DNA from: a virus
DNA: 45,076 nt
Virus record (IMG/VR): IMGVR_UViG_3300017605_000599
Coordinates: 1-45,076 of that record
Direction: 5' to 3' (one strand)
The notes beneath the pieces were generated by a model. It made no database searches. It was not told where the DNA came from and saw only the letters and a list, made by a program, of their open reading frames with translations. This document shows positions 1 to 45,076 of the stretch, one piece after another. Numbering within the stretch: the first letter of the stretch is position 1; every line of letters starts with the position of its first letter. The translations under genes and the position numbers were made by a program.

Positions 1-71
1 AGATGTGCTCTAGCGCGTTCGCCTGCTGGCAGACGTGGTGGAGGACCTGGCGAACGCGCTGGAGCACATCT
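1..71. repeat. Inverted repeat at the window edge, probable fold-back artefact
   Basis: Bases 1-23 are the reverse complement of 49-71 with one mismatch, leaving a 25-base loop. The related gene at the right end of the window continues smoothly upstream of the equivalent of position 20, whereas here the first 19 or so bases bring an in-frame stop (11-13) into the reading frame. I infer a chimeric snap-back end of the assembly rather than a biological hairpin. True phage sequence probably begins near position 20. Confidence 0.65.
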
Positions 72-157
72 CGATTGAACTAGACGGCAACTACTGTCGC
101 GACACTGCCCGCGCTGCTCTCGCGAGCGCCGCCGCGCGGCTGGGAGGGGTGAAGTGA
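14..157 (+). CDS. C-terminal fragment of a small early phage protein, paralogue of the gene at 44747
   Basis: The 5' end is missing. The frame ends at the TGA of 155-157 and, from about residue 3, reads RLLADVVEDLANALE, then a variable middle, then ARAALASAAARLG. The gene at 44747 has nearly the same two blocks (LLADVVEELANALE and ARAALASAAARLG) around a different, cysteine-containing middle, so these are two members of a small family, probably helical. The stop overlaps the GTG of the next gene. Function unknown. The first residues are unreliable because the window edge looks like a fold-back. Confidence 0.6.
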   Translation, partial: RVRLLADVVEDLANALEHISIELDGNYCRDTARAALASAAARLGGVK

Positions 158-678
158 GCCGCTTCCCGGTGATCCTGCGTACGGCGTGCGGATGCGAGTC
201 GCGGCCGCAAGTCGTTGACGCGCTGACATGGCGCGTTCCGCTGCTGAGCCGCGAATCCTTCGTGTCGTCGCCGTCCATCGACCCAACGCTGATGGAGCCG
301 ATTCGCGTCCGCGATTTCCAGTGGCGGGGCAAGCGAGAAATCACCAGCGGAGGCACCCAACTTCATGTGCTTGAGGAAGTCGGCTGCTCGCTGGCGCTCA
401 AGCCCGAAGCACCGAGGCCGCTTTCGACCGGGGAGTGGGCCGACGCGGTGGCTCGCGTCTCGGACTTTTGCCGCGGTCCCGAGTGGTACCAGAACGAAAT
501 CGAGTTCATGCGGAGACACGACGGGGCGACGATGGTGCAGCACAAGAGCGGAGCGCTGATCGGCGCATTCTATCCCGCCCCGTCGTGGGACAACGCCCAC
601 GACTTCGCGCAGCTACTTGCCGCGCTCCGCGCCGTGATCGAGCGCGACCCCGGCGACGACGAGGCGACCAGCGGATGA
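154..678 (+). CDS. Hypothetical early phage protein, 174 aa
   Basis: GTG start with GGGAGG seven to eight bases upstream and a GTGA overlap with the preceding stop, which fixes the start. The N-terminal segment VILRTACGCESR resembles a short beta-strand and cysteine motif I have seen at the start of many small phage proteins of unknown role; the rest gives no recognisable domain. It is soluble, with no signal peptide or membrane segment. Its stop overlaps the ATG of the RusA-like gene, so it belongs to the same operon and may act in DNA metabolism. That last point rests only on position. Confidence 0.65.
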   Translation: MSRFPVILRTACGCESRPQVVDALTWRVPLLSRESFVSSPSIDPTLMEPIRVRDFQWRGKREITSGGTQLHVLEEVGCSLALKPEAPRPLSTGEWADAVARVSDFCRGPEWYQNEIEFMRRHDGATMVQHKSGALIGAFYPAPSWDNAHDFAQLLAALRAVIERDPGDDEATSG

Positions 679-1019
679 GCCTGCGCCTCGAGATCGCGGC
701 GCTCCCGCCCAGCCAGAACGTGCTGCGACGCGGGCACTGGTCAGTGCGCTCCTCGAGCGCGAAGGAGTGGCGCGGCCTCGTAGCGGCGCACGCCCGCACC
801 TGGCGCGTCGAGTTGCTATCCGCTCGGGTCATCATCACCTACTACGGGCGGAAGGACGCCGACAACGCCAACAGCAAGCCGATCCTCGACGGTCTCGTAG
901 ATGCTCACGTTCTGCACGACGACCGATACCCCTGGCTGGTCGAGCTGGTGCTGAGACAGCGCCCGGCGAAGAAACTCGAGCAGCGCACCGTGGTCGAGGT
1001 CGAGGCGGTCGAGCCGTGA
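675..1019 (+). CDS. rusA: RusA-family Holliday junction resolvase
   Basis: A 114-residue protein of RusA length (about 120). It shows the family signature: a beta-strand region, then D61-x-D63-N64 in GRKDADNANSKPILDGLVD, followed by HDDRY with D82/D83. These acidic residues match the metal-binding aspartates of RusA, which cuts four-way DNA junctions as a dimer. The N-terminal segment PPSQNVLRRGHW fits the usual loop before the first strand. ATG start overlapping the previous stop. In a phage it would resolve recombination or replication intermediates before packaging, which suits the RecT-like gene and exonuclease at the other end of the window. Confidence 0.85.
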   Translation: MSLRLEIAALPPSQNVLRRGHWSVRSSSAKEWRGLVAAHARTWRVELLSARVIITYYGRKDADNANSKPILDGLVDAHVLHDDRYPWLVELVLRQRPAKKLEQRTVVEVEAVEP

Positions 1020-1348
1020 GGTGCCCGGAATGCTTGGGTCCTGGTGGTCCGAAGCGTTGCGAGTCGTGCCGGCGCTGGTTCACCGATCCACGCGAGCGCA
1101 GGCGCCGCGCCGCCATGCCGCTCGGCCCTGAGAAGCCACCGCCACCGCCCGCGCTGGTCAGGCTCGACGTCGACCGCTCGCCGCTGTCGCGCTCGACTCG
1201 CCACCACCGCGCCCGACGCGCCGCCGGCATCTGCCGGTGCTGCCCGCGGCCAGTCTCCTATGAGAATCTGACCTACTGCCTCATTCACCGCCTGGCTGCC
1301 GCCGACTGGTCGCGGCGGTCGCGTCTGCTCGCCAGGAGTCGCCGATGA
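1016..1348 (+). CDS. Small arginine-rich zinc-binding protein, 110 aa
   Basis: GTG start embedded in the stop of the RusA-like gene. The N-terminus has two cysteine pairs (RCPECLGPGG, then CESCRRWF), a zinc-ribbon or treble-clef arrangement, and a second cluster ICRCCPRP followed by C and H lies near residues 82-100. The middle is rich in arginine and proline. Together this suggests a nucleic-acid-binding protein, similar in style to small phage zinc-finger proteins. No named family is recognised. It ends four bases inside the following regulator gene. Confidence 0.65.
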   Translation: MRCPECLGPGGPKRCESCRRWFTDPRERRRRAAMPLGPEKPPPPPALVRLDVDRSPLSRSTRHHRARRAAGICRCCPRPVSYENLTYCLIHRLAAADWSRRSRLLARSRR

Positions 1349-1665
1349 CGAAGCGCGTTGCACAAACGTCGATGTTCGCATACTTCGAGGCGCTACCAAG
1401 CCTGCCGGAGCGCGAGCAGCTCGTCCTCGAGATTCTGCGCGAGCGCGGCCCCATGACCTGCACCGAGCTGGCCGCCGCGTCGGGGGTCATCCTGGACAAC
1501 GTGCGCCCAACCGTCACGCACCTCAAGGACCGCAACCTCGTGGGCAAGACGAAGGACCGCCGCCCGACGCGCTACGGCAAGCCGAGCATCGTCTGGCAGG
1601 CAACGGACGGGGCGGCCCGCGCGTGCGAGCCGCCCCCTACCGCATCCCGTTCTGGCAGCGCCTAG
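1345..1665 (+). CDS. Winged helix-turn-helix DNA-binding protein
   Basis: 106 residues, ATG start with a good CAGGAG site six to seven bases upstream. The central part reads as a MarR-like winged helix: helix VLEILRERGPM, then TCTELAAASGV with the recognition helix VRPTVTHLKDRNLV, and a wing ending in RPTRYGKPSIVWQAT. Short phage proteins with this layout are common and usually treated as transcriptional regulators. It is the last rightward gene of the left block and its stop codon overlaps the stop of the opposing lipoprotein gene by four bases, so it may tie early transcription to the convergent leftward operon. Confidence 0.75.
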   Translation: MTKRVAQTSMFAYFEALPSLPEREQLVLEILRERGPMTCTELAAASGVILDNVRPTVTHLKDRNLVGKTKDRRPTRYGKPSIVWQATDGAARACEPPPTASRSGSA

Positions 1666-2189
1666 CGGACTGCGACCTCGCCCGACACCGGAACCGAGTA
1701 AAGGACGCTGAACGCACCTCGCGTGCCGTCCGGGTTGACCGCGAACGCCCACAGGCTCACGCGCTGCGGTACGCCGGCGACCACCAGCGGCGCCGCAACC
1801 TCCAAGCGCCGCCCGTGCTGCTCGACCCGCACGGATCCGACAACCCGCGCGAGCTGGTAGTCCCATACGAACATGGCAGCGTCGGGGGCCAGCGCCAGCT
1901 CGGGGAGCCACCCGATTGCCCACGAGCCTGCATCCGTCCACACGATGCCGTCGAACGTCCAAGAGCGGTTCAGATCGCGTTCGGCCCGATCCACCTGGGC
2001 GACGATGCGGAGCGTGTCGCCGTCCACGTATGCTGCAGCGTGGGAGAGCGTGGGCGGGCCGCTGGCCGGCTTGGCGCGCGTCACGCGCACGTCATCGAGC
2101 GCGGGAGCCTGGGCGGTCACATCGGGCGCGGTGGCGGTCTTGCAGCCTGACAGGGCGAGCGCGAGCAGCAACAGCGGTGCGGTTCTCAT
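1662..2189 (-). CDS. Predicted secreted lipoprotein, 175 aa
   Basis: Starts at an ATG preceded by AGGAGGG. The first 16 residues, MRTAPLLLLALALSGC, are a lipoprotein signal with lipobox LSGC, so the mature protein should be lipidated at Cys16 and membrane-anchored. The remainder is beta-rich, with segments such as AAYVDGDTLRIVAQVDRAERD and SVRVEQHGRRLEVAAPLVVAG that look like one or two Ig/fibronectin-like sandwich domains. It is the last gene of the leftward operon, overlapping the previous gene by four bases. A surface lipoprotein from an early phage operon could act in superinfection exclusion; this is inference from location only. Confidence 0.75.
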   Translation of the reverse strand: MRTAPLLLLALALSGCKTATAPDVTAQAPALDDVRVTRAKPASGPPTLSHAAAYVDGDTLRIVAQVDRAERDLNRSWTFDGIVWTDAGSWAIGWLPELALAPDAAMFVWDYQLARVVGSVRVEQHGRRLEVAAPLVVAGVPQRVSLWAFAVNPDGTRGAFSVLYSVPVSGEVAVR

Positions 2190-2422
2190 CGGTCGTTTCC
2201 CTCCTGTGGGGTGGGGGATGGACGCGCCAGCCGATACCACCACGGCCACCATGACCGGGGTGAGTCTGCCAGCGAACGGAACGCGGCGCGCACGAGCCAC
2301 CAGAACACCAGCGGCCGGCGGGTCGCGACCTGCCACGAGCGGGGAATCCAAATCACGATCTCGCGCCCGTCGCGGTCGAATGGATCGCGGCACATGATGA
2401 CGGGCTTCGCCTCGCGGCTCAT
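2186..2422 (-). CDS. Hypothetical protein with a tryptophan-rich hydrophobic segment, 78 aa
   Basis: ATG start overlaps the stop of the upstream gene (ATGA) and the stop overlaps the lipoprotein start, so it fits the tight spacing of the operon. The middle (IVIWIPRSWQ, then RPLVFWWLVRAAF, then SWWPWWYRLA) is hydrophobic and aromatic between arginines and might associate with a membrane. It may therefore work with the lipoprotein encoded next to it. No family is recognised. Confidence 0.55.
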   Translation of the reverse strand: MSREAKPVIMCRDPFDRDGREIVIWIPRSWQVATRRPLVFWWLVRAAFRSLADSPRSWWPWWYRLARPSPTPQEGNDR

Positions 2423-2814
2423 GGCTGCGGCTCCGCACGAGCGGCGGCCTCGGGCTCATACGTCGCGGCAAGGGCCTTGGGATCGAACCAGCGATCTTTG
2501 AGCGCGTGACCGATGCGCAGCGCGCGCCCGCCACATCCCCCCTCGGTTTCGACGCGCACGATGGTGCCGGGCAGATCCTCCCATCGCTTGACTTGGAGGG
2601 TTTCCAGCAGGAGCCGGATATATTCCGCGCCGAACGCGGTTCCGCGACGGCCCACAAACTTTCCGGCTTCGTCCTTCTCCGGCTCGTCCATCGCATATCC
2701 ACCGAACCCGATGCCCCACCCATCGCCCGAAAGCATGAGCATACAAGTCAGGATTCCGTGGTCCTCGACGCCTAGGGTGGTGCTGTCGATCTTGGCATTT
2801 TCAATGCGGCTCAT
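2419..2814 (-). CDS. Conserved phage protein of unknown function, 131 aa
   Basis: Central segments LMLSGDGWGIGFGGYAMDE, LETLQVKRWEDLPGTIVRVE and RALRIGHALKDRWFDP form a pattern I recognise from many unrelated phages and prophages, where it is annotated only as hypothetical. The order is a beta strand, a glycine-rich turn, a helix, then the W-E-D-L-P-G motif and a C-terminal strand ending in K-D-R-W-F. No catalytic role is known. Starts and stops overlap the neighbours by four bases. Confidence 0.75.
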   Translation of the reverse strand: MSRIENAKIDSTTLGVEDHGILTCMLMLSGDGWGIGFGGYAMDEPEKDEAGKFVGRRGTAFGAEYIRLLLETLQVKRWEDLPGTIVRVETEGGCGGRALRIGHALKDRWFDPKALAATYEPEAAARAEPQP

Positions 2815-3152
2815 TTGGGGTCCTCCACACGAGCAAGCACGGAACGGGCGCGGGCGAGCGTCCTCGCGCGCTGATTCTGATCGTTCATCGGCATTGCGTT
2901 GCCATGGTGCAACATGACGTTTTCGAACGCAGCCGCCAGATCGTCCAGGGCTTCCACTAGGTCATCGTGCAGGTTGACGGCGCGGACGATCATCGGGACC
3001 GCATCGTATTCGGGCCACTTCCTCCCATGTTCGTCGTTGTCGCAGTCGGCGACGATATGCCCGGCCGCGTCGAAGATGAGCCCGTCATCGGCTCGCCACG
3101 GCAGGAACGGCGGGCGCGGGGTCGGTTCTTTGTCACGGCTTCGCTGGGTCAC
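2811..3152 (-). CDS. Conserved small phage protein, 113 aa
   Basis: The part MIVRAVNLHDDLVEALDDLA is a short helix often found in small phage proteins of unknown function that contain a 'vNlHddLveaL' motif. Upstream of it, LIFDAAGHIVADCDNDEH looks like two beta strands and a turn. The arginine-rich C-terminal helix (RARTLARARSVLARVE) may bind nucleic acid or a partner. ATG start with a four-base overlap on the preceding gene. Confidence 0.65.
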   Translation of the reverse strand: MTQRSRDKEPTPRPPFLPWRADDGLIFDAAGHIVADCDNDEHGRKWPEYDAVPMIVRAVNLHDDLVEALDDLAAAFENVMLHHGNAMPMNDQNQRARTLARARSVLARVEDPK

Positions 3153-3349
3153 GCGGCACCGCCTTCCGCACTCGCAAGCTGGACGGACAGCGGCTCGCCT
3201 TCACCGCTGCACGCGTCCGAGAAACAGTCGCCGCAGACAAAGGTGCCGGCCGGGGAATCGAGATCGGCGAGCACGCGGCCGTGCATCTTGCGGCAAAGCG
3301 AGCACTGGATTTTCTGCCCCGGTCGCATGTCAACGTCGTGCAGGGTCAC
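3149..3349 (-). CDS. Zinc-ribbon protein, 66 aa
   Basis: I place the start at the GTG whose bases overlap the stop of the upstream gene (GTGA), as elsewhere in this operon. Two CxxC knuckles are visible (CSLC near residue 16 and CGDC near residue 39) about 20 residues apart, the spacing of a zinc ribbon. A histidine and basic residues lie between them. It is likely to bind nucleic acid or a protein. No specific family is recognised. Confidence 0.6.
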   Translation of the reverse strand: MTLHDVDMRPGQKIQCSLCRKMHGRVLADLDSPAGTFVCGDCFSDACSGEGEPLSVQLASAEGGAA

Positions 3350-3702
3350 GGGCGGGCCTCGCTTTCGGTGGTGTGCCGCTCTTGCGCTTCCAGTCCCGAC
3401 AGGCTCACGAGCATGGCAACGAACGTCTCCCACGCGCACACCGCCGCGCGCTTGGTGGGAAAGATTGGCCCACCGCGATAGCAGGTGGAGTCAATCACCC
3501 ACCCGCGGCCGCGCTTGGCGATGGGATAGCCTGCACACCCCCACATGTGCGAACGGTTCAGGGTCGTGCGCTCGTCGTCCGTGAGCCTCTGCCCCCGCTC
3601 CCAACGAGCGAGGGCGAGGGCGTTTCCGGTAGCGTCCTGGGCTTGCCAGCGTTCGCGCGAGGTTTCCCACCCCTCGCCGGTCAGTCCTCCGTGCGCGTTC
3701 AC
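3346..3702 (-). CDS. Hypothetical protein, 118 aa
   Basis: GTG start chosen because it overlaps the upstream stop (GTGA), while upstream in-frame sequence is arginine-rich and does not look coding. Residues about 65-85 (CAGYPIAKRGRGWVIDSTCYRG) resemble a short antiparallel beta sheet, followed by a helix KRAAVCAWETFVAML. The N-terminal half has RERWQAQDATGN and a helical stretch. No family is recognised; it belongs to the leftward early operon. Confidence 0.6.
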   Translation of the reverse strand: MNAHGGLTGEGWETSRERWQAQDATGNALALARWERGQRLTDDERTTLNRSHMWGCAGYPIAKRGRGWVIDSTCYRGGPIFPTKRAAVCAWETFVAMLVSLSGLEAQERHTTESEARP

Positions 3703-4136
3703 GTGCGTGCCCCCTCGATCGTCCGCACTCCCTGCTCGATCGCCCACGGTGCCGCATCGTATCCCGGGAGCGTGCGCACGGCGGATTCGCGGATGCGGGT
3801 GAGCAGCTTCCCCGCGCGCGTCCCGCGGTAGTCGCCCGTCTCGCATGACTGGTAGGCGAGGCAGTCGGCCGCTTTGATCGCCTGGACGTGCGTCAGCTCG
3901 GGCGCACGGTTGATCTCGTCGTTCGTGTAGGTCTCGGGCTCCTGCGCATCGTGGTCGGGATATCGGTGGTTCACGCTCCGAGCGTTCTGGTGGCTTAGGC
4001 ACTGCGCCATCGTCGTGCGGTAGTCGTTCTCGGGGCTGAACCTGTCAAAGTCCGATTCGTAGTTGTCGCGGCGTCCCGTGGTGTAGAACTTCACGAGCGC
4101 CGCGATATGTGTCTTGCTGACGGCAAACGCGCTCAT
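3699..4136 (-). CDS. Conserved phage protein of unknown function, 145 aa
   Basis: Starts MSAFAVSKTHIAALVKF, a beginning typical of a widespread phage family. The later block AIKAADCLAYQSCETGDYRG, followed by a helix and LPGYDAAPW, matches the same family, in which the YQSCE element and the terminal PGY-x-x-A-x-W are the conserved parts. Function is not known. An upstream in-frame ATG would add nine residues but lies inside the neighbouring gene; the chosen start overlaps that gene's stop by four bases. Confidence 0.75.
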   Translation of the reverse strand: MSAFAVSKTHIAALVKFYTTGRRDNYESDFDRFSPENDYRTTMAQCLSHQNARSVNHRYPDHDAQEPETYTNDEINRAPELTHVQAIKAADCLAYQSCETGDYRGTRAGKLLTRIRESAVRTLPGYDAAPWAIEQGVRTIEGART

Positions 4137-4354
4137 ACCCTCACCCCTTCCGACCGCGCCCACAGGTACAGGCCCTCGTCGTTAAGAACCCACTGGCGGC
4201 GTTCTTCGTCGCCGAGCTTCGGAGCCTCGTGGTAGTGGTCCGTTCCTGACAGGTGGCAGTCGCACGAAGCCGTGCGCGGCACGTGCCCGAGCGCCCGCCC
4301 GATGGCGGCGTCAAGCTCTGCGCGGTTCTCGCGGATGAAATCTCGCAGGGTCAT
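4133..4354 (-). CDS. Conserved small phage protein, 73 aa
   Basis: Reads MTLRDFIRENRAELDAAI at the start and GDEERRQWVLNDEGLYLWAR near the end, both characteristic of a small protein found in many phages and prophages with no known function. A cysteine/histidine stretch (SCDCHLSGTDHYH) sits in the middle and could bind a metal. ATG overlaps the upstream stop by four bases. Confidence 0.8.
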   Translation of the reverse strand: MTLRDFIRENRAELDAAIGRALGHVPRTASCDCHLSGTDHYHEAPKLGDEERRQWVLNDEGLYLWARSEGVRV

Positions 4355-4731
4355 CGGATCACCCCCGCGTGCGACAGCCGCACCAGCACGCCCGCCCACA
4401 GCAGCGGGAGCACGTGCCACGCCATGAACGCCACCCAGACCGCCAGGATGCCCGGCAGCAGGCCGACCGCGACGCGGCCGGCCTGCATGCGCTCCGTTGC
4501 CTCGTCCCATGCGTCGGTGCCGCGGATCGCGAGGCGCGCCGCCGCAGCTTTGCGGCGGTCCTCGGTGATGCCGGCTTCCTCGCCGCAGTAGCGTCCGCAG
4601 TTGCCGCAATAGAAATCGTCGCCCCCGTCGGTCACGTAGACGTTGCGGTATGGCTCGTCAGTGCTGATGTTGGCGCGGACCCACGCTTCAACGTGAATGT
4701 CCCGAGATCCGCAACGCGCGCAATAGATCAT
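4351..4731 (-). CDS. Membrane-anchored zinc-ribbon protein, 126 aa
   Basis: The ATG start overlaps the neighbour's stop. The N-terminus has CARCGS at residues 4-9, followed about 40 residues later by CGNCG, a zinc-ribbon arrangement. After a charged helix, residues 85-118 (VGLLPGILAVWVAFMAW, then HVLPLLWAGVLVRL) form one or two membrane segments. The layout suggests a cytoplasmic zinc domain tethered to the inner membrane. The role is unknown; takeover of a host membrane protein is possible but speculative. Confidence 0.65.
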   Translation of the reverse strand: MIYCARCGSRDIHVEAWVRANISTDEPYRNVYVTDGGDDFYCGNCGRYCGEEAGITEDRRKAAAARLAIRGTDAWDEATERMQAGRVAVGLLPGILAVWVAFMAWHVLPLLWAGVLVRLSHAGVIR

Positions 4732-4859
4732 CGCGCACCCCCGGCGTTGGTGAGGGCATCGGGACCGAACGCGCGCAGCACGCGCGCAGCGGCACGGTAC
4801 AGGCGAGCTCGCGCGAAGCGTGCCCGCCGCGGGTCGGACTTCCGGTAGGTTCTGCTCAT
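4728..4859 (-). CDS. Very small basic protein, 43 aa
   Basis: The ATG is preceded by GGAG in the sequence GGAGACCTTCGAGATG, which also contains a motif found in two other leaders of this phage. The product is highly arginine-rich (RKSDPRRARFARARLYRAAARVLRAF) and likely forms one amphipathic helix that could bind RNA or DNA. It ends by overlapping the next start by four bases. It is short, so the call depends on the ribosome site and the operon layout. Confidence 0.5.
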   Translation of the reverse strand: MSRTYRKSDPRRARFARARLYRAAARVLRAFGPDALTNAGGAR

Positions 4860-4953
4860 CTCGAAGGTCTCCAATCGGCCCGGGCTCATCAGGCACGGGT
4901 TAGGGCCGTGTCGCCGTGCGACCGCGCGAGCCTCCGCGCGGCGGTTTCGCCCG
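4860..4953 (-). promoter_or_regulatory. Only sizeable intergenic gap of the leftward operon
   Basis: Ninety-four bases separate two genes in an operon whose other junctions overlap. In mRNA sense the gap ends with GGAGACCTTCGAG directly at the start codon of the 43-residue gene. I see no convincing promoter or terminator in it. It could hold an internal translation control site based on the GGAGACCTTCGA motif. Confidence 0.35.
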
Positions 4954-5172
4954 TCAAAAGAGCGGTAGCACCTCTTGCGGCAGCACCTCGTTGAGCCACG
5001 GAGCGCCGGGGCCGTTGCCCTCTTCGTCGCACCAGAACGACACGAGCACCGTTGACCCGTCCGGGCGCCGCACCTCAAGGAACGGCACGCGGCCCACGCC
5101 TGCGGTCTCCTCGGAGCCGTGGTCCACGATGGTGCCGCCGACCAGCGAGGCGAGAATCGGGGGCCGCCTCAC
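4954..5172 (-). CDS. Hypothetical protein, 72 aa
   Basis: I chose the GTG overlapping the upstream stop as GTGA; another GTG seven codons upstream would overlap the neighbour by 25 bases. The product has beta strands SLVGGTIVDHG, RVPFLEVRRPDG and STVLVSFWCDE, which suggests a small barrel or sandwich fold. No signal peptide or membrane segment is seen, and no family is recognised. Confidence 0.6.
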   Translation of the reverse strand: MRRPPILASLVGGTIVDHGSEETAGVGRVPFLEVRRPDGSTVLVSFWCDEEGNGPGAPWLNEVLPQEVLPLF

Positions 5173-5771
5173 AGTGCGCCATCCTTCGGCCACGACGACG
5201 ACAGGCTGCAGGCGTTCTTCCCCGCGACCGTGATAGCGCCTGCCTTGTTCAGCAGGCCGCGCGCGATTGCGTCAGCCTTTGCCGCCTCCCACCGCTCGCG
5301 CGTGATACCAACCGCGTCGCGCGCCTCGGTGAAACGGTAGTCGGATCGGCCGTTGTAACTCGCCTTGAATGACCGCGTGCTGTGCAGCACCGTCCGAACG
5401 TCAAGCGGTAACTCTCCTGGCGCGGGCAACAGCCGCGCGAGGGGCGCATCCTCGCGGCACTGGATCGAGACCCCATGATCCTCACCGCAGAAAATCGACC
5501 GGCAGACCGCAACGGCACCCTCGGGAAGCTCTCCCGCGTCCAAGCGCGGCCAGTCGCGCGACGCATCGAACGGAGACAGCGCGGCATGATCGGCGAGCCG
5601 CACAATCCGCCACTCGTCCCGCGTTCCCCCCGACCATCCGTGGGACATGGTCAGGGCGTTCGACACCACAACCTTGAGCTTGCGGCCGCGGTACGACGGG
5701 AACGCGGCCGCGATGATCCGGTCCGCTTCGGGCATCTCGCCCGGGCTGATATGCAGCACGGCGCGGCTCAC
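5169..5771 (-). CDS. Conserved hypothetical phage protein, 200 aa
   Basis: GTG start overlapping the preceding stop. The region IIAAAFPSYRGRKLKV, then SHGWSGGTRDEWRIVRL, resembles hypothetical phage proteins in which a 'SHGWSGGTRD' loop follows an AFPSY-x-G-R-K motif. The C-terminal 70 residues (SDYRFTEARDAVGITRERWEAA, then ADAIARGLLNKAGAIT) look like a winged-helix unit, so the protein may bind DNA through its C-terminus. The function of the N-terminal part is unknown. Confidence 0.65.
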   Translation of the reverse strand: MSRAVLHISPGEMPEADRIIAAAFPSYRGRKLKVVVSNALTMSHGWSGGTRDEWRIVRLADHAALSPFDASRDWPRLDAGELPEGAVAVCRSIFCGEDHGVSIQCREDAPLARLLPAPGELPLDVRTVLHSTRSFKASYNGRSDYRFTEARDAVGITRERWEAAKADAIARGLLNKAGAITVAGKNACSLSSSWPKDGAL

Positions 5772-6172
5772 CGGCCACCGCAGGCCGCGTCGCGCGGGCT
5801 GATTTCGTACCCTTCCAGTCCGTCCGGGCAGTCGCACGGGCTGTCGGGTGAGCCGCAACGCGCGCACGCCTCGCGCCCCTGCGCCCGCATCGCGAGCAGG
5901 TCCGCCCCATCGCCCGCACGAAGCGCCACGACCAGCGAGCCGCCCGGCGCCATGTAGGCATCCGAGAACGCATCCGCGCCCGCCTTGGTGAAGAACCGGC
6001 AGGCCGTGGGACTGAACCCGTCCCGCGCCGCGACCGCGTACCAGGGCCGCGCCTCGCGTGGTTCCGAGTCGAACAGGATAGCCACCGACGCCAGCGGCCC
6101 GAGCCGCGAGCCACTGCGCCGCAGGCCGGGAGCCCCGGCCGACATTACCGCCGCTGCATGGTCGCTACCCAT
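5768..6172 (-). CDS. Hypothetical protein with C-terminal cysteine cluster, 134 aa
   Basis: The first 90 residues have an alternating strand/helix pattern (VAILFDSEPREARPWYAV, then SLVVALRAG). The C-terminus has CARCGSPDSPCDCPDG, a compact four-cysteine cluster likely to bind zinc. The start overlaps the upstream gene by eight bases. No family is recognised. Confidence 0.6.
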   Translation of the reverse strand: MGSDHAAAVMSAGAPGLRRSGSRLGPLASVAILFDSEPREARPWYAVAARDGFSPTACRFFTKAGADAFSDAYMAPGGSLVVALRAGDGADLLAMRAQGREACARCGSPDSPCDCPDGLEGYEISPRDAACGGR

Positions 6173-6860
6173 AGATCACCTCGCCGAAAAGCGCGCATTG
6201 CAAGAAAACGTCGGCCGTCGTGGCGTCATCGTTGTCCGACAGGAACGCGGCCCATGCGTTCGGATAGTCGGCGGCCATGACTCGTAGGCCGCGCTCGCAC
6301 GCGAGCCGGTCGAGCACCCAGACCATCCGGCCGGAGTCGTCGTGCGCCTCATGCTCGACCACTTCGACCGAGCCACCGAGCGCGGGAACGTCCGATGCGT
6401 ACGCGCCAACGTCCGACCAAGGGCGGCCATCGTCCGAGATGCTGACGGCGGCTGCCCAGTAGTTCGAACCGCCTTCGAACGCGCCGCAGATCAGATCGGC
6501 GACGCGCTGCGCGGGAATCTCCTGGGAAACGGTGAACGGTGAGGCGGCCGACATTGCCGCTGCAGTGGGGTCGGCGGGCTGCTGCTGGTCCGTCATCGCG
6601 CGCCACCAATCGCCTTGTCGAGACTCGGCGAGAATGCGGCGGAGATAGCCGTCTGCCGTCAGTCGGGTTGGCTGGCTTCCCGCGAGCGCAACGAGAGCCA
6701 AGGCCGCGTCCGTACGAACAGACTTGAGCGCCGCGCGCGCCTTGTCCGCGCGGGAAAGCTCGTGCACGTAGAGGTGCGCGATCCGTTCGGGCGTGCATTC
6801 GTCCATCATGGCGCGCACGAGTTCGCCGTTGCACTCCTGGCAAACGACAGGGTTCGGCAT
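6165..6860 (-). CDS. First gene of leftward operon: conserved phage protein with N-terminal cysteine pair, 231 aa
   Basis: The N-terminus contains CQEC at residues 7-10, which may be half of a zinc site. The C-terminal 100 residues match a phage family I recognise: a helix ending in DLICGAFEGGSNYW, a variable beta region, then DNDDATTADVFLQCALFGEVIYG. In other phages the 'AFEGGSNYW ... ADVFLQ ... GEVIYG' block often forms a protein on its own, so this looks like a fusion with an N-terminal extension. Function unknown. The ATG has GAGG nine bases upstream and a leader of about 100 bases from the promoter. Confidence 0.7.
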   Translation of the reverse strand: MPNPVVCQECNGELVRAMMDECTPERIAHLYVHELSRADKARAALKSVRTDAALALVALAGSQPTRLTADGYLRRILAESRQGDWWRAMTDQQQPADPTAAAMSAASPFTVSQEIPAQRVADLICGAFEGGSNYWAAAVSISDDGRPWSDVGAYASDVPALGGSVEVVEHEAHDDSGRMVWVLDRLACERGLRVMAADYPNAWAAFLSDNDDATTADVFLQCALFGEVIYG

Positions 6861-6885
6861 TTTGCAAAGCCTCGTCAGGGGAGGG

Positions 6886-6959
6886 TCGAAGGTCTCCGCG
6901 TCGCCCGGCCCGCCCGCCGTTCCCCCGAAGCAACGAGCGGGACCGGACTACCGCGACGC
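6886..6959 (-). promoter_or_regulatory. Leader of the leftward operon with hairpin and GGAGACCTTCGA motif
   Basis: In mRNA sense a perfect 7-base inverted repeat, GCGTCGC / GCGACGC (6959-6953 with 6904-6898), closes most of the leader. Directly after the right arm comes GGAGACCTTCGA (6897-6886). The same motif sits at the start codon of the 43-residue gene and at the start of the 39701 leader. The left arm coincides with the predicted transcription start. Confidence 0.45.
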
Positions 6960-6965
6960 ACGACC

Positions 6966-6994
6966 AACATAGGCGCGCTCCAGCGTGCTGTCAA
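6966..6994 (-). promoter_or_regulatory. Sigma70-type promoter of the leftward operon
   Basis: On the minus strand TTGACA (6994-6989, six of six to consensus) is followed by a 17-base spacer and TATGTT (6971-6966, four of six). Predicted start is near 6959, about 100 bases before the first start codon. The bases before the -35 box, CCCC, are the same as before the boxes at 9491 and 39666, so the three promoters look related. Confidence 0.75.
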
Positions 6995-6999
6995 GGGGT

Positions 7000-7639
7000 C
7001 CGAAGCAGACCACGCGAAAATCAGTATTTCTACGGAGCCGGCGCATATGGTATCGCGCGCGCGCTCACGCGCTCGAGGGTGCGCGCCCAGGCGCGCGTCA
7101 CGCCCGCGCGCGGTAGCCTTTAGGCTTCTACGCTCCCTACATCCTCCGACTCTCCGATCCTCCCCTGTCCTCCCGACATGCTTCTGACAGCGTAACCCAC
7201 TGCTACTACGTGGGATCGGACTGTGACCCCTTGCTATGATGCTGCTTATGCGATGTGCTGCAGGGGGTTACGGCGCTCGAATGCTGGGGAAACTCCAATG
7301 ATTTCGGGGTTCGATCGCGTACGGTCTCACCGAATATGAGCTTACGGGGGCTCTCGAGGTCCGACCCCACCTGGTGCATGGGACTCCCGTACCGTACTGC
7401 GCTTCGCGGGGGTCGGTCCGCAGACTGATGGGACTCCGGGGGCCCACCTGCACCTCCTTCCGGCATACCTCGGAAATCGAGCGGTAGGGAGGCGTGCTTG
7501 GCGCAGGCTGGCGTCTGGCGGGAGGGGTGAAGTCGGAGCCGCGGGAGAGGGATCGGCGATCGTGGGGCATCGTAGGAGGTCGGAGGTCGGATGGGACTCC
7601 GTGGTGGAACGGGAGCCGTGGGAGGCGTAGGATGGTTAT
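7000..7639. other. Largely non-coding region between divergent units
   Basis: No frame here has a plausible start, ribosome site and codon bias together. Three copies of ATGGGACTCC occur (7378, 7428, 7591). A perfect 8-base inverted repeat CCGACCCC / GGGGTCGG (7361-7368 with 7409-7416) encloses one copy and a small GCG-CTT-CGC hairpin. A GC-alternating tract (CGCGCGCGC type) lies near 7050-7110. The region may hold an untranslated RNA or operator sites. Confidence 0.4.
7232..7240 (+). promoter_or_regulatory. Candidate extended -10 promoter upstream of the tRNA
   Basis: TGCTATGAT is an extended -10 element (TGn plus TATGAT, five of six). No good -35 hexamer lies at the right distance, as is usual for extended -10 promoters. 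It would transcribe about 390 bases of non-coding sequence, then the tRNA and two small genes up to the terminator at 8468. Confidence 0.4.
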
Positions 7640-7714
7640 CGCGGGGTAGCTCAACGGCAGAGCGTCGCGCTCATAACGCGAAGGTTGGGGGTCCGATTCC
7701 CCTCCCCGCTTCCA
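7640..7714 (+). tRNA. tRNA with anticodon CAT (Met or lysidine-type Ile), CCA encoded
   Basis: A full cloverleaf can be drawn: acceptor CGCGGGG/CCCCGCT, T8, D stem GCTC/GAGC, anticodon stem TCGCG/CGCGA with loop CTCATAA (anticodon 7672-7674), variable AGGTT, T stem GGGGG/CCCCT, and an encoded CCA at 7712-7714. Odd points: positions 1 and 72 are C and T and cannot pair, as in an initiator tRNA, but the initiator's three G-C pairs at the end of the anticodon stem are absent. The T loop has C where T55 is expected, and the discriminator is T. It could be a methionine or an AUA-reading isoleucine tRNA. Confidence 0.8.
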
Positions 7715-7800
7715 GATTGCGCCGGGGTGTCTGAGAGAGAGCGAGTGTGCGGCCCACTTTCGCGCCTCGAGGATCCCCGGCGCGTAGCTTCGGAGGGCCG

Positions 7801-8151
7801 ATGTCCGAGCACTGCTGGCACGCGACGGGCCGGGCCACGCTACCCAACTTCGAGCGGCAGTGCTGCTACTGCGGCCGGATTGGGATGGCTCCGCCGCCGA
7901 TTCACGGACAGATCGCAGGCCACGGCCCGTTCTTCATCCTGGCCGGCGCCCCGATGTCCGGTCCCTACGCCGAAGGCTACCGCGACGACACGACCTGCGA
8001 CCGCGAGAAGGGCCTATGGATCTACCCGCCCGGCGACCTCGCGGACCCGAGTCCGTTCTTCCGCGCGATTGCCGAGCTGGCTACCGACGGGTGCCGAGAC
8101 AGCATCGACCGTCTGATCCAGCAGTCTCTCAACCGCCCGAGGCGCGCATGA
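7801..8151 (+). CDS. Small conserved zinc-binding phage protein, 116 aa
   Basis: ATG with CGGAGGG upstream. Begins MSEHCWHATGRA and continues CCYCGRIG, giving a Cys/His set (C5, H7, then CC-x-C near residue 23) typical of a short phage protein with a zinc knuckle at its start. The middle has a proline/glycine-rich strand region and the end is helical (AIAELATDGCRDSIDRLIQQ). It lies right after the tRNA and overlaps the next gene by four bases. Function unknown. Confidence 0.7.
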   Translation: MSEHCWHATGRATLPNFERQCCYCGRIGMAPPPIHGQIAGHGPFFILAGAPMSGPYAEGYRDDTTCDREKGLWIYPPGDLADPSPFFRAIAELATDGCRDSIDRLIQQSLNRPRRA

Positions 8152-8396
8152 GCTTTACGACGCCGAGCCTGTTCCTCGAGTGCCACGCCAGCCTCAAGCC
8201 CGGACCCGATCCGTGGTCGTGGGAGGCGCTGATGCAGAGCATTGTCGTCGTTCCCGGCGCATTCGACCCCAGCACGATTCTGTACGTTCCGGCGCGCGGC
8301 GAGATCCGCCACTGGGACTGGTCGAAGTTATTCGAGGACCGCAAGACGGCCTACGTTCCGAGCCTCTCAACGATCGGCTTGACCGCCACTCCCTGA
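8148..8396 (+). CDS. Hypothetical protein, 82 aa
   Basis: ATG start inside the stop of the upstream gene. The sequence (MQSIVVVPGAFDPSTILYVPARGEI) suggests a short beta-rich domain and ends with a helix. No family, signal or membrane segment is recognised. It is the last gene before the intrinsic terminator. Confidence 0.55.
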   Translation: MSFTTPSLFLECHASLKPGPDPWSWEALMQSIVVVPGAFDPSTILYVPARGEIRHWDWSKLFEDRKTAYVPSLSTIGLTATP

Positions 8397-8467
8397 TCGG
8401 CGAATCTTCGCGGCGAGGCACGCATGCGGCGAGCCTCCGAATGGCCGGGAAACCGGCGACAGCGACG

Positions 8468-8503
8468 ACGCCCTGGGTCTGGCGGCCCGGGGCGTTTCGC
8501 TTT
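8468..8503 (+). terminator. Intrinsic terminator after the tRNA transcription unit
   Basis: ACGCCCTGGG (8468-8477) pairs with CCCGGGGCGT (8486-8495) over ten base pairs including one G-T, with an 8-base loop. It is followed by TTCGCTTT. The T run is interrupted but the stem is very strong. Confidence 0.65.
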
Positions 8504-8516
8504 CCCCACCCACCGA

Positions 8517-8554
8517 CTACGTAGTTCTACTGAGGCGCGTCTACGTAGTCCTAC
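8517..8554 (+). repeat. Two direct repeats with palindromic CTACGTAG core, operator candidate
   Basis: CTACGTAGTTCTAC (8517-8530) and CTACGTAGTCCTAC (8541-8554) agree at 13 of 14 bases, 24 bases centre to centre, a little over two helical turns. Each has a palindromic core, CTACGTAG. They sit between the terminator and the promoter at 8582, where an activator or repressor would bind. Confidence 0.5.
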
Positions 8555-8581
8555 GGATGCCAGATTCAGTACAACTACGCA

Positions 8582-8609
8582 TAGACAGCGAGGTCGAACC
8601 CCATAGAAT
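8582..8609 (+). promoter_or_regulatory. Sigma70-type promoter
   Basis: TAGACA (five of six), 16-base spacer, TAGAAT (five of six). It lies just after the operator-like repeats and about 90 bases before the first good ribosome site (8688). A predicted start near 8616 would put the following GGAA-capped hairpin in the leader. Confidence 0.6.
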
Positions 8610-8641
8610 CCCTCTCATGAGGGCACGGGGCGGAAGCCCCG
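8610..8641 (+). promoter_or_regulatory. Tandem hairpins in the leader
   Basis: CCCTC-TCAT-GAGGG (8610-8623) is followed after two bases by CGGGGC-GGAA-GCCCCG (8626-8641), a 6-base-pair stem closed by a GNRA-type tetraloop. No T run follows, so a stabilising or processing element is more likely than a terminator. Confidence 0.45.
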
Positions 8642-8698
8642 AAGTCTTTGGAGCACGTAGAGTCAGAAGCGTTCATGGGACCGGACAGGGAGGTGCGG

Positions 8699-8866
8699 GT
8701 GAGCGAACGAACGGAACGGCCGGGGGGCGTGTTCGAGTCGGTGATGATGCTGCGGACGAGAACCGGCTTCGAGCTGACGTACTGGCGGTGGGCGGGCCTG
8801 CCGGACCACTCAGAGATCCGGTTTGCCCCATGCGTGATGGCGGTCGGTCCGGGGAGGATCCTGTGA
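8699..8866 (+). CDS. Small hypothetical protein, 55 aa
   Basis: I chose the GTG that has GGGAGG five bases upstream; an in-frame ATG at 8675 and a TTG at 8648 are alternatives without a clear ribosome site. The product (FESVMMLRTRTGFELTYWRW, then SEIRFAPCVMAVG) looks like a few beta strands. It overlaps the next gene by four bases. No family is recognised. Confidence 0.5.
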   Translation: MSERTERPGGVFESVMMLRTRTGFELTYWRWAGLPDHSEIRFAPCVMAVGPGRIL

Positions 8867-9243
8867 GCGATAGCGAACACGCCGTGGACTCTGCGGAGGC
8901 TGGACTGCCTCACGGCTCAGAGGGTGGCCTGTGCGGGCATCGAATGTTCGGCTGCCGAGGGTGCGGCTACATCTTCTGCAATCGAGAGGCGGGACACGGC
9001 GGGGTCCACTCGCACGACTTCCCAGAGCAGGTCGTCCGTCCTGCTCGTAACGAGGATGTCTGCCATGAGCCGATCGAGCGTCTGGCAGGCGAGCGCATCA
9101 CCAGCTCCGTCATCCTGACGCCGGACCCCGAGGAGCCGAACGAGTACTGCTCCTGGCGCATCCAGATCACCACCGAGTCAGGCCGTCTCATCGAGATCAG
9201 CGGCTATCACGACAGCCTCCCCGAAGTGCACGAGGAACTGTGA
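8863..9243 (+). CDS. Cysteine/histidine-rich hypothetical protein, 126 aa
   Basis: GTG start with GGGGAGGA five bases upstream and overlapping the previous stop. Residues about 29-55 contain CGHRMFGCRGCGYIFC followed by HGGVHSH, a dense Cys/His set that should bind one or two zinc ions. The C-terminal half (SSVILTPDPEEPNEYCSWRI, then GRLIEISGYHDS) looks like a beta sandwich. Unknown function; one of about a dozen small metal-binding proteins in this phage. Confidence 0.6.
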   Translation: MSDSEHAVDSAEAGLPHGSEGGLCGHRMFGCRGCGYIFCNREAGHGGVHSHDFPEQVVRPARNEDVCHEPIERLAGERITSSVILTPDPEEPNEYCSWRIQITTESGRLIEISGYHDSLPEVHEEL

Positions 9244-9494
9244 ACCGGCGCGGGTTCATCGGTGCGCTGGTGGCGTGCATCCCCGGCGTCGCGCTGCTGC
9301 GCCGTGCGCGTCCCTCGAACCCATACTGGGACGAAGTTGCCCGCCTCGGCCATCATCCGACCGGATCGGTGACGGTCGAGCACCCGAATGCGTGGTGGCG
9401 GAACCATCAGACTCCTCCAATCGATACCGTAAACCTCAATCTCGTCCGCTCCATCATGTTCCGCTGCAAGCGCGACTCGATATTCACCCCTTGA
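9240..9494 (+). CDS. Small protein with Tat-like N-terminus, 84 aa
   Basis: GTG start overlapping the previous stop. The N-terminus MNRRGFIGALVACIPGVALL has a twin-arginine pattern (RRGF) and a hydrophobic stretch, like a Tat signal or a short membrane anchor. The rest, about 60 residues, has no recognised domain. Its TGA stop lies inside the TTGACA box of the next promoter. Confidence 0.5.
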   Translation: MNRRGFIGALVACIPGVALLRRARPSNPYWDEVARLGHHPTGSVTVEHPNAWWRNHQTPPIDTVNLNLVRSIMFRCKRDSIFTP

Positions 9495-9520
9495 CAGCCT
9501 GCGCGCTCGAGGCCTACCCT
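9491..9520 (+). promoter_or_regulatory. Candidate promoter for the packaging/structural operon
   Basis: TTGACA (9491-9496, six of six) preceded by CCCC like the boxes at 6989 and 39666. The -10 element is poor: TACCCT at 18 bases spacing (three of six), so an activator may be needed, as would suit a late promoter. It opens a leader of about 180 bases before the first gene. Confidence 0.5.
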
Positions 9521-9650
9521 GCGTTCAGGTCGATCGGCGGCTGCCTTGCGCTAACCGCTGGAGGTGGCGAACCTGTGGGGCGCACGATCGGGACGCGCTC
9601 CGAATGCAGTCGGACGGTGACGGAACATCCCTCGCGTAACGACTGATCTC

Positions 9651-9676
9651 GCGGGGTGGCCTACGGGCCGCCCCGC
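9651..9676 (+). promoter_or_regulatory. Strong hairpin in the leader of the structural operon
   Basis: GCGGGGTGGC (9651-9660) pairs with GCCGCCCCGC (9667-9676): ten base pairs including one G-T, 6-base loop. Only TTCT follows, so it is a weak terminator at best. It stands 22 bases before the start codon and just ahead of the ribosome site, and could act as an attenuator or an RNA-processing/stability element. Confidence 0.5.
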
Positions 9677-9698
9677 TTCTCGTGGAACGGAGGCCGCG

Positions 9699-10097
9699 AT
9701 GAGCTTCGAGGACAGACAGGCACAGGCTCGCGAGTTCGAGGAGCGCAAGGCCCAAGAGGCCGAGAAAAAGCGCATCGAGGGCGTCGCCGCCGTCGTCTCC
9801 GAGTACCTCGAGCGCGTGCAGGGCCCGCGCATCTCGTTCGGCCGCTACAGCGAGTGCCCGAAGTGCCGGATGCCCGCCGCGCAGGGGATCCGCCGCTACT
9901 ACTGCCTCGGAAGCCACGACGGACCACGCGAGCTTCAACCGATCCGCCCCGAGGGCCCGGGCATCGGCCTGCCGCTGCTGTGCGGCTACGTCGGCGAGCA
10001 CCTCCACGGCCACTGCCAGCAATGCGGATTCCGCTGGGTCGAGGATGCCGCCGACGCCGAGGATCTGAGAGAGGCGGCGCGTCGTGCCCACGAGTAA
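9699..10097 (+). CDS. Zinc-binding protein with N-terminal coiled coil, 132 aa
   Basis: ATG with CGGAGG upstream. The first 40 residues are a charged helix (RQAQAREFEERKAQEAEKKR) likely to coil. Then CPKCRMP and, near residue 106, CQQCGFRW, two zinc knuckles about 55 residues apart separated by a beta region with HLHGH. This is consistent with a treble-clef-type DNA-binding protein. The function is unknown; it is the first gene downstream of the late-promoter candidate. Confidence 0.6.
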   Translation: MSFEDRQAQAREFEERKAQEAEKKRIEGVAAVVSEYLERVQGPRISFGRYSECPKCRMPAAQGIRRYYCLGSHDGPRELQPIRPEGPGIGLPLLCGYVGEHLHGHCQQCGFRWVEDAADAEDLREAARRAHE

Positions 10098-10317
10098 GGA
10101 CTGCCGCCGCGAGGCCGAGCGCAACATGGGCGACGAGTGGCGCACGCGCTGGCGCGTCGGTGCGCGGCGCCGCAACGGACGCTGCGAGGTCATCGCACGC
10201 AAGCGACCCGAGCACGAGTGGGAGAAGCCCACGCACTACCTGCTTGCGTCAGCGCCGTCGTGGGAGCACGCTTTCCGTCAGATCACCAGCGGCTTCGTCA
10301 AGGAGGTCTTCGCGTGA
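10084..10317 (+). CDS. Hypothetical basic protein, 77 aa
   Basis: GTG start, overlapping the preceding gene by 14 bases, with GAGAGG upstream. The product is basic (RTRWRVGARRRNGRCEVIARKR) with a helix at the end (SWEHAFRQITSGFVKEVF). It may bind nucleic acid. No family is recognised. Confidence 0.55.
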   Translation: MPTSKDCRREAERNMGDEWRTRWRVGARRRNGRCEVIARKRPEHEWEKPTHYLLASAPSWEHAFRQITSGFVKEVFA

Positions 10318-10601
10318 CCGCCATCCCCGAACAGAAGCTCAAGCCCGAGGCGATCGGTACGCCGCCGCCGGTGAAGATGTGCGACCTGGTGCAGTTCTGC
10401 TACCGAAACACCGGCCAGTGGTTCCCCGCGATCGTGCTCGAGGTCGCCAAGAACGACCTCCTCACGCTGATGGTGTGCAACCACCACGCATGGATCCGCG
10501 AGCGCAACGTTCCCCCGGTGCCGCCGACGTCCGAGATCAACTGGGACGCCGAGATGGCGCTGGCTGCGCAGGGCTCCCGCGGCAACTGGAGGCGGGCGTA
10601 A
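10314..10601 (+). CDS. Hypothetical protein, 95 aa
   Basis: GTG start with AAGGAGG seven bases upstream, overlapping the previous stop. The middle (DLVQFCYRNTGQWFPAIVLE, then LTLMVCNHHAWIRERNV) has four clear beta strands that resemble a small SH3-like barrel. No family is recognised. Confidence 0.6.
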   Translation: MTAIPEQKLKPEAIGTPPPVKMCDLVQFCYRNTGQWFPAIVLEVAKNDLLTLMVCNHHAWIRERNVPPVPPTSEINWDAEMALAAQGSRGNWRRA

Positions 10602-11044
10602 TGGCCGTGGATCCCGACGACGAAATCCTGCGCGTCCGGCGCGGTGATCTCGTGTCTGCACTCAACGAGTGCCTGCTGCCGATTAGAGATGCGACCCAGA
10701 GGATCGTCAACGACGTCGCCAACCTGCGCATGGAACATCTCGACAGGATGATGGCCCCGCCGCGGCGCTCGCAGTTCATCAAGAACGCGCAGGGAACGTG
10801 GCAGCCACAGTCGGCCAAGGAGTCTTGGGACGGCGCGCGGTGCTGGGTCTGCGGGTGCGACACGCTGCTCCACGACACGGGTCTGCACTTCCAACCATGT
10901 CAGTACGCGTCGCTGGCGAAGGCTGGATTCCACAACACGTTCTGCAAGCGATGCGTCAATGGCGAGCCTATCGAAAAACTCCTTCTCGCGGTCGCCATCC
11001 ACACCGACATTCGCTCGCGCGCCGCCGCGCTGGAAAAGCCGTGA
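10601..11044 (+). CDS. Hypothetical zinc-binding protein, 147 aa
   Basis: ATG sharing one base with the previous stop, with CTGGAGG upstream. The N-terminal half is helical (DATQRIVNDVANLRMEHLDRM). The C-terminal half has CWVCGCD, then H and C residues, then FCKRCVNGEP, a likely zinc-binding fold. No family is recognised. Confidence 0.6.
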   Translation: MAVDPDDEILRVRRGDLVSALNECLLPIRDATQRIVNDVANLRMEHLDRMMAPPRRSQFIKNAQGTWQPQSAKESWDGARCWVCGCDTLLHDTGLHFQPCQYASLAKAGFHNTFCKRCVNGEPIEKLLLAVAIHTDIRSRAAALEKP

Positions 11045-11712
11045 GCAGCGCCCGCGCCTACTACGAAATGCTCCTGCCCGCGGGCTTCCGTCAGGGTCTC
11101 GCTGAGTCGGCGCCGCACCGCGCGAAGTGCCGCGATCACGGAATGGTCGATCTGGTCGACGAGCAGGGAAACATCACCGACGGGCCAAACGGACAGTGCC
11201 CACACTGCATGGAGGCGATGAAGGATGGATTGCATGTCCAGTGCCCGGAACACGGCCTCAAGAGGCGCGACGCGATCTCGGGCGGGTGCATCGACTGCGC
11301 AGCCGCAGGAGACCCCGAAGGTCTGGCAGCAGGCGCTCGCTATTACGTTGCGCCGGAGGCCCTCGACAGCAACGACATCTGGCCTGCCGCGATCTTCGCG
11401 AAGCCTGGCGAGCGAGACGGAGTACCAGGTCCTCAAGCGGGCGGGGTTCACCAAGAGCGAGATGTACTGGATCCAGAAGGCCGAACGGCCCCGGTGGATC
11501 ACGCTCGCGATGATCGCGGAGGCGTCGGGGGACCCGTACCTGTTCCTCAAGGCGCTGTTCGACCTGACGCGCTCGTCGGGCTTGACGATGAAACGCTCAC
11601 GGCCCGTATCGCGGCGCTCCGGTCTGCCGTTGCCGAAGGCACCGCGGAGCCAGAAGACTGCGTGACCCTCGGACGCTACATCGCGCTCGCGCGGTCGCGG
11701 GGGCTCGCGTGA
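11041..11712 (+). CDS. Cysteine-rich phage protein; frame probably coding only at its two ends
   Basis: GTG start overlapping the previous stop. The first 90 residues are convincing, with four metal-binding pairs (CRDHG, CPHC, CPEHG, CIDC) and good third-position GC. From about 11420 to 11560 this frame turns glycine/proline-rich and loses codon bias, while the overlapping frame gains it. The last 45 residues (DDETLTARIAALRSAVAEG ... LGRYIALARSRG) again look real but have no start codon of their own. Either the protein continues through by frameshift, or overlapping genes or sequence errors are present. The coordinates give the whole open frame. Confidence 0.45.
   Translation: MSSARAYYEMLLPAGFRQGLAESAPHRAKCRDHGMVDLVDEQGNITDGPNGQCPHCMEAMKDGLHVQCPEHGLKRRDAISGGCIDCAAAGDPEGLAAGARYYVAPEALDSNDIWPAAIFAKPGERDGVPGPQAGGVHQERDVLDPEGRTAPVDHARDDRGGVGGPVPVPQGAVRPDALVGLDDETLTARIAALRSAVAEGTAEPEDCVTLGRYIALARSRGLA
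11225..11665 (+). CDS. Overlapping gene with helical DNA-binding-like C-terminal half
   Basis: ATG with GGAGG nine bases upstream, lying inside the 11041 gene in another frame. Residues 62-115 (TEYQVLKRAGFTKSEMYWIQ, then ITLAMIAEASGDPYLFLKALF) read as three or four helices and have almost pure G/C third positions, so this part is probably a real protein. The stretch before it (11341-11418) looks better in the other frame. It sits two genes before the terminase, where a small terminase subunit is often found, but I see no family match. Confidence 0.4.
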   Translation: MDCMSSARNTASRGATRSRAGASTAQPQETPKVWQQALAITLRRRPSTATTSGLPRSSRSLASETEYQVLKRAGFTKSEMYWIQKAERPRWITLAMIAEASGDPYLFLKALFDLTRSSGLTMKRSRPVSRRSGLPLPKAPRSQKTA

Positions 11713-12074
11713 GTTTCCTCCTCATCTTGCCCCTCGCGATCGTCGGCTCGTTCCTCGTCGGCCAGTGGTGGGGACAGCGCACCATGCGCCAGTTCCTCCA
11801 CGCCGCCGTCGCCGTCCAGACCATCACCAACGAGTCGATGGGCGTCATCAAGGACTTCGTGGAGGGCGACTCACGCACGGCCTCCGCAGTCGACGCCATC
11901 GGAGTGAAGGTCGGCGCGCTGGTCGAGCGCCAGGAGATCCTCGGGCGCGGCGTCGAGAACATCGGCCGCGAGGTCGGTTCACTGCGCGCCAGCGAGAACA
12001 TGCTGATGGGAGGTTTGCGGAATGGCCGATCCCCCGGCGGCCGCGTCGTCGTCACCGACGACGACCTCTCTTGA
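11709..12074 (+). CDS. Small membrane protein with coiled-coil tail, 121 aa
   Basis: GTG start overlapping the previous stop. Residues 2-20 (SFLLILPLAIVGSFLVGQW) form a single N-terminal membrane segment. The rest is hydrophilic and helical with heptad-like spacing (VEGDSRTASAVDAIGVKVGA, then ENIGREVGSLRASENML). It overlaps the terminase gene by 53 bases. The role is unknown; a holin-like or membrane-docking function is possible but the lysis block lies elsewhere. Confidence 0.6.
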   Translation: MSFLLILPLAIVGSFLVGQWWGQRTMRQFLHAAVAVQTITNESMGVIKDFVEGDSRTASAVDAIGVKVGALVERQEILGRGVENIGREVGSLRASENMLMGGLRNGRSPGGRVVVTDDDLS

Positions 12075-13932
12075 GGTAGCGAAACCGGCCGTCCCGCCCG
12101 AGCACCAGTGGGGCGCCGACTCCGCCCAGTTCCTCCGCAGCCAGCTCAAGATCGCGACCAAGGCTGGCGCGCTCGTCGAGTTCGAGGTCAACCACACACA
12201 GAAGGTCGTGCTCCGCGCCATCTCCGAGATGCGCGCGATGGGCCTGCCGCCCCGCCTCATCGTCCTCAAGAGCCGGCAGGTCGGCATCTCCACCCTCGCG
12301 ATCGGCCTGCTGTTCATGTTCTGCGTCAGGCTCGCGAACCGCTCCGGTCTGGTGCTGGCGCACACCGAGAAGCTGGCGCGAACCCTGCTCCGCATGGCGC
12401 GACGCTTCCTCGCCAACCTGCCGAACCGCCCGAAGAAGAAGTTCGAGAACGTCCGCGAGATCCACTTCGACAAGAACGACTCGCGCATCCAGGTCGAAGC
12501 GGTCGGCGAGGTCCGCGGCTACACCGCCCAGGACGTGCTGATCTCCGAGTTCGCGTTCTACGAGGAGGCCGGGCGCACGCTCGACGCGATCATGCAGGCC
12601 GTCCCCAACATCATCGACTCGCTGGTGATGATCGAGAGCACCGCCAACGGCGTCGGCAACAAGTTCTACGAGCTGTGGAAGCAGGCGGTCGAGGACTGGG
12701 CACCCAACAGCAAGGTGCCGCTGCGTGAGCGCGGCTTCTACCCCATCTTCATCCCGTGGTTCAAGCACCGCGAGTACGTGATCGACCCGTGGTTCCTGCC
12801 CAACGACCTGACCGTGCGCGAGCACGAGCTGTCGAAGCAGCACGGCCTCAAGCTCGAGCAGATTGCGTGGCGCCGCTGGTGCATCAAGACCAACTGCGAC
12901 AACTCCGAGGAGACCTTCGCCCAGGAGTACCCGGCGACGTGGAAGGAGGCGTTCCGCCTCACCGGCCGCCCGATCATCGACGAGGGCGCGTTCGAGTGGC
13001 TCGAGGACGTCGCGCTCAAGCCCGACCAGCGCCCCCGGCCCCACGAACTCCAACTGGACGAGGAGGCGACCCGGACCGAGGGCGAGCGCAGGTTCGGCCT
13101 GATCTACGTGCCCAAGGGCCGCGGACACGAGTACAAGAGCCGCCAGGACCGCCACACCTACATCGTCGGAGCCGACCTGTCCGAAGGCGACAAGCGTTCC
13201 GACTACAGCCCGCTGATGGTGCTCGACCAGATGAACATGAACCACGTCTACACGTGGAGTGGGCGGACACCGCCCGAGCAGCTCGCCCACGTGGCCGACG
13301 ACCTCTCGAGGCACTACCACGGCAGCCAGGGGCCCGCGCTCATCATCAACGAGGCGAACAACCAAGGGATCAACTTCCACACCGAGCTGCTCAATCGCAT
13401 CGGCCACCCGAATGTGTACTTCCGTAGGACCAGCGAGAAGTCGGTGGCCGGGAAGGTCACGCTCAAGCCGGGATTCCTGACTGGGAACGACACCCGTCAC
13501 TTCCTGTTCAACACCCTCCGCCACTGGGTCCACACGAAGTATCGCGAGCACCGTGAGCTCGACCAGTTCGTAACCCGCTGCCCCATCCTGATCGGCGAAA
13601 TCCTCGGCCTGGTCTACGTGAAACCGGACGGAGCGCAGGACGCGCCGACCCGGATCGAGGCCCAGCCGGGGCGCTACAAGGACCACGCGGTCGCGTTCGC
13701 GCTCACGCTGATGGCGCACCGCGGATCAATGGCGCTGCCGCTCGAGCCGATCCCCGAGGAGGAGTTCATCCAGCACGCTCTGAGCATCCACGCGATGCAC
13801 GAGCGCGACCCCGCCGGAGCCTCCCTCCAGTCGATGTCCTTGCTTGGCAGGACGTGTGATGACATATTCACCGAGCTGGACGCGATCGAAGCCGATCGAA
13901 AACGCCGCACTCGCTTCGGAGATATGTCGTGA
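12022..13932 (+). CDS. terL: Terminase large subunit (packaging ATPase and nuclease)
   Basis: 636 residues. The ATPase part shows a Walker A variant KSRQVGIST (83-91), Walker B VLISEFAFYEE (172-182) with the catalytic glutamate, and motif III MIESTANG (203-210). The C-terminal nuclease has the first RNase-H-like acidic motif GADLSEGDKRSDYS (about 383-396) and the last acidic motif KDHAVAFALTL (about 553-563). It pumps DNA into the prohead and cuts it to length, working at the portal. ATG with GGGAGG eight bases upstream. It opens the packaging/head module; no small subunit is clearly identified next to it. Confidence 0.93.
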   Translation: MADPPAAASSSPTTTSLEVAKPAVPPEHQWGADSAQFLRSQLKIATKAGALVEFEVNHTQKVVLRAISEMRAMGLPPRLIVLKSRQVGISTLAIGLLFMFCVRLANRSGLVLAHTEKLARTLLRMARRFLANLPNRPKKKFENVREIHFDKNDSRIQVEAVGEVRGYTAQDVLISEFAFYEEAGRTLDAIMQAVPNIIDSLVMIESTANGVGNKFYELWKQAVEDWAPNSKVPLRERGFYPIFIPWFKHREYVIDPWFLPNDLTVREHELSKQHGLKLEQIAWRRWCIKTNCDNSEETFAQEYPATWKEAFRLTGRPIIDEGAFEWLEDVALKPDQRPRPHELQLDEEATRTEGERRFGLIYVPKGRGHEYKSRQDRHTYIVGADLSEGDKRSDYSPLMVLDQMNMNHVYTWSGRTPPEQLAHVADDLSRHYHGSQGPALIINEANNQGINFHTELLNRIGHPNVYFRRTSEKSVAGKVTLKPGFLTGNDTRHFLFNTLRHWVHTKYREHRELDQFVTRCPILIGEILGLVYVKPDGAQDAPTRIEAQPGRYKDHAVAFALTLMAHRGSMALPLEPIPEEEFIQHALSIHAMHERDPAGASLQSMSLLGRTCDDIFTELDAIEADRKRRTRFGDMS

Positions 13933-14237
13933 CGGTAGTGACCCCCGGCAACCCGTTACTGACGTGGAATCCAGACCTCGATCCTCGCCTGCAGCACGAC
14001 GAGAACGAGATGCTCGACTGTTTCCTGTGTCGCGGAAAAGTCGAACGCCGGCACGCCATCTTCTTCGGTGAAGACTACGAGGCCCAGGGGTTCCCGGGCC
14101 TCGATCAGCACCTTCCCGCCCACCCCACCTGTCTGAGCCAGCACCCCGCCGCGTATCTGTGGCTCCAGTGGCGCAACAACCTCGACGACGTTGTGAAAGC
14201 TGGCCTACCCAGGAGCGTCCTCAAGAACCTGCGCTGA
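13929..14237 (+). CDS. Hypothetical protein with zinc-knuckle, 102 aa
   Basis: GTG start overlapping the terminase stop. Contains CFLCRGKVERRHAIFFGED, then HPTCLSQH, which gives a CxxC, H and HxxC set like HNH-associated or treble-clef zinc sites, but the catalytic HNH histidine-asparagine core is not evident. The C-terminus is helical and ends in basic residues. HNH proteins often neighbour terminases, so a degenerate relative is one possibility. Confidence 0.55.
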   Translation: MTVVTPGNPLLTWNPDLDPRLQHDENEMLDCFLCRGKVERRHAIFFGEDYEAQGFPGLDQHLPAHPTCLSQHPAAYLWLQWRNNLDDVVKAGLPRSVLKNLR

Positions 14238-14238
14238 G

Positions 14239-14703
14239 ATGCCGACCTATCTCTATTCCTGCCCCCGGGGACATGAGACCGAGCGATTCACACCGCTCAA
14301 TGGTCGGCGTCCAGCGCAGGTCGCTTGTGGGGACTGCGGCCTCCCGGCCCCCTACGACTTCGGCGCCACCGCCCGCACCCAGACCCTCCAGCCGATCATC
14401 AACGAGCACTTCAACGAGTCGCTGGGCCAGCCGATCCTCGGGCGCACCCACCTTCGGGCGGTACAGAAAGAGCGCGGGGTCGAGGACTACGACCCCGGCA
14501 TCAACTACGAGAAGATCCACGCGGACAAGATCCGCGACCTCCAGACCAGCGCCCAGAAGCAGATCGACAGCTACATCTCGGACATCGCGCCCACGCTTCC
14601 CCGCACGAACAAGGCGAAGCGGTATCGGGCCTCCGACGGCAACGCCGCCGGCGCGGTGAAGGCCGAAGCCCAGCGCATCGCGGCCTCGCTGGAGACTCCG
14701 TGA
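14239..14703 (+). CDS. FmdB-like zinc-ribbon protein, 154 aa
   Basis: Begins MPTYLYSCPRGHETERF and continues with CGDCGLPAPYDF, the start pattern of FmdB-type zinc ribbons (PxYxYxCxxxGHxxE, then CxxC) at residues 1-38. The rest is a helical region (NYEKIHADKIRDLQTSAQKQ) with a basic end. FmdB proteins are usually called putative regulators; here the gene sits between terminase and portal and may have a role in head assembly. The stop overlaps the portal GTG. Confidence 0.7.
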   Translation: MPTYLYSCPRGHETERFTPLNGRRPAQVACGDCGLPAPYDFGATARTQTLQPIINEHFNESLGQPILGRTHLRAVQKERGVEDYDPGINYEKIHADKIRDLQTSAQKQIDSYISDIAPTLPRTNKAKRYRASDGNAAGAVKAEAQRIAASLETP

Positions 14704-16589
14704 ACGAACTCGTCCAGAACCTCGGCGCGCTGGGCACGTTCGTCTCAGCCTCCCGAAGCGTGGCCGACGTCCCCACCATGTCGGACGATGCGATGAAGAC
14801 GTTCATCGCCGAGAAGTGGTGCGAGGTGTTCGAGGGGAAGCGCGGCGAGACCGCCCGACTGATCCGCAACGACAAATACTGGATGGGCCGGCACTACAAC
14901 GACGCGGCCCTCAACCGCGCGATGCCGGTCACGAACTACTGCTTCTCCACGGTCGAGACCCTGCACCCGGTTCTCACCAAGTCGATGCCGCGGCCCGAGC
15001 CCCAGCCGCGCGACTACCGCTCCAAGGAGCGCATCGACGCGATCGCCACCTACGCGCAGTGGAAGATGGACCAGGTTGGCTGGGAGCGGTCGTTCCGCCA
15101 CGGCGTCCGCGACTTCCTCAAGCACGGATGGAACTGGCACCTGATTGGGTGCGACCCCACGACCGGGCTCTCCACGCCGGTGTACGGGTCGCCCTACCAC
15201 CTGTACCCGGACCCGAACGCGCGCAACGAAGCCGAGATGGAGTATTTCATCCTGGCGATGCCGGTGGCGACCCGGCGCCTGCGCGCCCTGTTCCCGAAGA
15301 TGGCCGACCAGATCATGCCCGACAACATCGCGAGCCCGGAGTACCAGATCGAGATTTTCCGGGCCGAGATGCAGGACGGCTACATCGTCAACCCACCGGT
15401 GTTCGCCTCGAGCGCGCTGTCGTTCCGTCGCGAGGGCACGCCGACACCGACCACCAACACGTTCCTCGTGGCCGGCGACGGTTCCCGCGTCCAGTACGGC
15501 CAGACCACGTTCTACGTGCAACTGTTCGTGCGAGACCACTCGACGCGGCGCGTGACCTACGACGGAAGGCGGTACGTGAAGCACCCGGAGTTCGGAACGC
15601 TCGACGTCCCGCACTCGGTCTCGAGGGAGGAGCCGGTCAGCGACAGCGGGTGGCGGCTGTTCGGCATGTGCGCCGACGGAACGCTCCTCCAGCCTGGCAC
15701 CTCGGTCGAGCCGTGCTTCGGCGGAATCCCGATCGTGATGGGTCGCAACTACGCCGACGGAAACTGGTTCTACGCCTACGGGGAGATGGATCACATCATC
15801 CCGATCCAGCGCGACATCAACAAGCGCGACGCGCTGATCGCACAGGCGCTCGAGATGTCGGCCAACCCGCCGATCAAGGCGTACAAGAACAGCGGGCTCG
15901 CGGCGAACACGCGCAGCGTCAGCGGCGGCGAAGTTCTGTGGCTCAACCAGGGCCACGACATCAGCTACATGGAGTTCTCAGGCCCCAGCGAGAAACAGTT
16001 CGAGTACCGCACCCTGCGCTCGCGCGACATCGACACCGTGTCGGGCGTGCACGATGTGCAGCAGGGCCAGCGGCCGGCCGGCATCGAGGCCGCGTCGGCC
16101 ATCCGCTACTTGCAGGAGGCGGCGGCGGCTCGCGCAGTCGCGAAGACGCCGGAGCTGCTCTACACGTACACCAACCTGCTCAAGAAGTGCATGATTTTCG
16201 ACGGCTACAAGGGCGACCCTATGGTCACGATCCGCGCCTCGGGCGGCAAGGACGTGTCGATGTCGCGCAGCGAGCTGCTCTACGACTACGACATCCGCTG
16301 GGCGGAGGGTTCGGGCACCGAAGTCGCGCGGCGCGAGCAGGAGGACAAGGTGCTCCAACTGTTCCAGCTCGGACTGGTCGACGCGCAGTACGCGATCGGC
16401 GCGCTCGACCTCAAGGGCAAGGAAGATTTGATCCAGCGCCAGAACGCCCGCGAGATGATGCAGATGAAGATGGACTTCGAGGTCCGCATGGAGCAGGCGA
16501 AGTCTGGCGGCGCGAAGCCCGGAGGCGCCGCGAACGGCAACGGAAACGGGAACGGCAAGCCCAAGAACCGAATGCAGGAGGCAGCCTGA
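14700..16589 (+). CDS. Portal protein, P22-like
   Basis: 629 residues in the expected place after the terminase. Features of P22-type portals: N-terminal EKWCEVFEGKRGETARLIRN, NDKYWMGRHYND and a central ERSFRHGVRDFLKHGWNW. Near the end comes DIDTVSGVHDVQQGQRPAGI with ASAIRYLQEAAAARA, the usual long-helix region. It forms the dodecameric ring at one head vertex through which DNA passes. GTG start overlapping the previous stop. The C-terminus carries a low-complexity GNGNGNGNG run (about 16540-16557) and a basic tail. Confidence 0.88.
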   Translation: MNELVQNLGALGTFVSASRSVADVPTMSDDAMKTFIAEKWCEVFEGKRGETARLIRNDKYWMGRHYNDAALNRAMPVTNYCFSTVETLHPVLTKSMPRPEPQPRDYRSKERIDAIATYAQWKMDQVGWERSFRHGVRDFLKHGWNWHLIGCDPTTGLSTPVYGSPYHLYPDPNARNEAEMEYFILAMPVATRRLRALFPKMADQIMPDNIASPEYQIEIFRAEMQDGYIVNPPVFASSALSFRREGTPTPTTNTFLVAGDGSRVQYGQTTFYVQLFVRDHSTRRVTYDGRRYVKHPEFGTLDVPHSVSREEPVSDSGWRLFGMCADGTLLQPGTSVEPCFGGIPIVMGRNYADGNWFYAYGEMDHIIPIQRDINKRDALIAQALEMSANPPIKAYKNSGLAANTRSVSGGEVLWLNQGHDISYMEFSGPSEKQFEYRTLRSRDIDTVSGVHDVQQGQRPAGIEAASAIRYLQEAAAARAVAKTPELLYTYTNLLKKCMIFDGYKGDPMVTIRASGGKDVSMSRSELLYDYDIRWAEGSGTEVARREQEDKVLQLFQLGLVDAQYAIGALDLKGKEDLIQRQNAREMMQMKMDFEVRMEQAKSGGAKPGGAANGNGNGNGKPKNRMQEAA

Positions 16590-16786
16590 TGCCGTACGCA
16601 TCCGATGCGCAGAGAAAGTGGGCTCACACGCCCGCAGGCACGAAGGCGCTGGGCGGAGCCGGCAAGGTTGCCGAATGGGATCAGGCGAGCGAGGGCGCGA
16701 ATCTGCCCGAGCACGTCTCCAAGAAGAAGAAGCCGGGCCGAGCGGCCTCGGCGATCGCGGCCTTCAAGGCCAAGCACCGGAGGTGA
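16589..16786 (+). CDS. Small conserved phage protein, 65 aa
   Basis: Starts MPYASDAQRKWAHTPAG, which I recognise from short proteins found beside portal and capsid genes in many phages. The middle EWDQASEGANLPEHV and the lysine-rich end KKKKPGRAASAIAAFKAKH fit that family. Its role is unknown; the basic tail could touch DNA. ATG shares a base with the portal stop and GCAGGAGG lies upstream. Confidence 0.75.
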   Translation: MPYASDAQRKWAHTPAGTKALGGAGKVAEWDQASEGANLPEHVSKKKKPGRAASAIAAFKAKHRR

Positions 16787-16787
16787 G

Positions 16788-18923
16788 ATGAAGCGCCTGT
16801 TCTCGTTCGTCGCGGCCCTGCTCGTTGCGCTTGTCGCGGGATCCGCGTTCGCGGCCGACGCGCACTACTACGTCAAGCAGAGCCCGGTAGGCGTAGACAA
16901 CACGATCCGAACCGGCCTCGACAGCACGAGCAACGCCTGGGCGACCGTCGGCTTCGCGATCTCGAGGCTCAACGCCGCCAGCATCGGCCCGACTGGCACC
17001 AGTTCCAATATCTACATCCACGTCCTCGGAAACACCGGAGGGTCGTGGGTCAACCCGACGACCGCACCCACCGGAGGGGGGCGGTACATCATCGTCGGGC
17101 GCGACAGCTCAGCCGCTCCTGGATCGCTGCTCAACAGCGGATTTCCGGGCGCGTCCGTCACCGGCTCCTACATCACGTTCCAAGGTCTGTACGCCACTGG
17201 GAGCATCGACTTCGACACCACCGCGACGCGCAACGTCGTCTACAAGTGCACCGTCATCGGTGGCAGCGGGAATCTCGGCGACTACAACGACTTTCGCCAG
17301 AACGTGTTCTCGGGCAACACCGGCAACGACGCCAAGGTGTCGTGCGCGAACGACGGGAACCGCGGGATCCGCACGGTCGGCAACGCCTACACGTGGAACA
17401 CCATCACGCTCGCGATCGACCAGTTCCAGACGAACGGGTTGCTCGTCTTCGGAGATGGGACCAAGAGCGGGACGAAGCAGGCGTCGCGGGTCGACTCGCT
17501 GACGTTCTGGTTCAACACCATCGACCTCACTGAGTCAGGCGCTCCCAGTCACGCCTCTGCGTACCCCGCAGTCGCGATGTACTGCGTGATGAACAGTTCC
17601 TTCCGCGGGAACCACTGGACCATCCGCAACCAACGCAATCCTGACCCGCTATACGACGACGTGTGGAAGGTCAGGAACAGCACGAAGAACGTGACCTTCG
17701 ATCGGGACACGATCAAGGTGTCGGGCTTCGGCACTGTGCGCTTCACCCAGAACTCGGACCCGGACCCGGGCACTACCGCAGGCTCGGACCAGGTCCGCAA
17801 TCTGACGATCGACTCCTGCTACATCAACACCCTGAGCGGCTTCCAGTTTCTCTCTGGCTTCCGCTTCATCAACATCACTCGATCGGTCATCGTCGGGCGA
17901 GAGGCGGAAGCTCTCAGCATCAGCGGCGACACGCTGCTCGGGTCGTGCCAGATCACGCACAACACGCTCGTAACGAACCGAGGAAAGCATCCGGCCGTTA
18001 TGATGGCCGACATCGTGACCTTCGCGAGCGGCGCAAAGCTGCACTTCAAAGACAACATCGTCGCGCGAATCTCCCTCAACCAGCCACCCCTGACGAACAT
18101 CGACTGCCCGTCCAGCTCGAGCCAGATCCTTGACGGATACCCGCTCGTGTTCTGGACGAAAACCCCGATCCGGCTTGGACACCTCAACTCCACGTACAAC
18201 GTCTACTGGAGCAACGTCTACGGCGACTCTCCCGGGGATCGAACGTTCGGATGGCAGGACGGGAACGCGCCGCAGTGCTCCAAGCCAGGCGACAATACGA
18301 AGTGGGAGTCGGACGATCCGGTAGCCGTACAGGACTCGACCTCGATCTACGTCGGCCCGAGCAACGCAAAGGGGCTGCTGTTCGCTGGAGCTGGATCGAA
18401 CGTCATCCGCTACGGAACCGACGGCGTTCCGGTGTTCGGAGACAGCTCGGGCACGCTCGATTTCGACGCGACCCTGGCGTGCGGATCGGGCGCCTTGCTC
18501 GCCGACAGCGCGGGAGCCACCGCGGGGGCGGTCGCGTACGCGAATGCACCGTTCTTCGAGTACGAAACGATGGGGAGTCCGGGCGACGCCTCATTCAGCA
18601 ACGACGGATTCGACTTCACTCCGGGCCAGTGCGGAAGCGTCCAGACCGGAGCGATCTTCATCGTCAACCGCGGGTGCGACTCGCTCATCGTCACCAACAT
18701 CAGAGCCAACGTGGCATCCCTGACATTCAACGACTCGCAGTTGAGGCTGGGACCGCAAAGCTCCGGGTTCATCTACGTGACGTGCACCAGTCCCAGCTTT
18801 GCATCGCAAACGTGCCTCGACGCCCAAACGCTCGGGGAGATCCTGATGACGACAAACGTGGCGGGCCACACCGCGGTCGTAATCCCGGCCTGGACGCGCG
18901 ACGCCGCAGTCACGGAGGAATGA
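16788..18923 (+). CDS. Secreted parallel beta-helix protein with HYDIN-like C-terminal domain, 711 aa
   Basis: ATG with CGGAGG upstream. The first 22-23 residues (MKRLFSFVAALLVALVAGSA, then FAADA) are a clear Sec signal. Residues about 50-500 are repeats of short strands with N/D/S-rich turns (YITFQGLYATGSIDF, LTIDSCYINTLSGFQF, SVIVGREAEALSISG), typical of right-handed beta-helix carbohydrate-binding or lyase-like proteins. The last 110 residues (FDFTPGQCGSVQTGAIFIVN, then GCDSLIVTNI) resemble an ASPM/HYDIN-type Ig domain common in secreted bacterial proteins. A secreted protein between portal and scaffold is unexpected; it may be a tailspike exported for use outside the cell, or a cargo gene. 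Confidence 0.7.
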   Translation: MKRLFSFVAALLVALVAGSAFAADAHYYVKQSPVGVDNTIRTGLDSTSNAWATVGFAISRLNAASIGPTGTSSNIYIHVLGNTGGSWVNPTTAPTGGGRYIIVGRDSSAAPGSLLNSGFPGASVTGSYITFQGLYATGSIDFDTTATRNVVYKCTVIGGSGNLGDYNDFRQNVFSGNTGNDAKVSCANDGNRGIRTVGNAYTWNTITLAIDQFQTNGLLVFGDGTKSGTKQASRVDSLTFWFNTIDLTESGAPSHASAYPAVAMYCVMNSSFRGNHWTIRNQRNPDPLYDDVWKVRNSTKNVTFDRDTIKVSGFGTVRFTQNSDPDPGTTAGSDQVRNLTIDSCYINTLSGFQFLSGFRFINITRSVIVGREAEALSISGDTLLGSCQITHNTLVTNRGKHPAVMMADIVTFASGAKLHFKDNIVARISLNQPPLTNIDCPSSSSQILDGYPLVFWTKTPIRLGHLNSTYNVYWSNVYGDSPGDRTFGWQDGNAPQCSKPGDNTKWESDDPVAVQDSTSIYVGPSNAKGLLFAGAGSNVIRYGTDGVPVFGDSSGTLDFDATLACGSGALLADSAGATAGAVAYANAPFFEYETMGSPGDASFSNDGFDFTPGQCGSVQTGAIFIVNRGCDSLIVTNIRANVASLTFNDSQLRLGPQSSGFIYVTCTSPSFASQTCLDAQTLGEILMTTNVAGHTAVVIPAWTRDAAVTEE

Positions 18924-18925
18924 CG

Positions 18926-19312
18926 ATGGCAATGCCCGAAGCAATGGCCGGTCCCGTGATGGGCACCATGCCGCCCACCCAGCAGATGCGTCCGATCGAA
19001 GACATTCTCGAGGAGGCGCACGCCGCGATCTGGGCTCGCGACGGCGTGATGGACGAGCGCGAGATGAACGCGGTCCGCACGTTCTTCGAGGCCCAGCAGA
19101 CGAACATCCAGGCCATGCAGCAAGGCCAGCAGCCGAACCCGACCCTTGGGCTCGCGCAGACGCCGGAGCAGGTGCAGCAGCCGCAGCAGCCACCGGAGGG
19201 TGCCGGCCAGACCGAGGACTTCATGGCCGGATCCGGTGAGCCGCTCGAGCAGGGCGACCCGCAGGATCAGCAGGACGACGGAACCGAAGACTACGAACAG
19301 GGGGGGTACTGA
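18926..19312 (+). CDS. Acidic glutamine-rich protein, 128 aa
   Basis: I chose the second ATG, seven bases after GGAGG; the first ATG (18920) lies directly on that site. The N-terminal half has a short helix pair (PIEDILEEAHAAIWARDGV, then MDEREMNAVRTFFEAQQTNI). The rest is low-complexity Q/P and then very acidic. Placed right before the scaffold gene it may be an assembly co-factor. No family is recognised. Confidence 0.6.
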   Translation: MAMPEAMAGPVMGTMPPTQQMRPIEDILEEAHAAIWARDGVMDEREMNAVRTFFEAQQTNIQAMQQGQQPNPTLGLAQTPEQVQQPQQPPEGAGQTEDFMAGSGEPLEQGDPQDQQDDGTEDYEQGGY

Positions 19313-19313
19313 C

Positions 19314-20171
19314 ATGCCTGCATTCGGAAGCATCAACATCAGCGACGCAGAGATGGCGGCTGCCGGGATCACCGGAGAGCCTGCGGTCGAAACGCCACCG
19401 GCACCCGCAGAGCCAGTCGTGCCTGCGCCGGCCGAACCGACGCCCGCGGCACCCGCACCGGAGACCCCGGCTGCTCCCGAGCAGCCCGCCACTCCCGCCG
19501 AGCCCGCGGCGCCGCCCTCGAGCGATCCGGCGCTGGCCGAAGCGATCTCCGCGCTCCAGTCCGACATCGCAGCCCTGACCGCCGCGGTGAAACCGGCCAC
19601 GCCCAAGGGCGCGAGCGCGGCCGAGAAGATGGCGGCGCTCAAGGCCGAGCTCGTCGACATGCAGGGTAGCGAGGACGAGCGCGACAAGATGCTCGCCAAC
19701 CTGGGCCTGCCGCTGATCGAGGAGTTCGAGACCCTCAAGGCGACGATGACGTCGGTGGCGCAGGAGGCGGTGCAGGCGGAGCGGGCGCAGCAGGCCGACG
19801 CGGACCGCATCAACACGGCCTACGAGCAGGCTTTCATGCACTACGGCATCAATCCGGCCGAGCAGATCAAGGTCGACGATTGGGTCGAGAAGAACGTGGC
19901 AGTCGCGGCAGTGCTGTTGCCTCACGAGACGATCGCGCGTGCGCTGGGCCGTGATTTGGTCCCCGCCGCTCCTCGTCCGGGTGGTGGCGCACCGCGCAAC
20001 GGAAACGGGGCTTCGCCCGGTGGGGCGCCCCCCGCAGATCCGAACGCAGCCGTGATCGTCGGAGAGCCGGGACGAGGTGGCAACCCGGGCCGACCCACAC
20101 CCACCCCCGACTACGGCCGCACGCCCATCTCCAAAGTCGTAGAGGAGCAGGCGGCACGATTCGGGCTCTGA
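19314..20171 (+). CDS. Probable capsid scaffolding protein, 285 aa
   Basis: Directly upstream of the coat gene, with the composition of scaffolds: an N-terminal half of proline/alanine/glutamate repeats (PAEPVVPAPAEPTPAAPAP), a central helical coiled region (ALAEAISALQSDIAALTAAV, then EKMAALKAELVDMQGSEDER), and a flexible glycine/proline C-terminus ending in a short helix (PISKVVEEQAARFGL) that could bind the coat. Scaffolds direct prohead assembly and then leave. No protease signature is seen. ATG start with GGGGGG upstream. Confidence 0.7.
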   Translation: MPAFGSINISDAEMAAAGITGEPAVETPPAPAEPVVPAPAEPTPAAPAPETPAAPEQPATPAEPAAPPSSDPALAEAISALQSDIAALTAAVKPATPKGASAAEKMAALKAELVDMQGSEDERDKMLANLGLPLIEEFETLKATMTSVAQEAVQAERAQQADADRINTAYEQAFMHYGINPAEQIKVDDWVEKNVAVAAVLLPHETIARALGRDLVPAAPRPGGGAPRNGNGASPGGAPPADPNAAVIVGEPGRGGNPGRPTPTPDYGRTPISKVVEEQAARFGL

Positions 20172-20213
20172 GGCAGTAAGGCACGGCGACACTGAAAGAG
20201 AGGCATTCCCCCG

Positions 20214-21272
20214 ATGGCAGTAACCTCTTTTCCGTGGGACAGCGTGAACTCGCTGGTCCAGTCGGTGATCGAGAAGACCATCCGCGATCAGGTCTTCCTG
20301 AGCAACGCTGGCCTGTACGAGATCCGCAAGAACAAGAAGACCAAGACGGGCGGCCGGACCTGGGCGTTCCCGCTCAACTGGAAGGTGGAGGGCAACGGAG
20401 GCGGCTTCTTCTCCGGTCTCAAGCGCCTCGACACCACCGTCTATGACACCATCACGATGGCGGAGTTCACCCCGAAGAACGCCTACGTTCCGCTGGCGGT
20501 CTCGTGGGAAGACACGATGATCGTGGCCGGTCCCGAGGAAGTGCGCGACCTCGTGAGCAGCCGGTCGGAGATCGCGCGCAACACCGCTCTCGATCTGCTG
20601 GCGAACAACGTCTACAACTCGGGCACCGATGCCGAGGCCATCACCGGCCTCCAGTACATCTTCGGTGACTGGGCGTCGGCGACCACGTTCACCTCGCAGA
20701 TGTACGGCGGCACCACCCGCGCCGTCACCGGCGTCACCGGCACCGGCCTCACCGGCACGAACGTCTGGTGGGCGCATCAGGGCGACGTGACCGCGTACAC
20801 CTGCGACCCGCTCACCGGGACGCTGACGGCCAACAACCTCCAGGCACTCGGCACCGCGTTCGCGCGCGTCAAGCTGCTCAGTGGGAAGTGGCCGAACCTG
20901 ATCCTGTCGAACGTCTACTCGTGGACCGCGTACCACAACGCGCTCGTGAAGAACGAGCGGCTCCAGCGCCCCCAGCAGAGCAGCGAGCTGGGCAAGGCTG
21001 GATTCCGCAATCTGATGTACCGGGATGCGGCGTGGGTCGCCGACGAGAAGGCTCCGCGCAGTTCGTCCAAGATCGAGAAGATCTACTTCCTGAACACCGA
21101 CACGCTCCAGTACTGCGTCGACCCGCGCGCCGATCTGACCTGGACCGGCTGGCGGAATCCGCACGACCAGATGGCGCAGGTCGGGTTCTTCCTCAACCGC
21201 GCGGAGATGTACTGCATCGAGCCGCGCGCCAACCTCGTCATGTCCGCCGTGGACACGTCGGCAATCTCGTAA
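20214..21272 (+). CDS. Major capsid protein, HK97-fold type
   Basis: 352 residues, directly after the scaffold. It has an N-terminal helix (SVIEKTIRDQVFLSNAGLYE), a beta E-loop-like stretch (GRTWAFPLNWKVEGNGGGFF), a long 'spine' helix near EEVRDLVSSRSEIARNTALD and a C-terminal beta region, the order of HK97-type coats without a cleaved delta domain. Phages with this protein type assemble it around the scaffold into an icosahedral shell. ATG with AGAGG upstream. I cannot place it in a named subfamily by eye. Confidence 0.85.
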   Translation: MAVTSFPWDSVNSLVQSVIEKTIRDQVFLSNAGLYEIRKNKKTKTGGRTWAFPLNWKVEGNGGGFFSGLKRLDTTVYDTITMAEFTPKNAYVPLAVSWEDTMIVAGPEEVRDLVSSRSEIARNTALDLLANNVYNSGTDAEAITGLQYIFGDWASATTFTSQMYGGTTRAVTGVTGTGLTGTNVWWAHQGDVTAYTCDPLTGTLTANNLQALGTAFARVKLLSGKWPNLILSNVYSWTAYHNALVKNERLQRPQQSSELGKAGFRNLMYRDAAWVADEKAPRSSSKIEKIYFLNTDTLQYCVDPRADLTWTGWRNPHDQMAQVGFFLNRAEMYCIEPRANLVMSAVDTSAIS

Positions 21273-21288
21273 GGGAGGTGATCGTTCC

Positions 21289-21894
21289 TTGAACATCAAT
21301 CGTGCAGTACCAGTGTCCGCGAAGGATGCCGGAGGCAACGTCATCTACCGCGACGCTGTGGTCCTCGGCGTCGTCTACAACCTGCCGTGCACCGACCCGC
21401 TCGCAGCTCCGGTTCCGTCGGGCGGTTTCGCGGCCGGATACCAGGCGTACGCACTCGTCTGGTGGCACCCGATGGGAATGTTCTACCCCGGCACGGCGAC
21501 GCCGGCCACGGGCGCCACTCCGGTCACGGACATCTCGAACTACGGTCCGAAGGTGTCGCGGGCGAACAACGCCGCGGTCACGCCGTCGCTCAACCCGGAC
21601 GACGGTTCCACCCACGCCGCCATCACCCTCGGATATGCCGGGGTCGCGATGAGCGCATGTGCTGCTGGCGGCCTCGTCGAAGTCGCAGGTGTCGGGTCGA
21701 TTGTCCCGGTGGCCACGACCGCCGTGGCAATCGCGCGCGGCGCCGGCATCGGAAACGCCACCGCCAACGGTCTCTGTGTCCTGTGGACCACCGGCGATGG
21801 TGCGAAGCTCGGCAACGTCATCAAGCAGAACGTGGTGGCTGCGCCCGGACTGGGCAGCACGTCCTACGCTCTGGCCTTCGTCAACCCGGCGTAA
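21289..21894 (+). CDS. Candidate capsid decoration or head-stabilising protein, 201 aa
   Basis: TTG start strongly supported by AAGGGAGGTG eight bases upstream. The protein is rich in A/G/V/T with many beta strands (GNVIYRDAVVLGVVYNLPC, then HAAITLGYAGVAMSACAAGG) and no signal peptide. Its place right after the coat gene is typical of decoration proteins that bind the outside of the shell; this is by position only. The following gap holds a large hairpin. Confidence 0.6.
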   Translation: MNINRAVPVSAKDAGGNVIYRDAVVLGVVYNLPCTDPLAAPVPSGGFAAGYQAYALVWWHPMGMFYPGTATPATGATPVTDISNYGPKVSRANNAAVTPSLNPDDGSTHAAITLGYAGVAMSACAAGGLVEVAGVGSIVPVATTAVAIARGAGIGNATANGLCVLWTTGDGAKLGNVIKQNVVAAPGLGSTSYALAFVNPA

Positions 21895-21921
21895 CCGCCG
21901 GAACGTAGTCTCGTTCGCTTC

Positions 21922-21965
21922 GGGGTCCGTCCCTTTGAGAGATGTGGGGAGCGGGGGACGGCCCC
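21922..21965 (+). promoter_or_regulatory. Hairpin between the decoration candidate and the next secreted-protein gene
   Basis: GGGG-T-CCGTCCC (21922-21933) pairs with GGGACGGCCCC (21955-21965): eleven pairs with one bulged T and a 21-base loop. No T run follows, so it is not a standard terminator. It may separate highly expressed capsid mRNA from downstream genes by acting as an mRNA stability or processing site. Confidence 0.45.
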
Positions 21966-21994
21966 GGGGCGATATGAGCGAAAGGAGAACAGTG

Positions 21995-22759
21995 GTGCGC
22001 AAGCTGCTGCTCGTGCTGGTCGCGGTCGTCGCGTTCGCGCGTCCGGCGTGGCCGCAGGCGAACGCTGGTGCTGGTAAGGCAGGAACGAAGGACTACGGAC
22101 AGGTCGGCATCCAGATTCAGGGTCAGGCTCCCGGCGATTCGATTCGCCGCAACATCGGAGCGACCAGCAACGGCCTCTGGACCTACGACGTCGGCGTGGT
22201 CTGGGAGGATCTCAAGAGCAACGCGATCAACAACTCGGCATCACCTACCGCGCCTGGCGCCGCGGGCGACTCGAGCGCCATGTACGACGTGTCGCAGGCG
22301 CGGCAGGTCATGCTCTACCTGTACCCGGTGGTGCAAGACTCCGCTGGACTGTGGAACCAGACGCTCTACCTGCAAATCCGCACGGGCAATACGGCGGGCA
22401 ACGACTCGTCGACGACCTTCCCGCTGATCGGAACGTTCGTGGTGAACTCGGGAACGCAGGTCTCGGCCAGCGCGAACATCGCGGCCCGCGTGGATACGGT
22501 GTCGCTGGTCGGACTCAAGTCACTGACCGGTCCGCTGCCCGGCGAGCGGGTGCTGATCTTGCCAGGCAACTCCTCGAGCGCGCAGGGGACCAACCGTTAC
22601 TACTCGATCCTGATTACACCAGCGCCCGGCGCTGACACGTTCCCGTGCCGCTACATGGGCTTCCGACTGCGACCGGGCGCGCTGGTCTACAACAGTGGCG
22701 TCACCCGAACGGTGACGACCACCATGATATACCGCCTGGACGCGAGGCTCTCTCGATGA
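21995..22759 (+). CDS. Secreted beta-rich protein, 254 aa
   Basis: GTG start placed seven bases after AAAGGAG; ATG 21974 is an upstream alternative. The N-terminus KLLLVLVAVVAFARPAWPQA is a Sec signal. The mature part is mostly beta strands with N/S/T-rich loops (SQARQVMLYLYPVVQDSAGL, then TLYLQIRTGNTAGNDSS) and may be one or two jelly-roll units. It is unknown, but together with the next gene it forms a pair of signal-peptide proteins within the structural operon. Confidence 0.65.
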   Translation: MRKLLLVLVAVVAFARPAWPQANAGAGKAGTKDYGQVGIQIQGQAPGDSIRRNIGATSNGLWTYDVGVVWEDLKSNAINNSASPTAPGAAGDSSAMYDVSQARQVMLYLYPVVQDSAGLWNQTLYLQIRTGNTAGNDSSTTFPLIGTFVVNSGTQVSASANIAARVDTVSLVGLKSLTGPLPGERVLILPGNSSSAQGTNRYYSILITPAPGADTFPCRYMGFRLRPGALVYNSGVTRTVTTTMIYRLDARLSR

Positions 22760-24681
22760 AGCGGGTGATGGCTGTTCTGGCGATGCTGCTGACGGCGGCT
22801 GCGGCGGAGGCGCGAACCCTCATCATCACGCCCCAGACAATCAGCGGGAACGGCATCGTCTCGCACACCATGCCGCGCACCCAGGTCGAAGGCGAGCTCG
22901 CGCGGCGAAACGCCAGGTACCTGTCCGTCACCGGACTCGTGGCCGACACCTCCGTGATCCGCACCGGCTACATGCGCGACTCGTTGAGCCACACCGGCGT
23001 CCAGTTCGATCTCATCGTGTTCGCGGGATACTACCGCGGCGGATGGGCGAACGCGGCGTACGACCCCGTTTACATCATGCGGGTCGCAAACTGGGCCTCC
23101 GTGCCGATCATCTTCATCGGCGTCGAGGGAAGGCCCAACGCGAACAAGTGGGCGACCGCGAACAACGACTCACTGACCGGCGTCAACACGAACGGCCCCT
23201 CGGCGCTCTACACCGCTGCGCAGGGCAGGCTCTACTCCACGAAGACTCTGCGCCCGTGGTATACGGGATCGTCCGACGGATTCGTGCGCGGCACTGCGCC
23301 GACGGCCTCCACGTTCTTCCGCACGATCGTCGGCTACGGCGCATCCACCTGTCAGGACAACACGCCCTGCGCTAACGCGAACGCGATGGCCGGGACCATG
23401 AGCGCCAACCCCGACACGATCGCGCTGTGGGTGCGTGGCGTGAACACCGGCGCAGGCTATTCGTTCTCGCCGGCAGCCAAGAACCGGTCGTGGCTGATCT
23501 TCTGCAACCAATCGGGCTCCTCGCTCGACACCCGCATGATTACCGCGTCTCTGACCCTCGCCGACTCGCTGACCGGCGGCCAGGTGTTCGATGACTCCAC
23601 GGCGGTGAAGCAGAAGGAAGGACTGGTGCTGGGCACCGCGTTCTCCACCGGGCGGTACTCGACCGGCGACGGCAGCCCGTCGGGCATCTTCTGCGCGGCC
23701 GACTCGTGCGACAGCGCCAACGTCTCCGCTTCGTTCGATTCGGTCATCTCGCGCGGCAAGCGCGTGACCATCCCGATGCAGCCCGACAGCGCGGCGGCGC
23801 TCGCGTGGCAGGCACCCTACTACCGGAAGCTGGGCGCGCTGGCGCACTACACCTACGAGGACCGCAGCGGGATCCTGACCTACGCGGGGACCAACGCCTC
23901 GAAGTACCGGACTATGGACGTGTTCGGTGAGTCGCGCACCCGCTGGTTCGTTCCGCGCGATTCCACGAGGCTTCCCTGCAACTGCCCCGACGCCGACAGC
24001 AGCCGCTTCTGCCTTCTGAGCGCCGCCCTGACGCGCACCGACTCGGTGGCCCGAGCCCTCGGTGGCGCGCTCGATCGCACCATCACCGCCCCGAACGGAC
24101 GGTGGGGGTGCCAGAACATGCTGTCGCGCTCGCCCGTCTCCGGCAAGACGCCCGACTCTCTGTACTGGTGCGACTACCAGGCCGGGGCGCGCGGATACCT
24201 CACCAACCCGCTCATCAACGCCATGAGTTCGTTTTCTACGTGGAGTGCTCCGCAGGTCGTGCAGGGATACGCCGCGGTCTGGGACTCGGCAGGGCCGAAG
24301 GTCAACGCGCGCGTGATGGCGACCATGCCGATCATCCCGGCGCGCCGCTACGAGGAACAGGGCGGCCTGCTCCTGCGGCCGGTGCACGACAACGTGGGTG
24401 AGGCAAACTTCGGGCTCGCGACGGGTGCGTGGTGGCCTAGCCGGCGACCGTTCCACGTAAGCCCCCACGACTTCTATGCTCGCACCTACGTGCAGCAGTG
24501 GCCGATCAGTGGGTTCGGAGGCGCCGGCCAGGGCACCACCGCGCGCCGATTCGCGTGGTACGAGATGGCGCGAAGCATCGACACCGCCGACATGGTGAAT
24601 CTGCTGGGCCTGCCAGGGCGCACCTACATCGAGTTCGACTGGCTCGAGAACATCGCCAAGACCCCCGGAGGGCTTCGGTGA
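22756..24681 (+). CDS. Large secreted protein of unknown function, 641 aa
   Basis: ATG start overlapping the previous stop. Residues 1-19 (MKRVMAVLAMLLTAAAAEA) are a Sec signal. Residues 60-130 have an alternating strand-helix pattern (FDLIVFAGYYRGGW, then VPIIFIGVEGRPN) as in alpha/beta or flavodoxin-like folds. The second half has eight or so cysteines (CNCPDADSSRFC, CQNM, CDYQ) and aromatic-rich segments (RPFHVSPHDFYARTYVQQWP). A polysaccharide-active enzyme is possible but I cannot identify catalytic residues. It lies between capsid and tail genes, so it may be a virion surface protein. Confidence 0.65.
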   Translation: MKRVMAVLAMLLTAAAAEARTLIITPQTISGNGIVSHTMPRTQVEGELARRNARYLSVTGLVADTSVIRTGYMRDSLSHTGVQFDLIVFAGYYRGGWANAAYDPVYIMRVANWASVPIIFIGVEGRPNANKWATANNDSLTGVNTNGPSALYTAAQGRLYSTKTLRPWYTGSSDGFVRGTAPTASTFFRTIVGYGASTCQDNTPCANANAMAGTMSANPDTIALWVRGVNTGAGYSFSPAAKNRSWLIFCNQSGSSLDTRMITASLTLADSLTGGQVFDDSTAVKQKEGLVLGTAFSTGRYSTGDGSPSGIFCAADSCDSANVSASFDSVISRGKRVTIPMQPDSAAALAWQAPYYRKLGALAHYTYEDRSGILTYAGTNASKYRTMDVFGESRTRWFVPRDSTRLPCNCPDADSSRFCLLSAALTRTDSVARALGGALDRTITAPNGRWGCQNMLSRSPVSGKTPDSLYWCDYQAGARGYLTNPLINAMSSFSTWSAPQVVQGYAAVWDSAGPKVNARVMATMPIIPARRYEEQGGLLLRPVHDNVGEANFGLATGAWWPSRRPFHVSPHDFYARTYVQQWPISGFGGAGQGTTARRFAWYEMARSIDTADMVNLLGLPGRTYIEFDWLENIAKTPGGLR

Positions 24682-25436
24682 GCGCTGGCTGGGGCATCCG
24701 CAGCAAGGGCGATCCGTACTTCGGGTTCGTGCAGACGAACCTGACCGGGATGCTCGCGGGGCCGTGGGGCGGTGGCGGCGAGTTCACGCTGTCGCTCGAC
24801 ATCTCCTTTCAGGGAGCGCCGACGCGCTACAGCGCCGACGACGAGGAGCACGCGCTGTTCTCGTACTTCCAGTACCCCGACTCGAATGGAGATCTGCTCA
24901 CGATCGGCGTCACGCCTTCGGGCCGCATCTACGGTCGCGGCCCGTCGACCAACAAGGTGCAGACGCAGCCGGGCCTCCTGAGCTGGGACAACCAGGTCCA
25001 CGCGATCGGCTTCCAGTACCTCTCGGCGGGCGGAGACATGCAGATCACGCTCGACAACACCATCCAGATCACCGGCACTGGCAGCGGCGTTCAGCCACAG
25101 CCTGCGGCCGGGAAGTTCGGACGGTGGTCGCTGTTCACTGGCGTCACCGCGCTGTCGCGTGTGCCATGCACCATCTACCGCGCGGCCATGGGCGACGAGA
25201 ACAACGGCAACGTCTATCTCATCGAGGAGGGGACTGGATCGGTGGCCGCGGCCGTGCCGAGCGATGACTTCCCAGCCGTCGACGTGACGCTGCACGCACA
25301 GTATTGGAACCCGGCCTTCTACTCGCCGATGTGGGGCAGCAACCCGTCGCAGTCGCCGACGCACGCCTTCCAGTGGAAGTTCCGAAACGAGTTCCGCCGG
25401 GTCGAGCGCACGCCGAACAACTGGGCGAGGGTCTGA
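24678..25436 (+). CDS. LamG/concanavalin-like beta-sandwich protein, 252 aa
   Basis: GTG start overlapping the previous stop, no signal peptide. Residues 30-170 show a laminin-G-like strand order: GEFTLSLDISFQG, ALFSYFQYPDSNGDLLTIGV, SGRIYGRG, then the typical LSWDNQVHAIGFQY (compare the 'W..vA.t....' motif), MQITLDNTIQITG and CTIYRAAMGDE. Such domains bind glycans and are common at phage adhesins. I infer a receptor-binding or head/tail decoration protein; the residues after 190 are unassigned. Confidence 0.6.
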   Translation: MSAGWGIRSKGDPYFGFVQTNLTGMLAGPWGGGGEFTLSLDISFQGAPTRYSADDEEHALFSYFQYPDSNGDLLTIGVTPSGRIYGRGPSTNKVQTQPGLLSWDNQVHAIGFQYLSAGGDMQITLDNTIQITGTGSGVQPQPAAGKFGRWSLFTGVTALSRVPCTIYRAAMGDENNGNVYLIEEGTGSVAAAVPSDDFPAVDVTLHAQYWNPAFYSPMWGSNPSQSPTHAFQWKFRNEFRRVERTPNNWARV

Positions 25437-26113
25437 TGGGTGCCACGCTCGTCTCGGACATGATCGGCCAGGCTGCGCTGCTCTCCGGCGACAGCAACAA
25501 GCTGCGCATTGATGATGCGCAGTGGCTCGCGATCTACAACCTGAGCCTGAGCGAGATGTGCTCGCGCTGGAACATCATCAAAGCAGAGTGGCGCGACGAC
25601 CTCGTGGCGAACCACTACTGCACGTACCCGTCCGACATGAAGTCGCTCACCGGGATGCGCGTGAGCAGCACGCCGACCGACATCAGGTCGTTCCAGTGGG
25701 TGCAGCCATACCAGAACGAGGACCAGTTCCGCTCCGCCACCTATATGTCGTGGCTCGACGAGACGCTGCCGCTGCGCTACTGGCCGGATCAGGAGGTCAT
25801 CTTCCTCGTCGGCAAACCCTCGGCGACTGTCGTGGACGGGTTGCGGCTGCACGGGTTCGCACTGGCGACGAGGCTGGCGAGTGCGGGTGGTGCGCTGTAC
25901 GAGCCGCCCGACCTGACCAGCGACCTGTGCGTGCAGCGCATGGTCATCCACGGCAAGCGCATCAACAAGCAGTACCAGGAGGCGAACGCCGAGCACGAGG
26001 CGTGGATTGAGCAGGGAGCGCGGTTCGAGCACCAGATCGAGTTCCGCGCCGACGACGCGAAGCAGGCGATCCGCACCGCTGGACAGCGCAATCTCTACGG
26101 GGACATGTCGTGA
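25436..26113 (+). CDS. Probable head-to-tail adaptor (gp4 / tail-tubular-A position), 225 aa
   Basis: ATG start inside the previous stop. It is mostly helical: an N-terminal bundle (DDAQWLAIYNLSLSEMCSRW), a beta insertion (SDMKSLTGMRVSSTP) and a long C-terminal helix pair (VQRMVIHGKRINKQYQEANA, then EHEAWIEQGARFEHQIEF). This layout and its place before the big tail protein match the podovirus adaptor that docks under the portal ring, though no signature is decisive. It overlaps the next gene by four bases. Confidence 0.6.
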   Translation: MGATLVSDMIGQAALLSGDSNKLRIDDAQWLAIYNLSLSEMCSRWNIIKAEWRDDLVANHYCTYPSDMKSLTGMRVSSTPTDIRSFQWVQPYQNEDQFRSATYMSWLDETLPLRYWPDQEVIFLVGKPSATVVDGLRLHGFALATRLASAGGALYEPPDLTSDLCVQRMVIHGKRINKQYQEANAEHEAWIEQGARFEHQIEFRADDAKQAIRTAGQRNLYGDMS

Positions 26114-29100
26114 GCCGGCTGTCGACCTTCGACTACACCAGCGACATGCAGAACTTCTCGCGCGGCGTGGTGTCGGGAACCACCGACCGCAAGCGTGGGC
26201 GACCGACGTGGCTCAAGGACGCCGAGAACCTGTACGGGCGCCCGCTGGGGAGCGCGTCGATCCGCCCCGGCTCGCGCGACCTGTCCGACGCCACGCTGCC
26301 CGAGGCGCCGCACAGCCTGCTGAAATACTACGCGGCGGGCGGAGGCGCGCTGTTTGCTGGGGCAGGGACGCACATCTACCTCGTGACGGCCACGGGGTAC
26401 CCCTTGGTCGTGCTGCCGATCACGCCGACCAACAACGAGTGGTCGCACGACAACCTCAACGGCGTGATGATCGCGACGCAGCGCCTCACCCCGGCCAACC
26501 TTCCGATCATCTACAACGGCACATCGTGGATGTCGCTCAAGCTGCCGGTCCCGGCCAACACGCTGACCCTGACGCCGGGGGTGGGCGCGGGCGCGATGAC
26601 CGTCAACACCACCTACTACTACCGGCTGCGGTGGCTGTTTCGCAATGGCGCGAGCCTCGCAAGCACTCCGCAACTCGCGACGATGGGCGTGGGCGACAAT
26701 CAGGTCGTCATCACCACCATTCCGGTCACGGGCGGCGGGCGTAGCGACTACCTCGGCTGGCGCCTCGAGCGCACCGAGTCAGGCGCGACCTCGGCCGGTC
26801 CGTTCTACTTCGTCGCCGACGGGACGGCGAACAACTACACGGACCAGACCGCCGACTCGAACCTCGACTATCGGGCCGATGAGGGGATCCACGGCGACCC
26901 GCCACCGATGGACGGTGTGATCGCATTCGCCAACCGCCTGATCGGCTGGTACGGCTCGGCGCTCTACCCATCGCAGTCGCCGGGTGATCTCGAGGCGACG
27001 GGGATCTGCAACTACGACCCGGAGCTGACCGTCTACGCCTCGAAGGACGACGGCGACACGATCCAGACCTGTGTCGTGGTCGGCGACGAGCTGCTGATCC
27101 TCAAGCGACGCTCCGTCTGGCGCCTGGTCGGCACCGGACCCGAGAACTTCCAGCTCGTCCCGGTGGTTGCAGGTTCGGGCGCTCGAGGTGGCGAGGCTGG
27201 CGCGGTCGGACCGCGCGCCGCGTGCGCGATCGGCAACGCGGCGTACTTCTGGGGCGACGGCGGAATCTTCCGCTACGCGGCGGGGCGCGTCGACCCGGCC
27301 GGATGGGTCGAGATGGGTAAGTACATGAGCGGGGTGAACAAGGCGATTCAGGATCAGATCGTCATGGTCAACCAGATCGGCGACTACGTGCTGGTCTTCA
27401 ACTCGCAGAGCCCGTTCGACTACAACTCGCACTGCCTGCTCTACGACGCGCGGCTCAACCAGTGGTGGCCGTGGCGTGGATGGTTCGCGCGCGACGCGAT
27501 CGTGGTCAAGGACGGGTCGCTCGGCGACGCGACCTTGGTGTTCTGCGACTCGCGGCCCGCCGACGCTACCGGGACGTTCACCGATCGTCCGGCATTCCAC
27601 GTCTGGCAGGACACGCGCGGCACGACGCAGGTCTACGTGCAGAAGGTGCTGAGCGCGAGCGGGGCGGTCCAGTGGACAGCCAACGGCGTCGTGGTCAGCG
27701 CGGCCGGAGCATCGGGAACCCTCTATGCCCAGGTGCGCGGACTCGACGACGGAGGGTGCATCGTTGCCTTCCTCTCGCTCACCGCCGGCAACTACACGGC
27801 CCGCGCGCAGCGATTCAACAGTGCGGGAGTCGCGCAGTGGGCAGCTGGCGGCGTGGCGCTGTCGAACAACTTCGCCGCTCCCTCGGGGAACGGCGGCCTG
27901 CGAATCATCACCGACGGATCGGTGGACGGCTCGATCGTTGTATGGGGCGAAAACTCGGCAGGCGGTGCCGTGAAGGCGCAGAAGATCAACGGCGTGGGCG
28001 CGGTCCAGTGGACGGCCGGCGGCGTCGCCGTGCACAGCGGGGCGATCACCAGTATCGCCGGGGACACCGAGGACTCGATCGGGCTGTTCTCCGACGGGCT
28101 TGCCGGCGCTTACGTCTTCTACGTCGCCAGCACGGGCGGTGCCGACATCGGCCGCATCCAGCACCTCGACAGTGGTGGCGCGCTCCTGAATGGCGTCGAT
28201 GGCGTGAACATGGGCCTGTACTATCGGGCGATCCGGGTCGCCGACGGATCGTTCTATGCGCTCTCGTTCTCTGGTGGCGACAAGATCAAGAAGTTCGACG
28301 GAGCTGGGGTGGTCGCATGGACGAGCACCGATCTGACCGGAGGGACGCCATTCGTCAACGGCGCGTGGCTGGTGGACGACAACGAGGGTGGTGTCATCGC
28401 CGCCTGGGTTGTGGCCGCCGCCAACAAAGTCTACGCGCGCCGCGTGAACGGCGCGGGCGCGGTCCAGTGGTCGGCGGCCACCGTGGTCGACACCATCACC
28501 GCAACGGTTGGGCAAATCCTGACGTTCAGGGCCGTCCCTGACGGGGTGGGCGGCATCGTCGTCGCATGGACGCGCGGCGGCGGCGCTGGAACGCGCACCG
28601 TGCAGTGCGCGCGGGTCGACGCCGACGGGAACATCCTGTGGGGTCCGACCGGCGTCACCACTGCAACCGCAGACCAGTTCCCGCTCGGGCTCATCACGGA
28701 CGGGGCCGCCAGCGCGATCGTCCAGTTCACCAACGGCAGCGATTCCTATGAGCAACGATTCGATCCGTCCGGCGCGAGGCTCTACGGGACCGGCGGCATT
28801 GCCGTCTCCGCTGCCGCGAACAACCAGACACCGCGCGCGTCCGCGTACACCGGAGCAGCCTACGGCGAGGTGGTCGCCGGTTCTGGTGCCGGCTACCACG
28901 TGTGGATCGGATTCGACGGCTTCAAGGACGAGAAGGATCGCGCAGGCGCAGGCGGCAACGCGGTGCCGTGGCTCGCGCTCACCCCGTTCATCGACGACGC
29001 CGACAAGGTGGGCGCCGCGTCCAACCAGCCGAAGGAGTTCGGCCGCCTCCAGACCTACATCAACACCGATCCCTCGAGCGTCACCGCCGCGATCATCCTC

Positions 29101-29376
29101 GAGCCCGGATCGCGCGTCGTGTCCATCCCACTCGCAGTCGGTGTCGGCGGCGCCGAGTGGGGCGACGACACGGCGACCATCGGCGACGACACGGCGGTGT
29201 GGGACGAGTTCGACTGGGGGCAGGACGAGCAGGCGCCGTCGACCAGCGCGTTCCCGGTCGGCACCATCGGCACGCGCTACGCCATGCAATACTCGGGCGT
29301 CGCAGCGGACGACATGCAGTTCCAAGGCTTCGAGCTGGACGCGGTTCTCACCCCCGAACGGAGGACCGATCAATGA
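26110..29376 (+). CDS. Large tail protein with inserted repeat beta-propeller, 1088 aa
   Basis: GTG start. Residues 1-490 read like podovirus tail-nozzle/packaged-DNA-stabilisation proteins (RGRPTWLKDAENLYGRPLGS, GDELLILKRRSVWRLVGTGP, CAIGNAAYFWGDGGIFRY), and the C-terminal 160 residues return to that style (KEFGRLQTYINTDPSSVTAA). Between them, residues about 495-930 hold roughly eight repeats of 50-57 residues containing 'GAVQWTANGVVVS'-like units (GVAQWAAGGVALS, GAVQWTAGGVAVH, GAVQWSAATVVD, GNILWGPTGV). These repeats look like those of secreted FCB-group bacterial proteins and probably make a beta-propeller on the tail surface. Confidence 0.7.
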   Translation: MSRLSTFDYTSDMQNFSRGVVSGTTDRKRGRPTWLKDAENLYGRPLGSASIRPGSRDLSDATLPEAPHSLLKYYAAGGGALFAGAGTHIYLVTATGYPLVVLPITPTNNEWSHDNLNGVMIATQRLTPANLPIIYNGTSWMSLKLPVPANTLTLTPGVGAGAMTVNTTYYYRLRWLFRNGASLASTPQLATMGVGDNQVVITTIPVTGGGRSDYLGWRLERTESGATSAGPFYFVADGTANNYTDQTADSNLDYRADEGIHGDPPPMDGVIAFANRLIGWYGSALYPSQSPGDLEATGICNYDPELTVYASKDDGDTIQTCVVVGDELLILKRRSVWRLVGTGPENFQLVPVVAGSGARGGEAGAVGPRAACAIGNAAYFWGDGGIFRYAAGRVDPAGWVEMGKYMSGVNKAIQDQIVMVNQIGDYVLVFNSQSPFDYNSHCLLYDARLNQWWPWRGWFARDAIVVKDGSLGDATLVFCDSRPADATGTFTDRPAFHVWQDTRGTTQVYVQKVLSASGAVQWTANGVVVSAAGASGTLYAQVRGLDDGGCIVAFLSLTAGNYTARAQRFNSAGVAQWAAGGVALSNNFAAPSGNGGLRIITDGSVDGSIVVWGENSAGGAVKAQKINGVGAVQWTAGGVAVHSGAITSIAGDTEDSIGLFSDGLAGAYVFYVASTGGADIGRIQHLDSGGALLNGVDGVNMGLYYRAIRVADGSFYALSFSGGDKIKKFDGAGVVAWTSTDLTGGTPFVNGAWLVDDNEGGVIAAWVVAAANKVYARRVNGAGAVQWSAATVVDTITATVGQILTFRAVPDGVGGIVVAWTRGGGAGTRTVQCARVDADGNILWGPTGVTTATADQFPLGLITDGAASAIVQFTNGSDSYEQRFDPSGARLYGTGGIAVSAAANNQTPRASAYTGAAYGEVVAGSGAGYHVWIGFDGFKDEKDRAGAGGNAVPWLALTPFIDDADKVGAASNQPKEFGRLQTYINTDPSSVTAAIILEPGSRVVSIPLAVGVGGAEWGDDTATIGDDTAVWDEFDWGQDEQAPSTSAFPVGTIGTRYAMQYSGVAADDMQFQGFELDAVLTPERRTDQ

Positions 29377-30011
29377 GTGTGGTGCTGCCCTACAGTTTCA
29401 CCGCCAGCACGAAGGCCAAGGCGAGCGAGGTCAACGCCAACTTCTCGACGCTGGCCTCGAAGTTCACCGAGGGCGTAGGCGGCATCGCGGACGGCGACAT
29501 CGCGGTCAACGCGCTCATCAAGGCTAGCAAACTCAGCAACATCCCCGGCCAGCGGATCGTGTTCGACCGCATCGAGGACGGCGCGGTCACGACCGCGAAG
29601 CTCGCCGACCTCGGAGTCACCACTGCGAAGATTGCGGCGCAGGCGGTCACGGGCGCGAAGATCGCTCCGCTCACGATCCTGTCGGGGAACCTCAAGTACA
29701 CGCTGCACCAGCAGACCATCGCGAACCTGATCGCAGGGTTCACGACCGACATCGTGACGCTCCAGTTCACGCCGTCCGGTGGCACCCCGCCCGGGAACAT
29801 CTCGACCCACATCCCGATCTACGCCTGCATGTCGAACGTGTCGCTCACGGGCGGTGGCGCACCCTCTCCGGTGAGCCAGTATCTCCCGACGGTGCACGTG
29901 CAGTACGACGGCGCCGGGGCCCCGACGTACGTGGTGTCGGCGCGAACGGGTGGCGGCTTGACGTACACGCTCAACGGGACGATCAACTTCTACTTCCTGG
30001 CGGTGGCGTGA
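29373..30011 (+). CDS. Tail fibre or tail needle-type protein, 212 aa
   Basis: ATG overlapping the previous stop. It begins with SFTASTKAKASEVNANFSTL, a common N-terminal attachment pattern of phage tail fibre proteins. Residues 55-110 are tandem AVTTAKLADLGVTTAKIAAQ repeats ('G-a-V-t-t-A-K-I') that form triple-stranded shafts. The last 90 residues are a beta domain (THIPIYACMSNVSLTGGG, then TYVVSARTGG), perhaps a receptor-binding tip. Confidence 0.7.
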   Translation: MSVVLPYSFTASTKAKASEVNANFSTLASKFTEGVGGIADGDIAVNALIKASKLSNIPGQRIVFDRIEDGAVTTAKLADLGVTTAKIAAQAVTGAKIAPLTILSGNLKYTLHQQTIANLIAGFTTDIVTLQFTPSGGTPPGNISTHIPIYACMSNVSLTGGGAPSPVSQYLPTVHVQYDGAGAPTYVVSARTGGGLTYTLNGTINFYFLAVA

Positions 30012-30409
30012 TGGCCTCTGGACGGCGCGTCAGCCTCGGCGAGCAGCGCGGCCCGGTGGGGCCGGTGGTCAACGGAGCTCTCGGCGACGGCAACCTGCAG
30101 GACCGCGCGCTCGGCGTCGGCAACACGCGCGGAGAGAACACGTCGGTCGGGAAGCGCAACGCGGTGTACGCGAAGCGTCCACTCGCAGGCGCGTCGGGAT
30201 CCGAGTTCATCGTCGGCCACGACCTGCGTCAGAAGGCCAGCACCGTGCGCATCACCGAACAGGGTCCGCGCGGCTACGCCGGCATCCTGATCGCGAAGCC
30301 GACGCGCTCCGAAACGTGGACGCACAGCACCGTACGTGTCATCGTGGAGAACAGCAGTGGCGCGGCGCTCGATGGCGCCTACGCTGTCTTCGAGGTCAGC
30401 GGGAGGTAG
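30011..30409 (+). CDS. Hypothetical tail-associated protein, 132 aa
   Basis: ATG shares a base with the fibre gene's stop. N-terminal half is basic and flexible (RVSLGEQRGPVGPVVNGALG). The C-terminal half (STVRITEQGPRGYAGILIAK, then STVRVIVENSSG) forms four likely beta strands. The position suggests a small virion component. No family is recognised. Confidence 0.6.
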   Translation: MASGRRVSLGEQRGPVGPVVNGALGDGNLQDRALGVGNTRGENTSVGKRNAVYAKRPLAGASGSEFIVGHDLRQKASTVRITEQGPRGYAGILIAKPTRSETWTHSTVRVIVENSSGAALDGAYAVFEVSGR

Positions 30410-30410
30410 C

Positions 30411-31022
30411 ATGTCGGCTGCACTGATCGGTCTCGGCGCAACGGCCCTCAACGGTGTCTTCGGCGGCAACGACGCGAAGGAGGCTCGCCGCCGCATGGGC
30501 GACACCATCGCGCGTTACCGCGCCAGCCGCCCCGAGGGATACCTGACGGCGAACGACTACGGAGAGGCTGGACGGATCCGCGAAGGGTACGGAACGCTCG
30601 CGCGAACGAAGGGCGGCCAGCGCGCCGGGCAGCTCATCACCCGCTACCGCCAACTCGGGCTCGACACCTCGCAGCCAGGCCTCGTCGCTCGAGGACTCGA
30701 TCGGATCGGCGGCGACACCGCCGACATCACGCTCCAGGGTTCGCGAGCTGGGGACGAGATGCTCTACGACACGCGGATGAACCGCGAGGCCGCGCAGCGC
30801 GACAAGGAGCGCGACATCTTCGGCAGCGAGATGGGCCTGTACGAGCAGGACCAGCGGCGCGGAGAGGCGCGGCAAGCCGCGTTCATGAACGGCCTCAACG
30901 AGTTCATGCCGACCATCTCGAGTTTCTTCGGCCGCGGTCGACTGGGCGGTCGTGGGCTCCCCGACGCTTCCCTGAAAGCCGCATCGTTGTACGACTCGAC
31001 GCAGGACTTGGTGCCGCGATGA
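30411..31022 (+). CDS. Probable ejection (internal virion) protein 1, 203 aa
   Basis: ATG with GGGAGG upstream. It has a hydrophobic N-terminus SAALIGLGATALNGVFGG followed by long charged helices (REAAQRDKERDIFGSEMGLY, then EQDQRRGEARQAAFMNGLNE). This is the pattern of the smallest podovirus ejection proteins (P22 gp7, T7 gp14), which leave the virion first and help form a channel across the envelope. The call is by pattern and by order in the operon, not by a sequence signature. Confidence 0.6.
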   Translation: MSAALIGLGATALNGVFGGNDAKEARRRMGDTIARYRASRPEGYLTANDYGEAGRIREGYGTLARTKGGQRAGQLITRYRQLGLDTSQPGLVARGLDRIGGDTADITLQGSRAGDEMLYDTRMNREAAQRDKERDIFGSEMGLYEQDQRRGEARQAAFMNGLNEFMPTISSFFGRGRLGGRGLPDASLKAASLYDSTQDLVPR

Positions 31023-31966
31023 GCATCGGATCGGCTCTCTCGAGCGCGGGTCGCGGGGTCCAGCGCGGCTATCAGGCGTGGCTGTCCGACGCGGACCGAA
31101 CGGGCCCCGCCTATCAGGTCACGCCGTTCGAGCCTGGCACTGTCACCACCGGCGCCGGACTCCTCAAGCTCGGTGCCACGATCGCGGCAGCGCGACGCCA
31201 GCGCGCCAACTTCGACTACGCCCAGCAGAGCCGGGAGGCCACGCTTGCCAGCGATCACGCGAAGACCATGGCGGAGATCGAACACCTCGGCGCCGAGACC
31301 CAGCAGGCGAAGGCGAACGCCGAGTACCTCGGGCGCCGGCAGCCGGAACAGGAACTCTACGATGTCCCGGTCGACCTCGGAGACGGCCGGAAGGTCACGG
31401 TGCGCCTGACGGGCGATCAGGTGGCGAAGCGCGGCATCGCGCTGGCGGGACTCAAGTCGATCACCAACTACCGGCAGACGATCGCGAACCGTCCTCCAGC
31501 CGGCGCGCACGCGGGCGACAACGCGGCGCTCCAGGGCGCGCGGACCGTCTTCGCCGACACCGACAACCAGGTGAAGCACGAAGCGGAGCGGCGGGCCGAC
31601 GCGCAGCTCGCACAGGAGATCGGCGTGATGTCGGGAACCGGCTCCGACATGAACGACGACCAGCGCGCCCACAATCTCGGCATGACCACAAAGGAGTACC
31701 GGAAGCGCCGCGGCGACCCGAAACTGCGCGTCGACTGGCAGGCGAAGCGCCGTGCCTCACTGGTCCAGCAGTTTGCGGCGAAGCTCTACCAGGACCCGCG
31801 GATCGTTAAGGCGCGGAGCGGCGCGGCGCGGACCATCCAGAACATCGCCCGGATGGACACGACCGGAACGTACGACGTGTTCGGCGCCGGCGCCCAGCAG
31901 CAGAACGACACGGGCGCGCTGAGCGACGCCATCAAGCGACTGACCGACTACACCCAGTCCCCATAA
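31019..31966 (+). CDS. Probable ejection (internal virion) protein 2, 315 aa
   Basis: ATG overlapping the previous stop. It is almost entirely helical: an early hydrophobic/alanine helix (GAGLLKLGATIAAARRQRAN), a long coiled section (REATLASDHAKTMAEIEHLG, then AETQQAKANAEYLG), a short beta insertion (DVPVDLGDGRKVTVRLTGDQ), then helical again. It takes the place of P22 gp20 / T7 gp15. Function is inferred from the operon order. Confidence 0.55.
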   Translation: MSIGSALSSAGRGVQRGYQAWLSDADRTGPAYQVTPFEPGTVTTGAGLLKLGATIAAARRQRANFDYAQQSREATLASDHAKTMAEIEHLGAETQQAKANAEYLGRRQPEQELYDVPVDLGDGRKVTVRLTGDQVAKRGIALAGLKSITNYRQTIANRPPAGAHAGDNAALQGARTVFADTDNQVKHEAERRADAQLAQEIGVMSGTGSDMNDDQRAHNLGMTTKEYRKRRGDPKLRVDWQAKRRASLVQQFAAKLYQDPRIVKARSGAARTIQNIARMDTTGTYDVFGAGAQQQNDTGALSDAIKRLTDYTQSP

Positions 31967-31984
31967 CGGAGCGAGGCGCCCCCC

Positions 31985-34900
31985 GTGCCACGTCTCCTCG
32001 ACTACGTAGATCCGAAGGCGGTCAAGGGCCTCAAGTTCGACCCCGAGGTCCAGGGCGTGCTCGAGCAGGACATGGGCGCGGTCCCCGAGGACCAGCTTCG
32101 GGCCGCCGCGAGCCAGATCACCCCGATCCTGCCGAAACTCGCCCGGATCCACACCGCCCGGCAGGCGTTCCCCGACGCCAAGACGAAGACCGAGGCGCTG
32201 TCGCGGCTCGACGCATGGGAGCGCGACTACAACCCTGTACAGCGCGTGACCAAGCAGTTCGTCGAGGGCATGGGGGCGGGTCTGCCGTCGGTGAACGAGA
32301 AGCCTCTGGCGTTCTCGGTCGGCCCGGTGCGCTTCAATGCCGACGTCCCCGAGACACCGAACGTGCCGACCTCGATCGGGGAGCGAATCGCTCGGACCGT
32401 GGGAGGTGTCGTCCCGTTCGTGAGCGGCACCAACATCGCGGCCGGTGCCATTCGTGAGGGCGCGGCGATGGCCGGCGCGAAGCTGGGTGGGAAGGCGGCC
32501 GCGGCGTTCGGCGGAGGCGTCGTCGCGGCGCTCGCGCCCGGCACCGGTCAGGAGCGCGCGGCCCGCGGACTCACCACCACGGTGATGATGCCGTTGTCCG
32601 AGATGACGGGAGAGGGTGCGGCGAACTTCATCGGCAAGGCGTACAAGGGCGCCGGACCGGCCTATCAGGAGGGGGCGCGGGCCGCGGCGTCTGGTGCGGC
32701 GTTCGGCGTCGGGCAGACGGCTGGCGAGGCGGCGCTGGAAGGTCGCCCGATGAACCGCGACCAGGTGGCGCAGGGCGGTCTCGAGATGGCGGCTCTCAGC
32801 CTGCTGATGCACGGACCGGCCATGGGCGAAGCGGCTCGCCCGGCTGCGGCGCCGGCGGAGGCGGTCCGCACCGAGTCTCGAGCCATGGTTCCGACCGGCC
32901 AGACGACCCGGACCGTCACCGACGAGACCGGCTTCCGAGTGCGCAGGGACACACAGGGTTCCACGTGGAACATCCCGCAGGAGATGCAGAAGGGCCTGCC
33001 GGCCCCCGGCGAATCGGCGATCCCGGTCAACGAGCAGGGGGTGGCTGACGTAGGAGTGCCTCCGGGCGGAGAATCCACCGGCCTACCGATCTTCGGCGGT
33101 CGGTCGCCGGAGCGGGCGTTCGTGACCCTGCGCGACTACTACACGGCGAAGGGCGACGCTCCCGAGGTGGCGCGCGAGAAGGCCCGTACGGAGACCGCTG
33201 CCGGCCTCAGGCTGCACGAGAACCTCGTCGAGCCCTCCGGCACCACCACCGAGCAGCGGGCGGCCTCCGTGCAGGCCAGCACGGCTCTGCGCCGCACCAT
33301 CGAGCCGCTCGCTCGCGAGCAGAAGCCGCTCCAGTTCCAGACCGTGACCGGTGAGGCGGTCCAGGGCGTGCCGATCCCGAGCATGACCCGGGTGTTCGTC
33401 GGCGACCCCGAGCCGCTGCGCATGGCCGTGTACGACCCGGCCAGCGGCAAGGTGTACCCGGTGCGCCTCAAGGGTGTCGGAGAGCTCCAGAAGATCGTGG
33501 CGCAGCGCGCCCAGGTGGACCGGGCGGAGCTGGCTGCGGGGCGGGCACAGGAATCCGTCCAACCTCAGGTGAAAGGAGTCTCCCGCTCCTCGCGGAGACG
33601 AGGGCAACCCAACCAGACGACGACAAACGGTGCTGGGAAGGCACCGCTGCCAGAGGAAGTTGTACCGCCGCCCGCCCCGCGGCAGCTTCGCATCGAAGAC
33701 CAGCCACCGGAGGCGGTGGCGCCGTCGGAGGAGGTTGTCCCGACGCCCGCCGCGAGCGGGACAGAAGCGCCAGCCGTCTCCGGTCTGCCCGATCTGTCAA
33801 AGAACAACTATCGCCGATCGCTTCACGAGTTCGGCCCGAGGGCTTATCGCGAGGTCGGTTTCAGCGGACTTGAGGAGCTGGTCGGCAACGTGCACACCGA
33901 CCTGCGCGGCGACGTCTACCTCGCCAACCATCCCGACCTAGCACTCGGGCAGGGCGGCAACAAAGGTTTTCTCGTCGAGTTCGACACCAAGAACCCGGAG
34001 CTGCAAGGCCAGGCGAACACGAGCAAACCCGCATGGCGGATGTTGTACGACCAGGGCCAGGCCGAGATGGTCGGCCGCCACAACCCGACTGAGCTCTACC
34101 GCGATGCCGTGCGGTCGGTGACCGTGAAGCCCGGACTCAAGCTCAGGGAGAGCGAGAGGGCGCGTCTCGAGCGCGCGGTCAAGGGATGGGCGCGTGAGGC
34201 CCTGCCCGACGGGTCCGTTCGCTACACGCGCCCCGGTGAACCGGCGTCGGAGCCGGCCCCCCCGCAGGAGCTTCCGAACGCTGCCCCCGCAGCGGGCGCG
34301 GCCTCGGTCCCCGCGCCGGCTCCTGCACCCCCTTCTGCGCCCGAGAACGAGGCCGGACGGCGCGGCTACCAGACGGGCGAGTACGTCAGCGCGCCCTACG
34401 CCGGCCGCGGATCCTACTTCGGCCGCAAGACGGAGCGGACGAACGAGCCCGCCAAGGTCGAGGGCTACGTCACCCGCAACGGCGAGCGTCTGGTCCACGT
34501 CACCGTCAAGCGTGGTAAGACGTACGAGCAGCACTTCTACCGGGAAGACCAGCTACGCCGCTACCCGGATCCCGAGCGAGCCAAGGCCGACCGCCGCAAG
34601 GCCGCCGAGGCCAAGGTGGCGAAGGAGACGGCCGGGTCGACGGTCGACGACGCTCAGAAGTTGCTCGCCGAGGCGCGCGAGGCGCACCGCGCGGCCGACG
34701 AGCGTGCTCGAGAAATCTACCCGCAGGCCGGCGAGGACCCGACCCGCGAGTACCTGAACCTGCGCGCCAAGATGCGGAAGGTCAGCGACCGAATCGACGC
34801 GCTCAAGAAGGCGATCAAGGCGCAGGGCGGCAAGCCGGCGCCCGAGCCTGTGCAGGAGTATCCGGGCGGCGGTGGCGGTGGTGAGGTGTTCATCACGCCG

Positions 34901-36586
34901 AAGGGGTCGGTGGGTGGCGGCGAGGCCGGATTCGCGCGGGCCGGCATGTTCGGCGTCCCAGAGGCGAAGCGCGCCGCACCCGAGCCGGAACCGACGCCCG
35001 AGGAGCTGGCGACCCCGCGCGGCGCGGTGATGCACGCGCTCAAGGGTGCCGAGCCGCTGCGCGAAGGTCAGGAGGCCGCCCGTAGCGCCCAGCGCACCGA
35101 GCGACTCGGCAAGTACCAGTCCGCTCTCAAGGGCGCGAAGACCGAGGCGGAGATCGAAGCGGCCGGCGGGCACCTGTCCGGCCAGTACGTCACCCACGAC
35201 TTCACGCCGCTGCGCGACCGACTGAGCCAGGACCAGATCGACGGCATCCGGCGCGAGGTGGCGGAGCACCCGGCACTCGACGGGTTCGACAAGAAGAACG
35301 CCCAGGACGCGATCAAGAAGGTGATCGACGGCAAGCTGCCGACCGAATCGGAGTCAGAGCTGCTCGAGCGCGTGTTCGGCAAGGAGTTCACCGCGGCGCT
35401 CGAGGAGAAGAAGAAGCCTCCGCACCCGCTGCGCGCTCTCATCAACGAGGTCGTCGGCGTCCGGCGCACGCTCAAAACGATGTGGGACGTGTCGGGCTCG
35501 TTCCGTCAGAACGCGATCGTCACCGGCAAGCCCGGCATCTTCTGGCCCAACTTCCGCCAGCAACTCAAGGCGCTGGGCAGCGAGGAGGCGTATCGGGCGT
35601 CGGAGGCGGAGATCCGCTCGCGCCGCACGTATGGCCTGATGAAGCGCGCCGGCGTCCCGTTCACCGACGCGCACGGCAAGCCGACGGCGCAGGAGGAGGC
35701 GTTCTTCGGCAGCGGCGTGGCAGCGTCGAAGATCCCGGGCGCCGAAGCGTCGAACCGGGCGTACGCGACCATCTCGAATCGCAACCGCGCCGACATCTTC
35801 GACGACCTGGTGCGCCGCGCGCAGGAACTCGGTCGCGATCCGTACACCGAGAAGAAGATCGCGAAGGACATGGCCTCGTGGGCTGGCACCGCGACCGGGC
35901 GCGCCACGGACGGGTGGCTGGCGAAGCACGCCGAGACTGCCAACTACGCGCTGTGGAGCCCGCGGCTGATCCAGTCGCGTCTCAACCTGCTGAACCCGCT
36001 CTACTACAAGAGCCTCGACCCCGTGGTGCGCAAGGAGGCGCTCAAGACCATGTTCTCGTTCGCCGCGCAGGCGAGCACCGCGCTCGCGCTCTCGGCGATG
36101 GCTGGGGCGCAGGTGTCGAGCGACCCGGACTCGGCCGACTTCGGAAAGATCCGCATCGGGAACACGCGCTACGAAATCTTCGGCGGGCTCACTCCGTACG
36201 CGCGGGCCGCGATCAAGTCGTTGCGCGCGATGCACGCCATCACGCAGGGCGAGGAGGCGGATCCGACCAAGCCCATCCTCGAGCTGTTCAAGGGCAAGCT
36301 CGGCCCCGAGATCACCGGCGTTATCTCGCAGTTCCGCGGCAAGGAGTTCCCGTACGGCAAGAAGTTCGAGTCGAACACGCCTGAGGGCGGCGCGGGCGAG
36401 CTGGTGCGGAACGTTCTGACGGGCGAGGGCGAGGATCGACTGTCGTACACCATTCGCGACTTCATGCCGCTCGCGCTGTCTGACTTCGGCCGCGCGTACT
36501 CGGAGTGGGGCCCGATGGGTCTTCCGCTCGCTGCGCCGACGGAGTTGGGAGTGGGCGTACAGACATACGAAGACGGCGGTGATTGA
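31985..36586 (+). CDS. Giant ejection/polyvalent protein with LPD38-like C-terminus, 1533 aa
   Basis: GTG start, GCGAGG five bases upstream. Parts: residues 1-290 helical with alanine/glycine hydrophobic stretches (GGKAAAAFGGGVVAALAPG), suited to membrane passage; proline-rich linker about 530-600; a beta/alpha domain at 600-740 (YLANHPDLALGQGGNKGFLV, AWRMLYDQGQAEMVGRHNP) that resembles ADP-ribosyltransferase-like or related polyvalent-protein enzyme domains, with no certain catalytic set; linker; charged coiled coil 860-950; and residues 1150-1525 with YALWSPRLIQSRLNLLNPLY, then KIRIGNTRYEIFGGL, as in the LPD38 domain of phage polyvalent proteins. It is probably packaged and injected with the DNA. 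Confidence 0.7.
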   Translation: MPRLLDYVDPKAVKGLKFDPEVQGVLEQDMGAVPEDQLRAAASQITPILPKLARIHTARQAFPDAKTKTEALSRLDAWERDYNPVQRVTKQFVEGMGAGLPSVNEKPLAFSVGPVRFNADVPETPNVPTSIGERIARTVGGVVPFVSGTNIAAGAIREGAAMAGAKLGGKAAAAFGGGVVAALAPGTGQERAARGLTTTVMMPLSEMTGEGAANFIGKAYKGAGPAYQEGARAAASGAAFGVGQTAGEAALEGRPMNRDQVAQGGLEMAALSLLMHGPAMGEAARPAAAPAEAVRTESRAMVPTGQTTRTVTDETGFRVRRDTQGSTWNIPQEMQKGLPAPGESAIPVNEQGVADVGVPPGGESTGLPIFGGRSPERAFVTLRDYYTAKGDAPEVAREKARTETAAGLRLHENLVEPSGTTTEQRAASVQASTALRRTIEPLAREQKPLQFQTVTGEAVQGVPIPSMTRVFVGDPEPLRMAVYDPASGKVYPVRLKGVGELQKIVAQRAQVDRAELAAGRAQESVQPQVKGVSRSSRRRGQPNQTTTNGAGKAPLPEEVVPPPAPRQLRIEDQPPEAVAPSEEVVPTPAASGTEAPAVSGLPDLSKNNYRRSLHEFGPRAYREVGFSGLEELVGNVHTDLRGDVYLANHPDLALGQGGNKGFLVEFDTKNPELQGQANTSKPAWRMLYDQGQAEMVGRHNPTELYRDAVRSVTVKPGLKLRESERARLERAVKGWAREALPDGSVRYTRPGEPASEPAPPQELPNAAPAAGAASVPAPAPAPPSAPENEAGRRGYQTGEYVSAPYAGRGSYFGRKTERTNEPAKVEGYVTRNGERLVHVTVKRGKTYEQHFYREDQLRRYPDPERAKADRRKAAEAKVAKETAGSTVDDAQKLLAEAREAHRAADERAREIYPQAGEDPTREYLNLRAKMRKVSDRIDALKKAIKAQGGKPAPEPVQEYPGGGGGGEVFITPKGSVGGGEAGFARAGMFGVPEAKRAAPEPEPTPEELATPRGAVMHALKGAEPLREGQEAARSAQRTERLGKYQSALKGAKTEAEIEAAGGHLSGQYVTHDFTPLRDRLSQDQIDGIRREVAEHPALDGFDKKNAQDAIKKVIDGKLPTESESELLERVFGKEFTAALEEKKKPPHPLRALINEVVGVRRTLKTMWDVSGSFRQNAIVTGKPGIFWPNFRQQLKALGSEEAYRASEAEIRSRRTYGLMKRAGVPFTDAHGKPTAQEEAFFGSGVAASKIPGAEASNRAYATISNRNRADIFDDLVRRAQELGRDPYTEKKIAKDMASWAGTATGRATDGWLAKHAETANYALWSPRLIQSRLNLLNPLYYKSLDPVVRKEALKTMFSFAAQASTALALSAMAGAQVSSDPDSADFGKIRIGNTRYEIFGGLTPYARAAIKSLRAMHAITQGEEADPTKPILELFKGKLGPEITGVISQFRGKEFPYGKKFESNTPEGGAGELVRNVLTGEGEDRLSYTIRDFMPLALSDFGRAYSEWGPMGLPLAAPTELGVGVQTYEDGGD

Positions 36587-36635
36587 CGCGGCGCAACCGT
36601 TCACGGCAGTCTGCTGTCATATCAGGAGGTTCACG

Positions 36636-37172
36636 ATGCCCCCGGACGTGTCCTCTATCCTGCGCGATGTTCTGCGCCGCGAAGGCGGCGGCAAGTACAC
36701 CGACGTGCCCGGCGACCGCGGCGGTCCCACGAAGTTCGGGATCACGCTCGCGACGCTGATCGGATGGCGTCGGCGCGACAACCCCAAGGCGTCGGTCACG
36801 GCCGACGACGTGAAGGCGCTGACCGAGGCCGAGGCGCTGGACATCTACCTGGCGCAGTACGTCCGCGACCCCGGCTTCCTGGTCCTGCCCGATCCGCTCA
36901 TGCCGATCCTGGTCGACATGGCGGTGAACCACGGACCGACGGCCGCGGTGCGCCTGCTCCAGCGTGCGGTGGGCGCCGAGGTCGACGGGGTGATGGGACC
37001 GGCCACGCGCGACCTCGTGCAGAAGCTCCCGACGGGGCGGATCCGCGCGGCGCTGTGCGCGGAACGTCAGCTCTACTACGCGACCATCGTCGCGAACGAC
37101 GTCACGCAGGCCAAGTTCCTGATCGGGTGGACGCGCCGCAACGCCGACTTCATCCGCGAGCTGGTGGCGTGA
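36636..37172 (+). CDS. Endolysin, GH108-type N-acetylmuramidase
   Basis: ATG with CAGGAGG and good spacing. The 178-residue protein matches family GH108: REGGGKYTDVPGDRGGPTKF-GIT at residues 15-37 with the catalytic glutamate E16, the motif DVKALTEAEALDIYLAQYV, and LPDPLMPILVDMAVNHGP followed by a peptidoglycan-binding-3-type end (AVGAEVDGVMGPATRDLV). It cuts the glycan strand of peptidoglycan. No signal peptide is seen, so it needs a holin; candidates lie 1.4 kb downstream. It starts the lysis module. Confidence 0.9.
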   Translation: MPPDVSSILRDVLRREGGGKYTDVPGDRGGPTKFGITLATLIGWRRRDNPKASVTADDVKALTEAEALDIYLAQYVRDPGFLVLPDPLMPILVDMAVNHGPTAAVRLLQRAVGAEVDGVMGPATRDLVQKLPTGRIRAALCAERQLYYATIVANDVTQAKFLIGWTRRNADFIRELVA

Positions 37173-37807
37173 AGCGTCTGCTGCTGCTCCTGCTGCTGGT
37201 GGCCTCGCCGGCAGCGGCTGCGCCGCTCGACACGCTGCGCTTCGTGTCTCCGCGCTGGATGCCCTACCCGGGCACCTGCGACTCGCTGGCAGTGGGCGTC
37301 CCAGAGGATTCCGTGATGGTGCTGCTCGAGCGCCTGCGCTACCCCGAGGCCGCATGGGTGATGGTCGACTCGATGCGCGTGGCGGCTGGCGACTCGTCGC
37401 GGTTCTTCGTGGTCGACCTGGGGGGATGCTCCCCCTGCGCCTTTCGCAAGTGGGCGCGGGACCGGGCCGGCAATGTCTCCTGCAACCCCTCCCGACCCGT
37501 CAACCTACCCCGCCCCGGCAACCCTGTGGGAGTGGGCGGTCCGCTGGCATTTCAGGCTCCGCGCGTGACTCCGGTGCCGGTCGACGACCTCGGCGCCGTG
37601 ACCTTCGCGGTGCCGCGCGCGGGCTTCGTGAGCATCACCCTGTACGACATCGCCGGCAGGCTCGTGCGAGTGGTCGTGGCAGGCTACCTGATGGCTGGTC
37701 CGCACGTCGCGATGTTCGAGGCCCGCAGCCTAGCGCCGGGCGTGTACTTCATCCGAATGCGGCAGGGAGAGATCGACGCGCGCTCCAAGGTGATCGTCCT
37801 CCGGTGA
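37169..37807 (+). CDS. Secreted protein with FlgD/type IX sorting-like C-terminal domain, 212 aa
   Basis: GTG start overlapping the endolysin stop. Residues 1-18 (KRLLLLLLLVASPAAAA) are a Sec signal. Residues 20-135 form an Ig-like region with four cysteines. The last 70 residues have the hallmarks of a FlgD-Ig/Por-secretion C-terminal sorting domain: AVTFAVPRAGFVSITLYDIA-GRLVRVVV, a turn, then APGVYFIRMRQG and a final SKVIVLR. In FCB-group bacteria this domain directs proteins to the cell surface by the type IX system. Finding it between endolysin and spanin suggests a role at the outer membrane in lysis, or surface modification. Confidence 0.75.
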   Translation: MKRLLLLLLLVASPAAAAPLDTLRFVSPRWMPYPGTCDSLAVGVPEDSVMVLLERLRYPEAAWVMVDSMRVAAGDSSRFFVVDLGGCSPCAFRKWARDRAGNVSCNPSRPVNLPRPGNPVGVGGPLAFQAPRVTPVPVDDLGAVTFAVPRAGFVSITLYDIAGRLVRVVVAGYLMAGPHVAMFEARSLAPGVYFIRMRQGEIDARSKVIVLR

Positions 37808-38277
37808 CTCCTCGAGCGCGAAAGATCAAGGACCGGGGCGCCGCATGGTGGTCCAAGTTCTTCGGCGACGCGGCGGCGACGCGGCAGCTCCTCATCGCGC
37901 TGACCGGGGCTCTGGGGATCGGCAGCGCCACGCTGCTCAAGACCAGCCACGACAACCAGGAGCACGAGGCGCAGGTGAACACCGTGCGGCGCTTCTACAG
38001 CGGTCGAATCGCGCGGTTGCAGGAGCAGAGCGACACCCTATTCGCCTTCCGTGACTCCGCGCGCGTGGCACTCGCTCACGAGCACCGCGAGAACGTTCGG
38101 CTGCGGGAGCTGGTCGCGGAAGCGCACCCCGAGGCGCATCGCCGCAGCCTCGGCGCGGTGAAGAAGCCGGACGAGGCGCCGCCTGAGGATCTGGATCTCG
38201 AGTACGTAGACGAGCACCAGCAGACCACCACGACGAACCCGGTCAAGAAGTTCCTGCACTGGCTGAAAGGAGGATGA
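37804..38277 (+). CDS. Candidate inner-membrane spanin (Rz-like), 157 aa
   Basis: GTG start inside the previous stop. A basic N-terminus is followed by one membrane segment (RQLLIALTGALGIGSATLL, residues about 27-45) and a long charged helix (QVNTVRRFYSGRIARLQEQS, DTLFAFRDSARVALAHEHRE), as in i-spanins, whose periplasmic coiled coil reaches the outer membrane. The next gene encodes a small lipoprotein-like product, the usual partner. Spanins fuse the two membranes in the last step of lysis. Assigned by architecture and position. Confidence 0.6.
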   Translation: MTPRARKIKDRGAAWWSKFFGDAAATRQLLIALTGALGIGSATLLKTSHDNQEHEAQVNTVRRFYSGRIARLQEQSDTLFAFRDSARVALAHEHRENVRLRELVAEAHPEAHRRSLGAVKKPDEAPPEDLDLEYVDEHQQTTTTNPVKKFLHWLKGG

Positions 38278-38279
38278 GA

Positions 38280-38504
38280 GTGAAGAAGCACACCGTTATC
38301 GTGATTCTCGAGATTGCGCTGGCCGCCGCGTTCGTGGCCGCGGTCGCCGTGTTCATCGCGCTGTCGAGCGGCTGTTCCGAGCGACGGACCAACAACTACA
38401 TCACGAACCCGGCCGACGCGGACCCGACCATCGACCCGGCCGCGCCGGAGACCGTCTACATCGACACGAGTGCGCACAAGAAGCCACATCACCACCGCAA
38501 GTAA
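38280..38504 (+). CDS. Candidate outer-membrane spanin lipoprotein (Rz1-like), 74 aa
   Basis: GTG start chosen because AAAGGAGG lies six bases upstream; the ATG at 38274 touches that site. A hydrophobic stretch (VIVILEIALAAAFVAAVAVF, IALSSGC) ends in a lipobox-like LSSGC, so the product may be lipidated at that cysteine. The mature part is short, proline-containing and polar, ending in a histidine/lysine run. This matches o-spanins. The hydrophobic stretch is somewhat long, so a plain membrane anchor is the alternative. Confidence 0.6.
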   Translation: MKKHTVIVILEIALAAAFVAAVAVFIALSSGCSERRTNNYITNPADADPTIDPAAPETVYIDTSAHKKPHHHRK

Positions 38505-38519
38505 GGAGGCTTTCCCCCG

Positions 38520-38855
38520 ATGACTGTCGACCTGATGCAGTTCATGGGGCCCATGCTGGTGCTGGCCGGCGTGGTTCTCCAGTTCGTCGTGCGCCAGTTC
38601 AAGGTGATGGGCGAGAGCCTGTACTGGCTGGTTGTCGTGCTACTCTGCGCGTCCGTCTACCTGCTGGTGAACGCTCACCCGCTCGAGGGCGGCGTGCGGT
38701 ACGCGATCATCAGTTTCCTGCTGTGGATGGTCGGCGCGAGCGCCACCGTGCGCGGCGGATCGTCCGGCACCGATGCGGTCGCCAAGGAAGTCGCCAAGCA
38801 GAACCCGGCGGTGCTCCCGTCGGTGTTCGTCCCCGTCACCAACTCCCAAGGCTGA
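38520..38855 (+). CDS. Holin-like membrane protein, 111 aa
   Basis: ATG with AAGGAGG about ten bases upstream. Three hydrophobic segments are visible: MGPMLVLAGVVLQFVV, SLYWLVVVLLCASVYLLV and YAIISFLLWMVGASATV, followed by a polar C-terminus. Size, topology and position next to endolysin and spanin candidates suit a class I holin, which opens the inner membrane to release the endolysin. No family signature is decisive. Confidence 0.65.
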   Translation: MTVDLMQFMGPMLVLAGVVLQFVVRQFKVMGESLYWLVVVLLCASVYLLVNAHPLEGGVRYAIISFLLWMVGASATVRGGSSGTDAVAKEVAKQNPAVLPSVFVPVTNSQG

Positions 38856-38865
38856 GAGGAGACCC

Positions 38866-39414
38866 ATGAAGACATCCCCCGTATCTGCGCTGCTGGCCGG
38901 CGCGCTGCTGCTCCTGGTCGCGTTCGCGACGATGGCGCACGCCCAGTCCGACCTGTCCGGCGTGATGAAGGTGTCCGTCGGCGTCAACGGCGTCTGGTTC
39001 GATGGACCGAAGACCGAAGTCCCGCGGGATCTCGAGATCGGCGCCACCGCCAGCGCGAGCCTCTCGCAACACATCGACGTCGTTGGGCAGGGCTACTACG
39101 GCTTCGACAACTCCTACTTTCGATGGACGGTCGGCCCGCGCATCGGACTGAGCGACCCCAAGGCCAACCTGTCCATTGCGGCGGGCGTGTCGTACCACGC
39201 CTCCAGCGAGGCCGCCTTGAGGCCGGACGAGTGGAGTCCTGACGTGACGGTGGGCTGGAAGCCGTGGAGCAGCGTCCCGGGCCCCGGTATGCCGCCCGAC
39301 CGCCTGAACCGCGTGACGCTCGGCGTGCAGGGCTGGTACGGTCTCGAGTCCCAGCGAGCCGGCGGTCTGCTCGCCGTGCGGTACAACATCTGGAAGCAGG
39401 GAGGCCCGCAGTGA
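38866..39414 (+). CDS. Predicted outer-membrane beta-barrel protein with signal peptide, 182 aa
   Basis: ATG with AGGAG. Residues 1-26 (SALLAGALLLLVAFATMAHA, then QS) are a Sec signal. The mature protein is made of alternating amphipathic strands (VMKVSVGVNGVWFDG, LEIGATASASLSQHIDVVGQ, FRWTVGPRIGL, NLSIAAGVSYHAS, VTLGVQGWYGL, LLAVRYNIW), about 8-10 strands, as in small OmpA/OmpW-type barrels. A phage-encoded outer-membrane protein in the lysis block may change the cell surface, blocking superinfection or aiding release. Inference from topology. Confidence 0.65.
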   Translation: MKTSPVSALLAGALLLLVAFATMAHAQSDLSGVMKVSVGVNGVWFDGPKTEVPRDLEIGATASASLSQHIDVVGQGYYGFDNSYFRWTVGPRIGLSDPKANLSIAAGVSYHASSEAALRPDEWSPDVTVGWKPWSSVPGPGMPPDRLNRVTLGVQGWYGLESQRAGGLLAVRYNIWKQGGPQ

Positions 39415-39656
39415 AGATCCTCGATGTGTTCTCAGCCATTCTCGGCAAGGGCGCGGCGCCGGCCCGCGAGGTTCTCGAGTACGTCGCCGAGGGCGACACG
39501 GAGCTGTCACCGAAGGCGCGCGAGGCGCTGACGCAACTCGACCAGGAGGCGTCGCCCGAGGGCATCGCCGATGCGGTCGCCGCGCTTCCGGCCGAGATCA
39601 CCAACATCGTCCGGCTCAAGCTCGACCCGGTGGATAGGAACAGCAGCGACATCTGA
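39411..39656 (+). CDS. Hypothetical protein at the end of the late operon, 81 aa
   Basis: GTG with GGGAGG upstream, overlapping the barrel gene's stop. The product is helical and acidic (VLEYVAEGDTELSPKAREAL, TQLDQEASPEGIADAVAALP). No family, signal or membrane segment is seen. It ends ten bases before the next promoter; no terminator is visible between them, so late transcription may run into the early operon. Confidence 0.55.
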   Translation: MKILDVFSAILGKGAAPAREVLEYVAEGDTELSPKAREALTQLDQEASPEGIADAVAALPAEITNIVRLKLDPVDRNSSDI

Positions 39657-39665
39657 AAAGACCCC

Positions 39666-39694
39666 TTGACACCTAGGACTCGAGCGCCGATATT
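39666..39694 (+). promoter_or_regulatory. Sigma70-type early promoter
   Basis: TTGACA (39666-39671, six of six), 17-base spacer, GATATT (39689-39694, four of six). Preceded by CCCC like the boxes at 6989 and 9491. Predicted start near 39701, just where the interleaved inverted repeats begin. Confidence 0.75.
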
Positions 39695-39700
39695 AGGTGC

Positions 39701-39810
39701 ACGAGACCTTCGAGTCGGCAATCAGAATCACGGCATCGCCAGAACAGCCCGGTGGAAACTCGAAGGTCTCCCGGTGAGTCTGCGGTGGTGCCGTGATTCT
39801 TTCTTTTCCG
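39701..39810 (+). ncRNA. Candidate pseudoknotted leader RNA of the early operon
   Basis: Two perfect inverted repeats interleave. Arm 1, GAGACCTTCGAGT (39703-39715), pairs with ACTCGAAGGTCTC (39758-39770), 13 pairs. Arm 2, AGAATCACGGCA (39724-39735), pairs with TGCCGTGATTCT (39789-39800), 12 pairs. The order arm1-arm2-arm1'-arm2' is that of an H-type pseudoknot, or of two mutually influencing hairpins. The second stem is followed by TTCTTTTCC, like a terminator tail. The RecT-like start codon is 27 bases further. A cis-acting attenuator or regulator of the early operon is the simplest reading. Confidence 0.6.
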
Positions 39811-39827
39811 ACAAGGGGGTGGGACCG

Positions 39828-41171
39828 ATGAGCGAGAAGGCGCTGGCGGTGATTGCCGGCAGTACAAGCGAGAAGGTCGAGGCGTTCAAGCAGATCAGCG
39901 CGGGCGTGTCGTCGGGCCTGTTCCCGGCGACGTACGACACGGCGCCGAAGGTGATCGCGGCGTGCTGGGCGGCGGACGCGCTCGCGGTCCACCCGGTAAC
40001 GTTCATGCAGGGCGTGCACGCGATCGAGATTCAGGGACGGCGCGTGCTCGAGCCCAAGTGGGAGTTCGTGAACGGCCTGCTGCGCTCGCGGCTGCCGGGC
40101 TTCGGCTTCCTGGTCGTGGAGGAGACCGAGGCGCTGTGCACGATCGAAATGTGGGCGGAGGGAGTCGAGCGATTCTCGTACACCTATACGTGGAAGGACG
40201 CGGAGCGGCAGGGGCTCACGAGCCGCAACGCCGCGACGTGGAAGGCGAACAGCAAGGAGATGCTGTACAAGCAGACCTTCAAGCGCGCCGCGAAGCGGAT
40301 CGGTGCGCACGTCCTGATGGGCCTGCCGGCGGAAATGGACGAGGACGATCTGCCGGGAACGCCGATGCCGCCGCGGAACGCGAAGCCCGCGTCGGGCGCA
40401 CAGGTAGTCGAAGACGGTGCCGGTCGGGAGAGCACTCCCGCGGACGCCGGTAGCGCCGGAGGTCCGAAAGTCGATGAAAACTCGGAGGCCGGCACCGTCA
40501 TCGACTGGCACGCGCGGCTCGGCGAGGAGTTGAAGCGCGTCTACGGCAAGCAGCCGCGGCGCACGCTCGGCGAGAAGGCGCTGCTCCTGTACTCGTACGC
40601 GCGCAAGGACGTGCCGCCGCTCAAGTCGTTCAAGGAGATCGGCCCCGTCGAGGCGCAGACGATCGTCGAGTACATCATGGACACGTGGCCGGTGGGTGGC
40701 GATGGGCCTGCGGTAGAGGTGGCCGCGTCGCAGGAAGCGAAGCCCGACGCCCCCACCACGGCCTCGCCAGTGTACGACGACCAGCAGGAGGGGATCGACC
40801 CGCGGCTGAGCGGATTCGCCGAGACGCTGGCCGCCATGCCGCCCGAGGACGACGGGCCGCCGCCGATGGACGACCCCGAGGCCGACCGGCTCGCAGACGA
40901 GGCGTTCGGGATGACGCGCGACTCGTTCCTCGCGCACGTCGCGCGGGAGCGCAAGCGCCTCAAGGGCGATCGTCCGCTGGTGAAAGAGGCGCCGCCCGGA
41001 TCGGGGCGCTTCTACGTCACCGACCCGCTGGTGCTCAAGGAGGCCGGGTACGACGCCTCGCTGTGCATCCAGAAGGACGGGATGCTCCAGGTGCATCCGA
41101 GCGAGCTGATGCGGCTGGCGAAGATCATCACGGCGCAGGCGGATGCGGCCGAGAGCGGGAGGCGCGCTTGA
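39828..41171 (+). CDS. RecT-like single-strand annealing protein, 447 aa
   Basis: ATG with AAGGGGGTG upstream; upstream in-frame sequence lies within the structured leader and is rejected. Residues 20-180 show the RecT pattern: AACWAADALAVHPVTFMQGV, LPGFGFLVVEETEALCTIEM, the W-K-D-A near 110, and then ATWKANSKEMLYKQTFKRAA-KRIGAHVLMGLP, which corresponds to the W-x-x-x-P-x-x-M-x-x-R-A and C-terminal portion of that family. RecT-type proteins anneal complementary single strands in phage recombination. The last 220 residues are a variable acidic extension with a helical unit near 220-265 and a beta end (RFYVTDPLVLKEAGYDASLC). Confidence 0.65.
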   Translation: MSEKALAVIAGSTSEKVEAFKQISAGVSSGLFPATYDTAPKVIAACWAADALAVHPVTFMQGVHAIEIQGRRVLEPKWEFVNGLLRSRLPGFGFLVVEETEALCTIEMWAEGVERFSYTYTWKDAERQGLTSRNAATWKANSKEMLYKQTFKRAAKRIGAHVLMGLPAEMDEDDLPGTPMPPRNAKPASGAQVVEDGAGRESTPADAGSAGGPKVDENSEAGTVIDWHARLGEELKRVYGKQPRRTLGEKALLLYSYARKDVPPLKSFKEIGPVEAQTIVEYIMDTWPVGGDGPAVEVAASQEAKPDAPTTASPVYDDQQEGIDPRLSGFAETLAAMPPEDDGPPPMDDPEADRLADEAFGMTRDSFLAHVARERKRLKGDRPLVKEAPPGSGRFYVTDPLVLKEAGYDASLCIQKDGMLQVHPSELMRLAKIITAQADAAESGRRA

Positions 41172-41473
41172 TCGACCGCGACACGGTGTACCGGCTGCGC
41201 GTGCTCGCACGTCGTGCGCTGTCTCGCGCGCCCAGTCCGTGGCACAGCGTCGGCTCGGCGGTGGTCTGCAAGGCGCCGCCGGGGCTCGGCGCGGACAGCG
41301 ACGACCTGCGCTACTACGGCGGCGGTCGGCTCGTCGGGGAGAGCATGGACGAGCCCGTGGCGTTGTTCATCTCGGAGTGCGATCCGGGCACCATCATCTC
41401 CCTGTGCGAAGCGGTGGAGTCCCTGACGTGGCAGGCGGCGGAAAAGTGTCTGCTGCCGGGCAGGACTGCGTGA
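41168..41473 (+). CDS. Ea22-like small phage protein, 101 aa
   Basis: TTG start overlapping the previous stop as TTGA, so translation is probably coupled. Residues 50-90 (YYGGGRLVGESMDEPVALFI, then SECDPGTIISLCEAVESL) carry the 'yyGG-lvgEsm ... a-fIa-a-P-tiisLl-evE' pattern of Ea22/Ead-like phage proteins. Their function is not known; they are usually encoded in early operons. It overlaps the exonuclease gene by one base. Confidence 0.65.
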   Translation: MIDRDTVYRLRVLARRALSRAPSPWHSVGSAVVCKAPPGLGADSDDLRYYGGGRLVGESMDEPVALFISECDPGTIISLCEAVESLTWQAAEKCLLPGRTA

Positions 41474-42219
41474 TGCGTGTGTGGCTCGCGGTGGACGGCA
41501 ACGGCGTGATGCGCCGCCTGTACCACGCCAACGGTCTGCGCGAGGGGCTCGCGGAGAGGTTCACGTCGAAGGTGCGCCACTGGCGCGAGCAGTACGGCGC
41601 GGATCGCGTGTTCGTGGCGTGGGACTCGCGACCCACGCACCGGCAGGCGATGCTTCCATCGTACAAGGCGCACCGCGGCGCGACGCCCGACGCCGTGACG
41701 GTGGGGATTGCAGAGGCGGCGGGGGGTCTCTACAAGAAGCCGCTGGAAGGGCACTGGGACAACCTGCTGAACATCGGCTGGGAGGCTGACGATCTGCTCG
41801 CGTCCGTCGCCGCTGAGGCTCCGCTGTCCTCCAAGGTGGTCGTCGTTTCCGACGACAAGGACATGATGGCGGTGCTGACGCACGGCGTCGTGGTGGCTCG
41901 GCCGTGCGAGAAGATGGCCGAGACCACGCACGCCTCGTTCGTGGACAAGAACGGCTGGGAGCCGGACCGAATGCCCGACTACCTGGCACTGGTGGGCGAC
42001 GCCGCCGACGGCATCCCGGGCGTGCCGGGGATCGGGGAACTGACCGGAAAGGCAATCCTCCGAAGCTACGGCAGCCTCGATAGCGCACTGGTCTTCGCCG
42101 AGCGGCCTCTAACGGCCACCCTGAAAGTCCCGACTCTGCTGCGGCAACACGCTGACGCGGCGCGGCTGTATAAGCGCGTCGCCACTCTCAACGACCGACT
42201 ACTGGAAGGAGCGATATGA
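41473..42219 (+). CDS. FEN-type 5'-3' exonuclease (T5 D15/Pol I N-terminal type), 248 aa
   Basis: All hallmarks of the flap endonuclease family are visible: D8 in LAVDGNG, WDSRPTHRQAMLPSYKAHR (residues 50-68), EADD (104-107), SDDKD (126-130), and GDAADGIPGVPGIG (175-188), the helix-hairpin-helix-like motif that contacts DNA. These acidic residues bind two metal ions for 5'-3' exonuclease and flap cleavage. The length matches stand-alone phage FENs. It sits beside the RecT-like gene and could make the single-strand tails that RecT anneals, or remove replication primers. Confidence 0.9.
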   Translation: MRVWLAVDGNGVMRRLYHANGLREGLAERFTSKVRHWREQYGADRVFVAWDSRPTHRQAMLPSYKAHRGATPDAVTVGIAEAAGGLYKKPLEGHWDNLLNIGWEADDLLASVAAEAPLSSKVVVVSDDKDMMAVLTHGVVVARPCEKMAETTHASFVDKNGWEPDRMPDYLALVGDAADGIPGVPGIGELTGKAILRSYGSLDSALVFAERPLTATLKVPTLLRQHADAARLYKRVATLNDRLLEGAI

Positions 42220-42464
42220 AACTGAATGTCGTCACGACCGAGGAGGACGGGCCGATCGACCGCGAGGTACTGGCGTCGTCCATCCGGCGCATCGCCGACG
42301 CTGCGAAGGCACTCCAACGGCAGGGTATGAACCGCCACGCCATCGTCGTGCTGCTGGTGCACTCGACCAAGCTGCCGCACAAGACGGTGAAGATGGTGCT
42401 CGAAAGCATCGCGGATCTCGAGCACGACTACTGCGAGGCGCGCGTGCGCGGGAGGACCAAATGA
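42216..42464 (+). CDS. Small helical early protein, 82 aa
   Basis: ATG inside the exonuclease stop, with GGAAGGAG upstream. The sequence is helical (REVLASSIRRIADAAKALQR, then HAIVVLLVHSTKLPHKTVKM) with a possible helix-turn-helix in the second part. No family is recognised. It belongs to the early operon. Confidence 0.65.
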   Translation: MKLNVVTTEEDGPIDREVLASSIRRIADAAKALQRQGMNRHAIVVLLVHSTKLPHKTVKMVLESIADLEHDYCEARVRGRTK

Positions 42465-42676
42465 GCCTCTATCCGCTGCCGTACGAGAGCGGTTCCAAGG
42501 GCGAGCTGCTGATCGAGGACATGAAGGACGGACATCTTCACAACGCAGCGATGAAGCTGCGCGCGAAGGTGGACGCGGGCGACGCGACGGAGCGCGAGAC
42601 CGCGGTGGTCGAGTACCTGGAGCGCGAAGTGCGGCGCCGCGAGGAGCAGCGCGATGCCGCCGGGGAGGGCGCATGA
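42461..42676 (+). CDS. Small charged helical protein, 71 aa
   Basis: ATG overlapping the previous stop by four bases. Mostly two charged helices (IEDMKDGHLHNAAMKLRAKV, then TERETAVVEYLEREVRRREE) of coiled-coil character. Unknown function. It overlaps the next start by four bases. Confidence 0.6.
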   Translation: MSLYPLPYESGSKGELLIEDMKDGHLHNAAMKLRAKVDAGDATERETAVVEYLEREVRRREEQRDAAGEGA

Positions 42677-43350
42677 CCACCGCTGAACTGGTGACGAAGG
42701 AGCAGGCGCTGGAGCTTCTGAAAGACGCCGCAGTCACGCAGGCTCGCGCCGCCGCCTCCGCGCTCGACGGCCTCGTGGTCCAGTCAGACGAGGAGGCCGC
42801 GCTGGTCGGCGACAACCTCAAGGCCGCCAAGAACGGAGCGAAGCGCCTGCTCGACCTGGAGGCCCAGCTCCTCGCTCCGTTCAAGCAGCGCGTGGCCGAA
42901 CTCAAGAGCGCGCTCACCCCGATTCACATGGAGATGGCGCGCGGAATCAGCGGAGGCAGCGAGGCGCTGCTGACGTGGGACCGCACGAAGAAGCGACGCG
43001 CGGCCGAGCAGGCGGAGAGCGCTCGCATCGCCCAAGAGGCTGCGACGAAGGCCGCCGAGGAGGAGGCCGCCATCACCGGCGAGCCCGCACCGCCTCCGAT
43101 GGACGTCGTGGCCGCTCCGCCGCCCAGCATCGTGCGCGGAGGGGCGTCGACCACATTCGTGCAACGCCGGGTGGCGGTCGCGCTCGAGGATCCGAAGCGG
43201 TGCGATCCATCCTGGTTGACGCTGACTCCAGCCGCGCGCGAGGCTGCCATCGCCGCCGAGAAGCGCGGAGAGCTGGTGATCCCCGACGAGGGAGAGGTGG
43301 TCTGGCGCGGTCTCAGGTGCTTCAAGAACGCCACCGTGGCGAGCCGATGA
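42673..43350 (+). CDS. Coiled-coil phage recombination-module protein, 225 aa
   Basis: ATG in the previous stop. Residues 10-130 are helical and coiled (DNLKAAKNGAKRLLDLEAQL, then AEQAESARIAQEAATKAAEE). Then a proline-rich hinge and a small C-terminal domain (TFVQRRVAVALEDPKRCDP, IPDEGEVVWRGLRCF). This layout matches proteins that accompany RecT-like genes in many phages, with a long coiled coil followed by a short domain holding a 'I-P-x-E ... G-v-x-x-F/Y' end. Their function is not established; a structural role in recombination complexes is likely. Confidence 0.65.
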   Translation: MTTAELVTKEQALELLKDAAVTQARAAASALDGLVVQSDEEAALVGDNLKAAKNGAKRLLDLEAQLLAPFKQRVAELKSALTPIHMEMARGISGGSEALLTWDRTKKRRAAEQAESARIAQEAATKAAEEEAAITGEPAPPPMDVVAAPPPSIVRGGASTTFVQRRVAVALEDPKRCDPSWLTLTPAAREAAIAAEKRGELVIPDEGEVVWRGLRCFKNATVASR

Positions 43351-43571
43351 CTGACCAAGCAGACCTGATTGCCCGGCTCCGCGGCCAGATGGAAGGGCCG
43401 GGGCCAGCCCAAACCATCTTGAACCTGTATGCCGACAAGGACGCCCTGCTGGCCGAAGTACGGGCGTGGCGGGCGGTCGATGATCCGCAAATCCGCTCAC
43501 GCTGGCCGGTCAAGGAGTTGGACGAGGCCCGCCGCCTCCGTGCGGAGAACGAAGCCAGAGGGCTCAAATGA
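43347..43571 (+). CDS. Small helical early protein, 74 aa
   Basis: ATG overlapping the previous stop. Helical and charged (DLIARLRGQMEGPGPAQTIL, ALLAEVRAWRAVDDP, DEARRLRAENEARG). It resembles short coiled early phage proteins but no family is certain. The stop overlaps the next ATG. Confidence 0.6.
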   Translation: MTDQADLIARLRGQMEGPGPAQTILNLYADKDALLAEVRAWRAVDDPQIRSRWPVKELDEARRLRAENEARGLK

Positions 43572-43825
43572 ACGAATGGCCGAAGTATCGGAAACGCCCG
43601 GTAGAAATCGAGGCATGCCGACTCACACCCGGCAACCGGGAGAGCCTTGCCGGGTGGTGCAGCGGTCGCATCGTCATGGCGGGGTCGGCGTGGGCCGGGA
43701 TTCAGATCCCCACGCTGGAAGGCGACCATCTCGCGCGGCCCGGCGACTGGATCATCAAGGGCGTGGCGGGCGAGTTCTATCCCTGTAAGCCGGAGATTTT
43801 CGAGGCCACCTATGAACCGGCCTGA
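43568..43825 (+). CDS. Conserved phage/prophage protein, 85 aa
   Basis: The pattern KYRKRPVEIEACRL at the start, IQIPTLEGDHLARPGDWII in the middle and KGVAGEFYPCKPEIFEATYE at the end is diagnostic of a small protein widespread in phages and prophages and annotated only as hypothetical. It is predicted as a compact beta fold. Its biochemical role is unknown. ATG overlaps the previous stop. Confidence 0.85.
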   Translation: MNEWPKYRKRPVEIEACRLTPGNRESLAGWCSGRIVMAGSAWAGIQIPTLEGDHLARPGDWIIKGVAGEFYPCKPEIFEATYEPA

Positions 43826-44471
43826 CCGCGTGACCCCCGCTATCGAACTGGCCCGGCAGTGGCTCGCCACGCGGCCGCATTCGCCGGCAGACGTGACAAG
43901 CCTTGCCATGTGGATCGAGTCCGACCGTGCGGAGGTACGGAGAGAAGCGCTGGATTACTTGGCCGAGAAGATTTTGGGGCCAACGCGCCTTGCAGGGGTC
44001 CCGAAGTGCGGGAGACGCGCCATGAGCGATCCGAGCGGCCACCAGTACGACATGAGCGACGTAGAAGCTGCGCACCGGGGGAGGCACGCCGTGGCAACGA
44101 CGAGTGAGCGGGAGCGGATGATGGAATGCCGAGAGATTGCGCGTGAGTGGTGCTGGAAGAAACTGCCAAGTTTTCCGGGCGAGTACGCGCAGCCAAACGA
44201 GATCATCGACAGCCTCGCCGATCTGCTGTGGCGGGCCGCGCTGCCGCAGCGTCCCGACATGGAATCAAATCTGCGGCCGAGTGAGCCGCGAGGCAGCGAA
44301 GGGAGGGACGACGACATGAACAAGCAGCGAGCGATCAAGCTGATTCAGGGCGTGCGCGATCACCTGATCGAGGCCGGATACCACCACCCGAACGAGGAAC
44401 TTGACGACCTCGAACAGGCTTTGCTCGATCTCGGTTGCACGCAGTCCGAAGCGCGCGGCGACCATGACTGA
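43812..44471 (+). CDS. Composite early protein, 219 aa, with possible internal start
   Basis: The ATG lies 14 bases inside the previous gene. The sequence reads like three short domains in a row: 1-70 helical, 100-155 helical with REIAREWCWKKLPSFPGEY and EIIDSLADLLWRAAL, and 169-219 (MNKQRAIKLIQGVRDHLIEA, EELDDLEQALLDLG). A strong GGGAGG precedes an in-frame ATG at 44316, so the last 51 residues may also be made alone. It may be a fusion of small early genes. No family is recognised. Confidence 0.5.
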   Translation: MNRPDRVTPAIELARQWLATRPHSPADVTSLAMWIESDRAEVRREALDYLAEKILGPTRLAGVPKCGRRAMSDPSGHQYDMSDVEAAHRGRHAVATTSERERMMECREIAREWCWKKLPSFPGEYAQPNEIIDSLADLLWRAALPQRPDMESNLRPSEPRGSEGRDDDMNKQRAIKLIQGVRDHLIEAGYHHPNEELDDLEQALLDLGCTQSEARGDHD

Positions 44472-44526
44472 CCCCCGCACCGGCTCGTTAAACGCCGCAC
44501 TGCGCGCCGAGGCAGCGAAGCCGTGA
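44464..44526 (+). CDS. Possible 20-residue peptide, remnant of the 44747 gene's 5' end
   Basis: The frame ATGACTGACCCCCGC... encodes a start (MTDPRTGSLNAALRAE) that resembles the first residues of the gene at 44747 (MSDPRSALAARLAEIRA), then stops. It may be a truncated duplicate or a very short leader peptide coupled to the next gene, whose GTG overlaps its stop. No ribosome site is clear. Confidence 0.25.
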   Translation: MTDPRTGSLNAALRAEAAKP

Positions 44527-44750
44527 GCGCGCGCGTGAAGGCGTATGCGTTGGTCGATTCGCATGGAGACGCGCCAGGATATCGGATGCATCGCGCAGGG
44601 CTGTATTGGACCAGGACCGAGGCCGATCGGTGGCGCAGATTCTTTGATCGTCACTGGTCGAGAGAGCGGTCAAAGCGCGGCGGCAAGCGCGGAAAGCATC
44701 GGGTCGTGGCGCTCGTTCAGATGCGCAAATCGGATTGGATGACGCGATGA
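44523..44750 (+). CDS. Hypothetical basic protein, 75 aa
   Basis: GTG overlapping the stop of the short frame before it. The product has a beta start (RVKAYALVDSHGDAPGY), the aromatic motif LYWTRTEADRWRRFFDRHW and a basic cluster (KRGGKRGKHRVVALVQ). It may bind nucleic acid. No family is recognised. It overlaps the next ATG. Confidence 0.55.
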   Translation: MSARVKAYALVDSHGDAPGYRMHRAGLYWTRTEADRWRRFFDRHWSRERSKRGGKRGKHRVVALVQMRKSDWMTR

Positions 44751-45022
44751 GCGACCCCCGCAGTGCGCTGGCGGCGCGACTGGCCGAAATCAGAGCGAGA
44801 GCACGCAACTACTCGCACATGGTCGAGACCGGTGAGAACTGCCGCCTGCTGGCAGACGTGGTGGAGGAACTGGCGAACGCGCTGGAACGGATCGAACGCG
44901 GGCCGTGCGCGTGCGGCTCCGTGACTGCGTGCGTCGAGATTGCTCGCGCTGCTCTCGCGAGCGCCGCCGCGCGGCTAGGAACCCAAGGAAGAACTTCAAC
45001 CAAGGAGCCTGGATGCCTCTAG
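44747..45022 (+). CDS. Small early phage protein, 91 aa, paralogue of the left-edge gene
   Basis: ATG overlapping the previous stop. Helical (ALAARLAEIRARARNYSH), then CRLLADVVEELANALERIER, a cysteine pair CACGSVTAC, and ARAALASAAARLG. The blocks LLADVVEELANALE and ARAALASAAARLG match the gene fragment at the left edge almost exactly at DNA level, while the middle and the end differ. Function unknown. Confidence 0.65.
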   Translation: MSDPRSALAARLAEIRARARNYSHMVETGENCRLLADVVEELANALERIERGPCACGSVTACVEIARAALASAAARLGTQGRTSTKEPGCL

Positions 45023-45076
45023 TACGCACAAAGATTGCCCAGCACCGGCTCAAAGCCGGATTCCGCAGTGGCCAGG
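45013..45076 (+). CDS. 5' fragment of a gene cut by the window edge, possible nuclease
   Basis: ATG with AAGGAG upstream, overlapping the previous stop by ten bases. Only 21 residues are present, including HRLKAGFRSGQ. An 'FRSG' after a basic stretch is how T7 endonuclease I-type and some related phage nucleases begin, just before the first catalytic glutamate. This is far too little sequence for a firm call. Confidence 0.35.
   Translation, partial: MPLVRTKIAQHRLKAGFRSGQ

What the first reader, a model, noticed from the sequence alone, without database searches (positions are those of the whole stretch)
39666..39827. Early-operon leader with two interleaved perfect inverted repeats (pseudoknot or attenuator)
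A near-consensus promoter is followed, from the predicted start point, by 13-bp and 12-bp perfect inverted repeats in the order A-B-A'-B'. This is the topology of an H-type pseudoknot. The B stem is followed by a T-rich tail like a terminator. Such long perfect arms in 100 bases of leader are unlikely by chance. I know of no described riboswitch with these arms; it could sense a phage protein or metabolite, or act as an attenuator for the recombination operon.
Basis: partly seen in the sequence, partly recalled or inferred. Interest (0 to 1): 0.75.

Follow-up and report, generated by a model that had tools for sequence, protein, structure and literature searches.

The report
Structured leader of phage recombination operon
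Just upstream of a virus's DNA-recombination genes lies a stretch of RNA that can fold back on itself in two interlocked ways, and one of its arms recurs in front of the virus's other early genes, so it is probably a switch that controls early gene expression, although no relatives could be found to prove it.

Summary
Promoter TTGACA-17-GATATT (39666-39694) is followed by a 13-bp perfect inverted repeat, A/A' (39703-39715/39758-39770), interleaved with a 12-bp perfect repeat, B/B' (39724-39735/39789-39800). B/B' extends to 17 bp with two G-U pairs on the + strand. In 30,000 shuffles no interleaved pair reached even 10+10 bp. The downstream gene is a divergent RecT.

The best reading is a structured 5' leader RNA controlling the rightward early (recombination) operon. 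A:A' forms first. B:B' then forms, either as a large H-type pseudoknot or, in the nested minimum, with A moved onto the RecT Shine-Dalgarno. The B hairpin ends in a U-rich tract, so termination is also possible.

Arm A is a motif, GGAGACCTTCGA(G), that recurs in the leftward early leader (6885-6897, -) and spans the Shine-Dalgarno-to-start region of a 43-aa left-operon ORF (4860-4872, -). No other 12-mer is shared by three noncoding regions (p about 0.002-0.013, post hoc). This suggests shared regulation of both early operons, by a protein or by antisense pairing of A'.

No close relative was found, so covariation is untested. Pseudoknot formation, termination and regulation are inferred.

The parts
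39660..39694 (+). Rightward early promoter GACCCC-TTGACA-17-GATATT; the extended box ACCCCTTGACA is shared with 6989-6999 (-) and 9486-9496 (+)
39703..39715 (+). Arm A, GAGACCTTCGAGT, at about +3 of the predicted transcript
39724..39740 (+). Arm B: 12 perfect pairs (39724-39735) plus 5 pairs including two G-U
39758..39770 (+). Arm A', ACTCGAAGGTCTC; complementary to arm A and to the motif in the left operon
39784..39800 (+). Arm B', complementary to arm B
39801..39808 (+). T-rich tract TTCTTTTC after the B:B' hairpin (terminator-like)
   Evidence: 6 T in 8
39813..39820 (+). Shine-Dalgarno region AAGGGGGT of the RecT gene; predicted alternative partner of arm A
   Evidence: pairing not stronger than chance
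39828..41171 (+). RecT-like single-strand annealing protein, first gene of the operon (447 aa)
   Evidence: tblastn to annotated RecT-like proteins; five of the seven other members of its alignment match Pfam RecT; best fold hit 7ub2 RecT, probability 0.96 but E 0.13
41428..42219 (+). 5'-3' exonuclease of the same operon
   Evidence: gene model
6966..7000 (-). Leftward early promoter GACCCC-TTGACA-17-TATGTT
6885..6897 (-). Copy of motif, GGAGACCTTCGAC, in the left-operon leader; predicted in a small hairpin GGAG-loop-CUCC
4860..4872 (-). Copy of motif, GGAGACCTTCGAG, spanning Shine-Dalgarno to start codon of a 43-aa ORF
4728..4859 (-). 43-aa ORF, overlaps the next gene by ATGA

Best explanation
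It is the structured 5' leader RNA of the phage's rightward early (recombination) operon, acting in cis to set expression of the RecT-like gene and the genes after it. As the RNA emerges, A pairs with A' (13 bp). When B' emerges, the very stable B:B' helix (17 bp) forms in addition, giving a large H-type pseudoknot, or it displaces A:A' so that A can pair with the RecT ribosome-binding site. The fold therefore decides whether the ribosome-binding site is open, and the U-rich end of B:B' may also cause some termination. A ligand, most plausibly a phage protein (RecT itself, or a regulator that also recognises the same motif in the left operon), would choose between the folds. Shown: the arms, their order, their rarity, the promoter match, the gene context and the motif copies. 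Inferred: transcription start, fold in the cell, switching, ligand and direction of the effect.
For: Interleaved arms far beyond chance. Position directly behind the best promoter match of the region and before the RecT gene. The only two non-Watson-Crick pairs of the 17-bp B helix are G-U on the + strand, fitting selection on the + strand RNA. Fold z-score -2.6, although the minus strand scores the same. Stepwise folding: A:A' -27.3 kcal/mol when A' is out; B:B' dominates at -40.9 once B' is out; full-length nested minimum -55.6 with the Shine-Dalgarno closed, against -45.8 with A:A' forced and about -46.5 for a crude pseudoknot sum. Loop lengths 8, 17 and 13 nt look sterically possible for the pseudoknot (own estimate). 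Arm A recurs in the left early leader and at a left-operon start site.
Against: No homologous leader, hence no covariation. A:Shine-Dalgarno pairing is not better than chance: 14.6% of genomic 22-mers pair as well. A and B share no bases, so they are not a classical mutually exclusive attenuator. No Rfam match. Recurrence of A elsewhere could equally mark a protein-binding DNA site.
Confidence: 0.45

Rival explanations
1. The shared motif GGAGACCTTCGA(G) is the binding site of a phage regulator protein, acting on DNA (operators at both early promoters) or on RNA (translational repressor). A and A' are two copies of the site in opposite orientation, and B/B' is a separate terminator or stabilising hairpin.
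For: Four copies of an 11-mer, all noncoding: A, A', left leader, left-operon start site; the only 12-mer shared by three noncoding regions. One copy sits between Shine-Dalgarno and start codon, the position used by translational repressors such as T4 RegA (PMC3014915). HTH-like proteins are encoded at 1345-1662 and 5172-5771 (weak matches).
Against: Copies at +70 and inside an operon are unusual for transcriptional operators; the motif has no clear dyad; it does not explain why A/A' is interleaved with a second perfect repeat that has no other copy in the genome.
Confidence: 0.23
2. The leader acts in trans as an antisense RNA, in the manner of phage P1 c4: A', exposed in the apical loop of B:B', pairs with the left-operon leader and with the ribosome-binding site of the 43-aa ORF, so expression of the right operon (or a leader terminated after B') represses the left one. 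Arm A regulates this by masking A'.
For: 13 nt of perfect complementarity to Shine-Dalgarno-through-spacer at 4860-4872 and 12 nt to 6886-6897; predicted net interaction -13.3 and -12.1 kcal/mol after opening costs; the left copy lies in a hairpin loop. The flank of A' also matches (GGAGACCTTCGAG), so A' fits the left targets better than arm A does.
Against: A in the same molecule competes with 13 bp. The longer 17-nt match of 39733-39749 to a late gene (22770-22786) lies within the background of long matches in this genome and scores weakly, so the method produces false targets. No RNA data.
Confidence: 0.15
3. B:B' is simply the transcription terminator of the late operon that ends at 39656 (and a mild attenuator of the early operon), and A/A' is incidental or mRNA-stabilising.
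For: It lies directly after the last late gene (39656); 17-bp stem followed by TTCTTTTC; no such tract on the minus strand.
Against: The stem closes with A-U pairs and spans a 43-nt loop; the consensus scan finds no strong terminator. A strong unregulated terminator between an early promoter and its genes would be costly. It ignores A/A' and the copies of A.
Confidence: 0.14

Closest known systems
T4/RB69 gene 32 mRNA pseudoknot (autogenous translational operator)
   Same: Leader RNA in front of a phage single-stranded-DNA recombination protein gene, pseudoknot topology at the 5' end, possible autoregulation by the product (PMC535899, PMC3014915).
   Different: The T4 element is about 28 nt, followed by an unstructured A+U-rich UUAAA tract; here the arms are 13 and 17 bp over about 98 nt, the region before the start codon is G-rich, and the gene is RecT-like, not gp32. 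No homology.
P1/P7 c4 antisense RNA (Rfam has a family for it)
   Same: Short complementary blocks shared by a leader-type RNA and a ribosome-binding site of another early gene (recalled from general knowledge; not found in detail in the open library).
   Different: No Rfam match; here targets are on a different transcript and the antisense block also pairs strongly in cis.
Transcription attenuators / antiterminated early leaders (lambda nut, HK022 put)
   Same: Element in an early leader, between promoter and first gene, with a motif common to left and right leaders.
   Different: The two leaders share only an 11-12-nt motif, not a common hairpin set; helices A and B do not compete for bases; no antiterminator gene recognised.
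T4 RegA-type translational repression
   Same: One motif copy lies between Shine-Dalgarno and AUG.
   Different: RegA sites are A+U-rich, unstructured and include the AUG (PMC3014915); this motif is G+C-richer and sits partly in hairpins.

Membership tests
H-type pseudoknot (structural class) | Two helices with order A-B-A'-B' | tested here: met
   Sequence topology
H-type pseudoknot (structural class) | Both helices form at once in the RNA | not testable with these tools
   Crude energy sum -46.5 against -55.6 for a nested fold; needs probing
Conserved structured RNA (riboswitch or leader family) | Homologues with compensatory changes | tested here: inconclusive
   No homologue found in viral contigs, genomes or phage records
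Conserved structured RNA (riboswitch or leader family) | Match to an Rfam model | tested here: not met
   No match up to E = 5
Intrinsic terminator / attenuator | Stable hairpin followed directly by a U-run | tested here: inconclusive
   17-bp B:B' plus TTCTTTTC; loop 43 nt, A-U closing pairs, not found by the consensus scan
Classical attenuator | Alternative helices share a strand | tested here: not met
   A:A' and B:B' share no base; only A:Shine-Dalgarno competes with A:A', at chance strength
T4 gene 32-type autogenous operator | Pseudoknot followed by unstructured A+U-rich repeats over the ribosome-binding site | tested here: not met
   39801-39827 is TTCTTTTCCGACAAGGGGGTGGGACCG
c4-type antisense RNA | Complementarity to the ribosome-binding site of a regulated early gene | tested here: met
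   13 nt at 4860-4872 (-); that the gene is regulated is not shown
c4-type antisense RNA | Repression in trans | not testable with these tools
   Needs reporters
RecT annealing proteins (gene 39828-41171) | Sequence or fold relation to RecT | tested here: met
   Weak but consistent; no direct Pfam or PHROG hit for the window protein itself

The most novel reading that the evidence does not exclude
One early leader RNA is at once a large pseudoknot that regulates its own recombination operon and a trans-acting antisense RNA, through arm A', against the opposing early operon, so that two early operons of a phage are cross-regulated by RNA alone.
Probability: 0.12. Interest if true: 0.78.

Novelty: new variant of a known kind. 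Interest (0 to 1): 0.45.

Why it matters
Pseudoknot control of phage genes is rarely documented. [quoted passage not shown] A large pseudoknot-capable leader before a recT gene, with one arm shared by the other early operon, gives a compact and testable case of RNA-level coordination of early phage operons in a lineage with no close sequenced relative.

Tried and rejected
Homologues of the leader: blastn in phage records, exact-gap patterns for the A arms (19 hits; on inspection none has long interleaved arms or a promoter), promoter plus motif (one hit, lying antisense in a DNA methylase gene, rejected) and the B arms (none). Relatives by protein: RecT, exonuclease and terminase as single queries found none; profiles found only distant relatives at 23-32%, and 35 of the terminase relatives' records have no detectable RecT relative. 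Rfam: none. A:Shine-Dalgarno switch: predicted in the minimum-energy fold but not stronger than chance, so kept only as a possibility. The 17-nt complementarity to a late gene at 22770: within the background of long matches, rejected as a target. Leader peptide: a 26-codon GTG ORF (39697-39777) covers A, B and A' but starts upstream of the predicted TSS and has no Shine-Dalgarno, not pursued. The frame of RecT is open back to 39666; the start at 39828 was preferred by coding score and ribosome-binding site. Riboswitch for a metabolite: no evidence.

Full report
Observation. The sequence at 39657-39827 was read directly. The intergenic region between the last late gene (ends 39656) and the RecT-like gene (starts 39828; gene map) holds one promoter match, TTGACA-17-GATATT at 39666-39694, the only sigma-70-like hit in the right-hand 20 kb. 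After it come A (39703-39715), B (39724-39735), A' (39758-39770) and B' (39789-39800), both pairs perfect. B:B' extends to 17 bp with two pairs of the U-G type on the + strand (39736-39788 and 39738-39786); on the minus strand these would be C-A mismatches, which mildly favours the + strand RNA as the functional form.

Chance. In 30,000 dinucleotide shuffles of the region, a single perfect repeat of 12 or more occurred 20 times and an interleaved pair of 9+9 or more 6 times; 10+10 never occurred. In 659 kb of other phage DNA there was none at 11+11. Within the window single 12-bp repeats occur elsewhere (at 12-60 and 517-587), but no other interleaved pair has both arms above 9. The configuration is therefore not accidental. 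The generic fold z-score is modest and similar on both strands (-2.62 and -2.64), as expected for inverted repeats.

Context. The first gene is a divergent RecT-like annealing protein. tblastn finds RecT-like proteins of actinophages at 27% identity; five of the seven other members of the alignment match Pfam RecT while the window protein itself does not; the predicted model is of low confidence (mean pLDDT 63) but its best solved match is RecT of phage A118 (7ub2, probability 0.96, E 0.13). A 5'-3' exonuclease follows. The phage has three copies of an extended promoter box ACCCCTTGACA: rightward early (39661), leftward early (6989, -) and before the late genes (9486).

Folding. Stepwise minimum-energy folds give A:A' first (-27.3 kcal/mol at 39775), then B:B' (-40.9 at 39800), and with the start region a nested fold of -55.6 in which A pairs with the RecT Shine-Dalgarno and A' lies in the apical part of B:B'. 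Forcing A:A' gives -45.8. A crude pseudoknot sum (B helix, A helix, +9.6 initiation) gives -46.5 with the inner loops left open; it is only a rough figure. The loops (8, 17, 13 nt) look long enough for both helices to coexist. A and B do not compete for bases, so a classical attenuator is not the right picture; the pseudoknot, or a sequential switch driven by A:Shine-Dalgarno, is. The A:Shine-Dalgarno pairing itself is not stronger than chance (14.6% of genomic 22-mers do as well), so the ribosome-binding-site switch is a possibility only.

The motif beyond the leader. GAGACCTTCGA, the core of arm A, has four exact copies in the window: A, A' (opposite strand), 6886-6896 (-) and 4861-4871 (-). 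The last two lie in the leader of the leftward early operon, about 70 nt after its promoter, and directly at the start of a 43-aa ORF as GGAGACCTTCGAG-ATG, i.e. Shine-Dalgarno plus spacer. GGAGACCTTCGA is the only 12-mer shared by three or more noncoding regions. Three of 2,000 sets of shuffled regions, and 25 of 2,000 sets of non-overlapping random genome segments, contain any such 12-mer. The complement of A' matches the left copies better than A does (GGAGACCTTCGAG), and duplexes between A' and the two left sites are predicted at -12 to -13 kcal/mol net of opening. Either a protein recognises the motif in both operons, or A' is an antisense segment. The motif was searched for after seeing the arms, so these p-values are post hoc.

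Relatives. No near relative of the leader or the phage was found in viral contigs, bacterial genomes or phage records.

Verdict. Real, statistically strong anatomy; most likely a cis-acting structured leader with a probable tie to the other early operon. The mechanism is inferred. It works like a leader-pseudoknot or attenuator element but cannot be filed in any known family: it fails the Rfam search, the gene 32 operator layout (PMC535899, PMC3014915) and the shared-strand criterion of classical attenuators.

Noticed in passing
window 1-71: The contig begins with a near-perfect 23-nt inverted repeat (arms 1-23 and 49-71, one mismatch), probably a fold-back artefact at the contig end or a terminal hairpin.
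   Followed up: no
window 20-141 and 44843-44976: The two contig ends hold diverged copies of the same short gene (26- and 32-nt exact matches), so neighbouring paralogues may flank the missing junction.
   Followed up: partly
window 37169-37807 and 38866-39414: Phage genes with a weak match to the Por secretion-system C-terminal sorting domain and to an outer-membrane beta-barrel, near the endolysin; they hint at a host of the Bacteroidota/Gemmatimonadota kind.
   Followed up: partly
window 6989-6999 (-), 9486-9496 (+), 39661-39671 (+): Extended promoter box ACCCCTTGACA in three places, apparently left early, late and right early promoters.
   Followed up: partly
window 7640-7714: A tRNA-Met (CAT) gene in the long noncoding stretch 6861-7800.
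   Followed up: no
window 22770-22786 (+): 17-nt perfect complement of leader 39733-39749 in codons 6-11 of a late gene; long matches of this size are background in this genome.
   Followed up: yes
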